A DNA stretch of 64,000 bases, taken from NCBI RefSeq assembly GCF_003315245.1, contig NZ_QNRT01000004.1, positions 186,001 through 250,000 of the forward strand. Direction: 5' to 3'. Each line of letters starts with the position of its first letter. The stretch's first letter is position 1. Below, one piece after another: positions 1 through 64,000 of the stretch. Origin of the DNA: Arenicella xantha. Lineage in GTDB: Bacteria > Pseudomonadota > Gammaproteobacteria > Arenicellales > Arenicellaceae. Made by a program: the position numbers and the translations under genes. The notes below the pieces were generated by a model. The model was not told the origin of the DNA, did no database searches, and worked only from the letters and a program-made list of their open reading frames with translations.

Positions 1-1617
1 GATCAAATCAATAGGGTCTAATACATTGCCTTTAGACTTAGACATTTTTTGACCTTCTTGGTCACGCACTAAGCCGTGAATGTAGACCTCTTTAAAAGGC
101 ACTTGGCCAGTGAATTTAAGGCCGAACATGATCATTCGAGCAACCCAGAAGAAAATGATATCGAAGCCGGTGACCAACACGTTGGTTGGATAGTATTTGG
201 CAAGTTCTGGTGTTTGTTGTGGCCAACCTAGAGTTGAAAATGGCCACAAGGCGGATGAGAACCAAGTGTCGAGAACGTCTTCTTCTTGACGTAATACGGC
301 GTCGGCTCCGGCTTTTTGTTGAGCCTCTTCAAGTGATCGTGCTACAAATATATTGCCATCTTGGTCATACCACGCTGGAATTCGGTGGCCCCACCAGATT
401 TGACGAGAAATACACCAGTCTTCAATGTTGCGCATCCATTCAAAGTAGGTGTTTTGCCAGTTTTCCGGCACGAACTTAATATCGCCGTCTTCCACGACTT
501 TAATGGCTTGTTTAGCCAAAGGTTCAACTTTGACATACCATTGGTCTGTCAAATACGGTTCAATAACCGCATTCGAGCGGTCTCCTCGAGGCACCATTAG
601 TTTGTGATCGTCAATCTTTTCTAGCAGGCCAGCGCTCTCGAAATCAGCGATTATTTGTTTGCGCGCGACGTAGCGATCGAGCCCGTGGTACGGTGAGTCG
701 GGCAGAGAAATTGCGGCATTATCATCTAATATGTTTATCTTTGCTAAGTCGTGTCGCTTGCCGACTTCATAATCGTTGAAGTCATGAGCTGGGGTAATCT
801 TTACGCAACCCGAGCCGAACTCAGGGTCGACGTAATCATCCGCGATGATCGGAATTTTCCGATCAGTTAAGGGCAAGTCAATGGTCTTGCCGACTAAGTG
901 TTGGTAACGTTCGTCATCAGGATGCACCGCGACGGCGCTATCACCAAGCATGGTCTCAGGCCGAGTTGTTGCGACAATTAAGTAACTACTTGGGTCGTCA
1001 CTTAGCGGATAGCGAAGATGCCAAAGGTGGCCATTTTCTTCCGCTGATTCGACCTCGAGATCAGAAACCGCTGTGTGCAATACTGGGTCCCAATTGACTA
1101 AGCGTTTGCCTCGGTAAATAAGGTCTTCTTCATACAATTTAACGAAGACTTCTTGGACCGCGTCGGAGAGTCCATCGTCCATCGTGAAGCGTTCACGAGT
1201 CCAATCGATAGCCGCGCCCATGCGTCGCAGTTGACCGGTAATTGTGCCGCCCGACTCAGCCTTCCATTCCCAAATTTTCTCGATAAATTTTTCACGGCCA
1301 AGGTCGTGGCGCGAAATATTGTCGGCCGCTAGTTGGCGTTCCACCACCATTTGCGTCGCGATACCAGCGTGATCGGTACCGACTTGCCACAGCGTTTGAT
1401 CGCCTTTCATGCGATGGTAGCGCGTTAGCAGGTCCATGATCGTGTCTTGAAACGCGTGCCCCATATGTAAGCTACCGGTGACATTCGGCGGGGGAATCAT
1501 AATGCAGTAGGCCGAGTCTGAGTCACGCGCTGCAAAATTATTATTTGCTTCCCAGCGTTTATAAATTGCCTGTTCTATATTGGCTGGCTGATACTGATTG
1601 TCGAGCGCGTTGGTCAT
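1..1617 (-). CDS. valS: Valine--tRNA ligase, C-terminal part missing at window edge
   Basis: Class I aminoacyl-tRNA synthetase that charges tRNA-Val in the cytoplasm. The reverse strand is open from an ATG at 1615-1617 to base 1, giving the first 539 codons of a protein that is usually about 900-950 residues, so the gene runs off the window. The N-terminal region carries [15 protein letters not shown] (the HIGH-type ATP site, here HMGH) and, close to the window edge, the second signature KMSKSKGN. Between them lies the CP1 editing region ([12 protein letters not shown], then ITPAHDFND). Its downstream part and the anticodon-binding domain are not visible. It lies upstream of nothing in this window; holC and pepA precede it on the same strand, an arrangement (pepA-holC-valS) common in gammaproteobacteria. 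Confidence 0.97.
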
Positions 1618-1753
1618 GGTGTTGATTATGTGGGTTAAATTATTCGTTCAAACGACCAATTATACGTTCTTGCAGAGTTAGATTCAGCTGCAATTGGTCA
1701 TTGCCGGTGGGTTTAGCTTGATTGTGTGGTGATCGAGCTTGTCGTGTCAGAAA

Positions 1754-2197
1754 TTATAGTTCGATTGTATGCGTTTTTAGCTCGAATCCTTCCGACTGGT
1801 AGCGTTTATATCGTGCTCTGGCGGCTTGTTTTGCATCGTCGTCAGCATCCACAATCTCGGCTATTCGAGCAAAGTGATGGCTAAATAGCGGGATTGTGGT
1901 GCCGACGTTGATTAATACATCGTACTGCCGTTCGAGCACTGTCGGAGTCACGTCATTTTGACCTCCGATATGGACTGCCGACAACGGCTTTGCTTCTTCA
2001 AGTTTGTCGTGAGCAACGAAGCTGGTATCTGAAAACGACCATAGAATTGAATCCAGTGCGGCGGTATCGGCACTGGACTCAGTCACAATCAGCGCGCGTT
2101 TATCCAAGCGTTGCAGCTTGTTGGCTAAACGACCAGCCAGTTTAAACTTGGCTTGATTAACGTGATTCGAAATCAGATAAAAATCAACCTGCTTCAT
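1754..2197 (-). CDS. holC: DNA polymerase III subunit chi
   Basis: Chi subunit of the DNA polymerase III clamp-loader complex, which links the replisome to single-strand-binding protein. The protein begins MKQVDFYLI and has the small alpha/beta fold expected of chi: an early LANKLQRLDKRALIV segment, DSILWSFSDTSFVAHD, and ADDDAKQAARARYKRYQSEGFEL near the end. Length is about 147 residues, normal for the family. An upstream in-frame TTG at 2209 would add four residues; I prefer the ATG at 2197 because it gives the conserved MKQVDFY start. It sits 17 bases behind pepA and ahead of valS, the standard pepA-holC-valS order, so probably cotranscribed. Confidence 0.92.
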   Translation of the reverse strand: MKQVDFYLISNHVNQAKFKLAGRLANKLQRLDKRALIVTESSADTAALDSILWSFSDTSFVAHDKLEEAKPLSAVHIGGQNDVTPTVLERQYDVLINVGTTIPLFSHHFARIAEIVDADDDAKQAARARYKRYQSEGFELKTHTIEL

Positions 2198-2213
2198 GCT
2201 CGTATCCAATGCT

Positions 2214-3701
2214 CTAGCAGCGGTCGATAAGGTATTGAGTTAAAATGGGCACCGCGCGACCCGTTGCTCGCTTACCTGCTGAACCGCCCCATGCTGTGCC
2301 TGCGATGTCGAGATGAGTCCAGCGAAAATTCTCAGTGAAATAAGACAGAAAACACGCAGCTGTAATGGTTCCTGCAGATGGCCCACCAATGTTGGCAAGA
2401 TCGGCAAAATCACTTTTGAGCTGCTTTTTATAGGTCTCTTTAATCGGTAGTTGCCAGGCGAAATCAAGGCTGGTTTCGCCAGCTTGAAGCACTTCGTCGA
2501 TCATCTCTTGATTATTGCCGAGGACTCCGGCTGTTTGATGCCCTAGCGCGACGATGACGGCGCCGGTCAGTGTGGCGATGTCGATCACAGATGCTGGTTT
2601 ATAGCGTTCGGCATAGGTTAGTGCGTCGCATAATATTAATCGACCTTCGGCATCGGTGTTTAAAATTTCAATAGTTTGGCCTGACATACTGGTGACCACG
2701 TCGCCTGGCTTATTAGCTATACCGTCTGGCAGGTTTTCAGAGCTTGGGATAATGCCAACAACGTTGATGGGCAGTTCCATTTCGGCGGCCGCTTGAATAG
2801 CGCCAAACACGCTGGCTGCACCGCACATATCATATTTCATCTCGTCCATTTTGGGCGACGGTTTGAGTGATATACCGCCGGCATCAAAGGTTAGACCTTT
2901 GCCTACTAACACGTGCGGCGCGGCTTTGCTGCTTTTAGCGCCTTTGTATTCCATGATGATTAACTTAGCCGGTTCACGGCTGCCTTTGCTTACCGACAGC
3001 AATGAGCCCATACCCAGCTCTTCCATCTGTTTTTCCGACAAGATTTTGACTTTCAGACCATGCGATCGACCGAGTTGTCGAGCTTGGCTGGCCAGGTAGG
3101 TCGGGGTACAGACGTTCCCTGGCATATTACCGAGATCCTTGGCGAGCGTTTTACCGTTATGGATCGCCAAGCCGATGGCCGCAGACTTCTTTGCTAAGCC
3201 GAGTAGTTTTTTGTCTTCACACCACAGGGTCGCTTTAAATTCGGCGTTGGGTTTTGGGCCACGCGCAGATTTAGGCTGCATCACATATTGGTACTCGATA
3301 TCGCCAAGCGCTTCGATTAAATGGCGACTAACTGTTTCGATATCGCTTTTGGCGACCAATGCGTCTAGGTCAAATGTCGCGCTATTCACTTTGAGTGCTT
3401 TTAATTTGCTGGCAACCGACTCGAGTATCTCGCGAACTGTTTCGGTCGATAGGTTCTTTTCGGTGCCGGTACCCAGCATTAATACATGGTTCGCGGCTAG
3501 GCCAGATGGCACCATTAGGCTGACTATCTCTCCTTGAGCGGCAGCAAACTGTTTGCTTGACTGTAAACGGTCTAAAGCGCCGTCGGTAGCAGCATTTAAT
3601 TCGCTGTTTTGCGATGCAATTTTCTTGAGAGGTTTTAGTGCCACTACTAAGCAGTCAGTTTTCTGTTGAAGATTTTTTGCGGACTTGAATAAAATTTTCA
3701 C
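2214..3701 (-). CDS. pepA: Leucyl aminopeptidase (M17 family)
   Basis: Cytoplasmic M17 metallo-aminopeptidase that removes N-terminal residues from peptides; in Escherichia coli the same protein also binds DNA in Xer recombination and carAB control. At 495 residues it matches the family. The C-terminal catalytic domain has the metal-site sequence GKGLTFDAGGISLKP, then MKYDMCGAA and the signature NTDAEGRL. The N-terminal part is less conserved, as usual. The start is GTG at 3699-3701, preceded by TAGGGA at a suitable distance. It is divergent from lptF across a 142 bp gap, as in many gammaproteobacteria, and is followed closely by holC. Confidence 0.96.
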   Translation of the reverse strand: MKILFKSAKNLQQKTDCLVVALKPLKKIASQNSELNAATDGALDRLQSSKQFAAAQGEIVSLMVPSGLAANHVLMLGTGTEKNLSTETVREILESVASKLKALKVNSATFDLDALVAKSDIETVSRHLIEALGDIEYQYVMQPKSARGPKPNAEFKATLWCEDKKLLGLAKKSAAIGLAIHNGKTLAKDLGNMPGNVCTPTYLASQARQLGRSHGLKVKILSEKQMEELGMGSLLSVSKGSREPAKLIIMEYKGAKSSKAAPHVLVGKGLTFDAGGISLKPSPKMDEMKYDMCGAASVFGAIQAAAEMELPINVVGIIPSSENLPDGIANKPGDVVTSMSGQTIEILNTDAEGRLILCDALTYAERYKPASVIDIATLTGAVIVALGHQTAGVLGNNQEMIDEVLQAGETSLDFAWQLPIKETYKKQLKSDFADLANIGGPSAGTITAACFLSYFTENFRWTHLDIAGTAWGGSAGKRATGRAVPILTQYLIDRC

Positions 3702-3732
3702 GAGTATTCCCTATCTTAATGTTTAGTCTTTC

Positions 3733-3761
3733 GCCATTTTGTATGGATTGCTTGTTACAAT
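3733..3761 (+). promoter_or_regulatory. Candidate lptFG promoter (extended -10)
   Basis: In the pepA-lptF gap there is TGTTACAAT at 3753-3761, an extended -10 element of the TGnTATAAT type. The -35 region at about 3733-3738 is weak (GCCATT). Transcription would begin near 3768 and leave a leader of about 75 bases before lptF. This was read by eye. Confidence 0.35.
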
Positions 3762-3843
3762 GTGGCGCTTTTCCCGATTATAGCCTGAAATGAGTCGTAG
3801 CCGAGTAGTCCGCCTAATACCTACTAATGATTATCACTAAATT

Positions 3844-4953
3844 ATGATTATCGACAAATCCTTTATCACCGAGGTATTGCGTACAGCGCTGGCCGTTACG
3901 TTTGTAATTATCAGTATTTTTCTCGTAATGCGGGTTATGGGATTCCTTAGTCAAGCGGCGGAAGGAATCATTCCTGTTGGCGGAGTATTGAGTCTAGTGG
4001 TGTTGAAAATGGTGTCCTATTTGGATGTCATGCTGCCGCTGATGTTTTACATAGCACTGATTATGGTATTAAACCGTTGGTACTCAGATCAAGAGATGGC
4101 GGTACTGGCTAGCGCAGGATTGGGATTATTTCATTTTTTGAAGCCGCTCGGTGTGTTGATTATTATGCTGGGCGGGCTAGTTGCGTTTTTTTCCTTCTAT
4201 CTAACGCCGTTGTCGTTAGCGCAAGGTTACAAGCTCGAGCAAGAGTTTCGTCAGAGTAGTGAAGTCTCTGGTGTTGTTACGGGCCGCTTCGTTGAAGCTA
4301 AAGACGGGAATGGGGTTTATTTTATTGAAGACTACAACCGCAAGACTGGTAACTATGAGAACGTATTCGCTTATCGCGCATCGTTTGAGCGAGAAGGCGT
4401 GGTGGTTGCAAAAACCGCATATCGCACGGAAGATGAAAAGACGCAAGACCAGTTTTTAGTGCTTATTAACGGCTCTCGTTATGAAGGTGTGCCGGGCTCG
4501 CCCGATTATCGCGTGGTTGATTTCGAGAAATATGCCTTACGCATTGAGCCGAAGAATCAAACCAAGTTGTATCTTCCTGTGCGCTCTCGACCCAATAGTG
4601 AGTTGATGGATGCCGACGATCCGAAGTTGCGTAGTGAGTGGTATTGGCGAGTCGCTAAAATATTTACTCTGCCAGTGCTGGCTATTTTCGCACTGGCTTT
4701 GAGTCATGTTGACTCGCGTAGAGGAAAGTCGACCGGATTGATATTGGCTTTCTTGGTGTATCTCACGTATACCAACCTGCTGGGTTACACGGTCGCGCTG
4801 GTGAAGAAAGGTGAGGCCACCACAGGGCTGCCGATTTGGTCAGTTCACGCAGCCTACTTTTTGTTGGCATGTTACTGCTTATATAGGCGTAACTACAATT
4901 TGCCGCTGATTCCTCAGATACGTTTTCGACCGCGTCAAGCGAAGGTGGCCTAG
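3844..4953 (+). CDS. lptF: LPS export ABC transporter permease LptF
   Basis: Inner-membrane permease of the LptB2FGC complex, which extracts lipopolysaccharide and feeds it into the periplasmic Lpt bridge. The 369-residue protein has the family layout: hydrophobic helices near residues 12-120, a periplasmic beta-jellyroll region from about 125 to 270 (for example GRFVEAKDGNGVYFIEDY), then C-terminal helices from about 275. The start is ATG at 3844. lptG begins one base after its stop codon, so the two subunits are translationally coupled. It is divergent from pepA. Confidence 0.95.
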   Translation: MIIDKSFITEVLRTALAVTFVIISIFLVMRVMGFLSQAAEGIIPVGGVLSLVVLKMVSYLDVMLPLMFYIALIMVLNRWYSDQEMAVLASAGLGLFHFLKPLGVLIIMLGGLVAFFSFYLTPLSLAQGYKLEQEFRQSSEVSGVVTGRFVEAKDGNGVYFIEDYNRKTGNYENVFAYRASFEREGVVVAKTAYRTEDEKTQDQFLVLINGSRYEGVPGSPDYRVVDFEKYALRIEPKNQTKLYLPVRSRPNSELMDADDPKLRSEWYWRVAKIFTLPVLAIFALALSHVDSRRGKSTGLILAFLVYLTYTNLLGYTVALVKKGEATTGLPIWSVHAAYFLLACYCLYRRNYNLPLIPQIRFRPRQAKVA

Positions 4954-4954
4954 T

Positions 4955-6025
4955 ATGAGGATTCTTGATCTTTACATCGGCAAGATTTTGTTGCGCTACA
5001 TCATGGTTACGATTGTGGTGCTGCTTGGTCTATTTACCTTCGTGAGCTTTATTGATGAGCTAGGTGATTTGGATCGAGGTAGCTACGGGATTATGCAAGT
5101 TCTGCAACACGTTATCCTGAGCATTCCGAAGACCTTATATGAAGTCTTTCCGATGGCCGCCTTGATTGGCTCTATTTTGGGTTTGTCGACGCTCGCGCGA
5201 GACTCAGAGTTAGTCGTAATGCGAGCGGCGGGCATTTCAATTCAGCGCATCGTCTTTTCAGTAGTCAAAGTCGGTATTTTATTGGCTGTCGTCGCCATGA
5301 TCATGGGCGAGGTTGTGTCGCCTTATACAGAGACGCGGGCGCTCGAAGTCAAAGCGGAGTCGATTCAAAATAAAGGCGGGCGCAAAGGTAATTTTGGGGT
5401 TTGGATGCGAGATGACAATACCTACGTCAATATTGGCGAGGTATTGCCTGATTTAACGTTATTGAACATCAAAATATTTGAGTTCGATAATCAGAATTAT
5501 TTGCGCTTTCTCTCGACTGCTAAACAAGGCGAATACAGTGAAGACAACCAGCGTTGGGTTCTGAAAGGTTTACGGCGCACGATGATTAATGACGAGAGTT
5601 CGGCGGCGGACGAAGTTACCGCGGCGTACTGGAGTACTGTGGTCGAGCCTGAAATTTTACGTGTGTTCCAAACCAAAGCTGACCAGCTTTCTATTTGGCA
5701 ACTCAAAAACTACATTGCTCACCTAAAGTCGAATAAGCAAGATACATCTAGTTACGAGCTGACATTTTGGTCCAAAATTGTGACGCCATTTGCCACCTTG
5801 GTAATGTTGATTTTAGCCGTGCCTTTTGTATTTAAAGAATCTCGTAGTGGTAACCTTGGCCGTAGCTTGTTTTCTGGAATTATGATTGGTTTGGCGTTTT
5901 TTATCCTGAACCAAGCCTTCAGCTACTTTGTTACGCTATTTAGTATTCCACCGATGTTGGGGGCGGCTCTTCCGACCATGCTGGTCTGCGCGTTGAGTAT
6001 TCATATGATACGGCGAATTGTCTGA
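4955..6025 (+). CDS. lptG: LPS export ABC transporter permease LptG
   Basis: Second permease of the LptB2FGC lipopolysaccharide exporter. The 356-residue protein begins MRILDLYIGKILLRYI, typical of LptG, with transmembrane helices at about 15-35, 60-80 and 100-120, a periplasmic domain (KGNFGVWMRDDNTYVNIG onward), and C-terminal helices including VTPFATLVMLILAVPFVF and a final pair ending at the C-terminus. It follows lptF with a one-base gap. The ATPase LptB and LptC are not in this window, which is the usual situation because they are encoded at another locus. Confidence 0.95.
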   Translation: MRILDLYIGKILLRYIMVTIVVLLGLFTFVSFIDELGDLDRGSYGIMQVLQHVILSIPKTLYEVFPMAALIGSILGLSTLARDSELVVMRAAGISIQRIVFSVVKVGILLAVVAMIMGEVVSPYTETRALEVKAESIQNKGGRKGNFGVWMRDDNTYVNIGEVLPDLTLLNIKIFEFDNQNYLRFLSTAKQGEYSEDNQRWVLKGLRRTMINDESSAADEVTAAYWSTVVEPEILRVFQTKADQLSIWQLKNYIAHLKSNKQDTSSYELTFWSKIVTPFATLVMLILAVPFVFKESRSGNLGRSLFSGIMIGLAFFILNQAFSYFVTLFSIPPMLGAALPTMLVCALSIHMIRRIV

Positions 6026-6084
6026 CGAGGTTCTGGATCGATCGCGTAGTATCGCCAAGTGGATAGTATCGCATCACTAATCTC

Positions 6085-6143
6085 GGTCGAGCAGCCGCTA
6101 AGTTTCAGGCTTTGTTGGTAATCTAAAGCTTAGCCGCTCGACC
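6085..6143. repeat. Imperfect inverted repeat between convergent lptG and RDD gene
   Basis: GGTCGAGC-AGCC-GCTAAG (6085-6102) is mirrored by CTTAGC-C-GCTCGACC (6129-6143), so the RNA could fold into a stem with a small internal bulge and a loop of about 26 bases. It lies between two convergent genes, where a bidirectional terminator would be expected, but there is no clean run of T after either arm. It could also be a dispersed palindromic repeat; one copy cannot decide. Confidence 0.4.
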
Positions 6144-6178
6144 AATTTATCGATGCTTTTGCGGTCAGTGCCCTTGGT

Positions 6179-6664
6179 CTATTTCGACTTTGGTTTGTGC
6201 CGGATAATTTTGGTGTCGGTGAGTATGTCGTGCCAAGCTAGGTTCTCTCGATTTAATAGAATCCAAGTAAAGCCAAGTCCGATAGCGCCCCAAGAAACCA
6301 TCGCGAATAAACCGCGCTTAATAGCAAGCGGCCAATCAACAAATTTACCGTTTGGTTTGATTAAGTATAAATTCCAAGCCTTCATTCCTGGCGTTTGACC
6401 GCCGTGGGTCCAGAACCATCCATAGTAAAATAAGCCAAGCGTGATGGCGTTGATGATGACAATGATCAAGCCAATTAGCTTGCCTAAATCCGTCAATGAC
6501 CGGTTACTTGCTTGTGTGCTTGCTAGCTCAAATAGCGCGTCAGGAGCGATTACAAACTTATACAACGCCATTAATAATGCCGAAGACAGAAACACTAGAC
6601 TAAAGAGTAACAGGCCGTCATAAATCATGACAAGGAAGCGTTTAAATAGGCCGACAGATTGCAT
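6179..6664 (-). CDS. RDD family membrane protein
   Basis: Small integral membrane protein of 161 residues with the RDD-domain pattern: an N-terminal FKRFLVMIYDGLLLFSLVFL helix with the Arg/Asp signature, a second helix near residues 60-80 (LIGLIIVIINAITLGLFYYG), GGQTPGMKAWNLYLI in the middle, and a third helix at about 115-135, ending with LAWHDILTDTKII. RDD proteins have no single known function; some are linked to ion exchange or transport. The conserved W-x-D-x-L-T-x-T end supports the family call. It stands alone, convergent with lptG, and its upstream side faces the AT-rich gap with DnaA boxes. Confidence 0.85.
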   Translation of the reverse strand: MQSVGLFKRFLVMIYDGLLLFSLVFLSSALLMALYKFVIAPDALFELASTQASNRSLTDLGKLIGLIIVIINAITLGLFYYGWFWTHGGQTPGMKAWNLYLIKPNGKFVDWPLAIKRGLFAMVSWGAIGLGFTWILLNRENLAWHDILTDTKIIRHKPKSK

Positions 6665-7287
6665 TGTTAAGGGTTCTCGCTGAATAAGGTGATTTGGTGA
6701 TAAGTGCTGAACGTAAGTGAGTTGTACACAATCCTGTAGTTTCGGGTCAAATATTGCAGATTAGTGAATATTGTTACCAGATCAGGTTTCTTTGTTTATG
6801 TAAGTTATTGATATATAACACTAAAAATAATTGATTAAAAATTAAGCAATTTTCTCTAATGGTGATGCCGTATCGTGTTTACGTACTTTGTTCACAAAGT
6901 TATCCACAATTTTTGTGGATAAGTAAAATGCGCTGAGCAACGGTTTTCTGACTATACCGTATGCGCCGCGAATCATACATATTTAGTCTAGATTAGGCGC
7001 GCCTAAGCTACGTGATATTTCACCAGCTCAAGACCTATTTAGCCAGATTGATCATTGAAACCTGCTCTCGTATTAGATAGATTGTTGGTGCAGATAATAA
7101 GTCGATTTAACTGCAACTAGAGGAAAGCCGGCGAGTTGTTAGACGTCTGACTAAGGACGGTTACTTTGTAAAAATCCCTCGACATTATTAGCGTAAATAT
7201 GGCTTATACTAAATAGCATCTAGAAAATACCAATCAAGTTGGTTCTGACTATTCAGACCTCGCTCACGCTTCACAAGGAGAAACACC
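6665..7287. other. AT-rich intergenic region, candidate replication origin or DnaA-controlled region
   Basis: This gap of about 620 bases has no convincing gene. It contains an AT-rich stretch at about 6790-6860, two perfect DnaA boxes at 6900-6908 (plus) and 6914-6922 (minus), one-mismatch boxes TTGTTCACA at 6888-6896 and TTGTACACA at 6722-6730, and a 14-base perfect palindrome with centre GGCGCGCC at 6993-7006. An AT-rich segment beside clustered DnaA boxes is the layout of a bacterial origin, but the usual origin neighbours (dnaA, dnaN, mnmG, rpmH) are absent from the window. It also holds the promoters of the flanking genes. A good ribosome-binding site, AAGGAG, lies just before the gene at 7288. 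Confidence 0.45.
6888..6922. promoter_or_regulatory. DnaA box cluster
   Basis: TTATCCACA at 6900-6908 and its reverse complement TGTGGATAA at 6914-6922 both match the strict DnaA box exactly. Together they form a 10 bp inverted repeat with a three-base loop. TTGTTCACA at 6888-6896 differs from TTWTNCACA only at position 3. The three boxes lie within 35 bases. The box consensus is established; binding here is inferred. Confidence 0.6.
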
Positions 7288-8460
7288 ATGGCCGATTCAA
7301 CATTTCACTACCTCGACAAAGCGCTTTCTCAAGTCAGAGACCTCGGGTTAATGCCGGAAAAGGTTGATGAGGCGCCAGTTGTATCACTGCTCCAAAAACT
7401 CACCGATATTGACGAGAGTAAAGTAGTCGCTATCGCACGCACCTTAACCCAGGCCTCAGTGTTCAATGACATTGTTCGTGAACAGGTTTCCGAAATGCGA
7501 GTGGGCGAGCGATATGAGCAAATTACCGAATCGTTTAATTCGATTCGCAGCGATGCAAAGCGCATGGTGGACCAGTTGGAAGATGGCAAGGTTGACACCT
7601 TTGAGCGCATCAATAACGTATGGATGAAGGTCAGTCGTGGTGATATCGCATCACGGTTCGATGAGATAAAAGAGGTTTATTTAGAAGTGGCCGAGGACTC
7701 GCGTGATCAAATTGAGCGAGAGCGTGTGATTCTTGAGGCGTATCAAGATTTCCGCGGAGCGATCAAGCAGTCTGAGATTTATGCACTGGATGTGCTTAAG
7801 CAGGCCGAAGCCCTTTGGAACTCAGCCAAAGGTGCATTAGAGCAAGCCAATAGTACGGTGGAAAACTATGCTGGTGAGGATATGACCGAGCGTGCCAAGC
7901 TCGAGTTAGCGCGCGATGAGCGCATGCGAGATTTCCAATTTACCGAAGACCGTTACCAAGTTGCTAAAGACATTTCGGATAACCTCACGGTTAGCTATAA
8001 CACCTCAGAAGTTATCATGGCACGATTAATGCAAACCAATAGTGCCAAGGAGCGTGTGTATAAGCAAGCGATTACGTTCTTTGGCACCAACGAATCAGTG
8101 CTTACCGCGTTAACGGCGTCGTTTACTGGGATGTTTGGTTTGCACGAAAGTACTCAAACGCTAGAAGCGATGAAAGAGGGCGTGTCGAAGAGTCTTGAAG
8201 ACCTCGCTGATATTGGCGGCAAAGTGCAAGAAGCGGCTGTACGGGCCGGATATGGCCCAACCATTAGAGCTGATGCAGTTAAGAAGTTGGTCGATTCAGT
8301 GGTGAGTTTCCAAGAGCGGTCACGTGAAATTATTGATGAAATGCGTGTTTTATCTACCAAAAATGCGGCGGAAATCAGAGACTCAGTCGAAGATGGAAAG
8401 CAGCGTATGGCGCGAATTATTCAGCGTGGTGGCTCGTTGCCCTTATCGAATAAGTTTTAG
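7288..8460 (+). CDS. Helical coiled-coil protein, possibly TelA-like
   Basis: I do not recognise this 390-residue protein with certainty. It is acidic and almost wholly helical, with no signal peptide or membrane segment. Its length and repeated helix pattern (for example NNVWMKVSRGDIASRFDEIKE split by short turns, then FQERSREIIDEMRVL near the end) recall TelA/YaaN 'toxic anion resistance' proteins, but I see no decisive signature. Translation starts at ATG 7288 after a strong AAGGAG. It is the first of three same-strand genes (7288-10914), followed by a single-membrane-segment protein and a second coiled-coil protein, which suggests one complex at the inner membrane. It lies directly beside the DnaA-box region. 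Confidence 0.6.
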   Translation: MADSTFHYLDKALSQVRDLGLMPEKVDEAPVVSLLQKLTDIDESKVVAIARTLTQASVFNDIVREQVSEMRVGERYEQITESFNSIRSDAKRMVDQLEDGKVDTFERINNVWMKVSRGDIASRFDEIKEVYLEVAEDSRDQIERERVILEAYQDFRGAIKQSEIYALDVLKQAEALWNSAKGALEQANSTVENYAGEDMTERAKLELARDERMRDFQFTEDRYQVAKDISDNLTVSYNTSEVIMARLMQTNSAKERVYKQAITFFGTNESVLTALTASFTGMFGLHESTQTLEAMKEGVSKSLEDLADIGGKVQEAAVRAGYGPTIRADAVKKLVDSVVSFQERSREIIDEMRVLSTKNAAEIRDSVEDGKQRMARIIQRGGSLPLSNKF

Positions 8461-8510
8461 TCCTAGCACGACTAAGTTCGTTAGAAACCGACATTTCATA
8501 AGCTAGTTTT

Positions 8511-9422
8511 ATGCCAGAATCTGCTCCACAATCCGCTGCGCTTGAAGACATCATGGTTGCCATGGATGTGGTGGATACACTGCGTCACCAAGAAAAGCTG
8601 GTCGCCCGTGAGTTAGACGGCGAAGGTCGTCGGGAGCGCTTGTTAACTCGGCTCCGCAATATGTATGCAGCGCAGGGTATCGAAGTGCCCGATCATGTTT
8701 TGGAGCAAGGTATTGCGGCACTTGAGGAAGAGCGCTTTCAATATAAAGCTGTCGCCTCGAGTTGGCGTACTCGAATCGCTAAGATTTGGGTAAGTCGAGC
8801 GCGTTGGGCAAAACCAGTGGGTTTTCTTAGTGTGTTAGCAAGTGCGTTGTATGCGGTTTATTTTACTGTGGATGTTTTGCCGCAAAGACAATTGCTGAGC
8901 AGTCTGCCGACGCAAGTGCGGACCTCGCTATCACAGATTAAAGCGGTCGCTAAAAAGCCCGAAATTGTGGTTGAAGCAGAGCGTATCGCAGCAAATGCGC
9001 AGGCTGCTTTGGCGGCTGGTAATCTTGAGGTGGCCGAATCAGTGCTTGGTAACCTAACCGCTCTAAATCGACAGCTAAACCAGAGCTTCACGGTACGGAT
9101 AGTGGCGCGGCCCAATAAACAGTCCGGTGTCTGGCGGCGCCCGCCAGGTAATCCCAACGGTCGAAATTACTACCTAATTGTTGAAGCTGTTGATGCGAAA
9201 AATCAACCGGTCGAGCTTGCCATCATGAATGAAGAGAACAATAAGGCAACCAAAGTGACTAGTTGGGGACTAAGGGTTGACGAGAAAACCTTTAATCGAG
9301 TCGCGGCGGACAAGAAAGATGATGGCATCATTCAAAACAATATTGTTGGGCACAAGCCGGTAGGTGTCTTGCAGATGGAGTACGTGGTTGCGACTAGTGG
9401 CGCAACCATAACGGAGTGGTAA
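8511..9422 (+). CDS. DUF6384-like single-pass membrane protein
   Basis: A 303-residue protein. The N-terminal cytoplasmic part, with MVAMDVVDTLRHQEKLVARE and then RLRNMYAAQGIEVPDHVLEQ, matches my memory of the uncharacterised DUF6384 family. One membrane helix is visible at about residues 104-122 (VGFLSVLASALYAVYFTVD). The rest contains a helical segment rich in Ala/Glu and a compact beta-rich C-terminal domain from about 195 (TVRIVARPNKQSGVWRRPPG onward). It starts at ATG 8511 and ends one base before the next gene, so it is translationally coupled to it. It probably anchors the neighbouring coiled-coil proteins; the molecular role is unknown. Confidence 0.65.
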   Translation: MPESAPQSAALEDIMVAMDVVDTLRHQEKLVARELDGEGRRERLLTRLRNMYAAQGIEVPDHVLEQGIAALEEERFQYKAVASSWRTRIAKIWVSRARWAKPVGFLSVLASALYAVYFTVDVLPQRQLLSSLPTQVRTSLSQIKAVAKKPEIVVEAERIAANAQAALAAGNLEVAESVLGNLTALNRQLNQSFTVRIVARPNKQSGVWRRPPGNPNGRNYYLIVEAVDAKNQPVELAIMNEENNKATKVTSWGLRVDEKTFNRVAADKKDDGIIQNNIVGHKPVGVLQMEYVVATSGATITEW

Positions 9423-9423
9423 C

Positions 9424-10914
9424 ATGTTGAGCGGACCATCGGCACTCAGTACTATTGACCAAAGCTTGCAAACCATACGTAACGATGTGGTTAGGCTGGA
9501 CAGCGAATTACAACAATTGACTAATCGGCAGGCCTCTCAGCAGCGTCGTCGAGCACAGTTGCTTGGTGACATTGCCGCGATTCGACTCGTTGCCCTAGAG
9601 CAGGGCGAGCTGCAGCATAATTTGACCGCCGCAGATCAACAAGCAAAAGAGATTATGCGAGCCCGTGAAGTGGCGCTTGAAGAATTGAATCGTTCTATTG
9701 ATCTGACTAATCAACAGATTGAACAAGCCGAGCTTGCGCGTGGCGTGCAGTTGGATGAGGTTAACCGGATATCGCAATCCTTAGTCGATGTTGAAGCCCA
9801 GGTGCAAGCTGCATTGAATAAGAGTGAGGAGTATCAAGACCAGCTCAAGCGGGCTCAGCACGCTGATTCAGTTGCGCATGAAGCTGAGCAAAAGGTGACG
9901 CAGGCGAAAGCGGATATGGCCGAGAAAGCCAAGCCTTATCAAGCTGATCCGCTATTTATGTATCTGTGGCAGCGAAGTTTTGGTACGACAGAGTATTCAG
10001 CTGGGCTACTGGCTCGATTTATGGATGCTTGGGTAGCGCGAGTTATTTCTTATGAGCCCGCACGTATCGATTATTGGAACTTAACTGAAATTCCCAAGCG
10101 GTTAGGTCAACACGCAGATTTGGTGCGCGCAGCCGCGCAGAGTGAATACGACGCGTTGCAGGAGCTGGAAGTCGCTGCGTTGTCAGCGGCTAATGCGCCG
10201 CAAATTGAAGCGGATCTGTTGCAGGCGCGAGAAGCTATGGATGCGCATGACGATAAAATAGAATCGCTCGAACGCGCGCTCAATGAGTTGTTGCAGCTGC
10301 GGACGAGTTTTGATGTAGGTCAAGATCAATACAGTCAGCAATGTTTGACTCGCCTCGGACAGGCGCTAGCGCATGAGGACTTATTGTTGATCAATCGCTA
10401 TGTGCGTGAAACAGTCTCATCGGCTGATGATAAACTGTTGGATGAAATCAAGCGTGTGGATCGCAGTTTGAGTGATATGAGTGGTGACCTCGCGGACGCG
10501 AGGCTGCTACATGATCGAAAGCTAAGTAAGCTAGGTGAGCTTGAAAAAGTACGACGCGACTTTAAAAGTTCCCGATTTGACGATGTTCGATCAGGTTTCG
10601 GCAATGAGAAGTTGGTGACCACTGCATTGCGGCAATTTATTGATGGTTTGGTCTCTGGGGCTGATGTTTGGCGTGTTATTAAACGCCATCAGCGTTATCG
10701 GGACGTCGCATCGAGCCCAGATTTTGGTAGTGGTGGCTTTGGGCAGATCGGCGATATGTTAGCCGACGAGATTTTGCGTCAAGCTGGGTCGCGCGGTCGT
10801 CGTCGTGGGTCGACTTGGCATTTACCTTCCCCGCGCCGTGGTGGTGGTGGGTTTAAATTTCCTAGTAGCGGTGGTAGCGGTGACGGTGGGTTTACCACCG
10901 GTGGTGGCTTTTAG
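9424..10914 (+). CDS. Coiled-coil protein with Arg/Gly-rich tail
   Basis: Unrecognised 496-residue protein. Residues about 10-175 are heptad-rich coiled coil (SLQTIRNDVVRLDSELQQL and following). A more globular segment begins near residue 178 (DPLFMYLWQRSFGTTEYSAG), followed by further coiled coil from about 230 to 390 and a conserved-looking FIDGLVSGADVWRVIKRHQ segment. The last 40 or so residues are Arg- and Gly-rich and finish FTTGGGF, like the low-complexity tails of some membrane-associated bacterial proteins. There is no signal peptide or membrane helix. It begins one base after the upstream gene and is closed by a strong terminator at 10951-10980, so it ends the three-gene operon. Confidence 0.6.
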   Translation: MLSGPSALSTIDQSLQTIRNDVVRLDSELQQLTNRQASQQRRRAQLLGDIAAIRLVALEQGELQHNLTAADQQAKEIMRAREVALEELNRSIDLTNQQIEQAELARGVQLDEVNRISQSLVDVEAQVQAALNKSEEYQDQLKRAQHADSVAHEAEQKVTQAKADMAEKAKPYQADPLFMYLWQRSFGTTEYSAGLLARFMDAWVARVISYEPARIDYWNLTEIPKRLGQHADLVRAAAQSEYDALQELEVAALSAANAPQIEADLLQAREAMDAHDDKIESLERALNELLQLRTSFDVGQDQYSQQCLTRLGQALAHEDLLLINRYVRETVSSADDKLLDEIKRVDRSLSDMSGDLADARLLHDRKLSKLGELEKVRRDFKSSRFDDVRSGFGNEKLVTTALRQFIDGLVSGADVWRVIKRHQRYRDVASSPDFGSGGFGQIGDMLADEILRQAGSRGRRRGSTWHLPSPRRGGGGFKFPSSGGSGDGGFTTGGGF

Positions 10915-10950
10915 TTTCGATATGCAGGCAGTAATGTGCAAATTATTTTA

Positions 10951-10980
10951 AAAAAAAGCCGACATGACGTCGGCTTTTTT
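10951..10980. terminator. Bidirectional intrinsic terminator between the coiled-coil operon and sodB
   Basis: A GCCGAC/GTCGGC stem (10958-10963 and 10969-10974) with a five-base loop is flanked by A-runs on the left and T-runs on the right, so it can end transcription from both strands. It lies between convergent genes. Confidence 0.9.
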
Positions 10981-11000
10981 ACTGAATAGCTTATTAGAGA

Positions 11001-11585
11001 CTATGCTGCGTAATTTTGCGCTGCAAACTCCCAGTTTGCTAGTTCCCAGAAGTTTTTCAAGTATTCTGGTCGTGCATTGCGGTAGTCCACATAGTAAGCG
11101 TGCTCCCAAACATCAACCGTTAATAGCGGGGTCACGCTCGGGTCGGTGATTGGTGTGTCGGCATTGCTGGTGTTAACAATCTCAAGCTCACCAGACGCAT
11201 TTTTTACTAACCAAGTCCAGCCTGAACCGAAGTTGCCGCCAGCGCTAGCTGTGAATTTGTCTTTGAACTCAGCGAATGAGCCAAAGGTAGAGGTAATGGC
11301 AGCCGCCAGATCACCACTCGGTTCACCGCCGCCATTTGGGCTTAGGCTGTGCCAATAAAAAGTATGGTTCCATACTTGGGCCGCGTTATTAAACAAGCCG
11401 CCATCACTGCTTCGGATGATGTCTTCTAGTGACTTGCCCGCATGGTCGGTACCTTCGATCATGCCGTTCAAGTTGTTGACATAGGCTTGGTGGTGTTTGC
11501 CGTAATGATAGTCGATTGTCTCGGCTGAAATGCGTGGTGCAAGAGCATCACGGTCGTAAGGAAGGGCAGGTAATTCAAATGACAT
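11001..11585 (-). CDS. sodB: Superoxide dismutase [Fe]
   Basis: Cytoplasmic iron superoxide dismutase that converts superoxide to peroxide and oxygen. The 194-residue protein has all four metal ligands: His27 (in IDYHYGKHHQAYV), His74 (VWNHTFYW), Asp158 and His162 (DVWEHAYYVDYRN). The residue that separates Fe from Mn enzymes is Gln70 (NNAAQVWNH), favouring iron. The start ATG at 11583-11585 is preceded by AGGAG. It is convergent with the upstream operon and divergent from pyk. Iron-linked post-transcriptional control is common for sodB, but I see no specific site here. Confidence 0.97.
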   Translation of the reverse strand: MSFELPALPYDRDALAPRISAETIDYHYGKHHQAYVNNLNGMIEGTDHAGKSLEDIIRSSDGGLFNNAAQVWNHTFYWHSLSPNGGGEPSGDLAAAITSTFGSFAEFKDKFTASAGGNFGSGWTWLVKNASGELEIVNTSNADTPITDPSVTPLLTVDVWEHAYYVDYRNARPEYLKNFWELANWEFAAQNYAA

Positions 11586-11752
11586 TAATTACTCCTGAAA
11601 CAGATGTCTAAAGGTGTTGGTTGATGTTGTTAATCTACAATATATTAACGTTTCGGCGCGATTCTAACACACCGAAATCAGAAAGAGGTCAAGGTCGCAA
11701 ATTGAATGCCAGTTGAGCTAAAGTTGTCAATAAATAGCGGCTTGTCATGGTT

Positions 11753-11834
11753 TTGAAATCAATTTGTGTAAACTTGTTACAATACTTATTGTGCCGGATG
11801 CGTTAATATTGACCTTATAGGCGCATGATGCGCC
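11753..11834 (+). promoter_or_regulatory. Candidate pyk promoter and adjacent palindrome
   Basis: An extended -10 element TGTTACAAT lies at 11775-11783 with a weak TTGAAA 19 bases before the hexamer. Downstream, at 11820-11834, GGCGCAT-G-ATGCGCC is a 15-base palindrome in the leader region. The same extended -10 occurs upstream of lptF. The palindrome could be an operator or a small RNA hairpin. Confidence 0.35.
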
Positions 11835-11872
11835 CACTAACTAGGATTTACTGGCTGATTGCCCATTAATAA

Positions 11873-13330
11873 ATGAAAGAAAATTACAAAATAAAAAATC
11901 TTAATCGAACTAAAATCATCGCCACCATTGGTCCATCATCAAGTAGTGCTGATGTTCTTGAGGAGCTGATTAAGAATGGCTGTAGCGTGTTTCGTATTAA
12001 CTTTTCACACGGTTCACACGAATCGCATGGCGAGTCGATCGCAAATATTCGCAAAGTAGCGGAAAAACTGAACCAGAATGTAGCGATTTTAGGCGACCTA
12101 CAAGGTCCGAAGATCCGTATTGGTGCGATTCAAGGAGGCTCATTTAAGCTAACTCAAGGTCAAGAGCTATTGCTTGATTCAAGCATAGATGATGAGGCGG
12201 GAAGCCCCGACGGTGTGAGCTATGTATGTGCGACCCTCGCTGAGAGTTGTGGGCCCGGTCGCGTGTTAATGCTCGATGACGGTCGTGTGCAGCTCGAAGT
12301 GCAGTCAGTAGCGGGGCAGGCGATACATACTAAGGTTATTGCTGGCACTAAGTTGTCGTCGCGTAAGGGATTGAATTTGAAAGGAGGGGGGCTCGCCGAA
12401 GATGCTCTAACACCGAAAGATATGCGTGACATGGCATTCGCTGCCAAGCAGAATTTAGAGTACATCTGTGTTTCATTTCCGGCCAGTGCGCAGGATATGT
12501 TGGATGCTCGGACTAAGTTAGACGAACTAGATTGTCCATCTAAACTTATTGCGAAGCTAGAGCGCGCTGAGGTGGTTGCGTCTGAAGCCATTATTGATGA
12601 CATGATCAACAGCTGTGATGGTGTGATGGTTGCCCGTGGTGACTTGGCCGTTGAAGTCGGTTTTGAGGCGGTAACCTCGTATCAAAAACAGATTATTGCA
12701 CGCTCTCGTACGCTGAATAAGCCGGTGATTGTTGCGACGCAGATGATGGAAAGTATGATCGACAGCCCAGTGCCAACTCGGGCAGAAGTATCGGATGTGG
12801 CGAATGCGGTGTTTGATTATGCGGACGCGGTGATGCTGTCGGCTGAGACCGCTGTCGGTGATTATCCGATTGAAGTCATTAAAACCATGTATGACGTTAT
12901 TACTGCTACGGAAAAGCACACGTTGACTCAAGTCTCGAAGCATCGTGTAGAAATAGAATTCCAGTATGTTGATGAGTCGATCGCTATGGCTTCTATGTAT
13001 CTAGCCAATCACTTTAAGGCAGTTAAGGCGATTGTATGTTTGACTGAGTCGGGTAGTACTGCGTTGTGGATGTCTCGAATTAAAACGCATTTGCCGTTGG
13101 TGGCCATGTCGCCGCGACAAGACACTTTGAATCGTGTGGCTTTGTATAAAGGCGTGCGTCCTGCGCATTTACCGCGAGAGTCAGAAAGCAACACGCGACT
13201 GGAAGACGTTATTCAGTACGTGCGCAAGGCTGTAGATCTTGAAAAAGGCGATTATGTAGCGATCACCTATGGTGATGTGGTCGGGGTCGATGGTCATACA
13301 AACACGCTAAAATTGTTGCAAGTAACGTAA
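11873..13330 (+). CDS. pyk: Pyruvate kinase
   Basis: Glycolytic enzyme that transfers phosphate from phosphoenolpyruvate to ADP. The 485-residue protein contains the N-terminal RTKIIATIGPSS and FRINFSHGSHESH segments, the B-domain metal/nucleotide region around MLDDGRVQLEV, the active-site helix ISFP-type segment AKLERAEVV, MVARGDLAVEVG, and VMLSAETAVGDYPIEV. The C-terminal allosteric domain follows from about residue 360. Its length and a short N-terminus suit the PykA (AMP-responsive) type more than PykF, though I cannot settle this by eye. It is divergent from sodB and precedes guaB with its own gap. Confidence 0.95.
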   Translation: MKENYKIKNLNRTKIIATIGPSSSSADVLEELIKNGCSVFRINFSHGSHESHGESIANIRKVAEKLNQNVAILGDLQGPKIRIGAIQGGSFKLTQGQELLLDSSIDDEAGSPDGVSYVCATLAESCGPGRVLMLDDGRVQLEVQSVAGQAIHTKVIAGTKLSSRKGLNLKGGGLAEDALTPKDMRDMAFAAKQNLEYICVSFPASAQDMLDARTKLDELDCPSKLIAKLERAEVVASEAIIDDMINSCDGVMVARGDLAVEVGFEAVTSYQKQIIARSRTLNKPVIVATQMMESMIDSPVPTRAEVSDVANAVFDYADAVMLSAETAVGDYPIEVIKTMYDVITATEKHTLTQVSKHRVEIEFQYVDESIAMASMYLANHFKAVKAIVCLTESGSTALWMSRIKTHLPLVAMSPRQDTLNRVALYKGVRPAHLPRESESNTRLEDVIQYVRKAVDLEKGDYVAITYGDVVGVDGHTNTLKLLQVT

Positions 13331-13390
13331 TTTGAGTGATTGGGTTGGCTCGGCTAAACGCTGGCTCATCTGCTTAGAATTAACCGCTTT

Positions 13391-13431
13391 AGGATTGAAG
13401 TGTGGAGCGCAAAGCTTGCCGCTTCAATCCT
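13391..13431 (+). terminator. Candidate hairpin downstream of pyk
   Basis: AGGATTGAAG at 13391-13400 pairs perfectly with CTTCAATCCT at 13422-13431 across a 21-base loop. It lies 60 bases after the pyk stop and before the guaB promoter. There is no T-run after the stem, so it may be a non-canonical terminator or an RNA-stabilising structure. Confidence 0.4.
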
Positions 13432-13511
13432 ATTTGCTGGGCACTAGTCGAGGTCTAGTCACTAAACTTCATTAGAATTAAAAAAATTAGTGCTTCCTCG
13501 CGTTCGCGATA

Positions 13512-15003
<1,492 letters not shown>

Positions 15004-15020
15004 CTTGCTGCTACTGAGCT

Positions 15021-16565
15021 ATGACCGATATTCACAGTGATAAAATTCTGATCCTAGATTTTGGGTCGCAGTACACTCAGTTGATCGGCCGCCGAGTTCG
15101 AGAACTTGGCGTCTATTGTGAGATCTGGGCTTACGATAATGACATTGAAACGATTCGCTCGTTCAAGCCTAAAGGCATTATATTGTCCGGTGGTCCGTCG
15201 ACGGTAACTGAGCAGCACACGCCTCGACCTGCGGCCGAAATATTTGACATGGGTATTCCGATTCTAGGCATTTGCTACGGCTTGCAGTGTATTGCTGCAA
15301 TGCTTGGTGGTGACGTTTCGTCATCCGATAAGCGTGAATACGGGCATGCCGAGGTTAATGTCTGTGGCAGCAACCCATTGATTGTTGAAACCAGTCAGAA
15401 TGTGTGGATGAGTCATGGTGATAAAGTTACTGCGTTGCCACCAGGTTTTGCGGTTATTGCTGAGTCCGCTAATGCTCCGTTGTGCGCGATTGCTGATGAA
15501 AGTCGTAATTTCTATGGTGTTCAATTTCACCCTGAGGTTACGCATAGTGAGTTTGGCGAGCAAATATTAAGTCGTTTTGCGCATAAAATTTGTGGTTGTG
15601 GCAAGAATTGGTCGGCGAGCAATATTATTCAAGATTGTATCGAGTCCGCTCGAGCACAAGTGGGCACGGATCACGTTATTCTCGGCTTGTCAGGTGGTGT
15701 CGACTCATCGGTTGTTGCGGCGCTGTTGCATGAAGCGATTGGTGAACAGCTAACCTGTATTTTTGTCGACAATGGTTTGCTGCGTAAAAACGAAGGCGAT
15801 CAGGTGATGGAAACCTTCGCTGAAAACATGGGTGTTAAAGTCATTCGTGTGGATGCCGAGCAGCGATTCCTTGATGAATTGGCTGGTGAAAGCGATCCTG
15901 AAGCAAAGCGGAAAATCATCGGCCGGGTATTTGTCGAGATATTTGAAGAAGAGTCGAAGAAGATCGATGATGCAAAATGGTTGGCACAGGGAACCATTTA
16001 TCCTGACGTCATTGAGTCGGCCGCTTCTAAAACCGGTAAAGCTCAGGTTATCAAGTCGCATCACAATGTTGGCGGCTTGCCTGAAGGTATGGAGCTAAAG
16101 TTGCTTGAGCCGTTGCGTGAACTATTTAAAGACGAAGTTCGCCGTATTGGATTGGAGTTGGGTTTGCCAGCTAAGATGATTCATCGTCATCCGTTTCCGG
16201 GGCCGGGTTTAGGTGTCCGTATTCTAGGTGAAGTTAAAAAACAGTACGCGGATGTACTGCGAGAAGCCGATGCTATTTTTATGGATGAGCTCTATGCCAG
16301 TGGTTGGTATGAGAAAACTAGCCAAGCTTTCGCCGTGTTCTTGCCGGTGAAGTCGGTTGGTGTAGTTGGTGATAACCGCTCTTACGATTACGTTGTTGCT
16401 CTGCGAGCGGTTGAAACGATCGATTTTATGACCGCAACTTGGGCGCATATTCCATACGATATTCTGGCGCGAATTTCGAATCGAATAATTAATGAAGTGC
16501 GCGGAATTAGCCGAGTAACTTACGATATTTCAGGAAAACCACCAGCGACAATTGAGTGGGAATAG
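15021..16565 (+). CDS. guaA: GMP synthase (glutamine-hydrolysing)
   Basis: Converts XMP to GMP using glutamine and ATP. The 514-residue protein has an N-terminal class I glutamine amidotransferase domain (nucleophile Cys in [13 protein letters not shown]; His/Glu in [11 protein letters not shown]), an ATP-pyrophosphatase domain with the PP-loop [16 protein letters not shown], and the C-terminal dimerisation domain ending [10 protein letters not shown]. It is the second gene of guaBA. No clear terminator was seen in the roughly 240 bases that follow. Confidence 0.97.
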
Positions 16566-16803
16566 GCGCTTAATGTTGCTGGTTGTTTGAAGTGTTTGAT
16601 GCATTTTAGATGGCTGGGCCTACCAATAAAAGTATGTTAAGGGGGCTAAAAGGGGCTCTCTAAGTGCGCGCTATTGATTGTTGCACGATCGACTCAGTCA
16701 CATCTTACTACCCCAGGAAGAATACACGGCCGAGAAAATTTATTAAATGGCTGCTCTTTAGATCCCTAAGTACTTTGACTAACATAGATATCTGGCTTTT
16801 AAA

Positions 16804-18804
16804 ATGAACCAAAACCCTTCTAATCTCTCATATCGTCCGGAAATTGACGGATTGAGGGCGATCGCTGTTGTTTGCGTAATTCTCTACCATGCTGAATTGG
16901 TGCTTTTCGGCAAAGACTGGTTCGAAGGCGGGTTTGTTGGTGTTGATATCTTTTTCGTGATCAGCGGTTATTTGATTACTCGAATCATCCTTTCTGAGCT
17001 TGAGCGGCAAGGTTCATTCAGCTTTTTGAATTTTTATGAAAGAAGAGCGCGGAGAATACTGCCAATACTGTTAGTCGTTATGGTGGTTAGTTTGCCGTTT
17101 GGTTGGGTATATCTTTTGCCTTCGGCGTTTGTGGAGTTTTCCGAAAGTATACTGTCTTCGTTGGCTTTTTTTTCGAATTTCTATTTTTGGTCAGCAACAA
17201 CAGAGTATGGGGCGGAAAGCTCGTTGCTAAAGCCGTTTTTACATACATGGAGCTTGTCGGTCGAAGAGCAGTTTTATATTGTTTTTCCTATCATTGCTAT
17301 TCTGTGTCATAGGTTTTGCAAAGCTTATTTTCTGCCAATCTTGTTTGCTTTGTTGCTCTTGAGCTTGCAATTTTCCGAGTCAATGGAAGTTCGTGATGCA
17401 GAATTAAATTTTTATCTACCGTTTAGTAGGTTTTGGGAATTGGCTGTTGGTTCAATCATTGCATTGAAGCAGCTCTTTTACTCTGATGAGCGAAATGAGT
17501 TTGTTAGTCGAACGGCTCCAGTTATGGGGCTTTGGTTGATCGCTTATTCGGTGTTATTTTTCGACGGTGAGACACCTCATCCTAGCTTTCATACCATAGT
17601 TCCTGTGCTTGGCGTGGCCTTGATTATTGAGTATTCGTCAACCAAGGACCTAGTGGGAAAAATTTTAGGCTGTAAGCCCTTTGTTTCGGTTGGGCTTATA
17701 AGCTATTCAGTGTATTTATGGCATTTTCCGATCTTTGCTTTTACTCGGATTGGAACAGCTGGCGAGTCCCAAGCATCGATATATGCCGCGATTGCGGCAT
17801 CCTTTGTTTTGTCGGTTTTTACCTACCGTTGGATTGAAACTCCCTTTCGAAGTAAGCGCTCAGTTCCCACTAAACAGTTCGTCTGGGTGGTTTCTGGAGT
17901 AGTTATCGGTTTAATTGGGTTTAGCGCATTGGTAATACTTTCTAGCGGCTTAGAGAAGCGGATTCTCATTGAAGGTGGTTTTAAAAATTATCAAATTGAT
18001 AATGTGAAGTTAAAAGAGCAGGCATGGTCAGTATGGCAAAGGAGGCGGCGCGAAAAAAGATATTTTGAACCAGCTAAACACAAGGTTTTAATTATTGGAA
18101 ATTCCCATGCAAAGGATCTATTTAATGCACTCTATCAAAACATTGAACATTACGATGATTTTGATTTTATTGGTGCCCCAATAGCTGAATTGGTCTGTTT
18201 CAATGAAACCATAGAGCACTCAAAGAGGACGCGAGACGTAATCTATGGTTCAAACTGGTATGCTGAATCGACTTTAATAATCATTAGTACTAGATATATG
18301 CTTGCTAACCGGTGTGACCGGAACAGCAAAATCGAGCCGAAGACTAGCGATTTGCTTGGGCTGGAATACCTAGTTCGACAAGGAATAAAGGATGGCAAAT
18401 CATTTATTGTGATGGGAACTAGTGCTGAGTTTAAACCACTCGAAAAGATGATCGTTGCTGACTATGTTTACTCTCAGCACAAAGACAATCTGGACTCAGG
18501 CGCCAAAGCTTTTTTTGACGAAGTATTGCCTGGCGCCAATAAGCTGATGTATGACAATTTGAAAATAAAGGCGGACATCAATAGTAAAGTGGCAGCTCTT
18601 GCTAAACAAGAGGGTGTCATTTATTACGATAAGCTGCCGATAGTCTGTGATATGGAAGATGAAGTTTGTCATGCTTTTACCAGCGATGGCTATAAAACGC
18701 TTTACGACTATGGACACTATACGTTGGAAGGTGCGAAGTTCTTCGGGCTCAGGTTGTATGATCTTGGATTCAAGGATTTAATGCTTAAGGTTCAAGATAA
18801 ATAA
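16804..18804 (+). CDS. Acyltransferase-3 / SGNH O-acetyltransferase (OafA/YrhL type)
   Basis: Membrane O-acetyltransferase that is likely to acetylate a surface glycan such as O-antigen, exopolysaccharide or peptidoglycan. The 666-residue protein has an acyltransferase-3 domain with about ten membrane helices (residues about 10-385), opening with YRPEIDGLRAIAVVCVILYHA and FVGVDIFFVISGYLI, and containing FYERRARRILP. The C-terminal extracytoplasmic part from about 430 is an SGNH-type domain: IIGNSHAKDLF supplies the serine block, and DYGHYTLEGAKFFG supplies the Asp-x-x-His end. It stands alone between guaA and gspH. The second half uses AGA/AGG arginine and ATA codons often compared with its neighbours, which could reflect transfer. 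The true acceptor sugar cannot be told from sequence. Confidence 0.88.
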   Translation: MNQNPSNLSYRPEIDGLRAIAVVCVILYHAELVLFGKDWFEGGFVGVDIFFVISGYLITRIILSELERQGSFSFLNFYERRARRILPILLVVMVVSLPFGWVYLLPSAFVEFSESILSSLAFFSNFYFWSATTEYGAESSLLKPFLHTWSLSVEEQFYIVFPIIAILCHRFCKAYFLPILFALLLLSLQFSESMEVRDAELNFYLPFSRFWELAVGSIIALKQLFYSDERNEFVSRTAPVMGLWLIAYSVLFFDGETPHPSFHTIVPVLGVALIIEYSSTKDLVGKILGCKPFVSVGLISYSVYLWHFPIFAFTRIGTAGESQASIYAAIAASFVLSVFTYRWIETPFRSKRSVPTKQFVWVVSGVVIGLIGFSALVILSSGLEKRILIEGGFKNYQIDNVKLKEQAWSVWQRRRREKRYFEPAKHKVLIIGNSHAKDLFNALYQNIEHYDDFDFIGAPIAELVCFNETIEHSKRTRDVIYGSNWYAESTLIIISTRYMLANRCDRNSKIEPKTSDLLGLEYLVRQGIKDGKSFIVMGTSAEFKPLEKMIVADYVYSQHKDNLDSGAKAFFDEVLPGANKLMYDNLKIKADINSKVAALAKQEGVIYYDKLPIVCDMEDEVCHAFTSDGYKTLYDYGHYTLEGAKFFGLRLYDLGFKDLMLKVQDK

Positions 18805-19237
18805 CAACAGCGTGACACCATTAGATAGGGTGGATGTCTATTTACTGATGTTAAGGTAAGTTTTATCTTTATGTTGTGTCGCTTATCTGTGCATTTTGGT
18901 ACTAAGCACTTGTGATAAATAATAAGCTTCTAGAGCGCGCCAGCCCCAGACAGAGCCGAATAGATTTTAAATCTGAGGCTGCTAATTTCCTGACGCCAAG
19001 TAATCGACGGAAGTGCGAATTGATATTCGAACCTCGAGTTCCAGAAGAGCTCCGCTCTCGTAGCCACTTGGGTTGTGCCGTTGTTGTTGAGCTAAGTGCG
19101 TGTCAATAGAGTGTTTTTTTGTGTAAAAGCGAATACTTTAATTAACAAGGGTTAAAACTGTGTTTGCTAAGCCATCACGGTGCTAAGATTCCTCGCTTGA
19201 TTATTTAATTATCTATTCGGTGTTCGTCTTACATAGC
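18805..19237. other. Intergenic region between acyltransferase and gspH
   Basis: No convincing gene is present in these 430 bases. A small palindrome, AGATTT-T-AAATCT, occurs at 18962-18974. A 65-codon open frame at 18912-19109 has no family resemblance or ribosome-binding site. The last 100 bases are AT-rich and presumably hold the promoter of the gsp operon, but I did not find a clear -35/-10 pair. Confidence 0.5.
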
Positions 19238-19753
19238 ATGAGTCTCCAGTTGCCAAACTCAAAACAGCGCCAACAGGGCTTCACCTTGATTGAAATCATG
19301 GTGGTGGTGATTGTGATTGCGGTTATCTCTGTTGCTGTCGTTGGCAGAATCGGTGGCAATAATGATCGTGGTGCACGCTTAGAGGCAAATCGTTTCATGG
19401 CGGTGGTCAATGAAGTGCGTGATGAAGCGGTTATTTCAGGAGATAATTACGCACTTTTAGTGGATGCCAAAGCCAAGACGTATTCATTTGAATCACTCCG
19501 TGGAGCTAACCAAGGCTCGGTAGCCGACAGCCTGTTTAAACTCAGAACTATGCGTGATGACGTCAAGCTAGAGTGGGATGTTCTAGAGTCGTTGGCAGAC
19601 GAGCCAGAGCTGGCACCGAAAGTGTATGTTTCATCCTTGGGCGAAATCACGCCGTTTGAGCTCCGAATCCGCGGTGACAATCACGATTATGTGGTTCAGA
19701 TCGATGATGAGGGTATGTTGAAAGTGGAAGAAAAGGCAACAGTGGGTTATTAA
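19238..19753 (+). CDS. gspH: Type II secretion system minor pseudopilin GspH
   Basis: Minor pseudopilin of the type II secretion pseudopilus. The prepilin peptidase site is QQG|FTLIEIM, followed by the hydrophobic N-terminal helix (VVVIVIAVISVAVVGRI) and a small beta-rich domain, as in GspH. I place the start at ATG 19238, giving a short leader of about 14 residues; a GTG at 19220 would add six more. gspI begins directly after the stop codon. The gene opens a gspHIJKLM operon; gspC to gspG are not upstream and must be elsewhere or absent. Confidence 0.88.
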   Translation: MSLQLPNSKQRQQGFTLIEIMVVVIVIAVISVAVVGRIGGNNDRGARLEANRFMAVVNEVRDEAVISGDNYALLVDAKAKTYSFESLRGANQGSVADSLFKLRTMRDDVKLEWDVLESLADEPELAPKVYVSSLGEITPFELRIRGDNHDYVVQIDDEGMLKVEEKATVGY

Positions 19754-20143
19754 ATGATAAATCGAAATCGACAGCAGGCTGGCTTCACCTTACTCGAAGT
19801 ATTAATCGCGTTGGTGTTCGTCGCATTTGGAATTGTCACCGTGATCGAAGTGACCACTCAACACGTTAAGAATTTGAGTGAGCTCGAAAAAAGAGTCATC
19901 GCGGGTTGGGTTGCAAGCAATAAAGTCGCTGAAATACGGCATGATGCAAAAACGGAAAAGCTAAAAATTGGCAGCGATACAGACCGTGTCAAGCAAGGTG
20001 GAATGCGTTGGCGGACCAAGGCTAAGATTGAGAAAACGGATGTGGAGCGAGTATTTTTATTAGTGGTTGAGGTGCGTGATGACAATGACGTCGAGCGTGG
20101 GCTCTATGCGACCAGTACCACGGCTGTGACTGACCGGTCATGA
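19754..20143 (+). CDS. gspI: Type II secretion system minor pseudopilin GspI
   Basis: Minor pseudopilin that, with GspJ and GspK, caps the type II secretion pseudopilus. The 129-residue protein has the prepilin cleavage site QAG|FTLLEVLIAL, a hydrophobic helix (VFVAFGIVTVIEV), and the typical QHVKNLSELEKRVIAGWVA segment in which W-V-A-x-N-K is characteristic of GspI. It starts at the base after the gspH stop and is followed by gspJ one base after its own stop. Confidence 0.92.
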   Translation: MINRNRQQAGFTLLEVLIALVFVAFGIVTVIEVTTQHVKNLSELEKRVIAGWVASNKVAEIRHDAKTEKLKIGSDTDRVKQGGMRWRTKAKIEKTDVERVFLLVVEVRDDNDVERGLYATSTTAVTDRS

Positions 20144-20144
20144 T

Positions 20145-20825
20145 ATGCGGATAATTACCAACAAGGGCGCGGTAGGTGGTGGCTTTACGCTGATCGAAGT
20201 CATGGTCGCGGTTGGTATATTTGCGGTGATCGGAGCCATTGTGTTTCCGGCCATGATTCAGTTTATTGACGTCCGTGATCGAGTGATGGCAAAACATCAT
20301 CAAGTGGAAAGTCTGCAGAAGACTTTTCTGTTCTTAGCTCAAGATTTACGCTTTGCATCGAATCGACTGGGTAAAGATGAATACGGTGATACGGCTGATG
20401 CCACGATGGTGGTAGACGATGACAGTTTGATCGATTTAACCGCGATGTATCCCGATTTGAATCTGGGAGGTCAAAATGTGCCGCGCCGAGTTCGTTGGGT
20501 TTTGGACGATAAAACGTTGCTGAGGTTGCAGTCTCCGGTAATGGATCCCGATGGAGATACGCGTGTGTTTAAGCAGAAGCTTTTAGAGAACGTGCGTAAA
20601 GTTGAGATTGAGCTGAGTAAGGTGGAAGATGGAAGGAGCAGTAGTAGTAAGCGCTGGGACGAAAAATCACGATTGCCAGATATGATTCGAGTCACCATTA
20701 CGTTGGAGAATAAGCTCGAATACGAACGCTTGTTCACTATGTTAGGCGGTGACAAATTAGCTGCCACAGCCGCCGCAGCCAATAGTACGGAACAAGCGCG
20801 CCAGGATGCTGATGAGGGCAAATAG
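20145..20825 (+). CDS. gspJ: Type II secretion system minor pseudopilin GspJ
   Basis: Minor pseudopilin of the tip complex. The leader ends GGG|FTLIEVMVAVGIF, followed by the hydrophobic helix. The later RRVRWVLDDKTLLRLQSPV segment is the conserved GspJ beta region (W/L-rich with R-L-x-P). At 226 residues it fits the family. A Ser-rich insertion (SSSSKR) lies near residue 165, and the tail is Ala-rich and acidic. Its end overlaps the start of gspK by 20 bases. Confidence 0.9.
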   Translation: MRIITNKGAVGGGFTLIEVMVAVGIFAVIGAIVFPAMIQFIDVRDRVMAKHHQVESLQKTFLFLAQDLRFASNRLGKDEYGDTADATMVVDDDSLIDLTAMYPDLNLGGQNVPRRVRWVLDDKTLLRLQSPVMDPDGDTRVFKQKLLENVRKVEIELSKVEDGRSSSSKRWDEKSRLPDMIRVTITLENKLEYERLFTMLGGDKLAATAAAANSTEQARQDADEGK

Positions 20826-21990
20826 ACTAGTGGGTAGCTCGTTGGTAAAGCGTTACCCGGCTTCGATCAACTCGCAATCTGGTGTTGTGTTAGTGATAGT
20901 GGTCGCGGCGGTGGTGCTGATGCTCACGTTACTGGCGTTAATGATTGAAGATCAACACATTCTAATGCGCCGTCTCGGCAATCAGAAAGTCGCTGAGCAG
21001 GGGTATCAGTACACTGAGGGATTGACTGCATGGGCCGAGCGCGTACTGCAAGACGATCAGAATCGCACAATTGATCACCTCGGTGAACAATGGGCTAAGT
21101 TTGGTCGCCCCGAGCCCGAACTGGTTGAAGGAGAAAGCGAAGCGTTTTCATTAGATACGCGGTCGAGTCGTGAAGAGAAAGAAGAGAAAAAGGTCACAAT
21201 TGACTTTGGTATTGATGGCTTGGAATACAGTATCGATGACCTTCAAGCGCGGTATAATCTGAATAATCTTGGTGTTGAGGATAAAGCACAAGTAACCCAA
21301 CAAAAGCGCGTCTTTATTAACTTGCTCGAAATACTTGAGGTTGGTGAATTCGATGAGCGTGAACGACTCGCTGGTGCATTAATCGACTGGATGGATGAGA
21401 ATGATGCGATTTCGCCGAATGGTGTTGAAAGTGGGCATTATGCCAGTCAGAACACGCCTTACTACGCAGCGGACCAGAAGCTGACTTCGCTTGGTGAATT
21501 ACGATTTGTCGACGGTTTTACTGAGGATATTATTAAACAGTTAAGTCCCTATGTGAGTGTGTTGCCAGCTGCTAATGTTGGTATTAATATCAACACTACG
21601 TCGCCTGAGGTGCTTGCTAGTTTAAGCAGTGGCGTCGTTACCGATTTAGGTGAGGTTACGGGCTTTCTCGCTATGCGCGAGCAACCAGGTTTTCAAGGCT
21701 TTAGTCCGGCTGATATTCAGCTCGCACAAAATGCTATTATTGGAGCCTCTGTGATGCGCGCACCGTCGGTGGATATTAATCTACTAAAGGTTAATAGCCA
21801 ATTTTTTCAGATTAATGCCAAGGTAACGCTAGGCGATTCCGTCTATTGCATGCAGTCTGTTGTGTTGCGTGAAAATGCCACTGAAGAATCCAGTAAAACG
21901 CCTAAAGTTTCGGTGCTAAGTCGCCAACATAATACGCTTTGCGAAGAACAAAGCCCAACTAACGACGAGAGCGATGAAGATCTATCTTAA
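20806..21990 (+). CDS. gspK: Type II secretion system minor pseudopilin GspK
   Basis: Large minor pseudopilin that sits at the pseudopilus tip. The 394-residue protein has a long positively charged leader and cleavage site QSG|VVLVIVVAAVVLML, lacking the Glu5 found in other pilins only in part (the GspK class is divergent here). The body holds the GspK alpha-domain motifs YSIDDLQARYNLNNL, LAGALIDWMDENDA and GINININTTSPEVL-like sequence. The ATG at 20806 overlaps gspJ; a second ATG at 20812 is possible. Its end overlaps gspL by 17 bases. Confidence 0.92.
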   Translation: MLMRANRLVGSSLVKRYPASINSQSGVVLVIVVAAVVLMLTLLALMIEDQHILMRRLGNQKVAEQGYQYTEGLTAWAERVLQDDQNRTIDHLGEQWAKFGRPEPELVEGESEAFSLDTRSSREEKEEKKVTIDFGIDGLEYSIDDLQARYNLNNLGVEDKAQVTQQKRVFINLLEILEVGEFDERERLAGALIDWMDENDAISPNGVESGHYASQNTPYYAADQKLTSLGELRFVDGFTEDIIKQLSPYVSVLPAANVGININTTSPEVLASLSSGVVTDLGEVTGFLAMREQPGFQGFSPADIQLAQNAIIGASVMRAPSVDINLLKVNSQFFQINAKVTLGDSVYCMQSVVLRENATEESSKTPKVSVLSRQHNTLCEEQSPTNDESDEDLS

Positions 21991-23143
21991 ACTCGAAGCC
22001 CCCTTTGAATGGGTGCGTATGTCTGGCTCACAAGTCGACGCCTTTGGTGAGGTTCCTAGCTTAGCCGATTACCCAATTACTGATGACGATGATATTGTCG
22101 GCGTGATTGCGAGTGAATGGGTCACGATGCATAGGGTCTCATTGCCGGCCAAGACCAAAAAACAGTTCGTTACCGCGTTGCCTTATGCCTTGGAGGAGTC
22201 TATCTCCGAAGATGTCGAAAACGTTCATTTTGTTTACCCTATCTGGAAGGCTGGTGAAACCTGCAATGTGTACACCGTTGCAAAGTACAAAATGGTCGAG
22301 TGGTCAGAACTAGCGACGAGCAACCGTTTGCCGATCAAGCAACTTATTCCTGAGCATGCCTTATTGCCATTCCATGACGCGGCAGATTGCTCGCTCGCCG
22401 TAGTTGGCGAGCAGATCGTGAGTCACCACAAGGACGGCTACGGAGTCAGTGTTGATCCTGAACTGTTGGATGTGTGGCTGATGGATATTCCGGTGACGTC
22501 AACCGTGGCGATAAACGATGAGGCGTTAACCGCCAAATTAATTAGCGAACATCCTGATCGAGATTTTCGACACTGGCCTTTTGGCTACAAGATGGCGCAT
22601 TGGCTGGAATATCCCGTGACTGTAAATATGGATTTATGGGGCGAGAGCTATCGTCCGAAGGTGACAGTCCGAGGAAAGCGTGCGTTTATTCTGCCGGTTG
22701 CTTTATTGATAATTGGTATTGTCGCTAAAATGGGTTATGACACCTTTCGCTATATTGGTCTCCACAGTGAAATTCGCGCAATCCAAAGTGAATCACAAGC
22801 GCTATTAGCTAGCACGTTTCCTGAAGTCGGGCCGGTGCCGCTGGGTACTGAGCGACAAGTTATGGAGCGCGCGATCGCACGCTTTGGAGGTGAAACCCAG
22901 AGCAAGGGTTTGCATTCGGCGCTGGCCGAGGTTGCGAATGTAACCGCGCGTAGTGGCGTCACTTTAAATAATATCGTGTATCGCAACGACGAATTGATTA
23001 TCACTTGTCTGCTTAATAGCTTCTCTCAAGTCGATAATCTGACTCGGCAATTCAATTCGCGCCCGTCAATTTCGGCCTCACTTCAGTCCTCGGCATCAGA
23101 AGATGGCGAAGTGATCGCTAGCTACAGTATCCGCCAAAAATAA
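21974..23143 (+). CDS. gspL: Type II secretion system protein GspL
   Basis: Inner-membrane platform protein that links the cytoplasmic ATPase GspE to GspM and the pseudopilus. The 389-residue protein has an actin-like cytoplasmic N-terminal domain with the typical TKKQFVTALPYALEESISED segment, one membrane helix at about residues 237-255 (RAFILPVALLIIGIVAKMGY), and a periplasmic ferredoxin-like domain at the C-terminus. Overlap with gspK and the short spacing to gspM support coupled translation. Confidence 0.9.
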   Translation: MKIYLKLEAPFEWVRMSGSQVDAFGEVPSLADYPITDDDDIVGVIASEWVTMHRVSLPAKTKKQFVTALPYALEESISEDVENVHFVYPIWKAGETCNVYTVAKYKMVEWSELATSNRLPIKQLIPEHALLPFHDAADCSLAVVGEQIVSHHKDGYGVSVDPELLDVWLMDIPVTSTVAINDEALTAKLISEHPDRDFRHWPFGYKMAHWLEYPVTVNMDLWGESYRPKVTVRGKRAFILPVALLIIGIVAKMGYDTFRYIGLHSEIRAIQSESQALLASTFPEVGPVPLGTERQVMERAIARFGGETQSKGLHSALAEVANVTARSGVTLNNIVYRNDELIITCLLNSFSQVDNLTRQFNSRPSISASLQSSASEDGEVIASYSIRQK

Positions 23144-23149
23144 ACTACT

Positions 23150-23650
23150 ATGAATACATTTAAAAAATATTGGTCGGGCTTAGAAGATAGAGAGCGGTTG
23201 ACGCTTTCGGTTGGTGGTATCGTCGTACTCATCATTTTGTTTTATATGTCCGTGTGGCGTCCGTGGCATGTTGCTATAGATACGATGAATGTATCTGTGC
23301 AGGCTTTGCGCTCGAATTTAATTTGGATGCGTCAGCAATCAGATAATTGGGCCGCTATCGGCGGCTCCGGGCAATCTGGCTCCAAATTTAGTGGTGCGGA
23401 TCAATCGTTGTTGTCGGTGGTTGAGAAAACCGCCAATAGATCGAAGCTCACCAAGTCAATTCAGCAATTAGTGCCAAGTAAGGACGGTTCTGAGGTGCGA
23501 GTGGTGTTGGATGGCGTGGATTTCAACGTGTGGGTCACCTGGATCGATCATTTATATAAGCAGTACGGTGTGGATATTAAGCAGGTGACTGCCGAGCGTG
23601 ATGAGGACGTGCCCAATGTTGCTGAAGTTCGCGTTACATTCGTACGTTGA
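23150..23650 (+). CDS. gspM: Type II secretion system protein GspM
   Basis: Inner-membrane partner of GspL. The 166-residue protein begins with a short cytoplasmic segment (YWSGLEDRERLTLSVGG), a single membrane helix at about 22-40, a periplasmic coiled coil (VQALRSNLIWMRQQ) and a ferredoxin-like C-terminal domain. This is the GspM layout. It is the last gene of the operon and is followed by a strong terminator about 110 bases downstream. No gspN follows. Confidence 0.88.
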   Translation: MNTFKKYWSGLEDRERLTLSVGGIVVLIILFYMSVWRPWHVAIDTMNVSVQALRSNLIWMRQQSDNWAAIGGSGQSGSKFSGADQSLLSVVEKTANRSKLTKSIQQLVPSKDGSEVRVVLDGVDFNVWVTWIDHLYKQYGVDIKQVTAERDEDVPNVAEVRVTFVR

Positions 23651-23758
23651 TTGATGTTGGACGTGGGCGCCGGTCGATCGCTTGGTGCTCGTGGCTTTGT
23701 AATCGAAGGTTAGCCGCCATGTCTCTTGAAGCACAATCACACATATCGACAAAACAAT

Positions 23759-23790
23759 AAAAAAGCCCGCTCAATGTAGCGGGCTTTTTT
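23759..23790. terminator. Bidirectional intrinsic terminator between gspM and cytochrome c gene
   Basis: AAAAAAGCCCGCT at 23759-23771 pairs perfectly with AGCGGGCTTTTTT at 23778-23790 across a six-base loop. It sits between convergent genes and has T-runs in both directions. Confidence 0.93.
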
Positions 23791-23812
23791 TCAAATGAAA
23801 AAACGCTCAGAC

Positions 23813-24298
23813 TTATTTAGCACGCTCTAACATGTAGTCAACAGCGGCTTTGATCTCATCATCTGATAAGCTGGCATTGCCGCCTTTCGCTGGCATATTG
23901 TTGATGCCATTGATCGCGTGATTGTAAAGAGTATCGAGGCCTTGAGCTAATCTGGTGTTCCAGTCAGCTGCACCTGCAGCGCTCACAATAGGAGCTCCAA
24001 GCGTGCCGCTATCATGACAAGCGCCGCAGCTAACATAAACTTCTTCGCCGGTAAGTGGAACCGCTGCAACCGCAACCGGTGCCGCTACTGTCTCGGCTGA
24101 GAATGTACCTACTGGCGCAATTCGTTGTGCGATCGATTGAGTACTTTCTTGTTCATAACGCTCGTCCAATTTAGCGTTTACACCGCTAGACGCAAGTGAA
24201 GCTAATACCATTATGGTAATGGTTAAAATTGTCATCGCGAGGATCATGATGATAAATAAACGTGAGAACGTCGAGTCGTTCATTTGTGTTTCGCTCAT
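23813..24298 (-). CDS. Membrane-anchored c-type cytochrome (cytochrome c5 family)
   Basis: Periplasmic electron carrier held by an N-terminal membrane helix (residues about 14-38, LFIIMILAMTILTITIMVL). A flexible Ala/Val-rich linker leads to one class I heme domain: CGACH at Cys91, Cys94 and His95 binds heme, and Met135 in NNMPAKGG is the likely sixth ligand. The small domain and the GxPxVxxA/AAVDYMLERAK features resemble cytochrome c5. At 161 residues it is a usual size. It is convergent with gspM. The electron partner is not evident from neighbours. Confidence 0.85.
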   Translation of the reverse strand: MSETQMNDSTFSRLFIIMILAMTILTITIMVLASLASSGVNAKLDERYEQESTQSIAQRIAPVGTFSAETVAAPVAVAAVPLTGEEVYVSCGACHDSGTLGAPIVSAAGAADWNTRLAQGLDTLYNHAINGINNMPAKGGNASLSDDEIKAAVDYMLERAK

Positions 24299-24481
24299 TG
24301 GACTTCCTAAATTGCTTTACTAATGTGAAGGATGTGTTGATTTAATCAGCTCTTATATCAAATTCTAGCTATTAAAAACAGCACATCACCTAGTTGCCGC
24401 TACATAAAATCGGTGGCGATTATAGCCTATCTATGTTGGAGGAAAAACCGTTTTGCATTGGTTTTAGACGTGCTTTGTAAT

Positions 24482-25960
24482 TCATCTGCCTTTAAATAGC
24501 GATCCCAATACCCCGCGAACCAATCTTTGTCCGAGTCGCGATCCGATCGCTCGTGCGGCACTGCTGACAAAAGCCTCAGTGGGAGTTTGGCGGGTAGACG
24601 ATCGACGCTTTGTCGAGCGACTGCGTGATGCGGGTTCTTGGGCGGCATCTATTTGCTCTTGTTCGAGTCGTTGTTGCGCTCGTTGTGCCAGTAATTCATA
24701 GGCGGACTCACGATCAACTGCTTGGTCGTATCGTCCTTTGAACGGTGATCTCGAAATTTGTTCTTTGCGCTCAATGTTGTTCATCGGGCCGATGCGTGAC
24801 TCCGGTGGCCGAATTAGAATTCTCTCGACTTGTGTCGGTATGCCGTCGGCGTCTAAGGTGCTTACCAGTGCCTCTCCGACACCTAGTTCAGTAATAATCG
24901 AGCCGGTGTCGAGGGCTGGGTTAGCGCGGAAAGTGTCGGCAACGGTACGTACCGCCTTTTGGTCTTTTGGTGTAAAGGCTCTTAGTGCATGTTGGATCTT
25001 TAAGCCAAGCTGGCCGAGAATTTCTTCTGGAATATCGAGTGGGCTCTGTGAAATAAAATAGATACCGACACCTTTGGATCGAATCAGGCGAACAACTTGT
25101 TCAATTTTGTCAACCAGCACTTTAGGCGCATCGTCAAACAGTAGGTGCGCTTCGTCAAAGAACATCACGAATTTAGGTTTGTCGGCATCACCGACTTCGG
25201 GCAGCGTCTCGTATAATTCAGATAGCAGCCAAAGTAAAAAGGTGGCATACAGTTTCGGTGATTTTTGCAGCAAGGTGCTGGCATGGAGAATATTGATGAC
25301 GCCGCGTCCAGAGAAGTCGTGGCTCATTAAATCGTTTAGTGCAATCGCGGGCTCGCCGAGCAAGTACTCAGCACCTTGTTCTTCGAGTACTAATAGCCCG
25401 CGTTGGATTGCGCCAATACTGGCGGTTGAAATATTGCCATATTCTGATTTTAGATCTGCTCGGTTATCGCCCATCCACACTAACATTGCGCGCAGGTCTT
25501 TTAGGTCAAGTATCAGCATTCCTTCATCGTCGGCTATTTTGAAGCAGGAATATAGAATGCCGGTTTGTGTATCATTTAGATCGAGCAGGTTAGCCAGCAG
25601 AAGGGGGCCGAGTTCGCTCACCGTGGTGCGAATCGGGTGTCCGCGCTCTCCAAATAGGTCCCAGAATACTACTGGGCTCGGCTGCATTTGGTAGTCTTCG
25701 ATGCCGATTACTGAGATGCGTTCGTCAATTTTCGGGTGTGGTTTAGCGGGCTTTCCAATGCCGGATACGTCGCCTTTGACATCCGCTAGAAATACCGGCA
25801 CTCCGATACGTGAAAAGCTCTCGGCTAGAATCTGTAATGTCACTGTTTTACCGGTTCCGGTCGCGCCAGCTACCATGCCGTGGCGATTTGCCATACTGGC
25901 ATCCATGAAAACGGTCTGTGACCCATTGCCGCCAATAAGCAGCTGATTGTTGTCTGACAT
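24482..25960 (-). CDS. HerA/DUF853-family ATPase (YjgR-like)
   Basis: Predicted FtsK/HerA-superfamily ATPase of the DUF853 (YjgR) family; its cellular role is not established. The 492-residue protein shows the Walker [18 protein letters not shown] at about residue 32, [30 protein letters not shown], and a Walker [17 protein letters not shown] followed by [18 protein letters not shown], all typical of the family. The C-terminal 70 residues are charged and low in complexity ([13 protein letters not shown]), then a short hydrophobic end with an [15 protein letters not shown] segment. It is a single gene with a gap on either side. Confidence 0.88.
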
Positions 25961-26313
25961 AGTTATTATATTGACACTAAATAGAGTGATGCTTGAGGGG
26001 CGCTAATCTAAGTGAAGTAACTAACAATGCCAGCGGCTGAGCCAATGGCAATAAATGCTAGACAAAGTTACCACTTCAACTAAGCTGGGGCCGCCTACGG
26101 TAACGGTTTGAAGAACGGAATAACAACTTAGCACAACTGAAAGCGGTACTCTAACGGTTTATCAATTGCAATTTCACATTCAAGCACATACATTGTTTCA
26201 AAAATTTGACTATAAGCTTCAATAACAGAGGTTTGAGCTGTAAGATTCGTGCTGGAGAGTGCGCATGTTTTGGGGAGGCGTAAACTGATGATGAAACTTA
26301 CAAAGGAGAGAAT
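25961..26313. other. Intergenic region upstream of the signalling cluster
   Basis: This stretch of about 350 bases separates the divergent YjgR-like gene and the response regulator gene. I see no gene. It should contain the promoters of both. A good AAGGAG ribosome-binding site lies immediately before the regulator ATG. I could not identify a convincing -35/-10 pair or operator. Confidence 0.5.
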
Positions 26314-27003
26314 ATGCGTATAGTTATTCTAGAAGATGACCGTGATCAAGCCGATTTGCTGGTTGCATGGTTGCAAGAAGCGGGGCATCTATGTGATGTC
26401 TTTAACGATGGCAATGCGTTTATCCGGGCGTACTCAAAAGAAAGTTATGACTTGGTTTTGTTAGACTGGATGGTGCCTAGTTTATCTGGCATCGAGGTGC
26501 TACAGCATTTACGCAGCCAATTAGATCCTGTTGTGCCCGTGGTGTTTATTACGCAGCGCAACGCCGAGGAGGATATCGTTGAAGCCCTCGAAGCGGGCGC
26601 CGATGACTTTATGAGTAAGCCGGTCAGGCACAATGAGACCTTGGCGCGAGTTAATGCCATTGCTCGCCGTATGGGCTTTGGTGATGCTAATACTTCTGAC
26701 GACTATGATTTTCCGCCTTATAAAATTGATACTCGGTTACGGCAGGTGAGTAAGAATGCTGAACCGATCGAGTTGACGCAAAAGGAATACGAGCTGACGC
26801 TGTTCTTATTTAAGAATTTGGGGCGCGTAATCTCCCGTGGACACCTGCTCGAGTTGGTATGGGGTACTAGTTCCAAGCTGAATACGCGCACCGTAGATAC
26901 GCATGTAAGTCGGTTGCGCAGTAAGCTCGATTTGGATGCCGAGCCAACATGGCAGTTGACCTCTGTTTATCGACATGGGTATCGCTTAGAAAATACTCAG
27001 TAG
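26314..27003 (+). CDS. OmpR/PhoB-family response regulator
   Basis: DNA-binding response regulator of 229 residues. The receiver domain has the acidic pocket LEDDRDQ, phosphoacceptor Asp51 (LLDWMVPS), the conserved Thr80 (FITQR) and Lys102 (MSKPV). After a linker, a winged-helix trans_reg_C domain covers about 130-229 (LTQKEYELTLFLFKNLGRVI, then TRTVDTHVSRLRSKL). Translation begins after AAGGAG. It is the first of six same-strand genes that include a hybrid kinase and an HPt protein, so it is the probable output of that phosphorelay. Target genes are unknown; autoregulation is plausible. Confidence 0.93.
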   Translation: MRIVILEDDRDQADLLVAWLQEAGHLCDVFNDGNAFIRAYSKESYDLVLLDWMVPSLSGIEVLQHLRSQLDPVVPVVFITQRNAEEDIVEALEAGADDFMSKPVRHNETLARVNAIARRMGFGDANTSDDYDFPPYKIDTRLRQVSKNAEPIELTQKEYELTLFLFKNLGRVISRGHLLELVWGTSSKLNTRTVDTHVSRLRSKLDLDAEPTWQLTSVYRHGYRLENTQ

Positions 27004-27150
27004 CACGATATAGCTTGCGCTACACTTTGAGTTAAGCCACTTGTGATTCAATATTTGATAGAATCAACATAAACACGCATTTGCAATCGATTGCAATAAT
27101 GCGAGTCAGGTAAATAGGTAAGGTTTTGCCAGCAACGGCACGAGGTAGTG

Positions 27151-27690
27151 ATGTCAGAGAAAAAAAAACAAGTAAGCGCCGAGATTATTAGTCCTGGTTT
27201 GGGCGATATTGAAAAAGTCAGAGACATACTGTTTGGTAAGTATGTGAATAGCTTTGAGCAGCGCTTTGCTGATTTAGAAGCGCGTATGGAAGCCGATGTC
27301 GATGAGATGAAGCAACGGCTTACCGCTAAGATCTCCAAAATGGATAGCGCTGTTAATGAATCGTTAGCCAAACTAGATAAACAGATTCAGAGCGAGCAAT
27401 CTAGTCGAGATAGCGAATTAAAAGCGTTGCAATCTATGTTAAATGACGCTGAAGCGGCGCTTAAGCAATCGATTGGTATGATGGAAGATCAAGCTAATCA
27501 CGATCTTGCGGCAGTTCGTGCTTCCTTAGAAGAGAGTCATCAAGAGCTATTGGATCAGACGTCTCTAGTGCAAGCTCAGTTGGTATCGAGCTTGGAAAAG
27601 CAGAAAGAAGAGTTGCAGACCGACAAGGTAGGACGTCAAGCGCTGGCGCTTATGCTTGATGAGGTCGCCGTTAAGTTGCGCGGCAGTTAG
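27151..27690 (+). CDS. Soluble coiled-coil protein of the GTPase cluster
   Basis: A 180-residue acidic helical protein with no membrane segment. Residues about 15-35 (GLGDIEKVRDILFGKYVNSF) look like a conserved N-terminal motif, followed by continuous heptad repeats (RFADLEARMEADVDEMKQRL onward) to near the C-terminus. I recall similar short coiled-coil proteins next to roadblock/OmpA-type membrane proteins and Rab-like GTPases in other bacteria, but the function is not known. A GTG at 27148 directly precedes the ATG chosen. The next gene starts 25 bases after its stop. It may be a scaffold or adaptor of the membrane protein. Confidence 0.65.
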   Translation: MSEKKKQVSAEIISPGLGDIEKVRDILFGKYVNSFEQRFADLEARMEADVDEMKQRLTAKISKMDSAVNESLAKLDKQIQSEQSSRDSELKALQSMLNDAEAALKQSIGMMEDQANHDLAAVRASLEESHQELLDQTSLVQAQLVSSLEKQKEELQTDKVGRQALALMLDEVAVKLRGS

Positions 27691-27715
27691 CACTTAACTT
27701 GAAAAGTCCTTCAGC

Positions 27716-29227
27716 ATGAGCCAATTAGACGAACTGCGACAGATTATCGTCGGCGATAGTGCCGAGCAAATCGATCAGCTGAATCAACGACTCGATGATC
27801 TGGATAGGCGCACCAAAGATGTGGCTGAAGTGCTGGCGCCAGCGATTGACGCGGAGTTAGCGAACAACGGTCAAAATTTGGTACGCTCATTGCAGCGACC
27901 CGTGTCATTAGGTCTGAAACAGGCTATTCGAACCGAACCCAAAGCTTACGCTGAAATTTTGTATCCGGTTATGGCGCCGTCAATCCGACGGGCTATCGCG
28001 CAGGCCATATCGTCGATGATGGTCACCATTAATCGGACCATCGAGTCGGCTACGACCGTGCGCGGAGTTCGCATGCGGATGGAGTCGGTGCGTACCGGTG
28101 TGCCATATGCCGAATTGGCTTTGCGGCATTCATTGCTGTACCGAGTTGAGCATGTTTACTTGATTGATCGTGATTCAGGAATGTTGATCGATGAAGTGGC
28201 CTCGCATGATGCGCAAAGCTTGGACAGTGATGCAGTTAGTGCGATGTTTTCGGCGATTCAAAGCTTCGTGCAGGATTCGTTTGCCGGTGACGAGTCGGCA
28301 CGTCTGACCGATCTGAAAGTTGGTGAACATAATGTTTGGGTAGCGCATGGCCCTAGAGTGATGTTGGCCTGTGTGATTTTAGGTAGTGCGCCGGAAAGTT
28401 TGAAATCTGAGTTGTACGACACGTTGGACGGTATCCGCAGTGATTATGCCACTGCTATCGAAGATTTTACCGGTGATAATAGTGCTTTTGTCGGAGTTGA
28501 AGATCGATTGATGCCGCTGCTTCAATTGCAATTGAAGTCCGGTGAATCCGTGTCTAGCAAAGGCAACAGTGCGACGTTATTTATTGGTGTTCTTGCATTG
28601 CTAGCGCTGGGCTATTTGATTTGGATGTGGTTCGTAGACCAATCTAAGCTATCGACGGTAAATTACTACTTGAAGCAAACTCCCGGTGTGGTCGTTACAG
28701 ATAGCTATTGGCATGATGATCAGATTGTGGTGGAAGGCCTACGTGACCCAGATGCTTCGATTCCGTTTAGCACATTGGATGCGTATGATATTTCGCGCGA
28801 CCAAATAAAAATGCAAATGATTCCGTTTCGATCGCTTGAAACCGACATGGAGCTACAGCGGTTTCGTGAGCATTTTAATCTGCCGGTAAACGTGCAGTTT
28901 GATGTTGCGCAAGGCCAGATAACGCTGTCTGGTGAGGCGCCGATCGAATGGTTAAATCAGCATAGTGTACGACTCCAGCAGTTAGTTGCAGATCGGCGCT
29001 TGTCCACTGCAGGGCTTAGTGCCTCACTTGATTCGGTTGACGCTACTCTAGAACGACAGCTTAGCGCTGATCAGTTTGCCCAAATTGAGTTAAGTAAAGC
29101 TGTCGAAGCAGGGCAAAATGTTGTTCACGTTAGCACCAGGCTTGATACTAACGGCTTAGCCTTGGTCCAGTCTCTCTTCGCTGGCAGCCCTTGGGTTACT
29201 GTTAATGTCGCGCAGCCATCTCTTTGA
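27716..29227 (+). CDS. Membrane protein with roadblock/longin-like region and periplasmic BON-like repeats
   Basis: A 503-residue protein with three parts. Residues 1-120 are mostly helical. Residues about 128-250 alternate beta and alpha segments and look like a roadblock/longin domain: VEHVYLIDRDSGMLIDEV, VSAMFSAIQSFVQDSF, VGEHNVWVAHGPRVMLACVI. One membrane helix spans about 287-307 (LFIGVLALLALGYLIWMWFV). The periplasmic part has two BON-like segments, GVVVTDSYWHDDQIVVEGL and LPVNVQFDVAQGQITLSGEA. Roadblock proteins such as MglB act on small Ras-like GTPases, and a Rab-like GTPase is encoded 87 bases downstream. The domain call is by eye and must be tested by profile search. The likely role is a membrane-anchored GTPase regulator. 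Confidence 0.65.
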   Translation: MSQLDELRQIIVGDSAEQIDQLNQRLDDLDRRTKDVAEVLAPAIDAELANNGQNLVRSLQRPVSLGLKQAIRTEPKAYAEILYPVMAPSIRRAIAQAISSMMVTINRTIESATTVRGVRMRMESVRTGVPYAELALRHSLLYRVEHVYLIDRDSGMLIDEVASHDAQSLDSDAVSAMFSAIQSFVQDSFAGDESARLTDLKVGEHNVWVAHGPRVMLACVILGSAPESLKSELYDTLDGIRSDYATAIEDFTGDNSAFVGVEDRLMPLLQLQLKSGESVSSKGNSATLFIGVLALLALGYLIWMWFVDQSKLSTVNYYLKQTPGVVVTDSYWHDDQIVVEGLRDPDASIPFSTLDAYDISRDQIKMQMIPFRSLETDMELQRFREHFNLPVNVQFDVAQGQITLSGEAPIEWLNQHSVRLQQLVADRRLSTAGLSASLDSVDATLERQLSADQFAQIELSKAVEAGQNVVHVSTRLDTNGLALVQSLFAGSPWVTVNVAQPSL

Positions 29228-29314
29228 TTAGATGGTTGGTGTGGCTTGATGTTTTATGCTCGATGCGATCAATGATCTGATATTTAATTTCTTTTTCTTA
29301 CCGATAGTAGACCT

Positions 29315-29794
29315 ATGTCGAAACTAAAAATATGCATGGTTGGTGACTTTTCAGTCGGAAAAACCAGCTTGACGCAAAAATTTGTAAACAATGTGTTTTC
29401 GGAAAAGTATCTAACCACCATTGGCGTTAAGATTGACACTGCTTCGGTCGGAGATACCAAACTTATAGTATGGGATGTGGCCGGCAGAGATTCGCTTTCA
29501 CCAATAAACTCTAGTTATCTCGTCGGTGCTTCTGGAGTGGTGTTGGTGGGAGATGGTACTCGGCCACACACGATTGAAGACCTATTTGAGATTTGGCAGA
29601 CAGTGACCCGCAGAATCGGTGACGTGCCAGTGGTAGTAGCGCTAAATAAGGCGGATCTTGATGAGTGGCAGGTTGATGATGAGCTAACCGATACATTAGT
29701 TAATAATGGCTGGCAAGTATTTAACACCAGCGCAAAAGACGGCGCCAATGTGGCGGAATTATTTCAAACCTTGGTGGATGAGATCCAGAACTAA
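29315..29794 (+). CDS. Rab-like small GTPase with non-canonical switch II
   Basis: A 159-residue single-domain Ras-superfamily GTPase with Rab-like sequence. G1 is GDFSVGKTS (residues 10-18), G2 is the Thr35 region of KYLTTIGVKID, G3 is WDVAGRD (53-59), G4 is NKAD, and G5 is TSAKDG. In canonical Ras/Rab proteins G3 reads WDTAGQE; here the catalytic Gln is Arg58, which predicts low intrinsic GTP hydrolysis or help from a partner. There is no C-terminal cysteine for lipidation, so membrane contact would need a partner such as the upstream roadblock-like protein. It sits between that protein and a hybrid histidine kinase starting nine bases after its stop. Confidence 0.9.
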   Translation: MSKLKICMVGDFSVGKTSLTQKFVNNVFSEKYLTTIGVKIDTASVGDTKLIVWDVAGRDSLSPINSSYLVGASGVVLVGDGTRPHTIEDLFEIWQTVTRRIGDVPVVVALNKADLDEWQVDDELTDTLVNNGWQVFNTSAKDGANVAELFQTLVDEIQN

Positions 29795-29803
29795 GCAAAA
29801 TTT

Positions 29804-31369
29804 ATGCACAGTAGTGACCATATAGATTCCACCTTGTTACCAACGATCAGCAAATTTGTGCTTGATCGTCAAGGTTTGGCGTATTTCTGTGTGAGTCATC
29901 AGGGCGTGGTTCAAGCGATGTCAGCAAACTTAATCGACTATGGGTTTGCCACTACCAAGGTTGGTGATCAAGTTGAAGATTCAATCGACTTTATGGTTGG
30001 TTTGGATTTGCAAAGCGAGTTGGAATTGCCATTGATTGCCAGTCCTTCCGGAATGCCTGTTACGGTTTGTCTAATACCCGACGAATCAAAGATGCTGGTG
30101 TTGGTTTCTGATGCAAGCCGAGTTGCGGCTGACCGTCAACAGCTGCAACAGCAGGCTAATGACAATGAACTATTGGTGTATCAACAGAATAAACTAATGG
30201 CTCAGTTGGAGCAGGCGCAGGCCGAGCTTAAACAAAAAAATAGCCAATTGAAGGAAGCTTCCAGACTGCAAACAAGCTTTATTTCAGGTGTGTCACATGA
30301 ATTTCGCACGCCGTTAACGTCGATTATCGGTTACACCGACCTATTGCAAAATAATGCGCATAAACACAACGACGTTGATGCTGACAATTATGTGGTTGCT
30401 GTGCAGCGCTCCAGTCGGCATTTATTGTCATTGGTGGAAAATTTATTAGATCATGGGAAATTGGATGCGGAAGAGTTAGTGATTCGGCCTAAGCCGACGC
30501 TTTTGACCGAAGTGTTCGATGATCTGCGGTTTATGTTGATGCCGTTGGCCGATGCCAAAGGCATTGAGCTCGCAATTTCTCAGCTAAACGATCTTCAGAC
30601 ATTATCTGTGGTTGTGGACGATAGCCGTCTTCGGCAGTGTCTAATTAATATCGTTGGTAATGCCGTTAAATTTACTGATCAAGGTAAAGTAGACGTGCAG
30701 GTTAGCTGGAAACACGATTGGCTGTCGGTTACGGTTCGCGATACTGGGCCTGGAATAGCCAAAGAGCACCTAGAAAAAGTACTACTACCATTTTGGCAGG
30801 GCGGGGATAGTGCCAAAGCGGGCACTGGGCTTGGTTTAACCATTACGTCTCGTTTGTTGGAGTTGATGGGCGGTGAGTTAACGATTGATTCGACGCTAGA
30901 GTTGGGGACTACTGTGAGCTTTGCATTGCCCGCGCCGCAAGCGCCAAGCCTTGCCAAACAGCAGCAGCAAGAGAACAGAGGTCTAGACGGTTTGCGTCTA
31001 TTGTTGGCGGAGGACGATCCCGATATCGCGCTACTTTTATGCTACTTGTTAGAAGAGAAAGGTGCACAAGTAGCGCATGTTGGTAATGGTGAGCTGGCTG
31101 TTTCGGCCGCTATGCGAGGCACTTTTGATTTGATTTTAATGGATATCCAAATGCCGATAATGACTGGGTACCAAGCGATAGAACAACTAAACAAGTTAGG
31201 CTACAACACGCCGATAGTGGTAATGAGTGCATCAAATATTGATGCCGATAGATCCACGGCTGAGACGCTTGGTTGTGCCGCATATTTATTGAAGCCAGTG
31301 GATATCAATGATATTGCGCTAGTGGTGGACCAAGTTTTAGCAGCACCTGATCACTCGGCTGAGAGCTAA
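29804..31369 (+). CDS. Soluble hybrid histidine kinase
   Basis: A 521-residue kinase without membrane helices. Residues 1-110 form a small PAS-like sensor region, and 110-155 a coiled coil. HisKA has phosphoacceptor His165 (SGVSHEFRTPLTSIIGY). The HATPase domain shows N box NIVGNAVKFTDQG, G1 DTGPGIAKEHL and G2 GTGLGLTIT. The C-terminal receiver has acidic pair AEDD, Asp447 (LMDIQMP) and Lys497 (LLKPVD). It lacks an HPt domain, which the next gene supplies. It begins nine bases after the small-GTPase stop, so the two are very probably cotranscribed. Input could be a cytoplasmic ligand or contact with the GTPase. Confidence 0.93.
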   Translation: MHSSDHIDSTLLPTISKFVLDRQGLAYFCVSHQGVVQAMSANLIDYGFATTKVGDQVEDSIDFMVGLDLQSELELPLIASPSGMPVTVCLIPDESKMLVLVSDASRVAADRQQLQQQANDNELLVYQQNKLMAQLEQAQAELKQKNSQLKEASRLQTSFISGVSHEFRTPLTSIIGYTDLLQNNAHKHNDVDADNYVVAVQRSSRHLLSLVENLLDHGKLDAEELVIRPKPTLLTEVFDDLRFMLMPLADAKGIELAISQLNDLQTLSVVVDDSRLRQCLINIVGNAVKFTDQGKVDVQVSWKHDWLSVTVRDTGPGIAKEHLEKVLLPFWQGGDSAKAGTGLGLTITSRLLELMGGELTIDSTLELGTTVSFALPAPQAPSLAKQQQQENRGLDGLRLLLAEDDPDIALLLCYLLEEKGAQVAHVGNGELAVSAAMRGTFDLILMDIQMPIMTGYQAIEQLNKLGYNTPIVVMSASNIDADRSTAETLGCAAYLLKPVDINDIALVVDQVLAAPDHSAES

Positions 31370-31423
31370 TCGAATTATGCGTATTCTCACTTGCTCAAAA
31401 ATTAGTCCAAAATTGGGGTTATT

Positions 31424-31732
31424 ATGTCTGTAGAGTCGCCGACTATCGTTGCTTTAAAACAGCGTTATAAAGCAAGTTTGCCGGAGAAGATCGAAGAATT
31501 GGTGCTCCATATTGCTGCCTTGAATGCCGAAGGAGGTAATGGTCGGGAGAGCTTGCAAGAACTGCATGGCTTCTTGCATCGTCTCGCAGGTTCGACCGGC
31601 ATGTATGGTTATGATGATTTGTCGGCGTTATGTCAGTCAGGCATCAAATTTATCCAGCAAGAAGATCTAAATAATTTAGCGGCTGAATTGCAGCGGCTAC
31701 GCGAGATGCTCGAGCAATATGCTCAGGGTTAA
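31424..31732 (+). CDS. Histidine phosphotransfer (HPt) protein
   Basis: A 102-residue helical protein with the HPt signature: ELHGFLHRLAGSTGMYGYDDL, in which His52 followed by R-L-A-G is the phosphoacceptor (compare H-x-L-K-G). No other domain is present. It lies 54 bases after the hybrid kinase and completes a His-Asp-His-Asp chain with His165 and Asp447 of that kinase and Asp51 of the response regulator at the start of the cluster. Confidence 0.88.
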   Translation: MSVESPTIVALKQRYKASLPEKIEELVLHIAALNAEGGNGRESLQELHGFLHRLAGSTGMYGYDDLSALCQSGIKFIQQEDLNNLAAELQRLREMLEQYAQG

Positions 31733-31768
31733 CTCATTAATCACACACTGATCAAGTAGGAATAGCTT

Positions 31769-32623
31769 ATGCGTTGGCGCGGAAGAAGGCAGAGTCGAAA
31801 TGTTGAGGATCGTCGCGGACAGAGCTTTGTTCGCAGTAAAAAGGGCGTTGGCGGTGGAGCGATGATATTGCTCGTATTGGCCGGCTTATTTTTTGGCGAA
31901 GATGTGCAAAAAATTCTATCACTATTCGTTGGTAATACTGGTAATCAAGCCACCACGCAACGTAGCGCTCGGCCAGATAGTTCGCAAGCAAATGACGAGG
32001 CCAAACAATTTGTCTCCGTTGTGTTGGCTGAAACGGAAGATACGTGGAGTGCTATTTTTGCCAGTGTTGGGCAACAATACCAGCCGCCAAAGCTGGTTTT
32101 GTATCAAGATCAAGTGCAGTCGGCTTGCGGTTTAGGGTCGGCGGCTTCAGGGCCGTTCTATTGCCCTGGTGATTATCAAATCTATATCGATCTGAGTTTT
32201 TTGAGTGAGTTACGTCGGATGGGAGCGCCCGGTGATTTTGCGTTTGCTTATGTGATCGCGCATGAGGTTGGCCACCATATCCAAAACCTAAGCGGAACCG
32301 CTGATCAGGTCCGGAAAATGCAGGCCAAAGCGAGCAAAGCGCAGGCTAATGCATTGTCTGTTCGCATGGAGTTGCAGGCAGATTGCTATGCTGGCATTTG
32401 GATCAATCGAACCGAAAAGCGTAATGCCATCCTTGAGGCTGGAGATATTCAAGAAGGCTTAGCCGCCGCTGCCGCAGTTGGTGATGATCGTATAATGCAG
32501 CAAGCCGGCATGGCGCCGCGTCGAGAAAATTTCACGCATGGTAGCTCCGAGGAGCGCATGCAGTGGTTTCAGCGTGGAATGCAGTCTGGTGATATTCAAG
32601 CGTGCCAAACCTTTGGGCAATAA
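31769..32623 (+). CDS. YpfJ-family zinc metallopeptidase
   Basis: Member of the neutral zinc metallopeptidase family represented by YpfJ. The 284-residue protein starts MRWRGRRQSRNVEDRRGQ, a typical family start, then has one membrane helix at about 28-45 and a periplasmic domain. The HExxH zinc site is AHEVGHH, with His165 and His169 as ligands and Glu166 as the base; LQADCYAGIW supplies the third ligand region. Cys120 and Cys132 (SACGLGSAASGPFYCPGD) probably form a disulfide. It follows the HPt gene by 36 bases on the same strand, but relation to the signalling cluster is uncertain because the family occurs in many contexts. Confidence 0.88.
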   Translation: MRWRGRRQSRNVEDRRGQSFVRSKKGVGGGAMILLVLAGLFFGEDVQKILSLFVGNTGNQATTQRSARPDSSQANDEAKQFVSVVLAETEDTWSAIFASVGQQYQPPKLVLYQDQVQSACGLGSAASGPFYCPGDYQIYIDLSFLSELRRMGAPGDFAFAYVIAHEVGHHIQNLSGTADQVRKMQAKASKAQANALSVRMELQADCYAGIWINRTEKRNAILEAGDIQEGLAAAAAVGDDRIMQQAGMAPRRENFTHGSSEERMQWFQRGMQSGDIQACQTFGQ

Positions 32624-32840
32624 CGCTGAACGAGTTTTCATTTATATCTGAGCGATGATTGAATGGTCGTCGCGTGAAACTAACTTGCAGTACTTAAGCA
32701 AGCGCGTAATTGTAGCTGTGCTCTCTCGGTATGGTGCATAGCTCTTGCCGCGCATAGCTTCTGGCGGCTAGTTTCTGGTAGATAGCCCTTGGACGAAACC
32801 ACGGTGTGATGACTTAAGCGTGCTTATGCGCGATTGTTTG

Positions 32841-33737
32841 CTATGTCTTCTTCGGCTCAGGGAACGCATAGGGTTGTTTGGCGCGTATCTCGATTGACGC
32901 GTTTGTCGGCTCGGTCTCAGCGACGACCTTAAAACTGATTTCGTCGACAACATCAAGGCGCAGTACCGCTAAGCACGGGGTTTGATCGGTAAGCACATTC
33001 ACCAAGGTGCCAACCACACGACCATCCGTATTACTCACGATTTTGTCGCCAGGTTTGATGGACTCCAATGATGTGCTTAAATCGCACAGAAACATGCGCT
33101 GCTTTAGTTTGCCCAAATAGTGCATCCTTGCCACGATCTCTTGCCCGGTATAGCAGCCTTTCTTGAAACTGATGCCATCTATCGCGTCGTAGTTGATCAT
33201 TTGCGGAATGAATTGTTCCACGGTGTCGCTGTTGACCCATGGTAAGCCGCTTTCGATATCTCGTAACAGCCAAGCGGATAACGCTATTGTTGTGTCAAGC
33301 TCAGCGTCATCCACCGCGCTCTGCTGTATATGGATGCAGCGCTGATCAAACCAAACTGTGTGGTTGTCTGAATTTTGGCATTCTAGTGACTGATAAGGTT
33401 TGTGCGGTTGGCTTGGTTTGAGGTCGCCGATGCATGTGGCAGTGTTGATTAGCTCGATGGTTACTTTGCTACGCATCACATACATTTGCAGCCGCTTAAC
33501 CGTGGGCTCGGCTAAGCTCTTCTCTAACAGCATGTAAAAGCTGTCGTCACTGCGCCACATTATCATATTGGCTAACAGCCGGCCTTTGGGGTTGCAATAA
33601 CCGGACCATTGCCAGTTCGTGTCAAGCTTTTGTACGTCGTTGGTCAGCTGGCCTTGTAAAAAAGTGGCTGCATCAGTGCCGCTAACTCTCACCAGGTTTA
33701 GGTGCGGCAGAATCAATTGGTGTTTCATATCTTTCAT
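32841..33737 (-). CDS. ygfZ: tRNA-modifying / Fe-S maintenance protein YgfZ
   Basis: Folate-binding protein of the YgfZ/IBA57 family, which supports activity of certain Fe-S enzymes such as MiaB. The 298-residue protein contains the family signature KKGCYTGQE with Cys195, and the N-terminal aminomethyltransferase-like sequence RVSGTDAATFLQGQLTNDV. The start is the ATG at 33735-33737; a second ATG three codons in is also possible. It is divergent from the SDHAF4-like gene and the sdh operon, across a region with a perfect 19-base palindrome. The window also encodes Fe-S methylthiotransferase and succinate dehydrogenase subunits that could benefit from it. Confidence 0.93.
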   Translation of the reverse strand: MKDMKHQLILPHLNLVRVSGTDAATFLQGQLTNDVQKLDTNWQWSGYCNPKGRLLANMIMWRSDDSFYMLLEKSLAEPTVKRLQMYVMRSKVTIELINTATCIGDLKPSQPHKPYQSLECQNSDNHTVWFDQRCIHIQQSAVDDAELDTTIALSAWLLRDIESGLPWVNSDTVEQFIPQMINYDAIDGISFKKGCYTGQEIVARMHYLGKLKQRMFLCDLSTSLESIKPGDKIVSNTDGRVVGTLVNVLTDQTPCLAVLRLDVVDEISFKVVAETEPTNASIEIRAKQPYAFPEPKKT

Positions 33738-33848
33738 TGTATTAGCTTGGGCGCTTAAGAGTTTGTCGGTGAGGTAAGGTTATTGCTTGGTATTGTAGCT
33801 TAGCGGTGATTCATTGAATCGCACGTGGAAACAGTTTCACTATTAGGC

Positions 33849-33867
33849 TACTAACCTGAGGTTAGTA
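33849..33867. promoter_or_regulatory. 19-base palindrome between ygfZ and the sdh region
   Basis: TACTAACCT-G-AGGTTAGTA is a perfect inverted repeat with nine-base arms and a one-base centre, followed by AT-rich sequence that could be a -10 region. It lies about 110 bases upstream of the ygfZ start and 150 bases upstream of the SDHAF4-like gene. This looks like a dimeric repressor or activator site; the regulator is unknown. Confidence 0.45.
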
Positions 33868-34015
33868 TATTGTGCTTTTGTCTGTCTAAATTGTCGGCTT
33901 CTGGCAATAGTTGTGATGTTAAAGTGCAGTGACAAGTGTGAACCCTAGGTTGACGTTGCATGATATTATCTGCGCCATAACTAAACCACCATTATTCAAC
34001 TTGGCTGCGCGTTAT

Positions 34016-34261
34016 ATGTCTACAAAGATACCAACTAAAACCCCTAAGATCCAAGTCTCCGAAACCCCTGCGGTGCAAAATGTCGATGTGTCTGAGCTTC
34101 AGCCAGAGCAAGCTACTGTACCGACTAAGTTAAAGGCGGATAGTGAGAGCGACTTGTCTAACTCAAGTGCGCAGCTGGCGAAAGAGATTAATGGCCCGCG
34201 CGGTTTGGAACCAACTCGTTACGGTGACTGGGAATCCAAAGGGCGATGCTATGATTTTTGA
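34016..34261 (+). CDS. SDHAF4-like succinate dehydrogenase assembly factor (DUF1674)
   Basis: Small protein of about 81 residues when started at ATG 34016. The C-terminal block NGPRGLEPTRYGDWESKGRCYD is the DUF1674 signature (a proline/arginine motif, then G-D-W and a final charged stretch with Asp-Phe), shared with mitochondrial SDHAF4, which protects and delivers flavinylated SdhA. The preceding half is low in complexity. An upstream in-frame start at 33929 would add 29 residues with no similarity to the family. It stands immediately before sdhC, and sdhE stands at the other end of the operon, so both maturation factors for SdhA are encoded together. Confidence 0.82.
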   Translation: MSTKIPTKTPKIQVSETPAVQNVDVSELQPEQATVPTKLKADSESDLSNSSAQLAKEINGPRGLEPTRYGDWESKGRCYDF

Positions 34262-34472
34262 TAGCTTCACACATCGTTTTTGAGTGCGTTAGTAGGCAGT
34301 CTGTTCGCTTTATTTGCTAGCGTATTGTGCTGACATTCATTGACTGAATTTAATAAATAACCAAGATTCGCACTGCCTTACTCCCCACGAGCCTATACTT
34401 TGAGGTAGAATGCGCTCTGCCAAGTAAGAGGCGTCCTGATCTTATTATCGAAAAATACTGAGTAACTCGATT

Positions 34473-34862
34473 ATGCAAAAAGAGAGACCATTATCACCGC
34501 ACTTGCAAGTGTACAAACCTCAGCTTACGTCAATGCTATCGATATTGCATCGAGGCACAGGCGTAGTGTTAACGCTGGGAATACCTTTTCTGGTTTATTG
34601 GCTGATGGTGCTGGCAGCGGGCCCTGAGGCTTACGCTAAGCTAGAGCCGTGCTTATCTCACATGCTAGTTAAGCTCGCATTAGTCGGCTGGACCTTTGCT
34701 TTGTTCTATCACTTGTGTAACGGCATTCGCCATTTATTTTGGGATGTCGGTCGCGGGTTCGAAATGGATACTTTACATAAATCCGGCTGGCTCGTGCTGT
34801 TTAGCGCGGCACTATTAACGGCCGTGACTTGTTATTTTGCACTTGTTGGAGGTGCTGCATGA
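34473..34862 (+). CDS. sdhC: Succinate dehydrogenase cytochrome b556 subunit
   Basis: Membrane anchor subunit of complex II that helps bind heme b and ubiquinone. The 129-residue protein opens RPLSPHLQVYKPQLTSMLSI and has HRGTGVVLTLG, the quinone-site region, then three helices. His in YHLCNGIRHLFWDVG is the expected heme ligand region. It overlaps sdhD by four bases (ATGA), so the two are coupled. Confidence 0.95.
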   Translation: MQKERPLSPHLQVYKPQLTSMLSILHRGTGVVLTLGIPFLVYWLMVLAAGPEAYAKLEPCLSHMLVKLALVGWTFALFYHLCNGIRHLFWDVGRGFEMDTLHKSGWLVLFSAALLTAVTCYFALVGGAA

Positions 34863-35239
34863 GCTTAAGAAGCCCACTTTCAAAAGCGTTAGGCCTCGGG
34901 TCTGCTAAGCATGGGTTTTCGCATTGGTGGTGGCAACGAGTCACTGCAATTGCACTCATTCCATTAACAGTGTGGTTTGTCTATTCATTGGTGTGTTTGT
35001 CTAGCGGCGGCTATCAGGACGCAGTGATTTGGCTTTCTTCGCCAGTAAGTGCCACGCTTATGTTGCTATTTGTCCTAACTGCGCTGTATCACGGGCAGAC
35101 TGGTTTACAGGTGGTTATCGAAGATTATGTTCACACCAAGTGGGTTAACTTAGCTCTCTTGTTGTTGATTAAATTTGCCGCGGTGGTAATGGCTGTACTA
35201 ACCGTTATCTCTGTTTTAAAAATTGCGTTAGGAGGCTAA
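34859..35239 (+). CDS. sdhD: Succinate dehydrogenase membrane anchor subunit
   Basis: Second membrane anchor of complex II. The protein has 126 residues from ATG 34859 and three membrane helices. HWWWQRVTAIALIPLTVWFVYS is the typical first helix, and LYHGQTGLQVVIEDYVH holds the conserved heme-ligand His and quinone-site Asp/Tyr. An earlier TTG in frame at 34829 lies inside sdhC and is unlikely. The next gene, sdhA, begins three bases later. Confidence 0.94.
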   Translation: MSLRSPLSKALGLGSAKHGFSHWWWQRVTAIALIPLTVWFVYSLVCLSSGGYQDAVIWLSSPVSATLMLLFVLTALYHGQTGLQVVIEDYVHTKWVNLALLLLIKFAAVVMAVLTVISVLKIALGG

Positions 35240-35242
35240 CCA

Positions 35243-37030
35243 GTGAAGGGCGACTATAAGATTATTGATCACGCTTACGATGTTGTTGTGGTCGGAGCGG
35301 GTGGTGCGGGTTTGCGTGCCACATTTGGTATGGCGGCGGCGGGATTGTCTACGGCATGTATCACCAAAGTATTTCCTACTCGAAGTCACACGGTGGCTGC
35401 TCAAGGTGGCATGAGTGCTGCATTGGGCAATATGGGAGAGGATGATTGGCGCTTCCACATGTACGATACCGTCAAGGGTTCTGATTGGTTAGGTGACCAA
35501 GACTCTATCGAGTATATGTGCCGTAACGCCCCAGCGGCGGTTTACGAACTAGAGCATTATGGTGTGCCATTTTCTCGTACAGAGGAAGGTAAGATCTATC
35601 AGCGTGCGTTCGGCGGCATGACCACGCACTACGGTGAGGGTCAGGCCTTGCGGACATGCGCGGCGGCGGATCGAACCGGCCATGCTATTTTGCATACCTT
35701 GTATCAGCAAGCTTTAAAACACGACGCACAGTTTTTCGTTGAGTTTTTTGCGCTCGACTTGATTATGGAAGACGGTGAATGCCGCGGCGTTATCGCGATC
35801 GATATGGCCAGTGGCGAAATTCACCGTTATCGCGCCAAGCAGGTTGTGTTAGCAACCGGTGGTTATGGTCGAGCTTACTTCTCATGCACGTCGGCACATA
35901 CGTGTACCGGAGACGGTAACGCAATGGTATTGAGAGCGGGTCTTCCGCTACAAGATATGGAATTTGTACAATTCCATCCAACTGGCATCTATGGTGCAGG
36001 TTGCTTGATTACTGAAGGTGCTCGAGGTGAAGGTGGTTATTTAACCAATTCCGAAGGCGAGCGCTTTATGGAGCGCTACGCACCAAACGCGAAAGACTTA
36101 GCGTCACGCGATGTTGTGAGCCGCTCAATGACAATTGAGATCAACGAAGGGCGCGGTGTGGGCCCTGATGCTGACCACATTTATTTGCATCTTGAGCATC
36201 TTGGTGCTGATTTGTTAGAAGAACGTCTTCCTGGTATTTCTGAATCAGCTAAGATTTTTGCTGGTGTGGATGTAACTAAAGAGCCGATACCGGTTCTGCC
36301 GACTGTTCATTATAATATGGGCGGCATTCCAACTAACTTCCACGGTGAAGTTGTTACCCTGAAAGACGGTAATCCAGATAGCGTAGTGCCTGGCTTGATG
36401 GCAATCGGCGAAGCGGGTTGTGTATCAGTGCACGGAGCCAATAGATTGGGTTCAAACTCATTATTGGATTTGATTGTGTTTGGGCGCGCAGCAGCATTGC
36501 GTGCTAAAGAAACGATTAATCCGGATGAGCCCATCCCGAGCATCTCTGAGAATGCTGGACAAGCGACATTGGAGCGGCTTGATCGTTTACGTTACGCCGA
36601 TGGTTCGCGTTCTACAGCTGAGATTCGTTTGGAAATGCAACGCACCATGCAGGCGCATTGCGCGGTATTCCGAACCGGCGATGTTATGGCTGAAGGTGTG
36701 AGTAAGATGGCTGCGACAGCTGCCTCGTTTGCGGATGTGAAAACCACTGATCGAGGCTTGATTTGGAATACTGATTTAATCGAGACGCTTGAGCTTGAAA
36801 ACTTGTTGAGCCAAGCGACAGTGACTATTAACTCAGCGGCCAATCGCGACGAAAGTCGTGGCGCGCACGCGCGTGATGACTTGCCGGATCGAGATGATGA
36901 AAATTGGATGAAGCACACACTCGCTTGGTGTGATGAGCAAAATAAAACCACCATCGATTATCGTCCAGTGCATTCTTATACAATGACTGACGATATTGAA
37001 TACATTAAGCCAAAACCACGTGTTTACTAA
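35243..37030 (+). CDS. sdhA: Succinate dehydrogenase flavoprotein subunit
   Basis: Catalytic flavoprotein of complex II that oxidises succinate to fumarate. The 595-residue protein has an N-terminal FAD-binding [18 protein letters not shown], the histidine for covalent FAD in [14 protein letters not shown], the substrate-site [19 protein letters not shown] and catalytic HxxxR region ([20 protein letters not shown]), and a C-terminal helical domain. It starts at GTG 35243 after GGAGG. sdhB follows after 21 bases. Confidence 0.97.
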
Positions 37031-37051
37031 GGTTTAGAGAGAGAATCGAAA

Positions 37052-37834
37052 ATGGCAGAATTTAGTTTACCGAAGAATTCCAAAGTTAAGCAAGGCAAGC
37101 ATTTTCCAGCGCCAGACGGTGCTAAGAATGTACGTAGCTTTCAGATTTATCGTTGGTCTCCTGATGATGAGCAAAATCCACACATCGACACTTACGATGT
37201 GGACATGGATACCTGTGGTCCGATGGTTTTGGATGCCTTGATCAAAATCAAGAACGAAATCGACCCAACGTTGACGTTTCGGCGTTCATGTCGTGAAGGC
37301 ATTTGTGGTTCGTGCGCAATGAATATTGATGGCACTAACACATTGGCTTGCACTAAAGGGGTAGATGAGTGCAAGAGCGACGTTAAGGTCTATCCTTTGC
37401 CGCATATGTCGGTGGTAAAAGACTTGGTGCCTGACATGACTCATTTCTACGCACAGTACGCCTCGGTCGAGCCATGGCTTAAGACCAAAACGCCGGTGTC
37501 ATTGTCGGCTGAGCGCCTGCAGTCAAAAGAGGATCGGGAAAAGCTAGATGGCCTGTATGAGTGTATTCTCTGCGCGTGTTGCTCTACGTCATGTCCAAGT
37601 TATTGGTGGAATAGCGATAAATATTTAGGCCCTGCGATTTTATTGCAGAGTTATCGTTGGTTGGCGGATAGCCGCGATGAGGCGACCGGTGAGCGATTGG
37701 ATGCACTTGAAGATCCGTTTAAATTGTATCGTTGCCACACGATTATGAATTGCACCAATACTTGTCCTAAAGGTTTGAATCCTGGCAAGGCTATTGGTGA
37801 AATTAAAAAACTAATCGCTGAGCGCGCACTGTAG
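37052..37834 (+). CDS. sdhB: Succinate dehydrogenase iron-sulfur subunit
   Basis: Electron-transfer subunit of complex II. The 260-residue protein has the N-terminal [2Fe-2S] region ([19 protein letters not shown] and LACTKGVDE) and the C-terminal bacterial ferredoxin region with [17 protein letters not shown] and [17 protein letters not shown], which bind the [4Fe-4S] and [3Fe-4S] clusters. It follows sdhA and precedes sdhE by nine bases. Confidence 0.97.
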
Positions 37835-37843
37835 TTCAACGCT

Positions 37844-38089
37844 GTGCTTAATGAGCGGCAATTAGTCTGGCGATGCCGTCGTGGGGTCCGTGAACTCGAT
37901 GTGTTATTCACCGAGTTCGTGGCAAAGCACTACGATGGCATCAGTGAGGCGGAGCAGCTGTCTTTTCAGCAGCTGCTCGATGTGCAGGATCCAACAATCA
38001 TGGATTGGCTGTTTGATCGAGTAGAGCCTGATGCGGAATTAAAGGGAATTATCGAGACGTTGAAATCCGTCACCTTGCGGCGTACATAA
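37844..38089 (+). CDS. sdhE: FAD assembly factor SdhE
   Basis: Small protein (81 residues) that promotes covalent attachment of FAD to SdhA. The conserved core is RRGVRELDVLFTEFV (the RGxxE region), then LLDVQDPTIMDWLF. It starts at GTG 37844, nine bases after sdhB, so it belongs to the sdh operon. A DUF1674 protein, another SdhA maturation factor, is encoded at the front of the same operon. It is convergent with the LysR regulator gene. Confidence 0.93.
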   Translation: MLNERQLVWRCRRGVRELDVLFTEFVAKHYDGISEAEQLSFQQLLDVQDPTIMDWLFDRVEPDAELKGIIETLKSVTLRRT

Positions 38090-38173
38090 TCAGCAAGCAC
38101 CGCATCTCCATTGTTGCGGCAACCTCAGTTTTTGTTAGATTTCTAATGCTTTTCTACTTGGACAGTACTGTGC

Positions 38174-39097
38174 TTAGGTTTCTTTGAAGCTCTCGACAAT
38201 CAACCGAGTTAGGTATTGGTGCAACGGTGAGTTCTTAGTACGCACATGCTGAACTAGAGAAAGGGCATCGATTTTCAGGTTAATAAGGTCGTCGAGGGGT
38301 TTGCTGACGAAGTTCTCGCTGATCAGGCTTGATTCCATCAGTCGGTCTGATGCAATCATCAGCATATCTGTTTCACGTAATGTTTCTAGGCAGACCATTA
38401 AATTGGTTGTCAGAAAAGGTACGTTAGACAGAATTCCGAAGGATGCGAACAGCTTCTTCATGTCGTCGCGCGTTGTTTCAAAATTAGGGAAGTACACCGC
38501 CATGTGCTGATACTCACGGCGCTGTTCGAGCGTGATTTGATTAACATTGGCTAACGGGTGATCGTTACGCATGTACAGAACTGGTTTAATGTTCATTAAT
38601 TTATGCGTCACAAAATCGTCACTAAATCGCTTCTTAGCAACGATGGCAAAATCAAGGCTGCCAGAGCGAAGTCGGTCTTCCCATTTCGCGTCAATGTTTT
38701 GACTGAGTAACATAACCTTCGGTGCATGTTGCCGTAGCTTGTTAATAAACGCAGGCATGCCAACGCTGGCCGATGTCCCTAATGTAGCCAATGATATTGT
38801 CGCAGCGGTGTTGGCTGGATCAAACTCTTGGTTGCTCACCATTAGCTCAGTGAGCTGGCTCAATATATCGTTGACAGGGCGTTCCAGCTCAAGGGTTTTT
38901 GGGGTTGGTGTTAGGCCGTGTGAGGAGCGTACAAATAGCTCGTCTTCTAGCAGGTTACGCAAGCGATTGAGGGTTTTGCTCATAGCGGGTTGGGTCACGA
39001 ACAAGCGCTCAGCGGCTCGAGTAACGTTCTTTTCTTGTATTAAAACTTGGAACGAGACAAGTAGGTTGAGGTCAATTCGAGAGAGGGGGTCTTGCAT
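38174..39097 (-). CDS. LysR-family transcriptional regulator
   Basis: A 307-residue regulator with an N-terminal winged-helix domain: LVSFQVLIQEKNVTRAAERL, then TQPAMSKTLNRLRNLLEDEL. The C-terminal substrate-binding domain (from about 95) shows TISLATLGTSASVGMPAFI and later secondary structure typical of the family. It lies 86 bases downstream of nadB on the same strand, so the two may be cotranscribed, or it may have its own promoter in that gap. The effector cannot be told from sequence. Confidence 0.9.
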   Translation of the reverse strand: MQDPLSRIDLNLLVSFQVLIQEKNVTRAAERLFVTQPAMSKTLNRLRNLLEDELFVRSSHGLTPTPKTLELERPVNDILSQLTELMVSNQEFDPANTAATISLATLGTSASVGMPAFINKLRQHAPKVMLLSQNIDAKWEDRLRSGSLDFAIVAKKRFSDDFVTHKLMNIKPVLYMRNDHPLANVNQITLEQRREYQHMAVYFPNFETTRDDMKKLFASFGILSNVPFLTTNLMVCLETLRETDMLMIASDRLMESSLISENFVSKPLDDLINLKIDALSLVQHVRTKNSPLHQYLTRLIVESFKET

Positions 39098-39183
39098 GTT
39101 GGTACCCGATGGTTATTGGTTTTCGCTGTGCGGTCAGTCTTTGCTTATATGTAATGGAGTTTATCAAATAAATACTGTTGGTA

Positions 39184-40836
39184 TTATGTGATTGCCCATT
39201 CTTGGATTGGCGCATGACTAACAAAGTTGTTTGGTGTAAGAATTGTATCGCTGGCAAATGAGTTCATCTCTGGGTAATCCAAGGTGTAGTGTAGCCCTCG
39301 GCTCTCTTTGCGGGTTAGTGCGCACTCAATCGTAAGTTCGGCAATAGTCGCCAGATTGCGTAACTCGATCAAATCATTGCTAACGCGGAAATTGCCATAA
39401 TATTCAACGATTTCCTCTTGCAGCATTTCAATCCGATTTTTGGCCCGCTCGAGGCGTTTATTGGTTCTGACAATGCCGACGTAGTCCCACATGAAGCGAC
39501 GCATTTCATCCCAGTTATGCGATACCACTATGCGTTCGTCGGGGTCTGATACTTGGCTTTCATCCCATGCGGGTAGTTCTGGTGAAGGTTTGGCTTCTTC
39601 TTTCTTTAAGCGTGTTCGGATATCTTGAGCCGCCGACTCGGCAATTACGAGGCATTCTAATAGTGAGTTGCTTGCGAGGCGATTGGCGCCGTGCAATCCT
39701 GTGCAGCTGCTTTCGCCGACCGCATAGAGGCGCTTCATATCGGTTCGCCCCCGTAGATCGGTGAGAATGCCGCCACAGGAGTAGTGTGCGGCGGGCACCA
39801 CTGGGATTGGCTGACTGGTCATGTCATAGCCGTATTCTTTACAACTTTCGGCTATGTTGGGGAAATGGTCCAAGATAAAGTCAGCGCCTTTATGGCTAAT
39901 ATCAAGGAACACGGAGTCAAATCCACCTTTCTTCATTTCATAGTCGATAGCTCGAGCCACAATGTCGCGCGGAGCTAATTCAGCCTGCTCATGGTGCTTG
40001 TCCATAAAGCGTTCGCCGTTGGGGAGTCGAAGTAATCCGCCTTCGCCACGCACAGCTTCAGAAATCAATGATCCTTTAGCATAAGGGTGATACAGGCAAG
40101 TCGGATGGAATTGTACGAACTCCATATTGGCAATTCGGCAACCTGCGCGCCAGGCCATTGCAATGCCATCGCCAGTTGAGGTGTCGGGGTTGGTGGTATA
40201 AAGATAAGCTTTTGACGCCCCTCCGGTTGATAGCACAACGGATCTAGCACCAAAGGTTTTAACCTTGTTGTTGTCGATGTCTAAAGCGTAAGCACCATAA
40301 CAGCGGGCGCTCGGCCGGCCCAATTTTTCGGACGTTATTAAGTCAATTGCGATGTGGTTTTCAAGAATGGTGACATTCGATTGTGCGCGCACATGTTGTT
40401 CGAGTGTGGTTTCTACTTCTCGTCCGGTGGCGTCTTTGGCGTGAATAACTCGCCGATGCGAATGTCCGCCTTCGCGTGTTAAGTGATATTGGCTGTCAAC
40501 ACCGTCATACTCTGCGCCGTCAACTAAGGTGAACTTGACGCCTTTTTCGATCAGCCAATTAATGGCTGGCGGCGCGCCTTCAACAATTTTTCTAACCGCT
40601 GACTCGCGACAAAGCCCTGCGCCAGCGGTGTGCGTATCGTCAATATGCGATTGAAAGTTATCGTCGTCATCTAGCACCGCTGCGATGCCACCTTGAGCAT
40701 ATAAGCTAGAACCTTCGGTGAGCTTTCCCTTTGATAAGATGGTGATAGATACATCGTCTTCGGCGAGTCGCAAGGCTAAGCTAAGACCAGCTGCGCCGCC
40801 GCCGACTATAAGCACATCTGAGAAATGGGTCGTCAT
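39184..40836 (-). CDS. nadB: L-aspartate oxidase
   Basis: Flavoenzyme of quinolinate synthesis that oxidises aspartate to iminoaspartate for NAD biosynthesis. The 550-residue protein is related to SdhA: it starts with [20 protein letters not shown], has [46 protein letters not shown] and [18 protein letters not shown]. The C-terminal helical domain covers about 420-550. Unlike SdhA it lacks the histidine for covalent FAD (LYAQGG). It is divergent from lepA. nadA is not adjacent. Confidence 0.95.
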
Positions 40837-40947
40837 ATGAATATTGCCAAATTTGCCTGAATATATAAAGGTTTAGCCAGTATAGCGCAGCCTTTCGCCG
40901 AATCGCTGAAATGAGTGAAAGATTGCTTACTAATCTTACTGGGTGTT

Positions 40948-40956
40948 TGCTAAAAT
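40948..40956 (+). promoter_or_regulatory. Candidate lepA promoter, extended -10
   Basis: TGCTAAAAT is an extended -10 motif about 100 bases upstream of the lepA ATG. No strong -35 was found. The divergent nadB gene begins about 110 bases to the left, so this gap serves both genes. Confidence 0.35.
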
Positions 40957-41056
40957 AGCGCGTCGCGAGCGTTTTCCGCTCGTTTTTTCATTGTTAACCG
41001 GATTTCGACACCCTAATAGCCATTTAGAGCGCGTTTTTGTGCTCCAACAGAGAAAA

Positions 41057-42862
41057 ATGTCGCACGATATAACCAAAATTCGCAATTTTTCGATCATTGC
41101 TCACATTGATCACGGTAAGTCCACCTTGGCGGACCGATTCATTAGTGTGTGTGGTGGTTTGACTCAGCGAGAAATGGCTGAGCAAGTGCTCGATTCCATG
41201 GATATTGAGCGAGAGCGCGGAATCACTATTAAGGCTCAGAGTGTTGCTCTGAAGTTTCTCAGCAAAGACGGGAATATCTATCATTTGAATATGATTGATA
41301 CGCCTGGTCACGTGGATTTTTCGTATGAAGTTTCACGCTCGTTGACGGCTTGCGAAGGTGCCCTATTGGTTGTGGATGCTTCCCAGGGTGTTGAGGCTCA
41401 AACGGTGGCGAATTGTTACACCGCGGTCGACCTTGGTTTAGAAGTATTGCCGGTATTGAATAAAATCGATTTGCCGGCCGCTGATGTGGACCGAGTCAGC
41501 GAGGAGATCGAAGACGTAGTCGGCATTGATTGTTCCGGCGCGTTGCATGTGAGTGCCAAAAGCGGTCTTGGTGTTGAAGCATTGTTGGAACAAATAGTGA
41601 CGGTGTTGCCACACCCGACTGGTGATCCGGATGCGCCATTGCAGGCGTTGATTATGGATTCATGGTTCGATAATTATCTTGGTGTGGTGTCATTGATCCG
41701 TGTGGTTCAAGGATCAATAAAAAAACGTGATCGTATTAAGATGATGTCGACTGGCGTCGAATACGGTGTTGAAGATCTCGGTGTATTTACTCCTAAGCGG
41801 GTACCCAAGAACGAACTATTGATCGGTGAGGTGGGTTACCTTATCTCCGGCGCAAAAGAAATTACCGCCGCTAAAGTTGGTGACACGGTTACGTTGGCAA
41901 AGCACGGTGTCGATACCGCATTGCCTGGGTTTAAAGAGGTTCAGCCGCGCGTGTTTGCTGGCTTGTACCCAATCAATTCGGCTGACTACGACTCGTTTCG
42001 TGACGCGCTCGGAAAGCTACGGCTGAATGATGCCTCCTTGGTTTATGATCCAGAGGTTTCAGATGCGTTAGGGTTGGGATTTCGCTGTGGCTTTTTAGGC
42101 ATGCTGCACATGGAAATTATCCAAGAGCGCCTAGAACGCGAATACGATATGGATCTTATTACCACTGCACCGACAGTGGTTTATCGAGTGTTACTAAAAA
42201 ATGGCGAGCTGATCGAAGTTGATAACCCTTCGGCGCTGCCTGACTTATCTAAAATCGAAGAAATTCAAGAACCAATTATCGACGCTAATATGCTAATGCC
42301 AGAAGAGTATATCGGCGCGGTTATGACCTTGTGTATGGAAAAAAGAGGTATTCAGAAGAATATTCAGTATCTCGGTCGCCAGGTTATGTTGCATTTTGAG
42401 CTGCCGTTGAATGAGGTAGTGATGGACTTTTTTGACCGTTTAAAGTCAGTTAGCCGCGGTTACGCATCACTCGACTATCAGATCAAAGAATACCGGCCTA
42501 CCGATATGGTTAAGGTCGACGTATTGATCAATGGCGAGCCGGTCGACCCGTTAGCTATTCTGGTTCACCGCGATCAATCAATTTATCGCGGTAGAGAACT
42601 TGTTAAGCGAATGCGCGAATTGATTCCTCGGCAAATGTTTGATGTGGCTATTCAAGCGGCGATTGGCGCTAAGGTGATTGCGCGTGAAACGGTTAAGGCT
42701 TTGCGTAAAAATGTCACGGCAAAATGCTATGGTGGCGATCTATCACGCAAACGTAAGCTGTTGGAAAAACAAAAAGAAGGCAAAAAGCGCATGAAGCAAA
42801 TTGGTTCTGTGGAAATTCCACAAGAAGCCTTTTTAGCAGTTCTTAAGACCTCAGGAGATTGA
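41057..42862 (+). CDS. lepA: Elongation factor 4 (back-translocating GTPase)
   Basis: Ribosome-associated translational GTPase. The 601-residue protein starts [24 protein letters not shown], and has the G motifs [26 protein letters not shown], plus a full EF4-type C-terminal domain ([20 protein letters not shown]). The open frame extends 38 codons upstream (from 40943) but the family start is at ATG 41057, and the upstream stretch overlaps the promoter. lepB overlaps its stop codon by one base. Confidence 0.96.
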
Positions 42863-43680
42863 TGGTGTTTGAAATAGTATTATTTGGATTGGTCGTATTA
42901 TCGGGTGTGGTGATTCTGTTTTGCCGCTTTGTGGTGCCGAGTCTGGCAAAGAAGCAGCCCGAGCCATGGTACTTGGATTACGCGAGATCATTTTTCCCGG
43001 TTCTGCTATTGGTGTTTTTGTTACGCGGATTTGTTGCAGAGCCATTTAGAATTCCGTCTGGATCAATGTATCCAACGCTGGAAGTCGGCGATTTTATTTT
43101 GGTCAACAAGTTCTCGTATGGCTTGCGATTGCCGATCGTACGTACCAAAGTGTTTGAAATCGGTGATCCGCAACGTGGAGATATTGTGGTGTTCAAATAT
43201 CCACGTGATCCCAAGCAGAGTTACATTAAGCGCTTAATTGGTTTGCCCGGTGATATTATTCAGTATCGAGATTCGACGCTTTACATCAATGGCGAAAAGT
43301 TAGACCAACAAGTTCTTGGCGAATTTAAGTATCGCGACCAAGCGGATCAATGGCACACATCAATTGAGTGGGAGCAGGTAATTCCAACCTCAACAGACGC
43401 CGATGGTGTAGCCGTAAAATATGGCATCTTGCAAGATAATCGTCGCAGTAAAGGTGCATGGAAAGTTCCAGAAGGCCAATACTTTATGATGGGCGACAAC
43501 CGCGGAAACAGTGCGGATAGTCGAGTTTGGGGCTTTCTACCCGAAGAAAATATCGTTGGGAAGGCGTTTTTTGTGTGGATGAGCTGGGGCGATGAGGATA
43601 ATGAAGAAGGCGGCGGACTTGACTTCGACCGTATAGGAACCCGCGTTCAAGCTGAAATTGTCAACACTGGTGCAAATTAG
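42862..43680 (+). CDS. lepB: Signal peptidase I
   Basis: Inner-membrane protease that removes signal peptides from exported proteins. The 272-residue protein has two N-terminal membrane helices (about 1-22 and 42-58), the catalytic Ser68 in FRIPSGSMYPTLEVGD and the general base Lys123 in SYIKRLIGLPGD, followed by the later conserved MMGDNRGNSADSRVWG. I use the ATG at 42862, which overlaps the lepA stop codon; a TTG three bases earlier is less likely. The next gene encodes a DUF4845 protein, as in other gammaproteobacteria. Confidence 0.96.
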   Translation: MVFEIVLFGLVVLSGVVILFCRFVVPSLAKKQPEPWYLDYARSFFPVLLLVFLLRGFVAEPFRIPSGSMYPTLEVGDFILVNKFSYGLRLPIVRTKVFEIGDPQRGDIVVFKYPRDPKQSYIKRLIGLPGDIIQYRDSTLYINGEKLDQQVLGEFKYRDQADQWHTSIEWEQVIPTSTDADGVAVKYGILQDNRRSKGAWKVPEGQYFMMGDNRGNSADSRVWGFLPEENIVGKAFFVWMSWGDEDNEEGGGLDFDRIGTRVQAEIVNTGAN

Positions 43681-43725
43681 CTGATTACGCTAACCTAGTA
43701 CTGCAAAGTCTATGAGGAAATGAAA

Positions 43726-44142
43726 ATGACGAATAGTAAAACTCAATTTAAATCTATCAAACATCAAGGTGGTTGGACGTTTTGGAGTATGGCGTTCACT
43801 TTGAGTGTGTTGATGTTCTTTGCTTATGTTGGAATGCAGCTGGTGCCAGTTTATTCGGCTAATCAAAACATACAAAATGCAATTTTTCGCAGTGTCGAAG
43901 GTTCAGACCTCAGAAAGGTCTCCAGGGCTGAAGTTATTAAGCGTATCAATCAGCAGCTATACCTTGATGGATCTCACAAAATTCTTGATTACAAGAATGA
44001 TTTAAAAATAACTCGAAGCCGAAACAGTTTTCTTGTGCAAGCCAAGTATGAGCGTAAGGTTCCACTATTTTTCAATATTAGTGTTGCTGTTGATTTTAGT
44101 CCTAAAGCGCAATGTGATCTAAATGGACGTTGTACTTCATAA
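43726..44142 (+). CDS. DUF4845 single-pass membrane protein
   Basis: Small protein of about 138 residues with one membrane helix near residues 20-40 (WSMAFTLSVLMFFAYVGMQL) and a short periplasmic domain. DUF4845 genes usually stand between lepB and rnc in gammaproteobacteria; the function is unknown. There are two nearby ATG codons (43720 and 43726). The GAGGA ribosome-binding site at 43714-43718 is one base from the first and seven from the second, so I choose the second. Confidence 0.85.
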   Translation: MTNSKTQFKSIKHQGGWTFWSMAFTLSVLMFFAYVGMQLVPVYSANQNIQNAIFRSVEGSDLRKVSRAEVIKRINQQLYLDGSHKILDYKNDLKITRSRNSFLVQAKYERKVPLFFNISVAVDFSPKAQCDLNGRCTS

Positions 44143-44175
44143 ATTATTTGGAATTCAATTTTTCCAGCAGCACTC

Positions 44176-44871
44176 ATGAAGCAAAATCAACTTTCTGCGT
44201 TAATGCGGAAGCTCGACTATGAGTTTAATGATACTAAACTTTTGATACTGGCATTAACTCACCGAAGTAAGGGGTCTAATAACTACGAGCGTCTTGAATT
44301 TTTAGGTGACAGTATTTTAGGTTTTGTAGTCGCTGAATTTCTTTTTAAAAAGTTCCCCAAACTGGCGGAAGGGAAACTGAGTCGGATGCGCTCCAGTTTA
44401 GTTAGAAAAGAAACCTTGGCCCTAGTGGCGCGCGAACTGGACCTGTCGTCATTTCTGATTCTGGGCGAAGGCGAACTTAAAAGTGGCGGTTTTAATCGAG
44501 ATTCGATTCTTGCCGATACAGTTGAAAGTCTTATCGGCGCGATCTATCTCGACTCCAATTTTGACGCGGCAAGTCGATTTATCTATACACGCTTCCGGAC
44601 CTATTTGGATGCTGTTTCTGAAGAATCCACGTTTAAAGATGCCAAAAGTCGCCTACAAGAAGCCATGCAAAAACAAGGGCTGCCACTGCCTAATTACGAT
44701 ATTGTCGAGGCAGTGGGCGAACAACACAATCAACGGTTTACGGTAGAATGTTCTCTGCCTGATTCACCGATCTCTTCTCAAGCTACGGCGCGTTCTCGAC
44801 GTCAGGCTGAACAAAAGGCTGCTGCTGAAGTTCTTCAGTTGGTCAAACAAGTAAACGTAAATGGTGGTTAG
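44176..44871 (+). CDS. rnc: Ribonuclease III
   Basis: Double-stranded RNA endonuclease for rRNA and mRNA processing. The 231-residue protein has the RNase III domain with the signature NNYERLEFLGDSILGFVVAE, whose Glu and Asp coordinate metal, and ADTVESLIGAIYLDSNF for the second acidic pair. The dsRNA-binding domain covers about 155-225 (AKSRLQEAMQKQGLPLPNYD). It is directly followed by era (the era GTG is the next base after its stop). Confidence 0.96.
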   Translation: MKQNQLSALMRKLDYEFNDTKLLILALTHRSKGSNNYERLEFLGDSILGFVVAEFLFKKFPKLAEGKLSRMRSSLVRKETLALVARELDLSSFLILGEGELKSGGFNRDSILADTVESLIGAIYLDSNFDAASRFIYTRFRTYLDAVSEESTFKDAKSRLQEAMQKQGLPLPNYDIVEAVGEQHNQRFTVECSLPDSPISSQATARSRRQAEQKAAAEVLQLVKQVNVNGG

Positions 44872-45816
44872 GTGGATACTCCTAAGAATTCAGATCAAGC
44901 TGCAGACTTCAAGTTTGGATACGTCACCATTATCGGTAAGCCGAATGTTGGTAAGTCGACGTTGATGAACCGAATTATCGGTCAAAAGATTAGCATTACC
45001 TCGCATCGAGCACAGACCACGCGTCATCGTATTTTAGGGATTCATACGGATCCCGAAAAGCAAATTGTGTTTGTCGATACGCCAGGGATTCACTCGGTGG
45101 CAAAAAAATCAAACCGCAAAACGATCAATCGGGTGATTAACAAAACCGCCATATCGAGTATCGATGGTGTTGATGTAGTTTGTCTGATGATCCCTGCTAA
45201 TGGTTGGACCGATGGCGATAAGTTGGTGTTAAAGGCTTTGGAGCATGTTACGACCCCGGTAGTGTTGGTCATTAATAAGCTTGATAAATTGAGGTCTATC
45301 AACGATTTGTTACCGTTGATCGCTGAGTCAAATGAGTTGTATAAGTTTGCTGATATTGTGCCTGTAAGCGCTATTGGCCGCGGTCATAATGATAATGTAG
45401 ATCGTTTAATGGAGGTGTTGGCAACGCACTTGCCTCATGCTCCAGCGGGCTTTGACGAAGATCAAATTACTGATCGAAGCTTCCGCTTTTTAGTGTCTGA
45501 ACTAGTTCGTGAGCAATTATTTCGACGGCTTGGTGACGAGCTACCGTATGCGACTGCAGTTGAAGTAACCGAATTCGTTTTAGAGCCCGAACGCGCTTTA
45601 ATAAATTGTGATATCTGGGTTGAAAAGGATTCACATAAGTCCATGGTGATTGGTAAAAAGGGCGAAGCATTAAAACAAATTGGCACGTTTGCACGTAAAA
45701 ATAGCGAAGTGCTTTTAGAGCGGAAAGTGTTCTTGGAGCTTTTTGTTAAAGTTCGATCAGGCTGGTCCGATAATGCTCGGGATTTATACAGCTTGGGTTA
45801 TGACGAAGGAAGCTAG
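44872..45816 (+). CDS. era: GTPase Era
   Basis: Ribosome assembly GTPase that binds the 3' end of 16S rRNA. The 314-residue protein has the G motifs GKPNVGKSTLMNRIIG, THRAQTTRH, DTPGIH and NKLD, and the C-terminal KH domain (ESFRV-type, here EKDSHKSMVIGKKGEALKQI). It starts at GTG with no gap to rnc. recO follows after 43 bases. Confidence 0.96.
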   Translation: MDTPKNSDQAADFKFGYVTIIGKPNVGKSTLMNRIIGQKISITSHRAQTTRHRILGIHTDPEKQIVFVDTPGIHSVAKKSNRKTINRVINKTAISSIDGVDVVCLMIPANGWTDGDKLVLKALEHVTTPVVLVINKLDKLRSINDLLPLIAESNELYKFADIVPVSAIGRGHNDNVDRLMEVLATHLPHAPAGFDEDQITDRSFRFLVSELVREQLFRRLGDELPYATAVEVTEFVLEPERALINCDIWVEKDSHKSMVIGKKGEALKQIGTFARKNSEVLLERKVFLELFVKVRSGWSDNARDLYSLGYDEGS

Positions 45817-45859
45817 TTAGCGATTCCCGCTACGTCGCAATAGTCATTTAATTTAGGGT

Positions 45860-46597
45860 ATGCGTGTTCATCAACAAAAAGCGTATATATTGCTGAATCG
45901 ACCCTATAGTGAAACCTCTTGGATCGTCGAAATATTTAGTCGCGAATTCGGTCGATTAGCGTTGATGGCTAAGGGCGCGCGGCGCTTGAAGTCTAAGCAG
46001 AAGGGCGTGCTAATTCCGTTTCAACCTACCTTGTTGAGCTGGACTGGTAAAGGCGAAATTCCCACTCTGACATCGGCTGAGATAGATATCAGCGAGTTTG
46101 ACCTCGGCTCACAAGAGATTCGTGGTGATGGCCTAGTATGTGGTTTTTACTGTAATGAACTGTTGGTCAATTTACTTCACCGTCATGACCCGCATGCACA
46201 GCTCTACGACAACTACCACTCTACAATTATGCAATTAGCGAGTCCTGCGAATGCCAGCAATTTGACAGTGTTGTTGCGAGGCTTTGAGCGTCAAGTAATG
46301 AAAGAAACTGGCTACGAAATAGATTTTCTTTACGAGGCCGATGGTAAAACAGCGTTGCTTGATGATGCTCATTACTGCTTTCAACCAGGTCAGGGGTTTG
46401 TGCGTTTAGCGGGCCAACAATATAATTCTGTGCTTGGTGCGATTATTAAGTCACTCGCGAGTGATGCTATCTTCGCGCTATCAAGCGAGCAGCAGTCTCA
46501 AGGTAAGCGTTTGATGCGTGATATATTGGGTCAAAGCATGGGACGAAAACAAATAATAAGCCGCGCGCTGTTTTACCCAAAGCCGCGTAGCAGTTAA
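45860..46597 (+). CDS. recO: DNA repair protein RecO
   Basis: RecFOR mediator that loads RecA onto single-stranded DNA. The 245-residue protein has the N-terminal OB-fold (AYILLNRPYSETSWIVEIFS, KGARRLKSKQKGVLIPFQ) and a helical C-terminal region with VCGFYCNELLVNLLHRHDPH. The zinc-binding cysteines of some RecO proteins are not evident, as in many gammaproteobacteria. It lies between era and pdxJ in the usual order. Confidence 0.94.
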   Translation: MRVHQQKAYILLNRPYSETSWIVEIFSREFGRLALMAKGARRLKSKQKGVLIPFQPTLLSWTGKGEIPTLTSAEIDISEFDLGSQEIRGDGLVCGFYCNELLVNLLHRHDPHAQLYDNYHSTIMQLASPANASNLTVLLRGFERQVMKETGYEIDFLYEADGKTALLDDAHYCFQPGQGFVRLAGQQYNSVLGAIIKSLASDAIFALSSEQQSQGKRLMRDILGQSMGRKQIISRALFYPKPRSS

Positions 46598-46631
46598 CGA
46601 AAAGAAAGTTAATCGAGAGTTAATAGCCATC

Positions 46632-47390
46632 ATGACAACGCACCACACCATTCAGCTCGGCGTAAATGTCGACCATATCGCCACGCTAAGGCAGGCTAGG
46701 GGTACCACCTATCCTGATCCAGCTCAGGCCGCCGATATTGCTCGGCAAGCAGGCGCTGACGGCGTTACGGTCCATTTACGCGAAGACCGGCGACATATTC
46801 AGGACCAAGATGTGTACACCATTCGTAGCAATGTTGCGTTGCCAATGAATCTGGAGATGGCAACCACCGACGACATGTTGAAAATTGCGCTCAAGGTTAA
46901 ACCCTATGAATGTTGTTTGGTGCCTGAAAAACGCGAAGAGTTGACAACAGAAGGCGGTTTGAACGTGGTTGCACAAATGGGGGCAATGCAAGATTATGTT
47001 GCTGCTCTAAAAGCTTGTGGCGCGCGGGTATCGCTGTTTATTGATCCTGAACCCTCTCAGATAGAGGCTAGTAAACAAGTCGGGGCTGACATTGTCGAAC
47101 TACATACTGGGCAATACGCGGATCAGCAAGGCGACCAACAGCAGTGTGAACTCGAACGTATTCAATACGCATCAAGCTTTGCGCATCAGTTAGGTTTACA
47201 AGTTAACGCTGGACACGGTCTGCACTACCAAAATGTTATTCCAGTTGCTCAGATTCCTGAAATTGTTTGTCTAAATATTGGGCACTCAATTGTGTCTCGC
47301 GCTGCGATCACAGGCTTCTATGAAGCGGTCTTCGCGATGAAACAAATTCTGAATGGCGCTCGGTTGGAGGCTGAAGGAAGTGGAATGTAA
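46632..47390 (+). CDS. pdxJ: Pyridoxine 5'-phosphate synthase
   Basis: Final enzyme of the DXP-dependent vitamin B6 pathway. The 252-residue TIM-barrel protein shows LGVNVDHIATLRQARGTTYP, ADGVTVHLREDRRHIQDQDV and HTGQYADQ, the substrate-binding positions, and GHGLHYQNV near the end. It is the last gene of the lepA-lepB-rnc-era-recO block. acpS, often next in other genomes, is not found here. Confidence 0.96.
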   Translation: MTTHHTIQLGVNVDHIATLRQARGTTYPDPAQAADIARQAGADGVTVHLREDRRHIQDQDVYTIRSNVALPMNLEMATTDDMLKIALKVKPYECCLVPEKREELTTEGGLNVVAQMGAMQDYVAALKACGARVSLFIDPEPSQIEASKQVGADIVELHTGQYADQQGDQQQCELERIQYASSFAHQLGLQVNAGHGLHYQNVIPVAQIPEIVCLNIGHSIVSRAAITGFYEAVFAMKQILNGARLEAEGSGM

Positions 47391-47432
47391 CGATTGCGTG
47401 CGCTAGGTAATGCTACTGAATCGCTTGTTCGC

Positions 47433-48071
47433 TTAGATTTCCTTCTTATATAACTTATAAAGTTTAAGCACCTTTGAAACGTAGTCTTGAGTTTCTGGGT
47501 AGGGCGGAATTCCTTGATACTTACTGACTGCGCCCTCGCCAGCATTGTATGCGGCCAGCGATAGCTCTTTATTGCCGTTGTAACGCTCCATTAGGTCTTT
47601 TAAGTGCTGGACTCCGGCATTCATATTCAAGTTGGGGTTGAAATGGTCTTGCTTGAGCTGGTAATTTGCGGCGGTACCCGGCATGAGTTGCATTAGCCCC
47701 ATCGCGCCAGCGCGTGAAATCGCTGCTGGGTCGAAAGCTGACTCGATGTGGATGACGGCTTTTACGAAGGAGGGTTCGAGGTCATACTTAAGTGCGACGT
47801 TGACAATTAGTGCGTCGTACTGAGATTTAATCGGTTTGGCGTAGTAAGGTGAGCGGCTACGCGCCGCGCCATATGGTTTAGTCGCATAACTGCGTTCTAA
47901 GCTATAACCTTGCTTATTTACCTTTTTATCGGTAATTAGTTTGCTGCCATCGGGCGTCACATAGACGTAGACCGTAGCAAAAACCGGCGAGGCTGCACAG
48001 ATTAATATCGCCAAGCCTAGAGCTAGGGTTATTTTACTGAGTATAATTGAGGATATAGTATGTCGGCGCAT
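47433..48071 (-). CDS. Lytic transglycosylase with DUF4124 and SLT domains
   Basis: Periplasmic peptidoglycan lytic transglycosylase of 212 residues. It has a signal peptide (ALGLAILICAASPVFA), a DUF4124-type segment (VYVYVTPDGSKLITDKK), then the SLT domain with catalytic Glu in AVIHIESAFDPAAISRAGAM and later GLMQLMPGTAANY and LAAYNAGEGAV. It is convergent with pdxJ and divergent from yajQ. It may act in septum or secretion-envelope remodelling, but nothing in the context decides this. Confidence 0.92.
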   Translation of the reverse strand: MRRHTISSIILSKITLALGLAILICAASPVFATVYVYVTPDGSKLITDKKVNKQGYSLERSYATKPYGAARSRSPYYAKPIKSQYDALIVNVALKYDLEPSFVKAVIHIESAFDPAAISRAGAMGLMQLMPGTAANYQLKQDHFNPNLNMNAGVQHLKDLMERYNGNKELSLAAYNAGEGAVSKYQGIPPYPETQDYVSKVLKLYKLYKKEI

Positions 48072-48237
48072 AAACTAGCTGGTTTAATCTTGTTTGAAAG
48101 CTAATGCTTCGTGGCAAGGTCTTGAGCAATGTGGTTGTATTAATTATGAATCTTAGTATGAACTTTCGCTATGGTACAGTATGAGTCGACAATTAATTAA
48201 CCCATTTTTTTTGATATTTTGATATTAAGAGTCTGTT

Positions 48238-48723
48238 ATGCCGTCATTTGATGTTGTGTCTGAAATAGATAAGCCCGAGCTAAGCAATGCTTTGCATCAG
48301 GCCAATAAAGAGTTAGGAACACGTTTTGATTTTAAAGGCACTGATGCACGCGTTGAGCTTAGCGAGTCGACGATGACAGTGTTTGCGGACAATGAGTTTC
48401 AAGTTAAGCAGGCGGTCGAGGTCTTATGTCTGAAGTTGGCCGCGCGAGGTATTGACTTGGCGTGTTTGGATTATCAGCGAATTGAAGAGATTGGTGGCGG
48501 CAAGGCCAAACAAATCATTTTGCTAAAAGAGGGTATAAACTCGGATCTTGGGCGCAAGTTAGTTAAGCAAATTAAAGATAAGAAACTAAAGGTGCAAACC
48601 GCAATACAAGGTGATCAACTTCGCATCACTGGTAAGAAGCGAGATGATTTGCAGACGGTAATCGCCTTTTTGCGCGAAGCGGACGCTGGTATTCCGCTGC
48701 AATTTAATAATTTTAGAGATTAA
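48238..48723 (+). CDS. YajQ-family nucleotide-binding protein
   Basis: A 161-residue UPF0234/YajQ-family protein. The N-terminus PSFDVVSEIDKPELSNALHQ and FDFKGTDARVEL are characteristic, as is the duplicated alpha/beta fold ending with LQTVIAFLREADAGIPLQF. Some YajQ homologues bind cyclic di-GMP; whether this one does is unknown. It is a single gene ahead of the DsbC-like gene. Confidence 0.93.
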   Translation: MPSFDVVSEIDKPELSNALHQANKELGTRFDFKGTDARVELSESTMTVFADNEFQVKQAVEVLCLKLAARGIDLACLDYQRIEEIGGGKAKQIILLKEGINSDLGRKLVKQIKDKKLKVQTAIQGDQLRITGKKRDDLQTVIAFLREADAGIPLQFNNFRD

Positions 48724-48768
48724 GGGCTCAAACCTTTGGTCAACCAATTACACAACAGGAATGTCTGA

Positions 48769-49518
48769 ATGAAATATATGATTAAAGCAACCATTGGGTT
48801 GTTCGCTGCGATAATGTTTGCCCCGCAATTGGTATTGGCCGAGAATGCGAGCCCTGAAATTGAGCGAGTCCGCGCTGAGTTGGTGAAAATGGTGCCGCCA
48901 GCTGCGGATGCTGAAATACTGACTACACCAGCTAAAGGTGTATATCGACTTGAGTTAGACGGAGGTTTTTATTACGCCTATGTTGATGGCGATCATATCC
49001 TCTTCGGTGATTTAATTAATACCGAAAGCAAAATTAACTTAGGGGAGGTGGCTAAGTCTGAGCGTACTTCGCAGATTATTAGCAGCACGTCGTTGGATAA
49101 AATGATTGTGTATGGCCCAAAAGATGCCAAGCGCCACATCACGGTTTTCACCGATATCGATTGCGGTTACTGTCGGAAATTACATCAAGAAGTTCCCGAA
49201 CTAACAGCGGCCGGCATTCAGGTTCGTTATCTTGCTTTTCCGCGAGCGGGAGTAGGGTCAGAGAGCCACAAAAAATATGTATCAGTTTGGTGTAATGCTG
49301 ACCAGCAAACTGCTTTGACTGATGCTAAAGCCGGCAAGGCAATAGCGCCAGCAAGCTGTGAGAACCCAGTTGAAGAGACCTATTTACTGGGTCGAAAAGT
49401 TGGCGTTGAAGGAACACCAACGATTATTTTTGATGATGGCACGGTGACTCCGGGTTACATTCCGTCAGCACAGTTGATTGATCGCCTGGGTCTAGGGTCA
49501 CCAACAGCGTCGAACTAA
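48769..49518 (+). CDS. DsbC-family disulfide isomerase
   Basis: Periplasmic thiol-disulfide isomerase of 249 residues. A signal peptide spans about residues 1-25 (TIGLFAAIMFAPQLVLA), followed by the dimerisation domain and a thioredoxin fold with the active site CGYC at 132-135 (FTDIDCGYCRKLHQE). The cis-Pro loop is VEGTPTIIFDDG, and two further cysteines match the structural pair of DsbC. A 19-base-stem terminator follows. It likely works with DsbD, which is not in this window. Confidence 0.92.
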   Translation: MKYMIKATIGLFAAIMFAPQLVLAENASPEIERVRAELVKMVPPAADAEILTTPAKGVYRLELDGGFYYAYVDGDHILFGDLINTESKINLGEVAKSERTSQIISSTSLDKMIVYGPKDAKRHITVFTDIDCGYCRKLHQEVPELTAAGIQVRYLAFPRAGVGSESHKKYVSVWCNADQQTALTDAKAGKAIAPASCENPVEETYLLGRKVGVEGTPTIIFDDGTVTPGYIPSAQLIDRLGLGSPTASN

Positions 49519-49607
49519 TGGTGTTGATTTAGAGTGATGTGTAGGCTAATTAAGCTAGCGTCATCTGCCTAGGCAAGATAGCCACGAGCCATCTAATAAC
49601 TGTCTAT

Positions 49608-49651
49608 GTGCATTAAAAAAGGAGCCCCAGTTGGCTCCTTTTTTAATGCAC
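49608..49651. terminator. Bidirectional terminator with a 19-base stem
   Basis: GTGCATTAAAAAAGGAGCC at 49608-49626 pairs perfectly with 49633-49651 across a six-base loop. A-run and T-run sit inside the arms, so it can act in both directions between the convergent DsbC-like gene and fdxA. Confidence 0.92.
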
Positions 49652-49695
49652 TGTTTATTACTTGCTGTAGTAAACGGTGTGTGTCTTGGTGTTAC

Positions 49696-50019
49696 TTAAC
49701 GTTCGAGGAGTGGCAGTTTGTCTTGTTTGTCAGCCCATTCATCGGCATCTTCCAAGGCTGGCTTCTTCTCGGTGATTACCGGCCAAATAGCGGATAATTC
49801 TTCGTTTAACTCAAGGTAATGCGAGTCGCTGGCTTCGAGGTCGTCATCAGCAACAATGGCGTTTACTGGGCATTCAGGCTCACAGAGGCTGCAATCGATA
49901 CACTCTTCAGGATCAATTACTAAGAAATTAGGACCTTCGTGAAAGCAGTCTACCGGGCAAACTTCCACGCAATCTGTGTATTTGCACTTAATGCATTCTT
50001 CTTTAACTACATAAGTCAT
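49696..50019 (-). CDS. fdxA: 7Fe ferredoxin FdxA
   Basis: Ferredoxin with one [3Fe-4S] and one [4Fe-4S] cluster. The protein is 107 residues from ATG 50019 ([20 protein letters not shown]). Cys clusters are CIKCKYTDC...CPVDC and [12 protein letters not shown]. An upstream in-frame start at 50079 would add 20 residues that match no ferredoxin. The C-terminus is acidic with a Trp/Pro region ([19 protein letters not shown]). It is next to mutS, a known gammaproteobacterial arrangement (mutS-fdxA). Confidence 0.95.
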
Positions 50020-50129
50020 CGGGCTGATCTCCGCTGCTTCCAGAATTCGATGTTGATACGAGTATGTCTTGATACTCAAAGAGCGCGTATTTTATGTGCT
50101 CAGAGTTGTTAAATCAATCGGCAATCGAA

Positions 50130-52706
50130 CTACTCAAGCTGTGATTTAAGTTCATACAGTAGTGTGAGTGCCTGACGTGCTGTCATGTTGTCTAAGTCTG
50201 CTTCTTTCAATGCGCTCTCAAGCTTCGAGTCGGCGACCGGTTTGGGCGGTTGTAGATCCAAGCTGCGTTGCGGACTTGGAGACGTTGCTTGACTTGTTTC
50301 TAGTTCGCGAAGTTTGTTGTTGGCGGTAGTCAGCACCGTGTCCGGCAGCCCCGCAAGCCTAGCCACCTGTATGCCATAGCTCTGATTGGCTGGACCTTGT
50401 TTGACATGGTACATAAATACGATGTTTTGTCCGTGCTCAACCGCATCGAGATGTACGTTTATGACGTTCTCGAGTTGGTCGGCCAGCGTGGTTATTTCAA
50501 AGTAGTGGGTCGCGAACAAGCTAAATGCTCGCAGGTGTTGCGCCAGATCCAGTGCACAAGCCCACGCTAATGATAGGCCGTCATAAGTGCTAGTGCCTCG
50601 GCCGATTTCGTCAACTAGGACCAAGCTGTTCGGTGTGGCATTGCGCAGTATATTGGCCATTTCAGTCATTTCGACCATGAATGTTGAGCGTCCACCAGCT
50701 AGATCATCGGCGGCACCAATGCGAGTAAAAATTCGGTCGATTGGGCCAACGGTAACCGATTGTGCAGGCACATAGCTTCCTGTGTATGCCAATAACACGA
50801 TAAGCGCGTTTTGGCGCATATAGGTACTTTTTCCGCCCATGTTTGGGCCGGTAATTACATGCATGCGCGTGTTATCGTCGAATACTAAGTCGTTGGCGAT
50901 AAACGGCTTAGATTGATTGGCTTCTACGACTGGATGACGTCCTTGTTGGATGCTTATCCCAGGATTTTTCGATAGTTGTGGTCGGCAAAAATTCAGTGTT
51001 ACGGCGCGTTCGGCGAAGTTCGCTAAGACGTCAAGCTCAGCAAGAGATTGTGCCATTGCGCGCATGCCGCCTAATTCAGGTTGCAATGCGTCGAGAACTT
51101 GTTGGTATAAATATTTTTCACGGGCAAGTGCTTTTTCGCGCGCGCCCAAGACTTTATCTTCGTACTCTTTGAGTTCTTCGGTAATGTAACGTTCCGCATT
51201 TTTAAGCGTCTGACGCCGGATATAATGCTCGGGAACCGAGCCATCTTGCGCTTTCGAGACTTCGATGTAAAAGCCATGTACCCGATTGTATTTTACTCTT
51301 AAAGTGCTGATGCCGGTTTGTTCGCGCTCGCGCTGCTCGAGCTCTACCAGAAATTTCCCGGTGTTTTTACTCAGCGTGTGGAGCTCTTCGAATTCAGCAT
51401 CGAAACTGGGGCGAATCACGCCGCCTTCGCGAATCACCGCAGCGGGCTCTTCTAGTACCGCTGACTCCAGTAGGGCGAGGCTGTTTTGAAATGGCCCGAG
51501 TTGACTATTTAGTGTGATGACTAACTCACTTTTAGCCGAGTCGAGGAGATGCTTTATTGCCGGTAAGCATTGCAGTGCGGCACGCAGTCGGACTAGGTCT
51601 CGTGGGCGCGCGGTGTTCAGCGCAATCCTGGTTAATATTCGTTCTACATCACCGCAGGTGCGCAGTAGTTTTTGTGTGCTCGATTGATCAAGCTGCTCAA
51701 TAAATTCCTGAACAGCCAATTGTCGGTGTTGTAGTGCTGTCTGATCGCTAATTGGCCCGTGTAGCCAGCGCCGAAGCAACCTGGCTCCCATCGGGTTGGC
51801 ACACTGATCCATTAACGCCACCAACGTAAATTTCTGCCCACCAGAAAGGTTGGTCTCGATTTCGAGATTTTGTCGACTGGCGGCATCAATCACCAAATAG
51901 TCACTTTTCTGCGAAATGGATAAATCATTGATATGCGGTATTGCGTCGTACTGCATATCCTTGGTGTATTGCAGCAAGGCGCCCGCGGCGCTCACCGCAA
52001 GCGGAAAATCTTGGCAGCCGTATGCTACCAAGTTGCCGGTATTAAACTGCTGGCAAAGAAGCTCGGTGGCGACGTCAAAATCGAAATACCAATTTGGTAC
52101 GCTACGATGCGGGCAGGGCAGGTTAGTTAGTTGGCTGAGTGGACTCGAGTCAGGCAGCAAAATCTCAGCCGGCTGCAGTCGCTGTAATTCGGCATGCAAC
52201 TGTTCTTCGTTTTCAACTTGCTGTGCTTTGAACTGCCCAAGTGAAAGCTCTAAGGTTGCGATCGAATAGTGCTGATCCTTTTGATAGATAGCGGCTAGCA
52301 AGTTGTCGCGCCGTTCGTCCAGCAAGCTGTCTTCGGTTAAGGTGCCCGGTGTTACCACACGCACCACTTTGCGTTCGACTGGGCCTTTCGATGTGGCGGG
52401 ATCGCCGATTTGTTCGGCGATCGCGACCGATCGTCCGAGCTTGACCAGCTTCGCTAGGTATTGGTCAATGCTATGAAACGGTACGCCAGCCATGGGAATC
52501 GGTTCGCCGCCCGACTTGCCGCGTTGGGTCAGTGTGATATCCAGCAATCTAGAAGCCAGTTCGGCATCTTTATAGAAGACTTCATAAAAATCCCCCATTC
52601 GATACAGTACCAGAGTGTCTGGGTAATCTGCCTTGATCCGCAGGTACTGCTGCATCATCGGCGTATGTTGGCTATGGCTGGTTGGTGCGGGCGAGCTGGT
52701 TGACAC
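50130..52706 (-). CDS. mutS: DNA mismatch repair protein MutS
   Basis: Recognises base-base mismatches and small loops and starts methyl-directed repair. The 858-residue protein has the mismatch-binding Phe/Glu motif in [12 protein letters not shown], the connector and lever regions, and the ATPase domain with Walker [15 protein letters not shown], later [17 protein letters not shown], and the signature FATHYFEIT. The C-terminal dimerisation helix ends LYELKSQLE. It is followed by fdxA on the same strand. Confidence 0.97.
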
Positions 52707-52775
52707 GTTCGGCTATCTTCGGTGATGGACGTTGATGGGTTGGGTATGGCTAAATGTGTACGTTTTCTACAATGC

Positions 52776-53585
52776 TTAGCTTAAGTGGCTGATCATATGT
52801 TGGAGCTTTTCGTGTACGCGCGGAGTGCCAGCGACCACGTTGCCCGATTTAAAGACATCTGTGCTGCCGGAGTAATCGGTGATTAGGCCGCCAGCTTCTT
52901 TAACCAGAAGTGCCCCAGCTGCAATGTCCCAGTCTTGTAAACCAAATTCCCAGAAACCATCATATCGACCACATGCCACATAGGCTAAGTCGAGTACCGA
53001 CGAGCCAGTGCGGTGCACGCTTTGGGCGCGAGGCATTAGTGCGGCAAATGTCTTTAACCACAACTTAGTGGTTGCGCCTTCTCGATAAGGGAAGCCGGTG
53101 CACAGCAAACTGTCTGAGAGACGGCTGGTTTCGGATACGCGAATACGGCGTCCATCTAATTGCGCGCCACCGCCTTTGCGAGCCGTAAATAGTTCGTTGC
53201 GAAACGCATCGTAAACTACTGCGGCGACGATATCGGCTTTATGTTTTAACGCGATTGATACACAGCAGTGAGGATGGCCATGTAGAAAGTTGTGGGTTCC
53301 ATCTAATGGGTCGATGATCCAGCAGTATTCGCTGTCGCGACCATGATCTCCGGCTTCTTCGCTAATTATATTGTAGTCTGGATGCGCTGATTCCAAGTGA
53401 TGGATGATAGTGCGTTCAGCGAGCAAGTCGATTTCTGAAACCAGCTCAGTGCGGTCTGCAGTATGCGTTTTCCGATTGACCTTAATGCGGTCAAGTTGGG
53501 TAATATTTTGAGTGAAGACTTTACCAGCCTCACGGGCCGCCGTCGTGGCCACATTTAGTGCGCCAGCAATTAGGTTGGATTCCAT
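52776..53585 (-). CDS. suhB: Inositol-1-monophosphatase (SuhB-type)
   Basis: Mg-dependent phosphatase of 269 residues. Metal-binding motifs are visible: Glu in IISEEAGDHG, WIIDPLDGTHNFLHG, and WDIAAGALLVKEAGG. In E. coli SuhB also joins the antitermination complex of rRNA operons. Divergent from trmJ, as in many gammaproteobacteria. Confidence 0.93.
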   Translation of the reverse strand: MESNLIAGALNVATTAAREAGKVFTQNITQLDRIKVNRKTHTADRTELVSEIDLLAERTIIHHLESAHPDYNIISEEAGDHGRDSEYCWIIDPLDGTHNFLHGHPHCCVSIALKHKADIVAAVVYDAFRNELFTARKGGGAQLDGRRIRVSETSRLSDSLLCTGFPYREGATTKLWLKTFAALMPRAQSVHRTGSSVLDLAYVACGRYDGFWEFGLQDWDIAAGALLVKEAGGLITDYSGSTDVFKSGNVVAGTPRVHEKLQHMISHLS

Positions 53586-53758
53586 GCAGAATTTCCGAAG
53601 ATCAATTGTAAAAAAGCAAAGTCTGATTGTAACCGTGTGGTTTGCTGATTAAAAGACGATGAAGCACCTCATTCGTATATTTGTGCACGATTCCTCGGTA
53701 CCTGCGCTAAAATGCCACGTCTAACTATTCAGACCTAGCGAATCAATCTGTCGTGGAA

Positions 53759-54538
53759 ATGTTAAATCACATCCGTGTTGTGTTAGTCGAACCAACACAT
53801 CCGGGCAATATTGGCTCGGTGGCGCGAGCTATGAAGACCATGGGGCTTAGCCGCTTGGTGTTAGTCAACCCTAAGAAATTCCCTCATTACGAGGCGAGCA
53901 AGTTGGCCGCGGGAGCAGAAAGTGTGCTTGAAGAGGCTGAAGTGGTCGAGTCGCTGGAGTTGGCGATCGGCGACTGCACCTCGGTAGTCGGTACGTCGGT
54001 GCGTGATCGTGAGGTAAGTTGGCCAACTAAGAATCCGCGCGAATCGGCGGCAACGGTGATCGAGCATCTAAGTCATTCAGAGCATCAAGTTGCTATTTTA
54101 TTCGGTCGCGAGAGTAGTGGCTTGAGTAATGCAGAGTTAGATCGCTGCGATTTTCAAATTCGCATACCCGCTAACCTCGAATATAGCTCGCTTAATCTAG
54201 CGAATGCGGTGCAAATCATTGCCTACGAACTTCGGATGCAAGCAATTCAGACATCGTCCGGTCAATTGATTGAGTCACAGGTTGATGTGCCGCAGGCGCC
54301 GACCCAAGCTGTGCAACGACAGGTTTCGGCCAGCAAGCACGAGCAAGAAGGTTATTTGTCTCACTTGCAAAACACGCTTCTGGCCTTAGACTTTGTAAAG
54401 GTTAAGCCGCCAACAGTGTTGATGCGAAAGTTGACTCGGTTGTATAACAAGGCGGATCTTTCGAAAGAAGAAATACAAATATTGCGCGGGATATTGTCAG
54501 CGGTCGACTCGATCATTGAAAAATCAAAAACCGATTAG
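53759..54538 (+). CDS. trmJ: tRNA (cytidine/uridine-2'-O-)-methyltransferase TrmJ
   Basis: SPOUT methyltransferase that modifies tRNA position 32. The protein starts IRVVLVEPTHPGNIGSVARA and contains the knotted SAM-binding motifs ILFGRESSGLSNAELDRCDF, RIPANLEYSSLNLANAVQII, then a variable C-terminal helical region. I use ATG 53759; a GTG at 53753 would add two residues. It is divergent from suhB and followed 75 bases later by cysE. Confidence 0.94.
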   Translation: MLNHIRVVLVEPTHPGNIGSVARAMKTMGLSRLVLVNPKKFPHYEASKLAAGAESVLEEAEVVESLELAIGDCTSVVGTSVRDREVSWPTKNPRESAATVIEHLSHSEHQVAILFGRESSGLSNAELDRCDFQIRIPANLEYSSLNLANAVQIIAYELRMQAIQTSSGQLIESQVDVPQAPTQAVQRQVSASKHEQEGYLSHLQNTLLALDFVKVKPPTVLMRKLTRLYNKADLSKEEIQILRGILSAVDSIIEKSKTD

Positions 54539-54613
54539 TGAGCTGGAGGCTAGGAAGTTTTAGTGGTTTCACTAGGCAATTAGCTGATCATGCTCTGGAC
54601 TTAAATTAGTACT

Positions 54614-55360
54614 ATGTTTCAAAGAATTAAAGAAGATATTCGAATTGTCTTTGAGCGCGACCCGGCGGCACGCCACACGCTCGAAGTGCTCACCACTTAT
54701 CCTGGTGTGCATGCTGTGTTGTTTCATCGGCTGTCGCATGCATGTTGGAATCTCGGCCTAAAATGGTTGGCGCGATTTATTGCGCATATCAGTCGTTGGC
54801 TTACTGGTATTGAAATTCATCCTGGCGCAACGTTGGGGCGGCGTTTGTTTATCGATCATGGCATGGGCGTGGTGATTGGTGAAACGGCTGAAATTGGAGA
54901 CGATTGCACGTTGTATCATGGGGTTACCCTAGGTGGCACTTCTTGGAATAAAGGTAAACGACATCCGACGCTTGGCAATAATGTCGTGATCGGTGCAGGC
55001 GCCAAGGTCTTGGGCCCAATATTTGTTGACGACAATGTGCGCATTGGATCTAATTCAGTGGTTGTCAAAAATGTCGAGAAAGGCGCAACCATGGTAGGCC
55101 TGCCCGCGCACGCGGTTGGTTCAGCAGAGTATGATCGAGCTAACGGGCGATTTGAGGCTTACGGTCATCGCCCGACCGCCGACGACCCTGTGGCCCTTGC
55201 TATTCATGGCCTGTGTCAGCAGCTACAAGTAATGAATCGTTATAATCAAGACTTACTCAAGCAGCTCGACGCAGCGGGGGTTGATGTGGCCGGAATCCAA
55301 ATGCCTGAGATCAAAACTGATTGCATTGAGTTGGAGCCGGTGCAGCAGGACGACTTGTAA
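54614..55360 (+). CDS. cysE: Serine O-acetyltransferase
   Basis: Acetylates serine with acetyl-CoA for cysteine synthesis. The 248-residue protein has an N-terminal helical domain and left-handed beta-helix hexapeptide repeats: [60 protein letters not shown]. The C-terminal tail is longer than a minimal enzyme. It precedes an A-type Fe-S carrier gene by 170 bases; both relate to sulfur metabolism. Confidence 0.95.
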
Positions 55361-55507
55361 TATTGTATTGCTCCACTATATTAGGGGTGTCGGGGCGAAA
55401 TGTTCCGGTTTTAATGAGTGCAGCATCGCAATTCGGTGAGAGTAGAAGCTTTCACTTAAAGTATGGTTTATGCATTCGACCGAATATCAGTCACGAAATT
55501 TAAATTA

Positions 55508-55519
55508 CACGTTAACGTG
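55508..55519. promoter_or_regulatory. 12-base palindrome before the Fe-S carrier gene
   Basis: CACGTTAACGTG is a perfect palindrome just before the ribosome-binding site (GAAGG) and 11 bases from the ATG of the IscA-like gene. It may be an operator; no regulator is adjacent. Confidence 0.3.
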
Positions 55520-55530
55520 AAGGCACTATT

Positions 55531-55848
55531 ATGATTACGCTTACTGAACCTGCTGCTAAACGCATCGCCAGCCAAATTGCTAAAAATGGCGCGATTGCCT
55601 TACGTTTCGGAGCCAAGGAGTCGGGCTGCTCCGGATATTCTTATGTGATGGATTTCGCGCGTGAAATCGAAGACGACGATGCTATATTTGAGCAGTTCGG
55701 AGTCAGTGTTGCGGTAGATAAAAAAAGTCTGCCAATCGTGACGGGCACACAAATTGACTATGTCTCAGAAGGGTTAAATCAGACCTTCAAATTCTCGAAC
55801 CCAAAAGCCACCGATGAATGCGGCTGTGGAGAGAGTTTTGCGCTTTAG
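55531..55848 (+). CDS. A-type iron-sulfur carrier (IscA/SufA/ErpA family)
   Basis: A 105-residue Fe-S assembly protein. It has the family cysteines: one in ESGCSGYSYVMDF and two in ECGCGESFAL. Length and the TEPAAKRIASQI start fit IscA/SufA. It stands alone, without isc or suf neighbours, so I cannot name the paralogue. It may supply clusters to enzymes encoded here such as SdhB, MtaB and RlmN. Confidence 0.85.
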   Translation: MITLTEPAAKRIASQIAKNGAIALRFGAKESGCSGYSYVMDFAREIEDDDAIFEQFGVSVAVDKKSLPIVTGTQIDYVSEGLNQTFKFSNPKATDECGCGESFAL

Positions 55849-56272
55849 TGTGGCGCTCTAGTTAGACGCTCTAGATAGATTTTAACCGTTGAGTACGCTT
55901 GGAATTAATTAGTGTCTAGGGTTAGGCTCTTGCCGGTGCGATAGCTGGGAGCCGCGCATTATAAAAGGCTTTAAATGGCCGTTTGTTGCTGGTTTTTCGC
56001 GTTGTTTGAGCTGGTTTGGCAGCTTAGCGGAAGTAACAGTGCGGCGCTCTTTTGTGGTCGACCAAGTCTCGTTTAGGCTCGAAAGTACGATTATTTCTCT
56101 AAAAACGTGATTCGACACAATTATTAACACATTATTAAGGATATTTATTGATATTTGTGTGTGATTTTCTACGAAAAACCATAGAATACGCGTTGAAAGG
56201 ATGTAAAAGGACTATCCGAAGACATCCCGACTATCCACAACCACAAATAATAAATGAAGAGGGCAATTTGCC
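55849..56272. other. Intergenic region upstream of the outer-membrane-type gene
   Basis: This gap of about 420 bases has no supported gene. A minus-strand open frame at 55909-56130 has no recognisable family. The right half is AT-rich and should hold the promoter of the next gene. A small hairpin, GGATGT with ACATCC, lies near 56200-56230, and one near-match to a DnaA box (CTATCCACA) is at 56231-56239. The ribosome-binding site GAAGAGGG at 56256-56263 precedes the GTG start. Confidence 0.45.
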
Positions 56273-57304
56273 GTGAATATTACTCGTATGATCCCTATAT
56301 TAGCCACCAGCTTTGGATTGGTGTTGGCGCTTTCGAGCCCGGTGGTGTCGGCTCAAGAGTACAAAAAAATCACTCGTCTTGGAACATCTCAGGCAGTTTG
56401 TCCTGGTGGCGTTCAGACAGTGGCAGAATTACAAAAATTCTTTGCCGACAATCCAAGTGTTGTAAGAAAGATTCTAGCTGACTCTGGTTGGTCAGGTAGT
56501 GCAGATGACTTGATCGCTGCGGTGGCGGCTGGTGAAGTGAGTGAACGCTCATACCCAGTTGGTACTAAGTTGGCTTGGATGGGCGCTAAAGTCAAAGGTG
56601 ACTATGTTGCAAACCCATTGCGTGAGTGGGCTGGTTCTCAGTCTTTCCCAGCGTTCCAAGTAAACGTTTCAAGCGGTTGTCAGGTTTACCAAGTTGCCAT
56701 TCCAAAAGAATGTTGTAACGTGTCGCTGGTATCTGTTGTTGCCGACACTTCTACTGAATGCGTTGCGCCTGTAGCTGCTGCGCCAGTAAATGAGGTAGCG
56801 CCAGTTGCTGAAGTGGTTCCAGTGAAAGAGAAAGCCAAGTCGTTATTCCCATACTTTGGTGTTTTTGCTGGTACTGAAACACGTGCACGCTATGAGACTG
56901 CTTGGGATATGGACATGAAAGATTCATCAGGTTTAATTGGTTTACGAGCCGGTCTGATGAAGCCAATCTCAGATAAAACTGCCTTGTTAGCGCAATTGTC
57001 ATTCGTAGATCGCAATGGCATTAATCCTGGCAATGTTTACCCTAAAGAAACGTTCTTTTTAGACGTTGGCGTAGAGCGTAAGTTAAGTGAACGTGCCTTC
57101 ATCGGTGGCGGTATTGGTGCGGCTAACATTGACGAAAGCGATTATCGCGATGCGTCTTTGTTCGGCCACGTCGGTGGTGATATTGGTAAGAGCAATCTGC
57201 AGTGGTTCCTAGAAGGACGCCTGTTTGATAGCGATTCACCAAATCACGGCTCCATCTCTGATAACAAAATGTTCAGTGCCGGTTTTCGCTATTTAGTTAA
57301 ATAG
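56273..57304 (+). CDS. Exported outer-membrane beta-barrel-type protein
   Basis: I do not recognise the family. The 343-residue protein has a signal peptide cleaved after about residue 28 (SFGLVLALSSPVVSAQ). An N-terminal domain of about 120 residues contains five cysteines (CPGGVQ, SSGCQVYQ, KECCNVS, TECVA) and a W-rich middle. A linker rich in Pro/Ala/Val leads to a C-terminal region of alternating strands (FGVFAGTETRARYETAWDM, LIGLRAGLMKPI, SAGFRYLVK) that looks like a small outer-membrane barrel ending near the C-terminus. Start GTG 56273 is supported by GAAGAGGG nine bases before. A terminator follows. Confidence 0.7.
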   Translation: MNITRMIPILATSFGLVLALSSPVVSAQEYKKITRLGTSQAVCPGGVQTVAELQKFFADNPSVVRKILADSGWSGSADDLIAAVAAGEVSERSYPVGTKLAWMGAKVKGDYVANPLREWAGSQSFPAFQVNVSSGCQVYQVAIPKECCNVSLVSVVADTSTECVAPVAAAPVNEVAPVAEVVPVKEKAKSLFPYFGVFAGTETRARYETAWDMDMKDSSGLIGLRAGLMKPISDKTALLAQLSFVDRNGINPGNVYPKETFFLDVGVERKLSERAFIGGGIGAANIDESDYRDASLFGHVGGDIGKSNLQWFLEGRLFDSDSPNHGSISDNKMFSAGFRYLVK

Positions 57305-57325
57305 TCGATAAATCTGTAATAATCG

Positions 57326-57352
57326 GAAAAAGCGGCGACTCGCCGCTTTTTC
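57326..57352 (+). terminator. Intrinsic terminator after the outer-membrane-type gene
   Basis: GAAAAAGCGGCG at 57326-57337 pairs with CGCCGCTTTTTC at 57341-57352 across a three-base loop; it ends with a T-run. Confidence 0.92.
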
Positions 57353-57397
57353 TGTTTCAGTAAGGTTCACATTGTGAGTAGGGCGGAGGCTGTTTAG

Positions 57398-58858
57398 ATG
57401 GCTAGTATTGAAATTAAGTTGGATCAAATTGGTCGACGCGGAGAGTCTCAGCCAGCCATTGCTACTCCGTATGCCGAGCGGTCTCATGACGCCGCTGTTG
57501 TATCATCTACTCCGTCGATAGCTGGTAAGACCAAGGCTGTTGGCATTACCACGCTCGGATGTAAGGTAAATACTTACGAGTCGGAGTTGATCGCGGAAAC
57601 CTTGAAGACCAGCGATTGGCAGGTTGTAGCAAATACCGAAAAGGCTGACTTGTATCTGATTAATACCTGCACTGTGACCCGTGAAGCAGATCGACAAGCT
57701 AGACAAGAGGTACGTAAGGCCATTAAGCGAAATCCTGATGCTTTGGTGGTCGTAACTGGGTGTTATGCTCAGATGGATCCGCAAGCCTGTGCCGAGATAC
57801 CGGGTGTTGACTTGGTATTGGGGAATGATCGAAAACTTGATGTGCATTCACTGCTACCTGCATTAGATCGTGGTGAGCTGCCTAAGGTGATGGTTGGTGA
57901 TTTAGATCAGCACGTTAGTCTTCCTGAGCAGCTTGTTACCGGCTTTGAGGCACATACTCGAGCCTTTGTGCAAATACAGCAGGGTTGTGATCAAGGATGT
58001 ACATTCTGCATTATTCATGTGGCGCGAGGCCCGAGTCGTTCTTTAGCGCCGAGCCTTATCAAGCGGCAAGTTCAGCGATTGGTGTTGAATGGCTATCCTG
58101 AAGTGGTTATTTGTGGTGTCGATTTAGGCTCGTACGGTGATGATTTTGTCGCTAGTGACGTAAAGTTTGACTTGGTTGATCTGCTGCAAGAGCTTTTATC
58201 GCTTGAATATGACCCCGACAATCCATTTCGAATTCGTTTGAGTTCAATTGACCCGCACCATATTACTGAACGTCTTATTGAGTTGTGGGCGCGTGAGCCG
58301 AGAATTTGTGCGCATATGCATTTATCGTTGCAGAGTGGCAATGATCTCATTTTGAAACGGATGAAACGTCGATATAGCGGCAGCCAAGTGCGCGAGCGAA
58401 TTCACGCCTTAAGAGCGGCTATGCCAGAACTTGTGATTAGTGCGGATGTTATGGTCGGTTTTCCGACCGAAACGGAGGCGCAGTACCAAGATACCGAGCA
58501 AATGTTAAGCGATATTCAAGTGGCGTTCCCGCATACATTTTCATACTCTGAGCGCAGTGGTACGCCAGCGGCTAGAATTCCGGCAATCAAACAGGTTCCA
58601 GTTGTCGAGCGTAAGGACCGTAATGCCCGTCTACGCAAAGCGGCGCAGCCGATTCAGTCTGAGCTGCGTGCGTCACGGGTCGGAAGTTCAGCTTGGGTAT
58701 TGCCCGAGAAACTGGCGAAAGATGCGAGCTTGATGGTGTGTCGTGCAGAGGATTATCTTGCAGTCCTGGTGCCGGCTAATCAAGTTCAGCATGGTAAATG
58801 GGTAAAAGTTCACTACCATGGCGTCGAAAATGATTATTTGCTGGCAAATTCACTCTAA
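57398..58858 (+). CDS. mtaB: MtaB-type tRNA methylthiotransferase (MiaB family)
   Basis: Radical-SAM methylthiotransferase of 486 residues, likely converting t6A37 to ms2t6A37 in tRNA. After an extra N-terminal stretch of about 46 residues, the UPF0004 domain has Cys55 (GITTLGCKVNTYESE), Cys91 (INTCTVTREADRQAR) and Cys122 (VVVTGCYAQ). The radical-SAM cluster is Cys197, Cys201 and Cys204 (QQGCDQGCTFCIIHVARG). A TRAM-type C-terminal region follows. The LGCKVNxYES sequence is typical of MtaB rather than MiaB or RimO. It starts at ATG 57398 shortly after the terminator of the preceding gene. Confidence 0.88.
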   Translation: MASIEIKLDQIGRRGESQPAIATPYAERSHDAAVVSSTPSIAGKTKAVGITTLGCKVNTYESELIAETLKTSDWQVVANTEKADLYLINTCTVTREADRQARQEVRKAIKRNPDALVVVTGCYAQMDPQACAEIPGVDLVLGNDRKLDVHSLLPALDRGELPKVMVGDLDQHVSLPEQLVTGFEAHTRAFVQIQQGCDQGCTFCIIHVARGPSRSLAPSLIKRQVQRLVLNGYPEVVICGVDLGSYGDDFVASDVKFDLVDLLQELLSLEYDPDNPFRIRLSSIDPHHITERLIELWAREPRICAHMHLSLQSGNDLILKRMKRRYSGSQVRERIHALRAAMPELVISADVMVGFPTETEAQYQDTEQMLSDIQVAFPHTFSYSERSGTPAARIPAIKQVPVVERKDRNARLRKAAQPIQSELRASRVGSSAWVLPEKLAKDASLMVCRAEDYLAVLVPANQVQHGKWVKVHYHGVENDYLLANSL

Positions 58859-58985
58859 CTTCGCATTGGTTTGTTAGTAATTAATGCTGCATGGCGTTAG
58901 AATATGCGCCCCTCGTGGCCCTCGAATGGTTGTTGGCCACAGTCCAAATAATTGCTTAACAAAACTATCCTATTGGAGTCTTAAA

Positions 58986-59417
58986 ATGGCTGTTGAACGT
59001 ACTCTTTCTATAATTAAACCAGATGCTGTCGCTAAAAATGTAATCGGTGAAATTTACTCACGATTTGAAAAAGCAGGCTTGAAAATTGTTGCTGCACGCA
59101 TGATGCATTTGACCGAAGAGCAAGCCGGAGAATTTTATGCTGTGCATAAAGAGCGTCCGTTTTATGGCGACTTGGTATCTTTCATGACCTCTGGGCCTGT
59201 AATCGTGCAAGCGCTTGAAGGCGAAAATGCGATTGCTACACACCGTGATGTAATGGGCGCGACTAACCCAGCTGAAGCGGCTCCAGGTACAATTCGAGCT
59301 GATTTCGCTACGAGCATTGACGAAAATGCATGTCATGGTTCTGATGCACCTGAAACGGCTGCACAAGAGATCGAATTCTTTTTCGGTGCCGATGGCGTTT
59401 GCCCTCGCACTCGATAG
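58986..59417 (+). CDS. ndk: Nucleoside diphosphate kinase
   Basis: Phosphorylates nucleoside diphosphates with ATP. The 143-residue protein starts [20 protein letters not shown] and has the active-site His117 in [13 protein letters not shown], with the Kpn loop sequence before it. GGAG seven bases before the ATG at 58986 supports this start over a longer frame from 58884. rlmN follows after about 30 bases. Confidence 0.97.
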
Positions 59418-59446
59418 TTAGTTTTATAACACCAGCCCGAATTTCT

Positions 59447-60568
59447 ATGATATTACCTGAGCAAACCGATCAGCCGACTAATTTAATGGGGCTTGATCGT
59501 GAGGCAATGGAAGCTTATTTCGCTGCCATTGGCGAGAAATCTTTCCGTGCCTCACAGGTAATGAAGTGGATACATCAGGTTGGTGTTAGCGATTTTGCTG
59601 AGATGACTAATCTCAGCAAAACGCTGCGTACTGCGCTTTCTGAGCAAGCTGTGATATCGGTTCCGGAGATCATCTCCGATAATCTATCTGAAGACGGTAC
59701 GCGTAAGTGGTTGTTAAAGGTGCCCGGTAAGAGCGCCATTGAAATGGTGTTTATTCCAGAAGATTCACGCGGCACCTTGTGTGTGTCTTCGCAAGTTGGC
59801 TGTACTCTAAGTTGCTCGTTCTGTGCTACCGGCAAGCAGGGTTATAATCGTGACTTGACCACTGCTGAAATCATCGGGCAAGTCTGGATCGCCAAGCATT
59901 TGTTAGCCAAGCAATACAACACTGATCAGCGGATCGTGTCCAATGTAGTAATGATGGGCATGGGCGAGCCGTTGATGAATTTTGACAATGTTGTTTCGGC
60001 CATGAAAATCATGCAGGACGATTTCAGTTTTGGTTTATCAAAGCGACGTATTACTCTCAGTACCGCTGGAGTTGTGCCTAAAATTGACGCATTAAAAGAA
60101 GCGTGCCCAGTTAGTTTGGCGGTGTCGCTGCACGCCCCCAATGATGCGTTACGCAATGAATTGGTCCCGCTAAATCGAAAATATCCAATTCAACAATTAA
60201 TGGATGCTTGTAACCGCTATGTTGCTGATTCGAATCGCGCGCGGATTACTTTCGAATATGTGATGTTGTCGGGCGTCAATGACGAGCCTGAACATGCGCA
60301 TGAGTTAGCGGCGCTAATGCAGACCGTGCCTGGCAAGGTGAACCTGATTCCGTTTAATACATTTGAAGGGATTGAGTATGAGCGCTCATCAAATAATCGA
60401 ATTAATCGATTTCGTGACATTTTGCATGACGCCGGTGTTATTGTAACGGTTCGGAAGACGCGAGGCGACGATATAGAGGCGGCTTGCGGCCAACTGGCTG
60501 GAGATGTAATGGATCGCACACGTCGTGCCGAAAAATTTAGACAAAGCCAAGCCAAAAAAATACAATGA
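59447..60568 (+). CDS. rlmN: Dual-specificity RNA methyltransferase RlmN
   Basis: Radical-SAM enzyme that adds C2-methyl to A2503 of 23S rRNA and to A37 of some tRNAs. The 373-residue protein has the cluster motif [49 protein letters not shown], and the second catalytic cysteine near the end in [10 protein letters not shown] use ATG 59447; a frame from 59399 would overlap ndk and adds a sequence unlike the family. It overlaps pilW by four bases. Confidence 0.96.
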
Positions 60569-61365
60569 GGGTTATGCCTACTCTAAAACTGTTTCACCAA
60601 CTATTTATCCGCGCCGCTATTGGCTTCTCACTGCTATTATTTGTTTCTGCCTGCACCACAACTGGTGGTGGTAGTAAGCAAATTACTAAAGCGCAGAAAT
60701 CTCGAGCTGATCGTGCCATGGTGCACACACAGCTAGCGCGAGGCTATTTGCAGCAAGACCAATACGCTACGGCCAAGACTCAATTGGAGCGAGCGTTAAG
60801 CATTGATCCTACCCATTCGGACAGCAATTATGTGATGGCTTTGTTATTGCTGAAGTTGGAACAAAACAGAGAGGCTGAACAGTTTTTCGCTAGGGCGGTT
60901 TCGAGTGACCGGCAGAATTCGCCGGCAGCGCACGATTTTGGTGTGTTTTTATGCCAAATTGGTAAAGAGCGAGAAGCGGTTGAATATTTTGAAATCGCCG
61001 TTTCTAATCCACTTTTTGATAAAGCTCAGTTGAGTTATATGCGCGCCGGAGAGTGTCTACTCAAGATCAAAGACCCAGTAGCAGAGCAGTATTTAAAGCG
61101 AGCATTATCAATTAACCCCCGATTACGCCCCGCCCTATACCAATTGGCGCTGTTAAAATATGAAGCAGGGTCCTATATGTCGGCTCGGGCATACATCGAG
61201 CGTTATTTTGCGATTACTAAACCGCAACCTGGCTCGCTTTTGCTAGCATATAAAATAGAATCCCAACTCAATGCCTTAGATGTTGCTGAAGGCTACCGTA
61301 GTAAATTGCTAATCGAGTTTCCTGGCTCCAAAGAAGCTGGGTCAGTTCGCCAAGGCAGAAATTAA
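60565..61365 (+). CDS. pilW: Type IV pilus biogenesis protein PilW/PilF (TPR lipoprotein)
   Basis: Outer-membrane lipoprotein that promotes PilQ secretin multimerisation. The 266-residue protein has a lipobox near residue 30 ([14 protein letters not shown]) and TPR repeats from about 50 to 250 (for example [19 protein letters not shown]). The gene starts at ATG 60565, overlapping the rlmN stop as ATGA. This rlmN-pilW-rodZ order is common. No other pilus genes are in the window. Confidence 0.92.
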
Positions 61366-61446
61366 TCGAATTAAATACCATTCATCCTGTTAGTCCAGAG
61401 TGGATGAATGTAAGCCCTAGTTAAGTATGGGTTGGTGAAAAGACTG

Positions 61447-62322
61447 ATGGAAGAAAAAAACAAACTTACTGATGACGTGCGCGCTGTACCCGAGCAGGGC
61501 AGTGGCAGCTTGCTAGCCGCTGAACGCAAACGACAAAATAAAACCGTTGAAGAGGTTGCAGCGCAACTTAATCTGTCGGTGACGCAAATCCGCACAATAG
61601 AACTAGATCAAAGTGAAGGCTTGCCTGAGCCCACTTATGTGCGCGGTTATATCCGGTCTTATGCGAAGCTTTTAGAACTGGATTCTGAAGAGGTTCTTGC
61701 ACATTACTTGCATCCCAATTGGCAGAAAGGTTCGAGGCTCGATGGTTTGCCAAAAGGCTTAGGTAACGCCAGTACTGGTGATTCCAGAGGTTTTTTCAGT
61801 CTTGGTAAATTATTGTTTATTGCCGCAATTGTGGGTATTACCGTGTTTATGTGGATGACGGGCCGGCTTGATGGTCTGCTTGGTAAGCAGGCAGCTCCGG
61901 TGGCTGCCTCCATTCAAAGCAGCGGAGCGGTACCCAGTAGTGGTAGTTCTACTCAAGTGACAAGTTCCCCTGTTCAAAATGTGACGAATGATGCGGCGTC
62001 TGATGCGGCTGTGGTTGGTTCTGACTCTGATGAAAACTCTGAGCAAGCTGATGAGCTTAATGCTGACGCGGTAGAAGCAGCTGGGCATGAGTTAGTATTG
62101 AATTTCTCTGATACTTCTTGGATTGATATTCGTGATGCCGACGGTAAGCGACTTGCGTACAAAAGTTATGCCGGAGGGGAAGAGCTGGTAGTTTCCTCGC
62201 AGATTCCAATGAGTGTGTTTATCGGCAATGCTAAAGCGGTAACCGCCACGTATAACGGGGCTGCATTTGATTTGACTGCACATCGAGAAGGTGTGTTCGC
62301 GAGATTTTCGTTAGGCGAATAA
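61447..62322 (+). CDS. rodZ: Cytoskeletal protein RodZ
   Basis: Bitopic membrane protein that links MreB to the cell envelope and helps hold rod shape. The 291-residue protein has an N-terminal helix-turn-helix (SLLAAERKRQNKTVEEVAAQ, SVTQIRTIELDQSEGLPEPT) and an YVRGYIRSYAKLLELD signature, one membrane helix (LFIAAIVGITVFMWMTG), a low-complexity Ser/Ala-rich linker and a C-terminal beta domain (LVLNFSDTSWIDIRDADG). I use ATG 61447; the TTG at 61432 is less likely. In E. coli ispG stands between rodZ and hisS; here hisS follows directly. Confidence 0.93.
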   Translation: MEEKNKLTDDVRAVPEQGSGSLLAAERKRQNKTVEEVAAQLNLSVTQIRTIELDQSEGLPEPTYVRGYIRSYAKLLELDSEEVLAHYLHPNWQKGSRLDGLPKGLGNASTGDSRGFFSLGKLLFIAAIVGITVFMWMTGRLDGLLGKQAAPVAASIQSSGAVPSSGSSTQVTSSPVQNVTNDAASDAAVVGSDSDENSEQADELNADAVEAAGHELVLNFSDTSWIDIRDADGKRLAYKSYAGGEELVVSSQIPMSVFIGNAKAVTATYNGAAFDLTAHREGVFARFSLGE

Positions 62323-62399
62323 ACCTTTTCGTCGGTAGTAATGTCGGCATCAATGCTGGCGTGTGTTTTTAGCCCCAATGCGTATAGCAAGATTGTTTA

Positions 62400-63704
62400 A
62401 TGAGCAAAAAAGCCCAGATTAATGCCGTTCGAGGTATGAATGATATTTTGCCGCAGGACAGTCGGCTTTGGCTTCGTGTCGAATCTATCTGTGCAGCGGT
62501 TTTTGCGCGTCATAGTTACCAGCAAATTCGAACGCCCATCATCGAAAGTACCAGTCTATTCTCCCGCTCTATTGGCGAAGAGACTGATATTGTGTCTAAG
62601 GAAATGTATACCTTCGAAGATCGAAACGGTGATTCCTTGACCTTACGTCCTGAGGGTACTGCAAGCACGGTCAGGGCTGGAATCGAAAACAGCTTATTTT
62701 ATAACCAGCAACAACGATTATGGTACACCGGCCCGATGTTTCGCCACGAGCGACCACAGAAGGGGCGTTATCGGCAATTCCATCAGATTGGCGTTGAGTG
62801 CTACGGCTGGAGTTCGCCAGACATTGAAGCCGAGGTCTTGTCTCTAACACGTCAGTTGTTTGACGAGTTGGGGCTTGAAAAAACCGAACTGCAAATCAAT
62901 AGTTTGGGAGATAAGAGCGCACGAGCAAGTTACCGAGAGAGTTTGGTGGCCTATTTATCGCAACATAAAGATCAACTCGATGAAGATAGTGTACGCCGAC
63001 TGACAACCAATCCGTTGCGGATTCTCGATAGCAAGAATCAGACGGTGCAAGAGCTGCTAGTTGATGCGCCGAGTATTCTGGATTTTTTGAATGAGGCGTC
63101 GCGACAGCATTTTGAAACCTTGCAGCAACATCTCATAGATTTAGATATTTCGTTTGTTATCAACCCTCGTTTAGTGCGTGGGCTGGATTACTATAACGAT
63201 ACGGTGTTTGAGTGGGTAAATGCGGATTTCGGTGCTCAGTCTACCGTTTGTGGCGGTGGTCGTTACGATTCCATGGTTGAGCAATTAGGTGGACATGCCA
63301 CGCCAGGCTTCGGCTTTGGTATGGGGCTTGAGCGTTTGATTCAAATCTTGCAAGAACAAGGAGCCAGCATTGCTCTTGAGCAAAAGACATTAGATGTTTT
63401 TATTGTGTCGGTTGGTGAAGCCGCGCGTCGGCAGGCCTTAGTTGTTCAGTCTTTGCTGACTAGATCTGGTTTGAGTGTGCAATGCCACATGGGCGAAGGC
63501 TCAATGAAAAACCAATTTAAGCGAGCTGATAAAAGTGGTGCTGCGGTGGCGGTGATTATTGGTGAACAAGAGGCGGCAAATAACTCGGCAAGCGTTAAAT
63601 TGTTGCGGGTTCGGCCTGACTCCGGTGAAACAGCGAACCAGCAACCGATAATCGCGCAAAACGATGTCGTTAACGCCGTGACTAATTTACTAGAATCGCT
63701 ATAA
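62400..63704 (+). CDS. hisS: Histidine--tRNA ligase
   Basis: Class II synthetase that charges tRNA-His. The 434-residue protein shows INAVRGMNDILPQDSRLW, YQQIRTPIIESTSLFSRSIG, motif 2 TGPMFRHERPQKGRYRQFHQ, histidine-binding RGLDYYNDTVFEW, motif 3 PGFGFGMGLERL, and a C-terminal anticodon-binding domain. It is followed by yfgM after about 130 bases. Confidence 0.97.
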   Translation: MSKKAQINAVRGMNDILPQDSRLWLRVESICAAVFARHSYQQIRTPIIESTSLFSRSIGEETDIVSKEMYTFEDRNGDSLTLRPEGTASTVRAGIENSLFYNQQQRLWYTGPMFRHERPQKGRYRQFHQIGVECYGWSSPDIEAEVLSLTRQLFDELGLEKTELQINSLGDKSARASYRESLVAYLSQHKDQLDEDSVRRLTTNPLRILDSKNQTVQELLVDAPSILDFLNEASRQHFETLQQHLIDLDISFVINPRLVRGLDYYNDTVFEWVNADFGAQSTVCGGGRYDSMVEQLGGHATPGFGFGMGLERLIQILQEQGASIALEQKTLDVFIVSVGEAARRQALVVQSLLTRSGLSVQCHMGEGSMKNQFKRADKSGAAVAVIIGEQEAANNSASVKLLRVRPDSGETANQQPIIAQNDVVNAVTNLLESL

Positions 63705-63836
63705 TGCACAGTCCCGCATAACGCTCGCTTGCTTAGAGTGCTGTTTTGCGACGTTGTTTGACGTGCTAGCGTCTAACGATGATTAGAATGGGCCATTGGC
63801 CTAGATAACAAAAAGAATTTACTGAGAGCAATTCAC

Positions 63837-64000
63837 ATGGCAGACGATATTTTTCTGACCCCCGAAGAACAAGACGAGCGTGCTCGTCAGTGGCTAAAAG
63901 ACAATGGACCGGCACTTGTCATCGGTATTGCACTTGGGCTTGGGGCGATCTTTGGTTGGGACTATTATAAAAAGGCTCAGCTCGAACTAGCGGAAGGTGC
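63837..64000 (+). CDS. yfgM: Ancillary SecYEG translocon subunit YfgM, N-terminal part
   Basis: Only the first 54 codons are in the window. They encode the typical start ADDIFLTPEEQDERARQWLK, then a membrane helix (PALVIGIALGLGAIFGWDYY) and the beginning of the periplasmic TPR domain. YfgM normally stands between hisS and bamB. The gene is cut by the window edge. Confidence 0.9.
   Translation, partial: MADDIFLTPEEQDERARQWLKDNGPALVIGIALGLGAIFGWDYYKKAQLELAEG

Follow-up and report, generated by a model that had tools for sequence, protein, structure and literature searches.

In eukaryotes, Rab GTPases are served by longin Rab-GEF platforms, namely Fuzzy-Inturned for Rab23, Mon1-Ccz1 for Rab7 and TRAPP for Rab1, which change the nucleotide state of their Rabs. 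A bacterial gene neighbourhood built around a Rab-like GTPase, Group 1 Rup, has been described without a known function (Wuichet & Sogaard-Andersen, 2014; PMC4316618). According to the Rup sections of that paper, the set comprises a coiled-coil protein, a membrane partner with a conserved unknown domain and often transmembrane and OmpA regions, a Rab-like GTPase without the G3 Gln, and an output protein, either a kinase or a c-di-GMP enzyme, with an invariant N-terminal Gln (PMC4316618). The same sections know no characterised member of the GTPase family and propose a conservon-like signalling complex with a link to two-component signalling (PMC4316618). Two other systems bear comparison: the actinobacterial conservons (CvnA-D), in which a histidine kinase, a GTPase and a roadblock/longin-type protein are encoded together, and MglAB of Myxococcus and Thermus, a small GTPase with a roadblock/longin-class regulator.

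The window analysed here is a 64,000-nucleotide stretch of contig NZ_QNRT01000004.1 from the marine bacterium Arenicella xantha. It contains a six-gene cluster with the following features.

26314..27003, + strand: OmpR/PhoB-type response regulator (Pfam Response_reg and Trans_reg_C)
27148..27690, + strand: coiled-coil protein, directly 5' of the membrane-protein gene, member of the core set (sub-cutoff Pfam matches)
27716..29227, + strand: inner-membrane protein with a helical N-terminus, longin-like domain, transmembrane helix and periplasmic part, as predicted from model and hydropathy
28136..28537, + strand: predicted longin-like domain, residues 141-274 of the membrane protein (predicted model, fold comparison)
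28574..28636, + strand: transmembrane helix, residues 287-307 (hydropathy; model helix 285-321)
28688..29209, + strand: predicted periplasmic part, residues 325-498, with repeated helix/strand units (model elements)
29315..29794, + strand: Rab-like small GTPase of Group 1 Rup type (Pfam Ras, 1.4e-26)
29804..31369, + strand: soluble hybrid histidine kinase with PAS-like domain, QQ helix, HisKA, HATPase_c and receiver (Pfam, motifs)
29879..30112, + strand: predicted PAS-like domain of the kinase, residues 26-103 (AlphaFold2 model)
30146..30151, + strand: Gln115-Gln116 of the kinase, close to where its signalling helix begins (alignment)
31424..31732, + strand: stand-alone HPt protein (Pfam Hpt, 3.2e-9)

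The first-pass annotation, made from the letters alone, had read this region as six same-strand genes for an OmpR-type regulator, a coiled-coil protein, a membrane protein, a Rab-like GTPase, a soluble hybrid kinase and an HPt protein, and these assignments were borne out. An ORF check of the window returned all six frames at the coordinates listed, all on the + strand and separated, in gene order, by 144, 25, 87, 9 and 54 bases. The Pfam matches of the regulator, the GTPase, the kinase (HisKA, HATPase_c and Response_reg) and the HPt protein agree with their naming, and the 27148 product has only coiled-coil-type matches, all under the curated cut-offs. The 27716 product is the only one of the six with a strong hydrophobic segment (residues 287-307), its highest 19-residue hydropathy mean being 2.29, at residue 289, while none of the other products, the kinase included, exceeds 1.46. 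The same annotation's suggestion of an undescribed signalling system is not supported for the system as a whole, since the core of GTPase, coiled coil, membrane protein and kinase was published in 2014 (PMC4316618).

The locus agrees with the Group 1 Rup set in its Ras-superfamily GTPase lacking the G3 Gln, with a coiled-coil gene adjoining, in a membrane protein with an N-terminal domain and a transmembrane helix, and in an output with an N-terminal Gln, since Q115/Q116 is in our reading the invariant Gln of the 2014 paper. It differs in that Pfam finds no OmpA domain in the window membrane protein, a domain described in the Rup sections as 'often' present (PMC4316618); among the aligned members Pfam found OmpA in 44/64 and BON in 7/64. 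The words 'longin', 'PAS', 'phosphotransfer' and 'OmpR' have no occurrence in the main text of PMC4316618 (supplementary tables aside), and its Rup sections are silent on longin and PAS folds, on HPt and OmpR-type regulators, and on cyclase and PP2C outputs. In a literature search covering few subscription papers, neither the longin-like domain nor an attached phosphorelay proved to have been described before. What is new here is the longin prediction together with the Rab matches of the GTPase profile, the PAS-helix QQ adaptor on kinases, cyclases and PP2C phosphatases, and the near all-or-none occurrence of regulator and HPt.

The 27716 product matched no Pfam family at E<=1. In its AlphaFold2 model (mean pLDDT 86.7, pTM 0.49), residues 141-274 follow the longin element order b-b-a-b-b-b-a-a, ending in a pair of helices as longins do. 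A structural comparison matched the predicted domain to the Sec22b longin (1ifq_B; VIA Z 15.0, rmsd 2.4, 124 residues aligned to the 128-residue chain). Longin chains head the aligned structural list (best 50 matches), Rab-GEF, SNARE and adaptor longins were all among the structural matches, and an entry of Fuzzy-Inturned with Rab23 was found among the structural neighbours.

At the level of sequence, Fuz_longin_1 matched 4/53 domain sequences (best E 2.8e-4) and Robl_LC7 matched 3/53 (best E 0.035); among full-length members the figures were 1/64 and 2/64, and the window protein itself matched neither model. Identification as a longin by sequence was tried and set aside, with no longin among the matches of the domain profile to PDB sequences and no match of the longin family model at the locus in 23 whole genomes. 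Identification as a roadblock protein by sequence met the same end, the window protein having no Pfam match and the Robl_LC7 model giving none at the locus in 23 whole genomes.

A roadblock/longin-like region, as first annotated, is thus upheld by predicted structure, as longin-like; no Pfam family matched the window protein. The cytoplasmic domain is predicted to adopt a longin fold, with weak support from sequence, and such a fold alone would not establish a GEF, GAP or other GTPase function. It seems quite unlikely to us that the domain is instead an MglB-like roadblock GAP acting directly on the GTPase. Longin and roadblock proteins have a common core fold (PMC10933270), MglB structures 3t1x and 1j3w appear in the Foldseek list, and the few Robl_LC7 matches noted above would suit a GAP; however, longins rather than MglB occupy the head of the aligned list, with no MglB among its best 50, Sec22b has a target-normalised Foldseek TM of 0.79 whereas the two MglBs reach 0.44 and 0.49, and the paired C-terminal helices resemble those of longins. 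The membrane protein probably sits in the inner membrane with its C-terminal part on the periplasmic side. The repeated helix/strand units of that part may be BON-like, and Foldseek matches to the type III secretion ring proteins YscD, CdsD and PrgH are taken to fall within it.

The 29315 product is a single-domain Ras-superfamily GTPase with intact G motifs. Its P-loop, switch, NKxD and SAK motifs are preserved, as they are in most relatives, and its G3 motif, WDVAGRD, has Arg58 where Ras and Rab proteins carry Gln, a residue found at this position in 0/58 aligned members. Among the best 60 of 796 matches, the GTPase profile scored highest against Rab23, a Thorarchaeal Rab and Rab7. The arrangement resembles the eukaryotic longin Rab-GEF platforms in having a predicted longin-like fold encoded beside a Rab-like GTPase. 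It differs in that the longin is carried by a membrane-spanning bacterial protein with a periplasmic end, and no second longin partner was identified. The MglAB comparison drawn in the first-pass annotation holds for the pairing of a small GTPase with a roadblock/longin-class protein, but longins lead the structures and Rabs lead the GTPase matches (best 60 of 796), neither MglB nor another roadblock-family gene is among the six, Robl_LC7 does not exceed its Pfam cut-off in the window membrane protein, and the family models miss that protein in 23 genomes. Conservons combine similar components, but the window kinase is a soluble hybrid and not a membrane kinase, the GTPase is Rab-like and not of MglA type, the longin lies on the membrane protein, and HPt and regulator are present; hydropathy and Pfam analyses of the six products revealed neither a membrane kinase nor a separate roadblock protein.

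The membrane protein was found in 16/18 same-genus genomes, own included. All six genes stand in the same order on one contig in 13 of those 16, and in the remaining three the contig ends inside the cluster. Being kept across same-genus genomes, the six-gene cluster goes beyond chance. In four relatives without the membrane protein, the Rup GTPase and a close regulator orthologue are missing as well; two of these genomes are <90% complete. In 274 genomes of the class, the full-length membrane profile reached 216 at 1e-5, mostly through weak matches to the OmpA end. The count was restricted to matches at E<=1e-30, a threshold set after seeing a gap from 1.2e-33 to 6e-14 (further pieces of the same loci aside) and then applied to the GTPase. 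On this basis the membrane protein is present in 23 genomes and the GTPase in 22, all of which are among the 23, the identity of the 274 genomes in both searches being read from shared genome handles among the matches listed; the GTPase occurs in 0/251 genomes without the membrane protein. One genome (G236, locus L155) has the membrane protein but no detectable GTPase, and four genomes outside the 23 gave weaker GTPase matches (6e-28 to 1e-20).

A genome scan provided 195 confirmed relatives, the best 80 of which form the named loci. The GTPase gene lies downstream of the membrane-protein gene on the same strand in 73/80 named and 19/21 class-draw loci, and the coiled-coil gene lies upstream in 69/72 named loci whose 5' flank spans 1.5 kb or more. 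The counts for the genus, the named loci and the class draw draw in part on shared contigs and hence do not stand independently of one another, 15 of the 18 genus stretches (L021-L038) and 2 of the 21 class stretches (L149-L169) being contigs also among the 80. A conserved neighbourhood, a search for which the first-pass annotation had proposed, is thus evident across genomes. Longest-ORF gene calling was unsuited to the GC-rich loci, hence genes in the relatives' loci were found by six-frame profile search, with profiles iterated on the same loci. The alignments comprised A1 (12 rows), A2 (membrane domain; 63 of 81 matches and the window), A3 (36 of 57 adaptor-bearing ORFs and the window), A4 (all 63 adaptor matches and the window), A5 (GTPase; 57 of 63 matches and the window) and A6 (longin domain; 53 of the 64 A2 rows).

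The N-terminal domain of the output protein is predicted to be a PAS fold followed by a helix with the Gln-Gln pair. Pfam PAS gave no match there; the AlphaFold2 model of the domain has a pLDDT of 91.6, and PAS chains head both fold lists. The Gln-Gln pair is invariant in 64/64 adaptor sequences (63 matches and the window), an invariance partly built in because the profile that collected them itself contains the pair. Among the 20 HisKA loci of the organism's own genome, an H-box could be recognised in 12, and only one of these 12 kinases, the cluster's own, carries the motif. By Pfam, the QQ-form adaptor is joined to histidine kinase, cyclase or SpoIIE (PP2C phosphatase) outputs. A second adaptor of similar appearance is attached to kinase or HD_5 (HD-GYP) outputs. 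Nine examples outside the 64 were viewed by eye, eight from loci whose outputs have kinase or HD domains and one the fragment at L080; 8/9 carry one Gln, within Q-x-[AL]-R, and L080 has Arg in its place.

All four phosphotransfer sites named in the first-pass annotation lie in their expected motifs: Asp51 of the regulator (26464-26466, in LLDWM), His165 (30296-30298, HisKA) and Asp447 (31142-31144, receiver) of the kinase, and His52 of the HPt protein (31577-31579). The residues of a complete His-Asp-His-Asp phosphorelay are thus present, and phosphotransfer itself is predicted. Of seven Hpt matches in the genome, the cluster's is the only one carried by a short open frame, of 108 aa, the rest lying in frames of 612 aa or more. 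Regulator and HPt come nearly all-or-none in the 51 named loci with enough flank, with both in 26, HPt without regulator in 2, regulator without HPt in 0 and neither in 23; the HPt gene lies upstream of the membrane-protein gene in 14/26 and downstream in 12/26. Only the HPt matches of the window and of L062 were checked with Pfam. The phosphorelay is regarded as an add-on because regulator and HPt are absent from the 23 loci. The same absence would suit an ordinary phosphorelay operon lying by chance of neighbourhood beside an unrelated conserved pair of GTPase and membrane protein. We hold this to be very improbable, as the kinase has its Gln-motif adaptor in common with cyclase and phosphatase outputs placed likewise beside Rup, and as regulator and HPt are gained or lost together with HPt on either side.

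On balance we think it probable, if only somewhat so, that the locus encodes a GTPase signalling system of the Group 1 Rup kind, extended by a phosphorelay and running from an envelope-anchored longin platform through Rup, kinase and HPt to the regulator. The periplasmic part of the membrane protein would report envelope or cell-wall state, and its cytoplasmic longin-like domain may dock the Rab-like GTPase and change its nucleotide state. GTP-bound Rup would then bind the PAS-helix adaptor at the invariant Gln motif, which may supply the catalytic Gln missing from Rup, a trans-glutamine idea taken from the Rup sections of the 2014 paper (PMC4316618). Since the output in the genus is a soluble hybrid kinase, the state of the GTPase would be turned into phosphate flow, presumably from H165 to D447, to H52 of HPt, to D51 of the regulator and so to transcription; elsewhere that adaptor is fused to a cyclase or PP2C phosphatase instead. 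The reverse direction, in which kinase and PAS domain sense a cytoplasmic signal and the GTPase and membrane longin protein act on the envelope, appears unlikely. The kinase does carry a PAS-like domain of its own, and the GTPase is posited as output in conservons, which, as presented in the 2014 paper, have no response regulator (PMC4316618). However, the output is exchanged among kinase, cyclase, PP2C phosphatase and HD-domain types around a constant GTPase and membrane protein, a pattern that fits a GTPase acting upstream of changeable outputs, and the kinase variant adds a DNA-binding regulator and HPt.

If the Group 1 Rup reading with attached phosphorelay is right, it would provide a mechanism for the Rup family, turn the membrane partner's unknown domain into a candidate longin regulator, and reduce the output side to one adaptor coupling a Rab-like switch to kinases, cyclases or phosphatases; the trans-glutamine idea becomes testable by a two-residue change. 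A bolder proposal, which we offer only tentatively, is a bacterial Rab-longin switch, where a transmembrane longin platform related by descent to the Fuzzy/Mon1 Rab-GEF longins would activate a Rab23/Rab7-like GTPase driving interchangeable outputs through one Gln-bearing PAS-helix adaptor. In that case bacteria, too, would have Rab-longin control, in the form of transmembrane signalling and apart from any membrane traffic.

As for non-coding features, Rfam and tRNA scans returned nothing, footprinting 5' of the regulator gene gave no invariant block, and a consensus promoter scan found 7 candidates, below the 10.5 expected from shuffles. Ten terminators were found against 6.5 expected.

The cluster occupies positions 26314-31732 of the window, with all six open reading frames and the gene that follows them on the + strand:

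26164-26196: TTGC...TACATTG block upstream of the regulator, promoter-like
from 26314, + strand: OmpR-type regulator
from 27148, + strand: product of coiled-coil appearance
from 27716, + strand: membrane protein
from 29315, + strand: Ras-superfamily GTPase
from 29804, + strand: hybrid kinase
from 31424, + strand: HPt protein
31769-32623, + strand: gene following HPt

Pfam searches recognized the regulator, GTPase, hybrid kinase and HPt and indicated the coiled coil, while the membrane protein matched no Pfam family at E<=1. It alone among the six products carries a strong hydrophobic segment (residues 287-307). All four phosphotransfer residues proposed in the first-pass annotation (D51 of the regulator, H165 and D447 of the kinase, H52 of HPt) were found within their expected motifs. 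The cluster's HPt is the only one of seven Hpt matches in its own genome that lies in a short frame. The upstream block is found again in some of 14 sequences from the genus without being invariant there, and a consensus promoter scan misses it. The gene at 31769-32623, whose product we take to resemble a neutral zinc metallopeptidase, is kept after HPt in those genus loci that reach that far, and possibly belongs to the same operon or is a target.

The window matches every feature of the Group 1 Rup neighbourhood as described in the main text of Wuichet & Sogaard-Andersen (2014; PMC4316618). That neighbourhood comprises a GTPase lacking the G3 glutamine, a coiled-coil protein encoded nearby, a protein with an unknown domain that in many cases is accompanied by TM and OmpA, and an output protein that has an invariant glutamine in its N-terminal region and is typically a histidine kinase or a diguanylate cyclase/phosphodiesterase. 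The G3 position is Arg in the window GTPase, and Gln occurs in none of 58 aligned members. A conservon-like complex was proposed for the Rup proteins, which as of that account were without experimental characterisation (PMC4316618); the later open-access literature, as far as covered, yielded Rup only as a passing mention. The suggestion of an undescribed signalling system is not supported for the Rup core, in print since 2014 (PMC4316618). Searches of the open-access literature and of the 2014 main text found no earlier account, for Rup, of a longin or PAS fold, of outputs of cyclase or PP2C type, or of an added regulator and HPt, all of which are set out below.

Conservation of the neighbourhood was borne out. 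The membrane protein is present in 16 of 18 same-genus genomes, and 13 of these 16 keep the six-gene order on one contig, the contig ending inside the cluster in the other three; the full set also occurs in G031, which belongs to another family. No Rup GTPase was found in four genomes lacking the membrane protein (G015, G005, G019 and G020; two same-genus, two same-family), absences that carry less weight in G005 (82% complete) and G020 (88%); G015 has a match at 3.9e-6, which lies within a 922-aa frame. The best regulator match in these four reaches 32-34% identity, with no close orthologue, and in G004 and G018 membrane protein, Rup GTPase and regulator (59% identity) are all present.

Scanning named genomes gave 80 loci, including Arenicella, Woeseiaceae, Beggiatoa relatives, Zetaproteobacteria, Acidobacteria, Variovorax and Desulfobacterales, with the GTPase downstream of the membrane protein on the same strand in 73. 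Among the other seven, the sequence ends within 1.9 kb of the domain in four, in L113 the GTPase is encoded on the opposite strand, and the sequence covered for L078 and L085 contains no GTPase. An even draw of 274 genomes from the class, which took in the own genome and two others of its genus, contained 23 with the membrane protein and 22 with the GTPase (E<=1e-30 for both proteins), all of the latter being among the 23; none of the remaining 251 had the GTPase at that threshold, with weaker matches in four. The GTPase lies downstream in 19 of 21 class-draw loci outside the genus, or 17 of 19 excluding two contigs, both with GTPase, shared with the 80; L161 ends 1.6 kb on, and no downstream GTPase was found in L155.

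Some loci are arranged differently. The Beggiatoa-type L074, L083 and L116 each have two membrane-protein genes, and in the first two a PAS-helix adaptor is also encoded as a separate protein, next to one GTPase. The opposite-strand Rup-type GTPase of L113, with an altered G3 motif (WDIAALEKF), lies upstream of the coiled-coil gene, as does a Rup-type GTPase in L080, likewise on the opposite strand; L080 has a second GTPase in the usual downstream place, which L113 lacks, and an adaptor-like fragment without Gln.

Of the 51 named loci whose flanks are long enough, 26 have both regulator and HPt, two have HPt only, none has the regulator only and 23 have neither; these counts come from related species and are not independent events. 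Relative to the membrane-protein gene, HPt is placed upstream in 14 loci and downstream in 12. That content is kept while order changes argues for a working unit.

An AlphaFold2 model of the membrane protein, built on 64 sequences (mean pLDDT 86.7, pTM 0.49; 10-residue means 76 to 96 between residues 141 and 270), gave strand-strand-helix-strand-strand-strand-helix-helix over residues 140-268. Its top VIA-align match was Sec22b (Z 15.0, rmsd 2.4, 124 residues), where the tool's own guide value is a top Z of 7 to 8 if a model has no clear counterpart, followed by Ykt6, Fuzzy-Inturned entry chains, SNARE, AP sigma, TRAPP and Mon1-Ccz1 chains; MglB appeared in the Foldseek list at lower scores. 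Roadblock and longin folds are described as differing in a helix placed on the C-terminal instead of the N-terminal side (PMC10933270), and the model has a short helix (131-139) immediately before the first strand. Among 24,736 models, the two families matched by the largest numbers of members were Fuz_longin_1 (4 of 53 members, best 2.8e-4) and Robl_LC7 (3 of 53, best 0.035), neither of which found the membrane-protein gene in 23 whole genomes, nor did a PDB sequence search with the domain find a longin. The roadblock/longin-like region suggested earlier is therefore well predicted as a longin fold, but its sequence signal is weak. The predicted periplasmic part of the window protein does not match OmpA; 44 of 64 members match OmpA and seven BON. 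Elsewhere in the genome, two proteins of about 140 aa are candidates for the roadblock family, scoring near its cut-off (C2:682980-683162 and C3:10721-10906).

Among the best 60 of 796 PDB sequences, the GTPase family profile scored best against Rab23, a Thorarchaeal Rab, Rab7 and other Rabs. The Rab23 GEF is reportedly Inturned-Fuzzy, and entries of the Fuzzy-Inturned complex also turn up in the structural matches to the longin-like domain of the membrane protein, a parallel that is suggestive at most.

On the output side, the kinase N-domain is a predicted PAS fold (pLDDT 91.6; fold searches) that Pfam did not detect. The domain leads into a long helix that carries Gln115-Gln116 close to its beginning. 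All 64 sequences conserve both residues, even at identities to that of the window as low as 15%, although the profile that collected them itself contains the pair. Of 12 own-genome kinases with a recognisable H-box, only the cluster's has this QQ motif. In L098 and L108 the same adaptor is fused to a guanylate/adenylate cyclase domain, and in L110 and L115 to SpoIIE (PP2C) phosphatases. A second, similar-looking adaptor occurs in Acidobacterial kinases and with HD_5 outputs (second gene of L108; L111); of nine inspected by eye, eight have one Gln at the corresponding position and L080 has Arg.

Gene content, co-occurrence, motifs and predicted folds are direct results, and beyond them we lean slightly towards one chain of events. 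The periplasmic part of the membrane protein would sense, its longin-like domain would act on Rup, and Rup would act on the PAS-helix of the kinase, which may supply a glutamine in trans; phosphate would then pass on to transcription. The main rival reading has signalling run in the reversed direction.

Divergent membrane-protein relatives in two genomes of one genus (L168, L169) occur with GTPase and kinase, and neither coiled-coil gene nor adaptor was detected at these loci, which may represent another Rup subtype.
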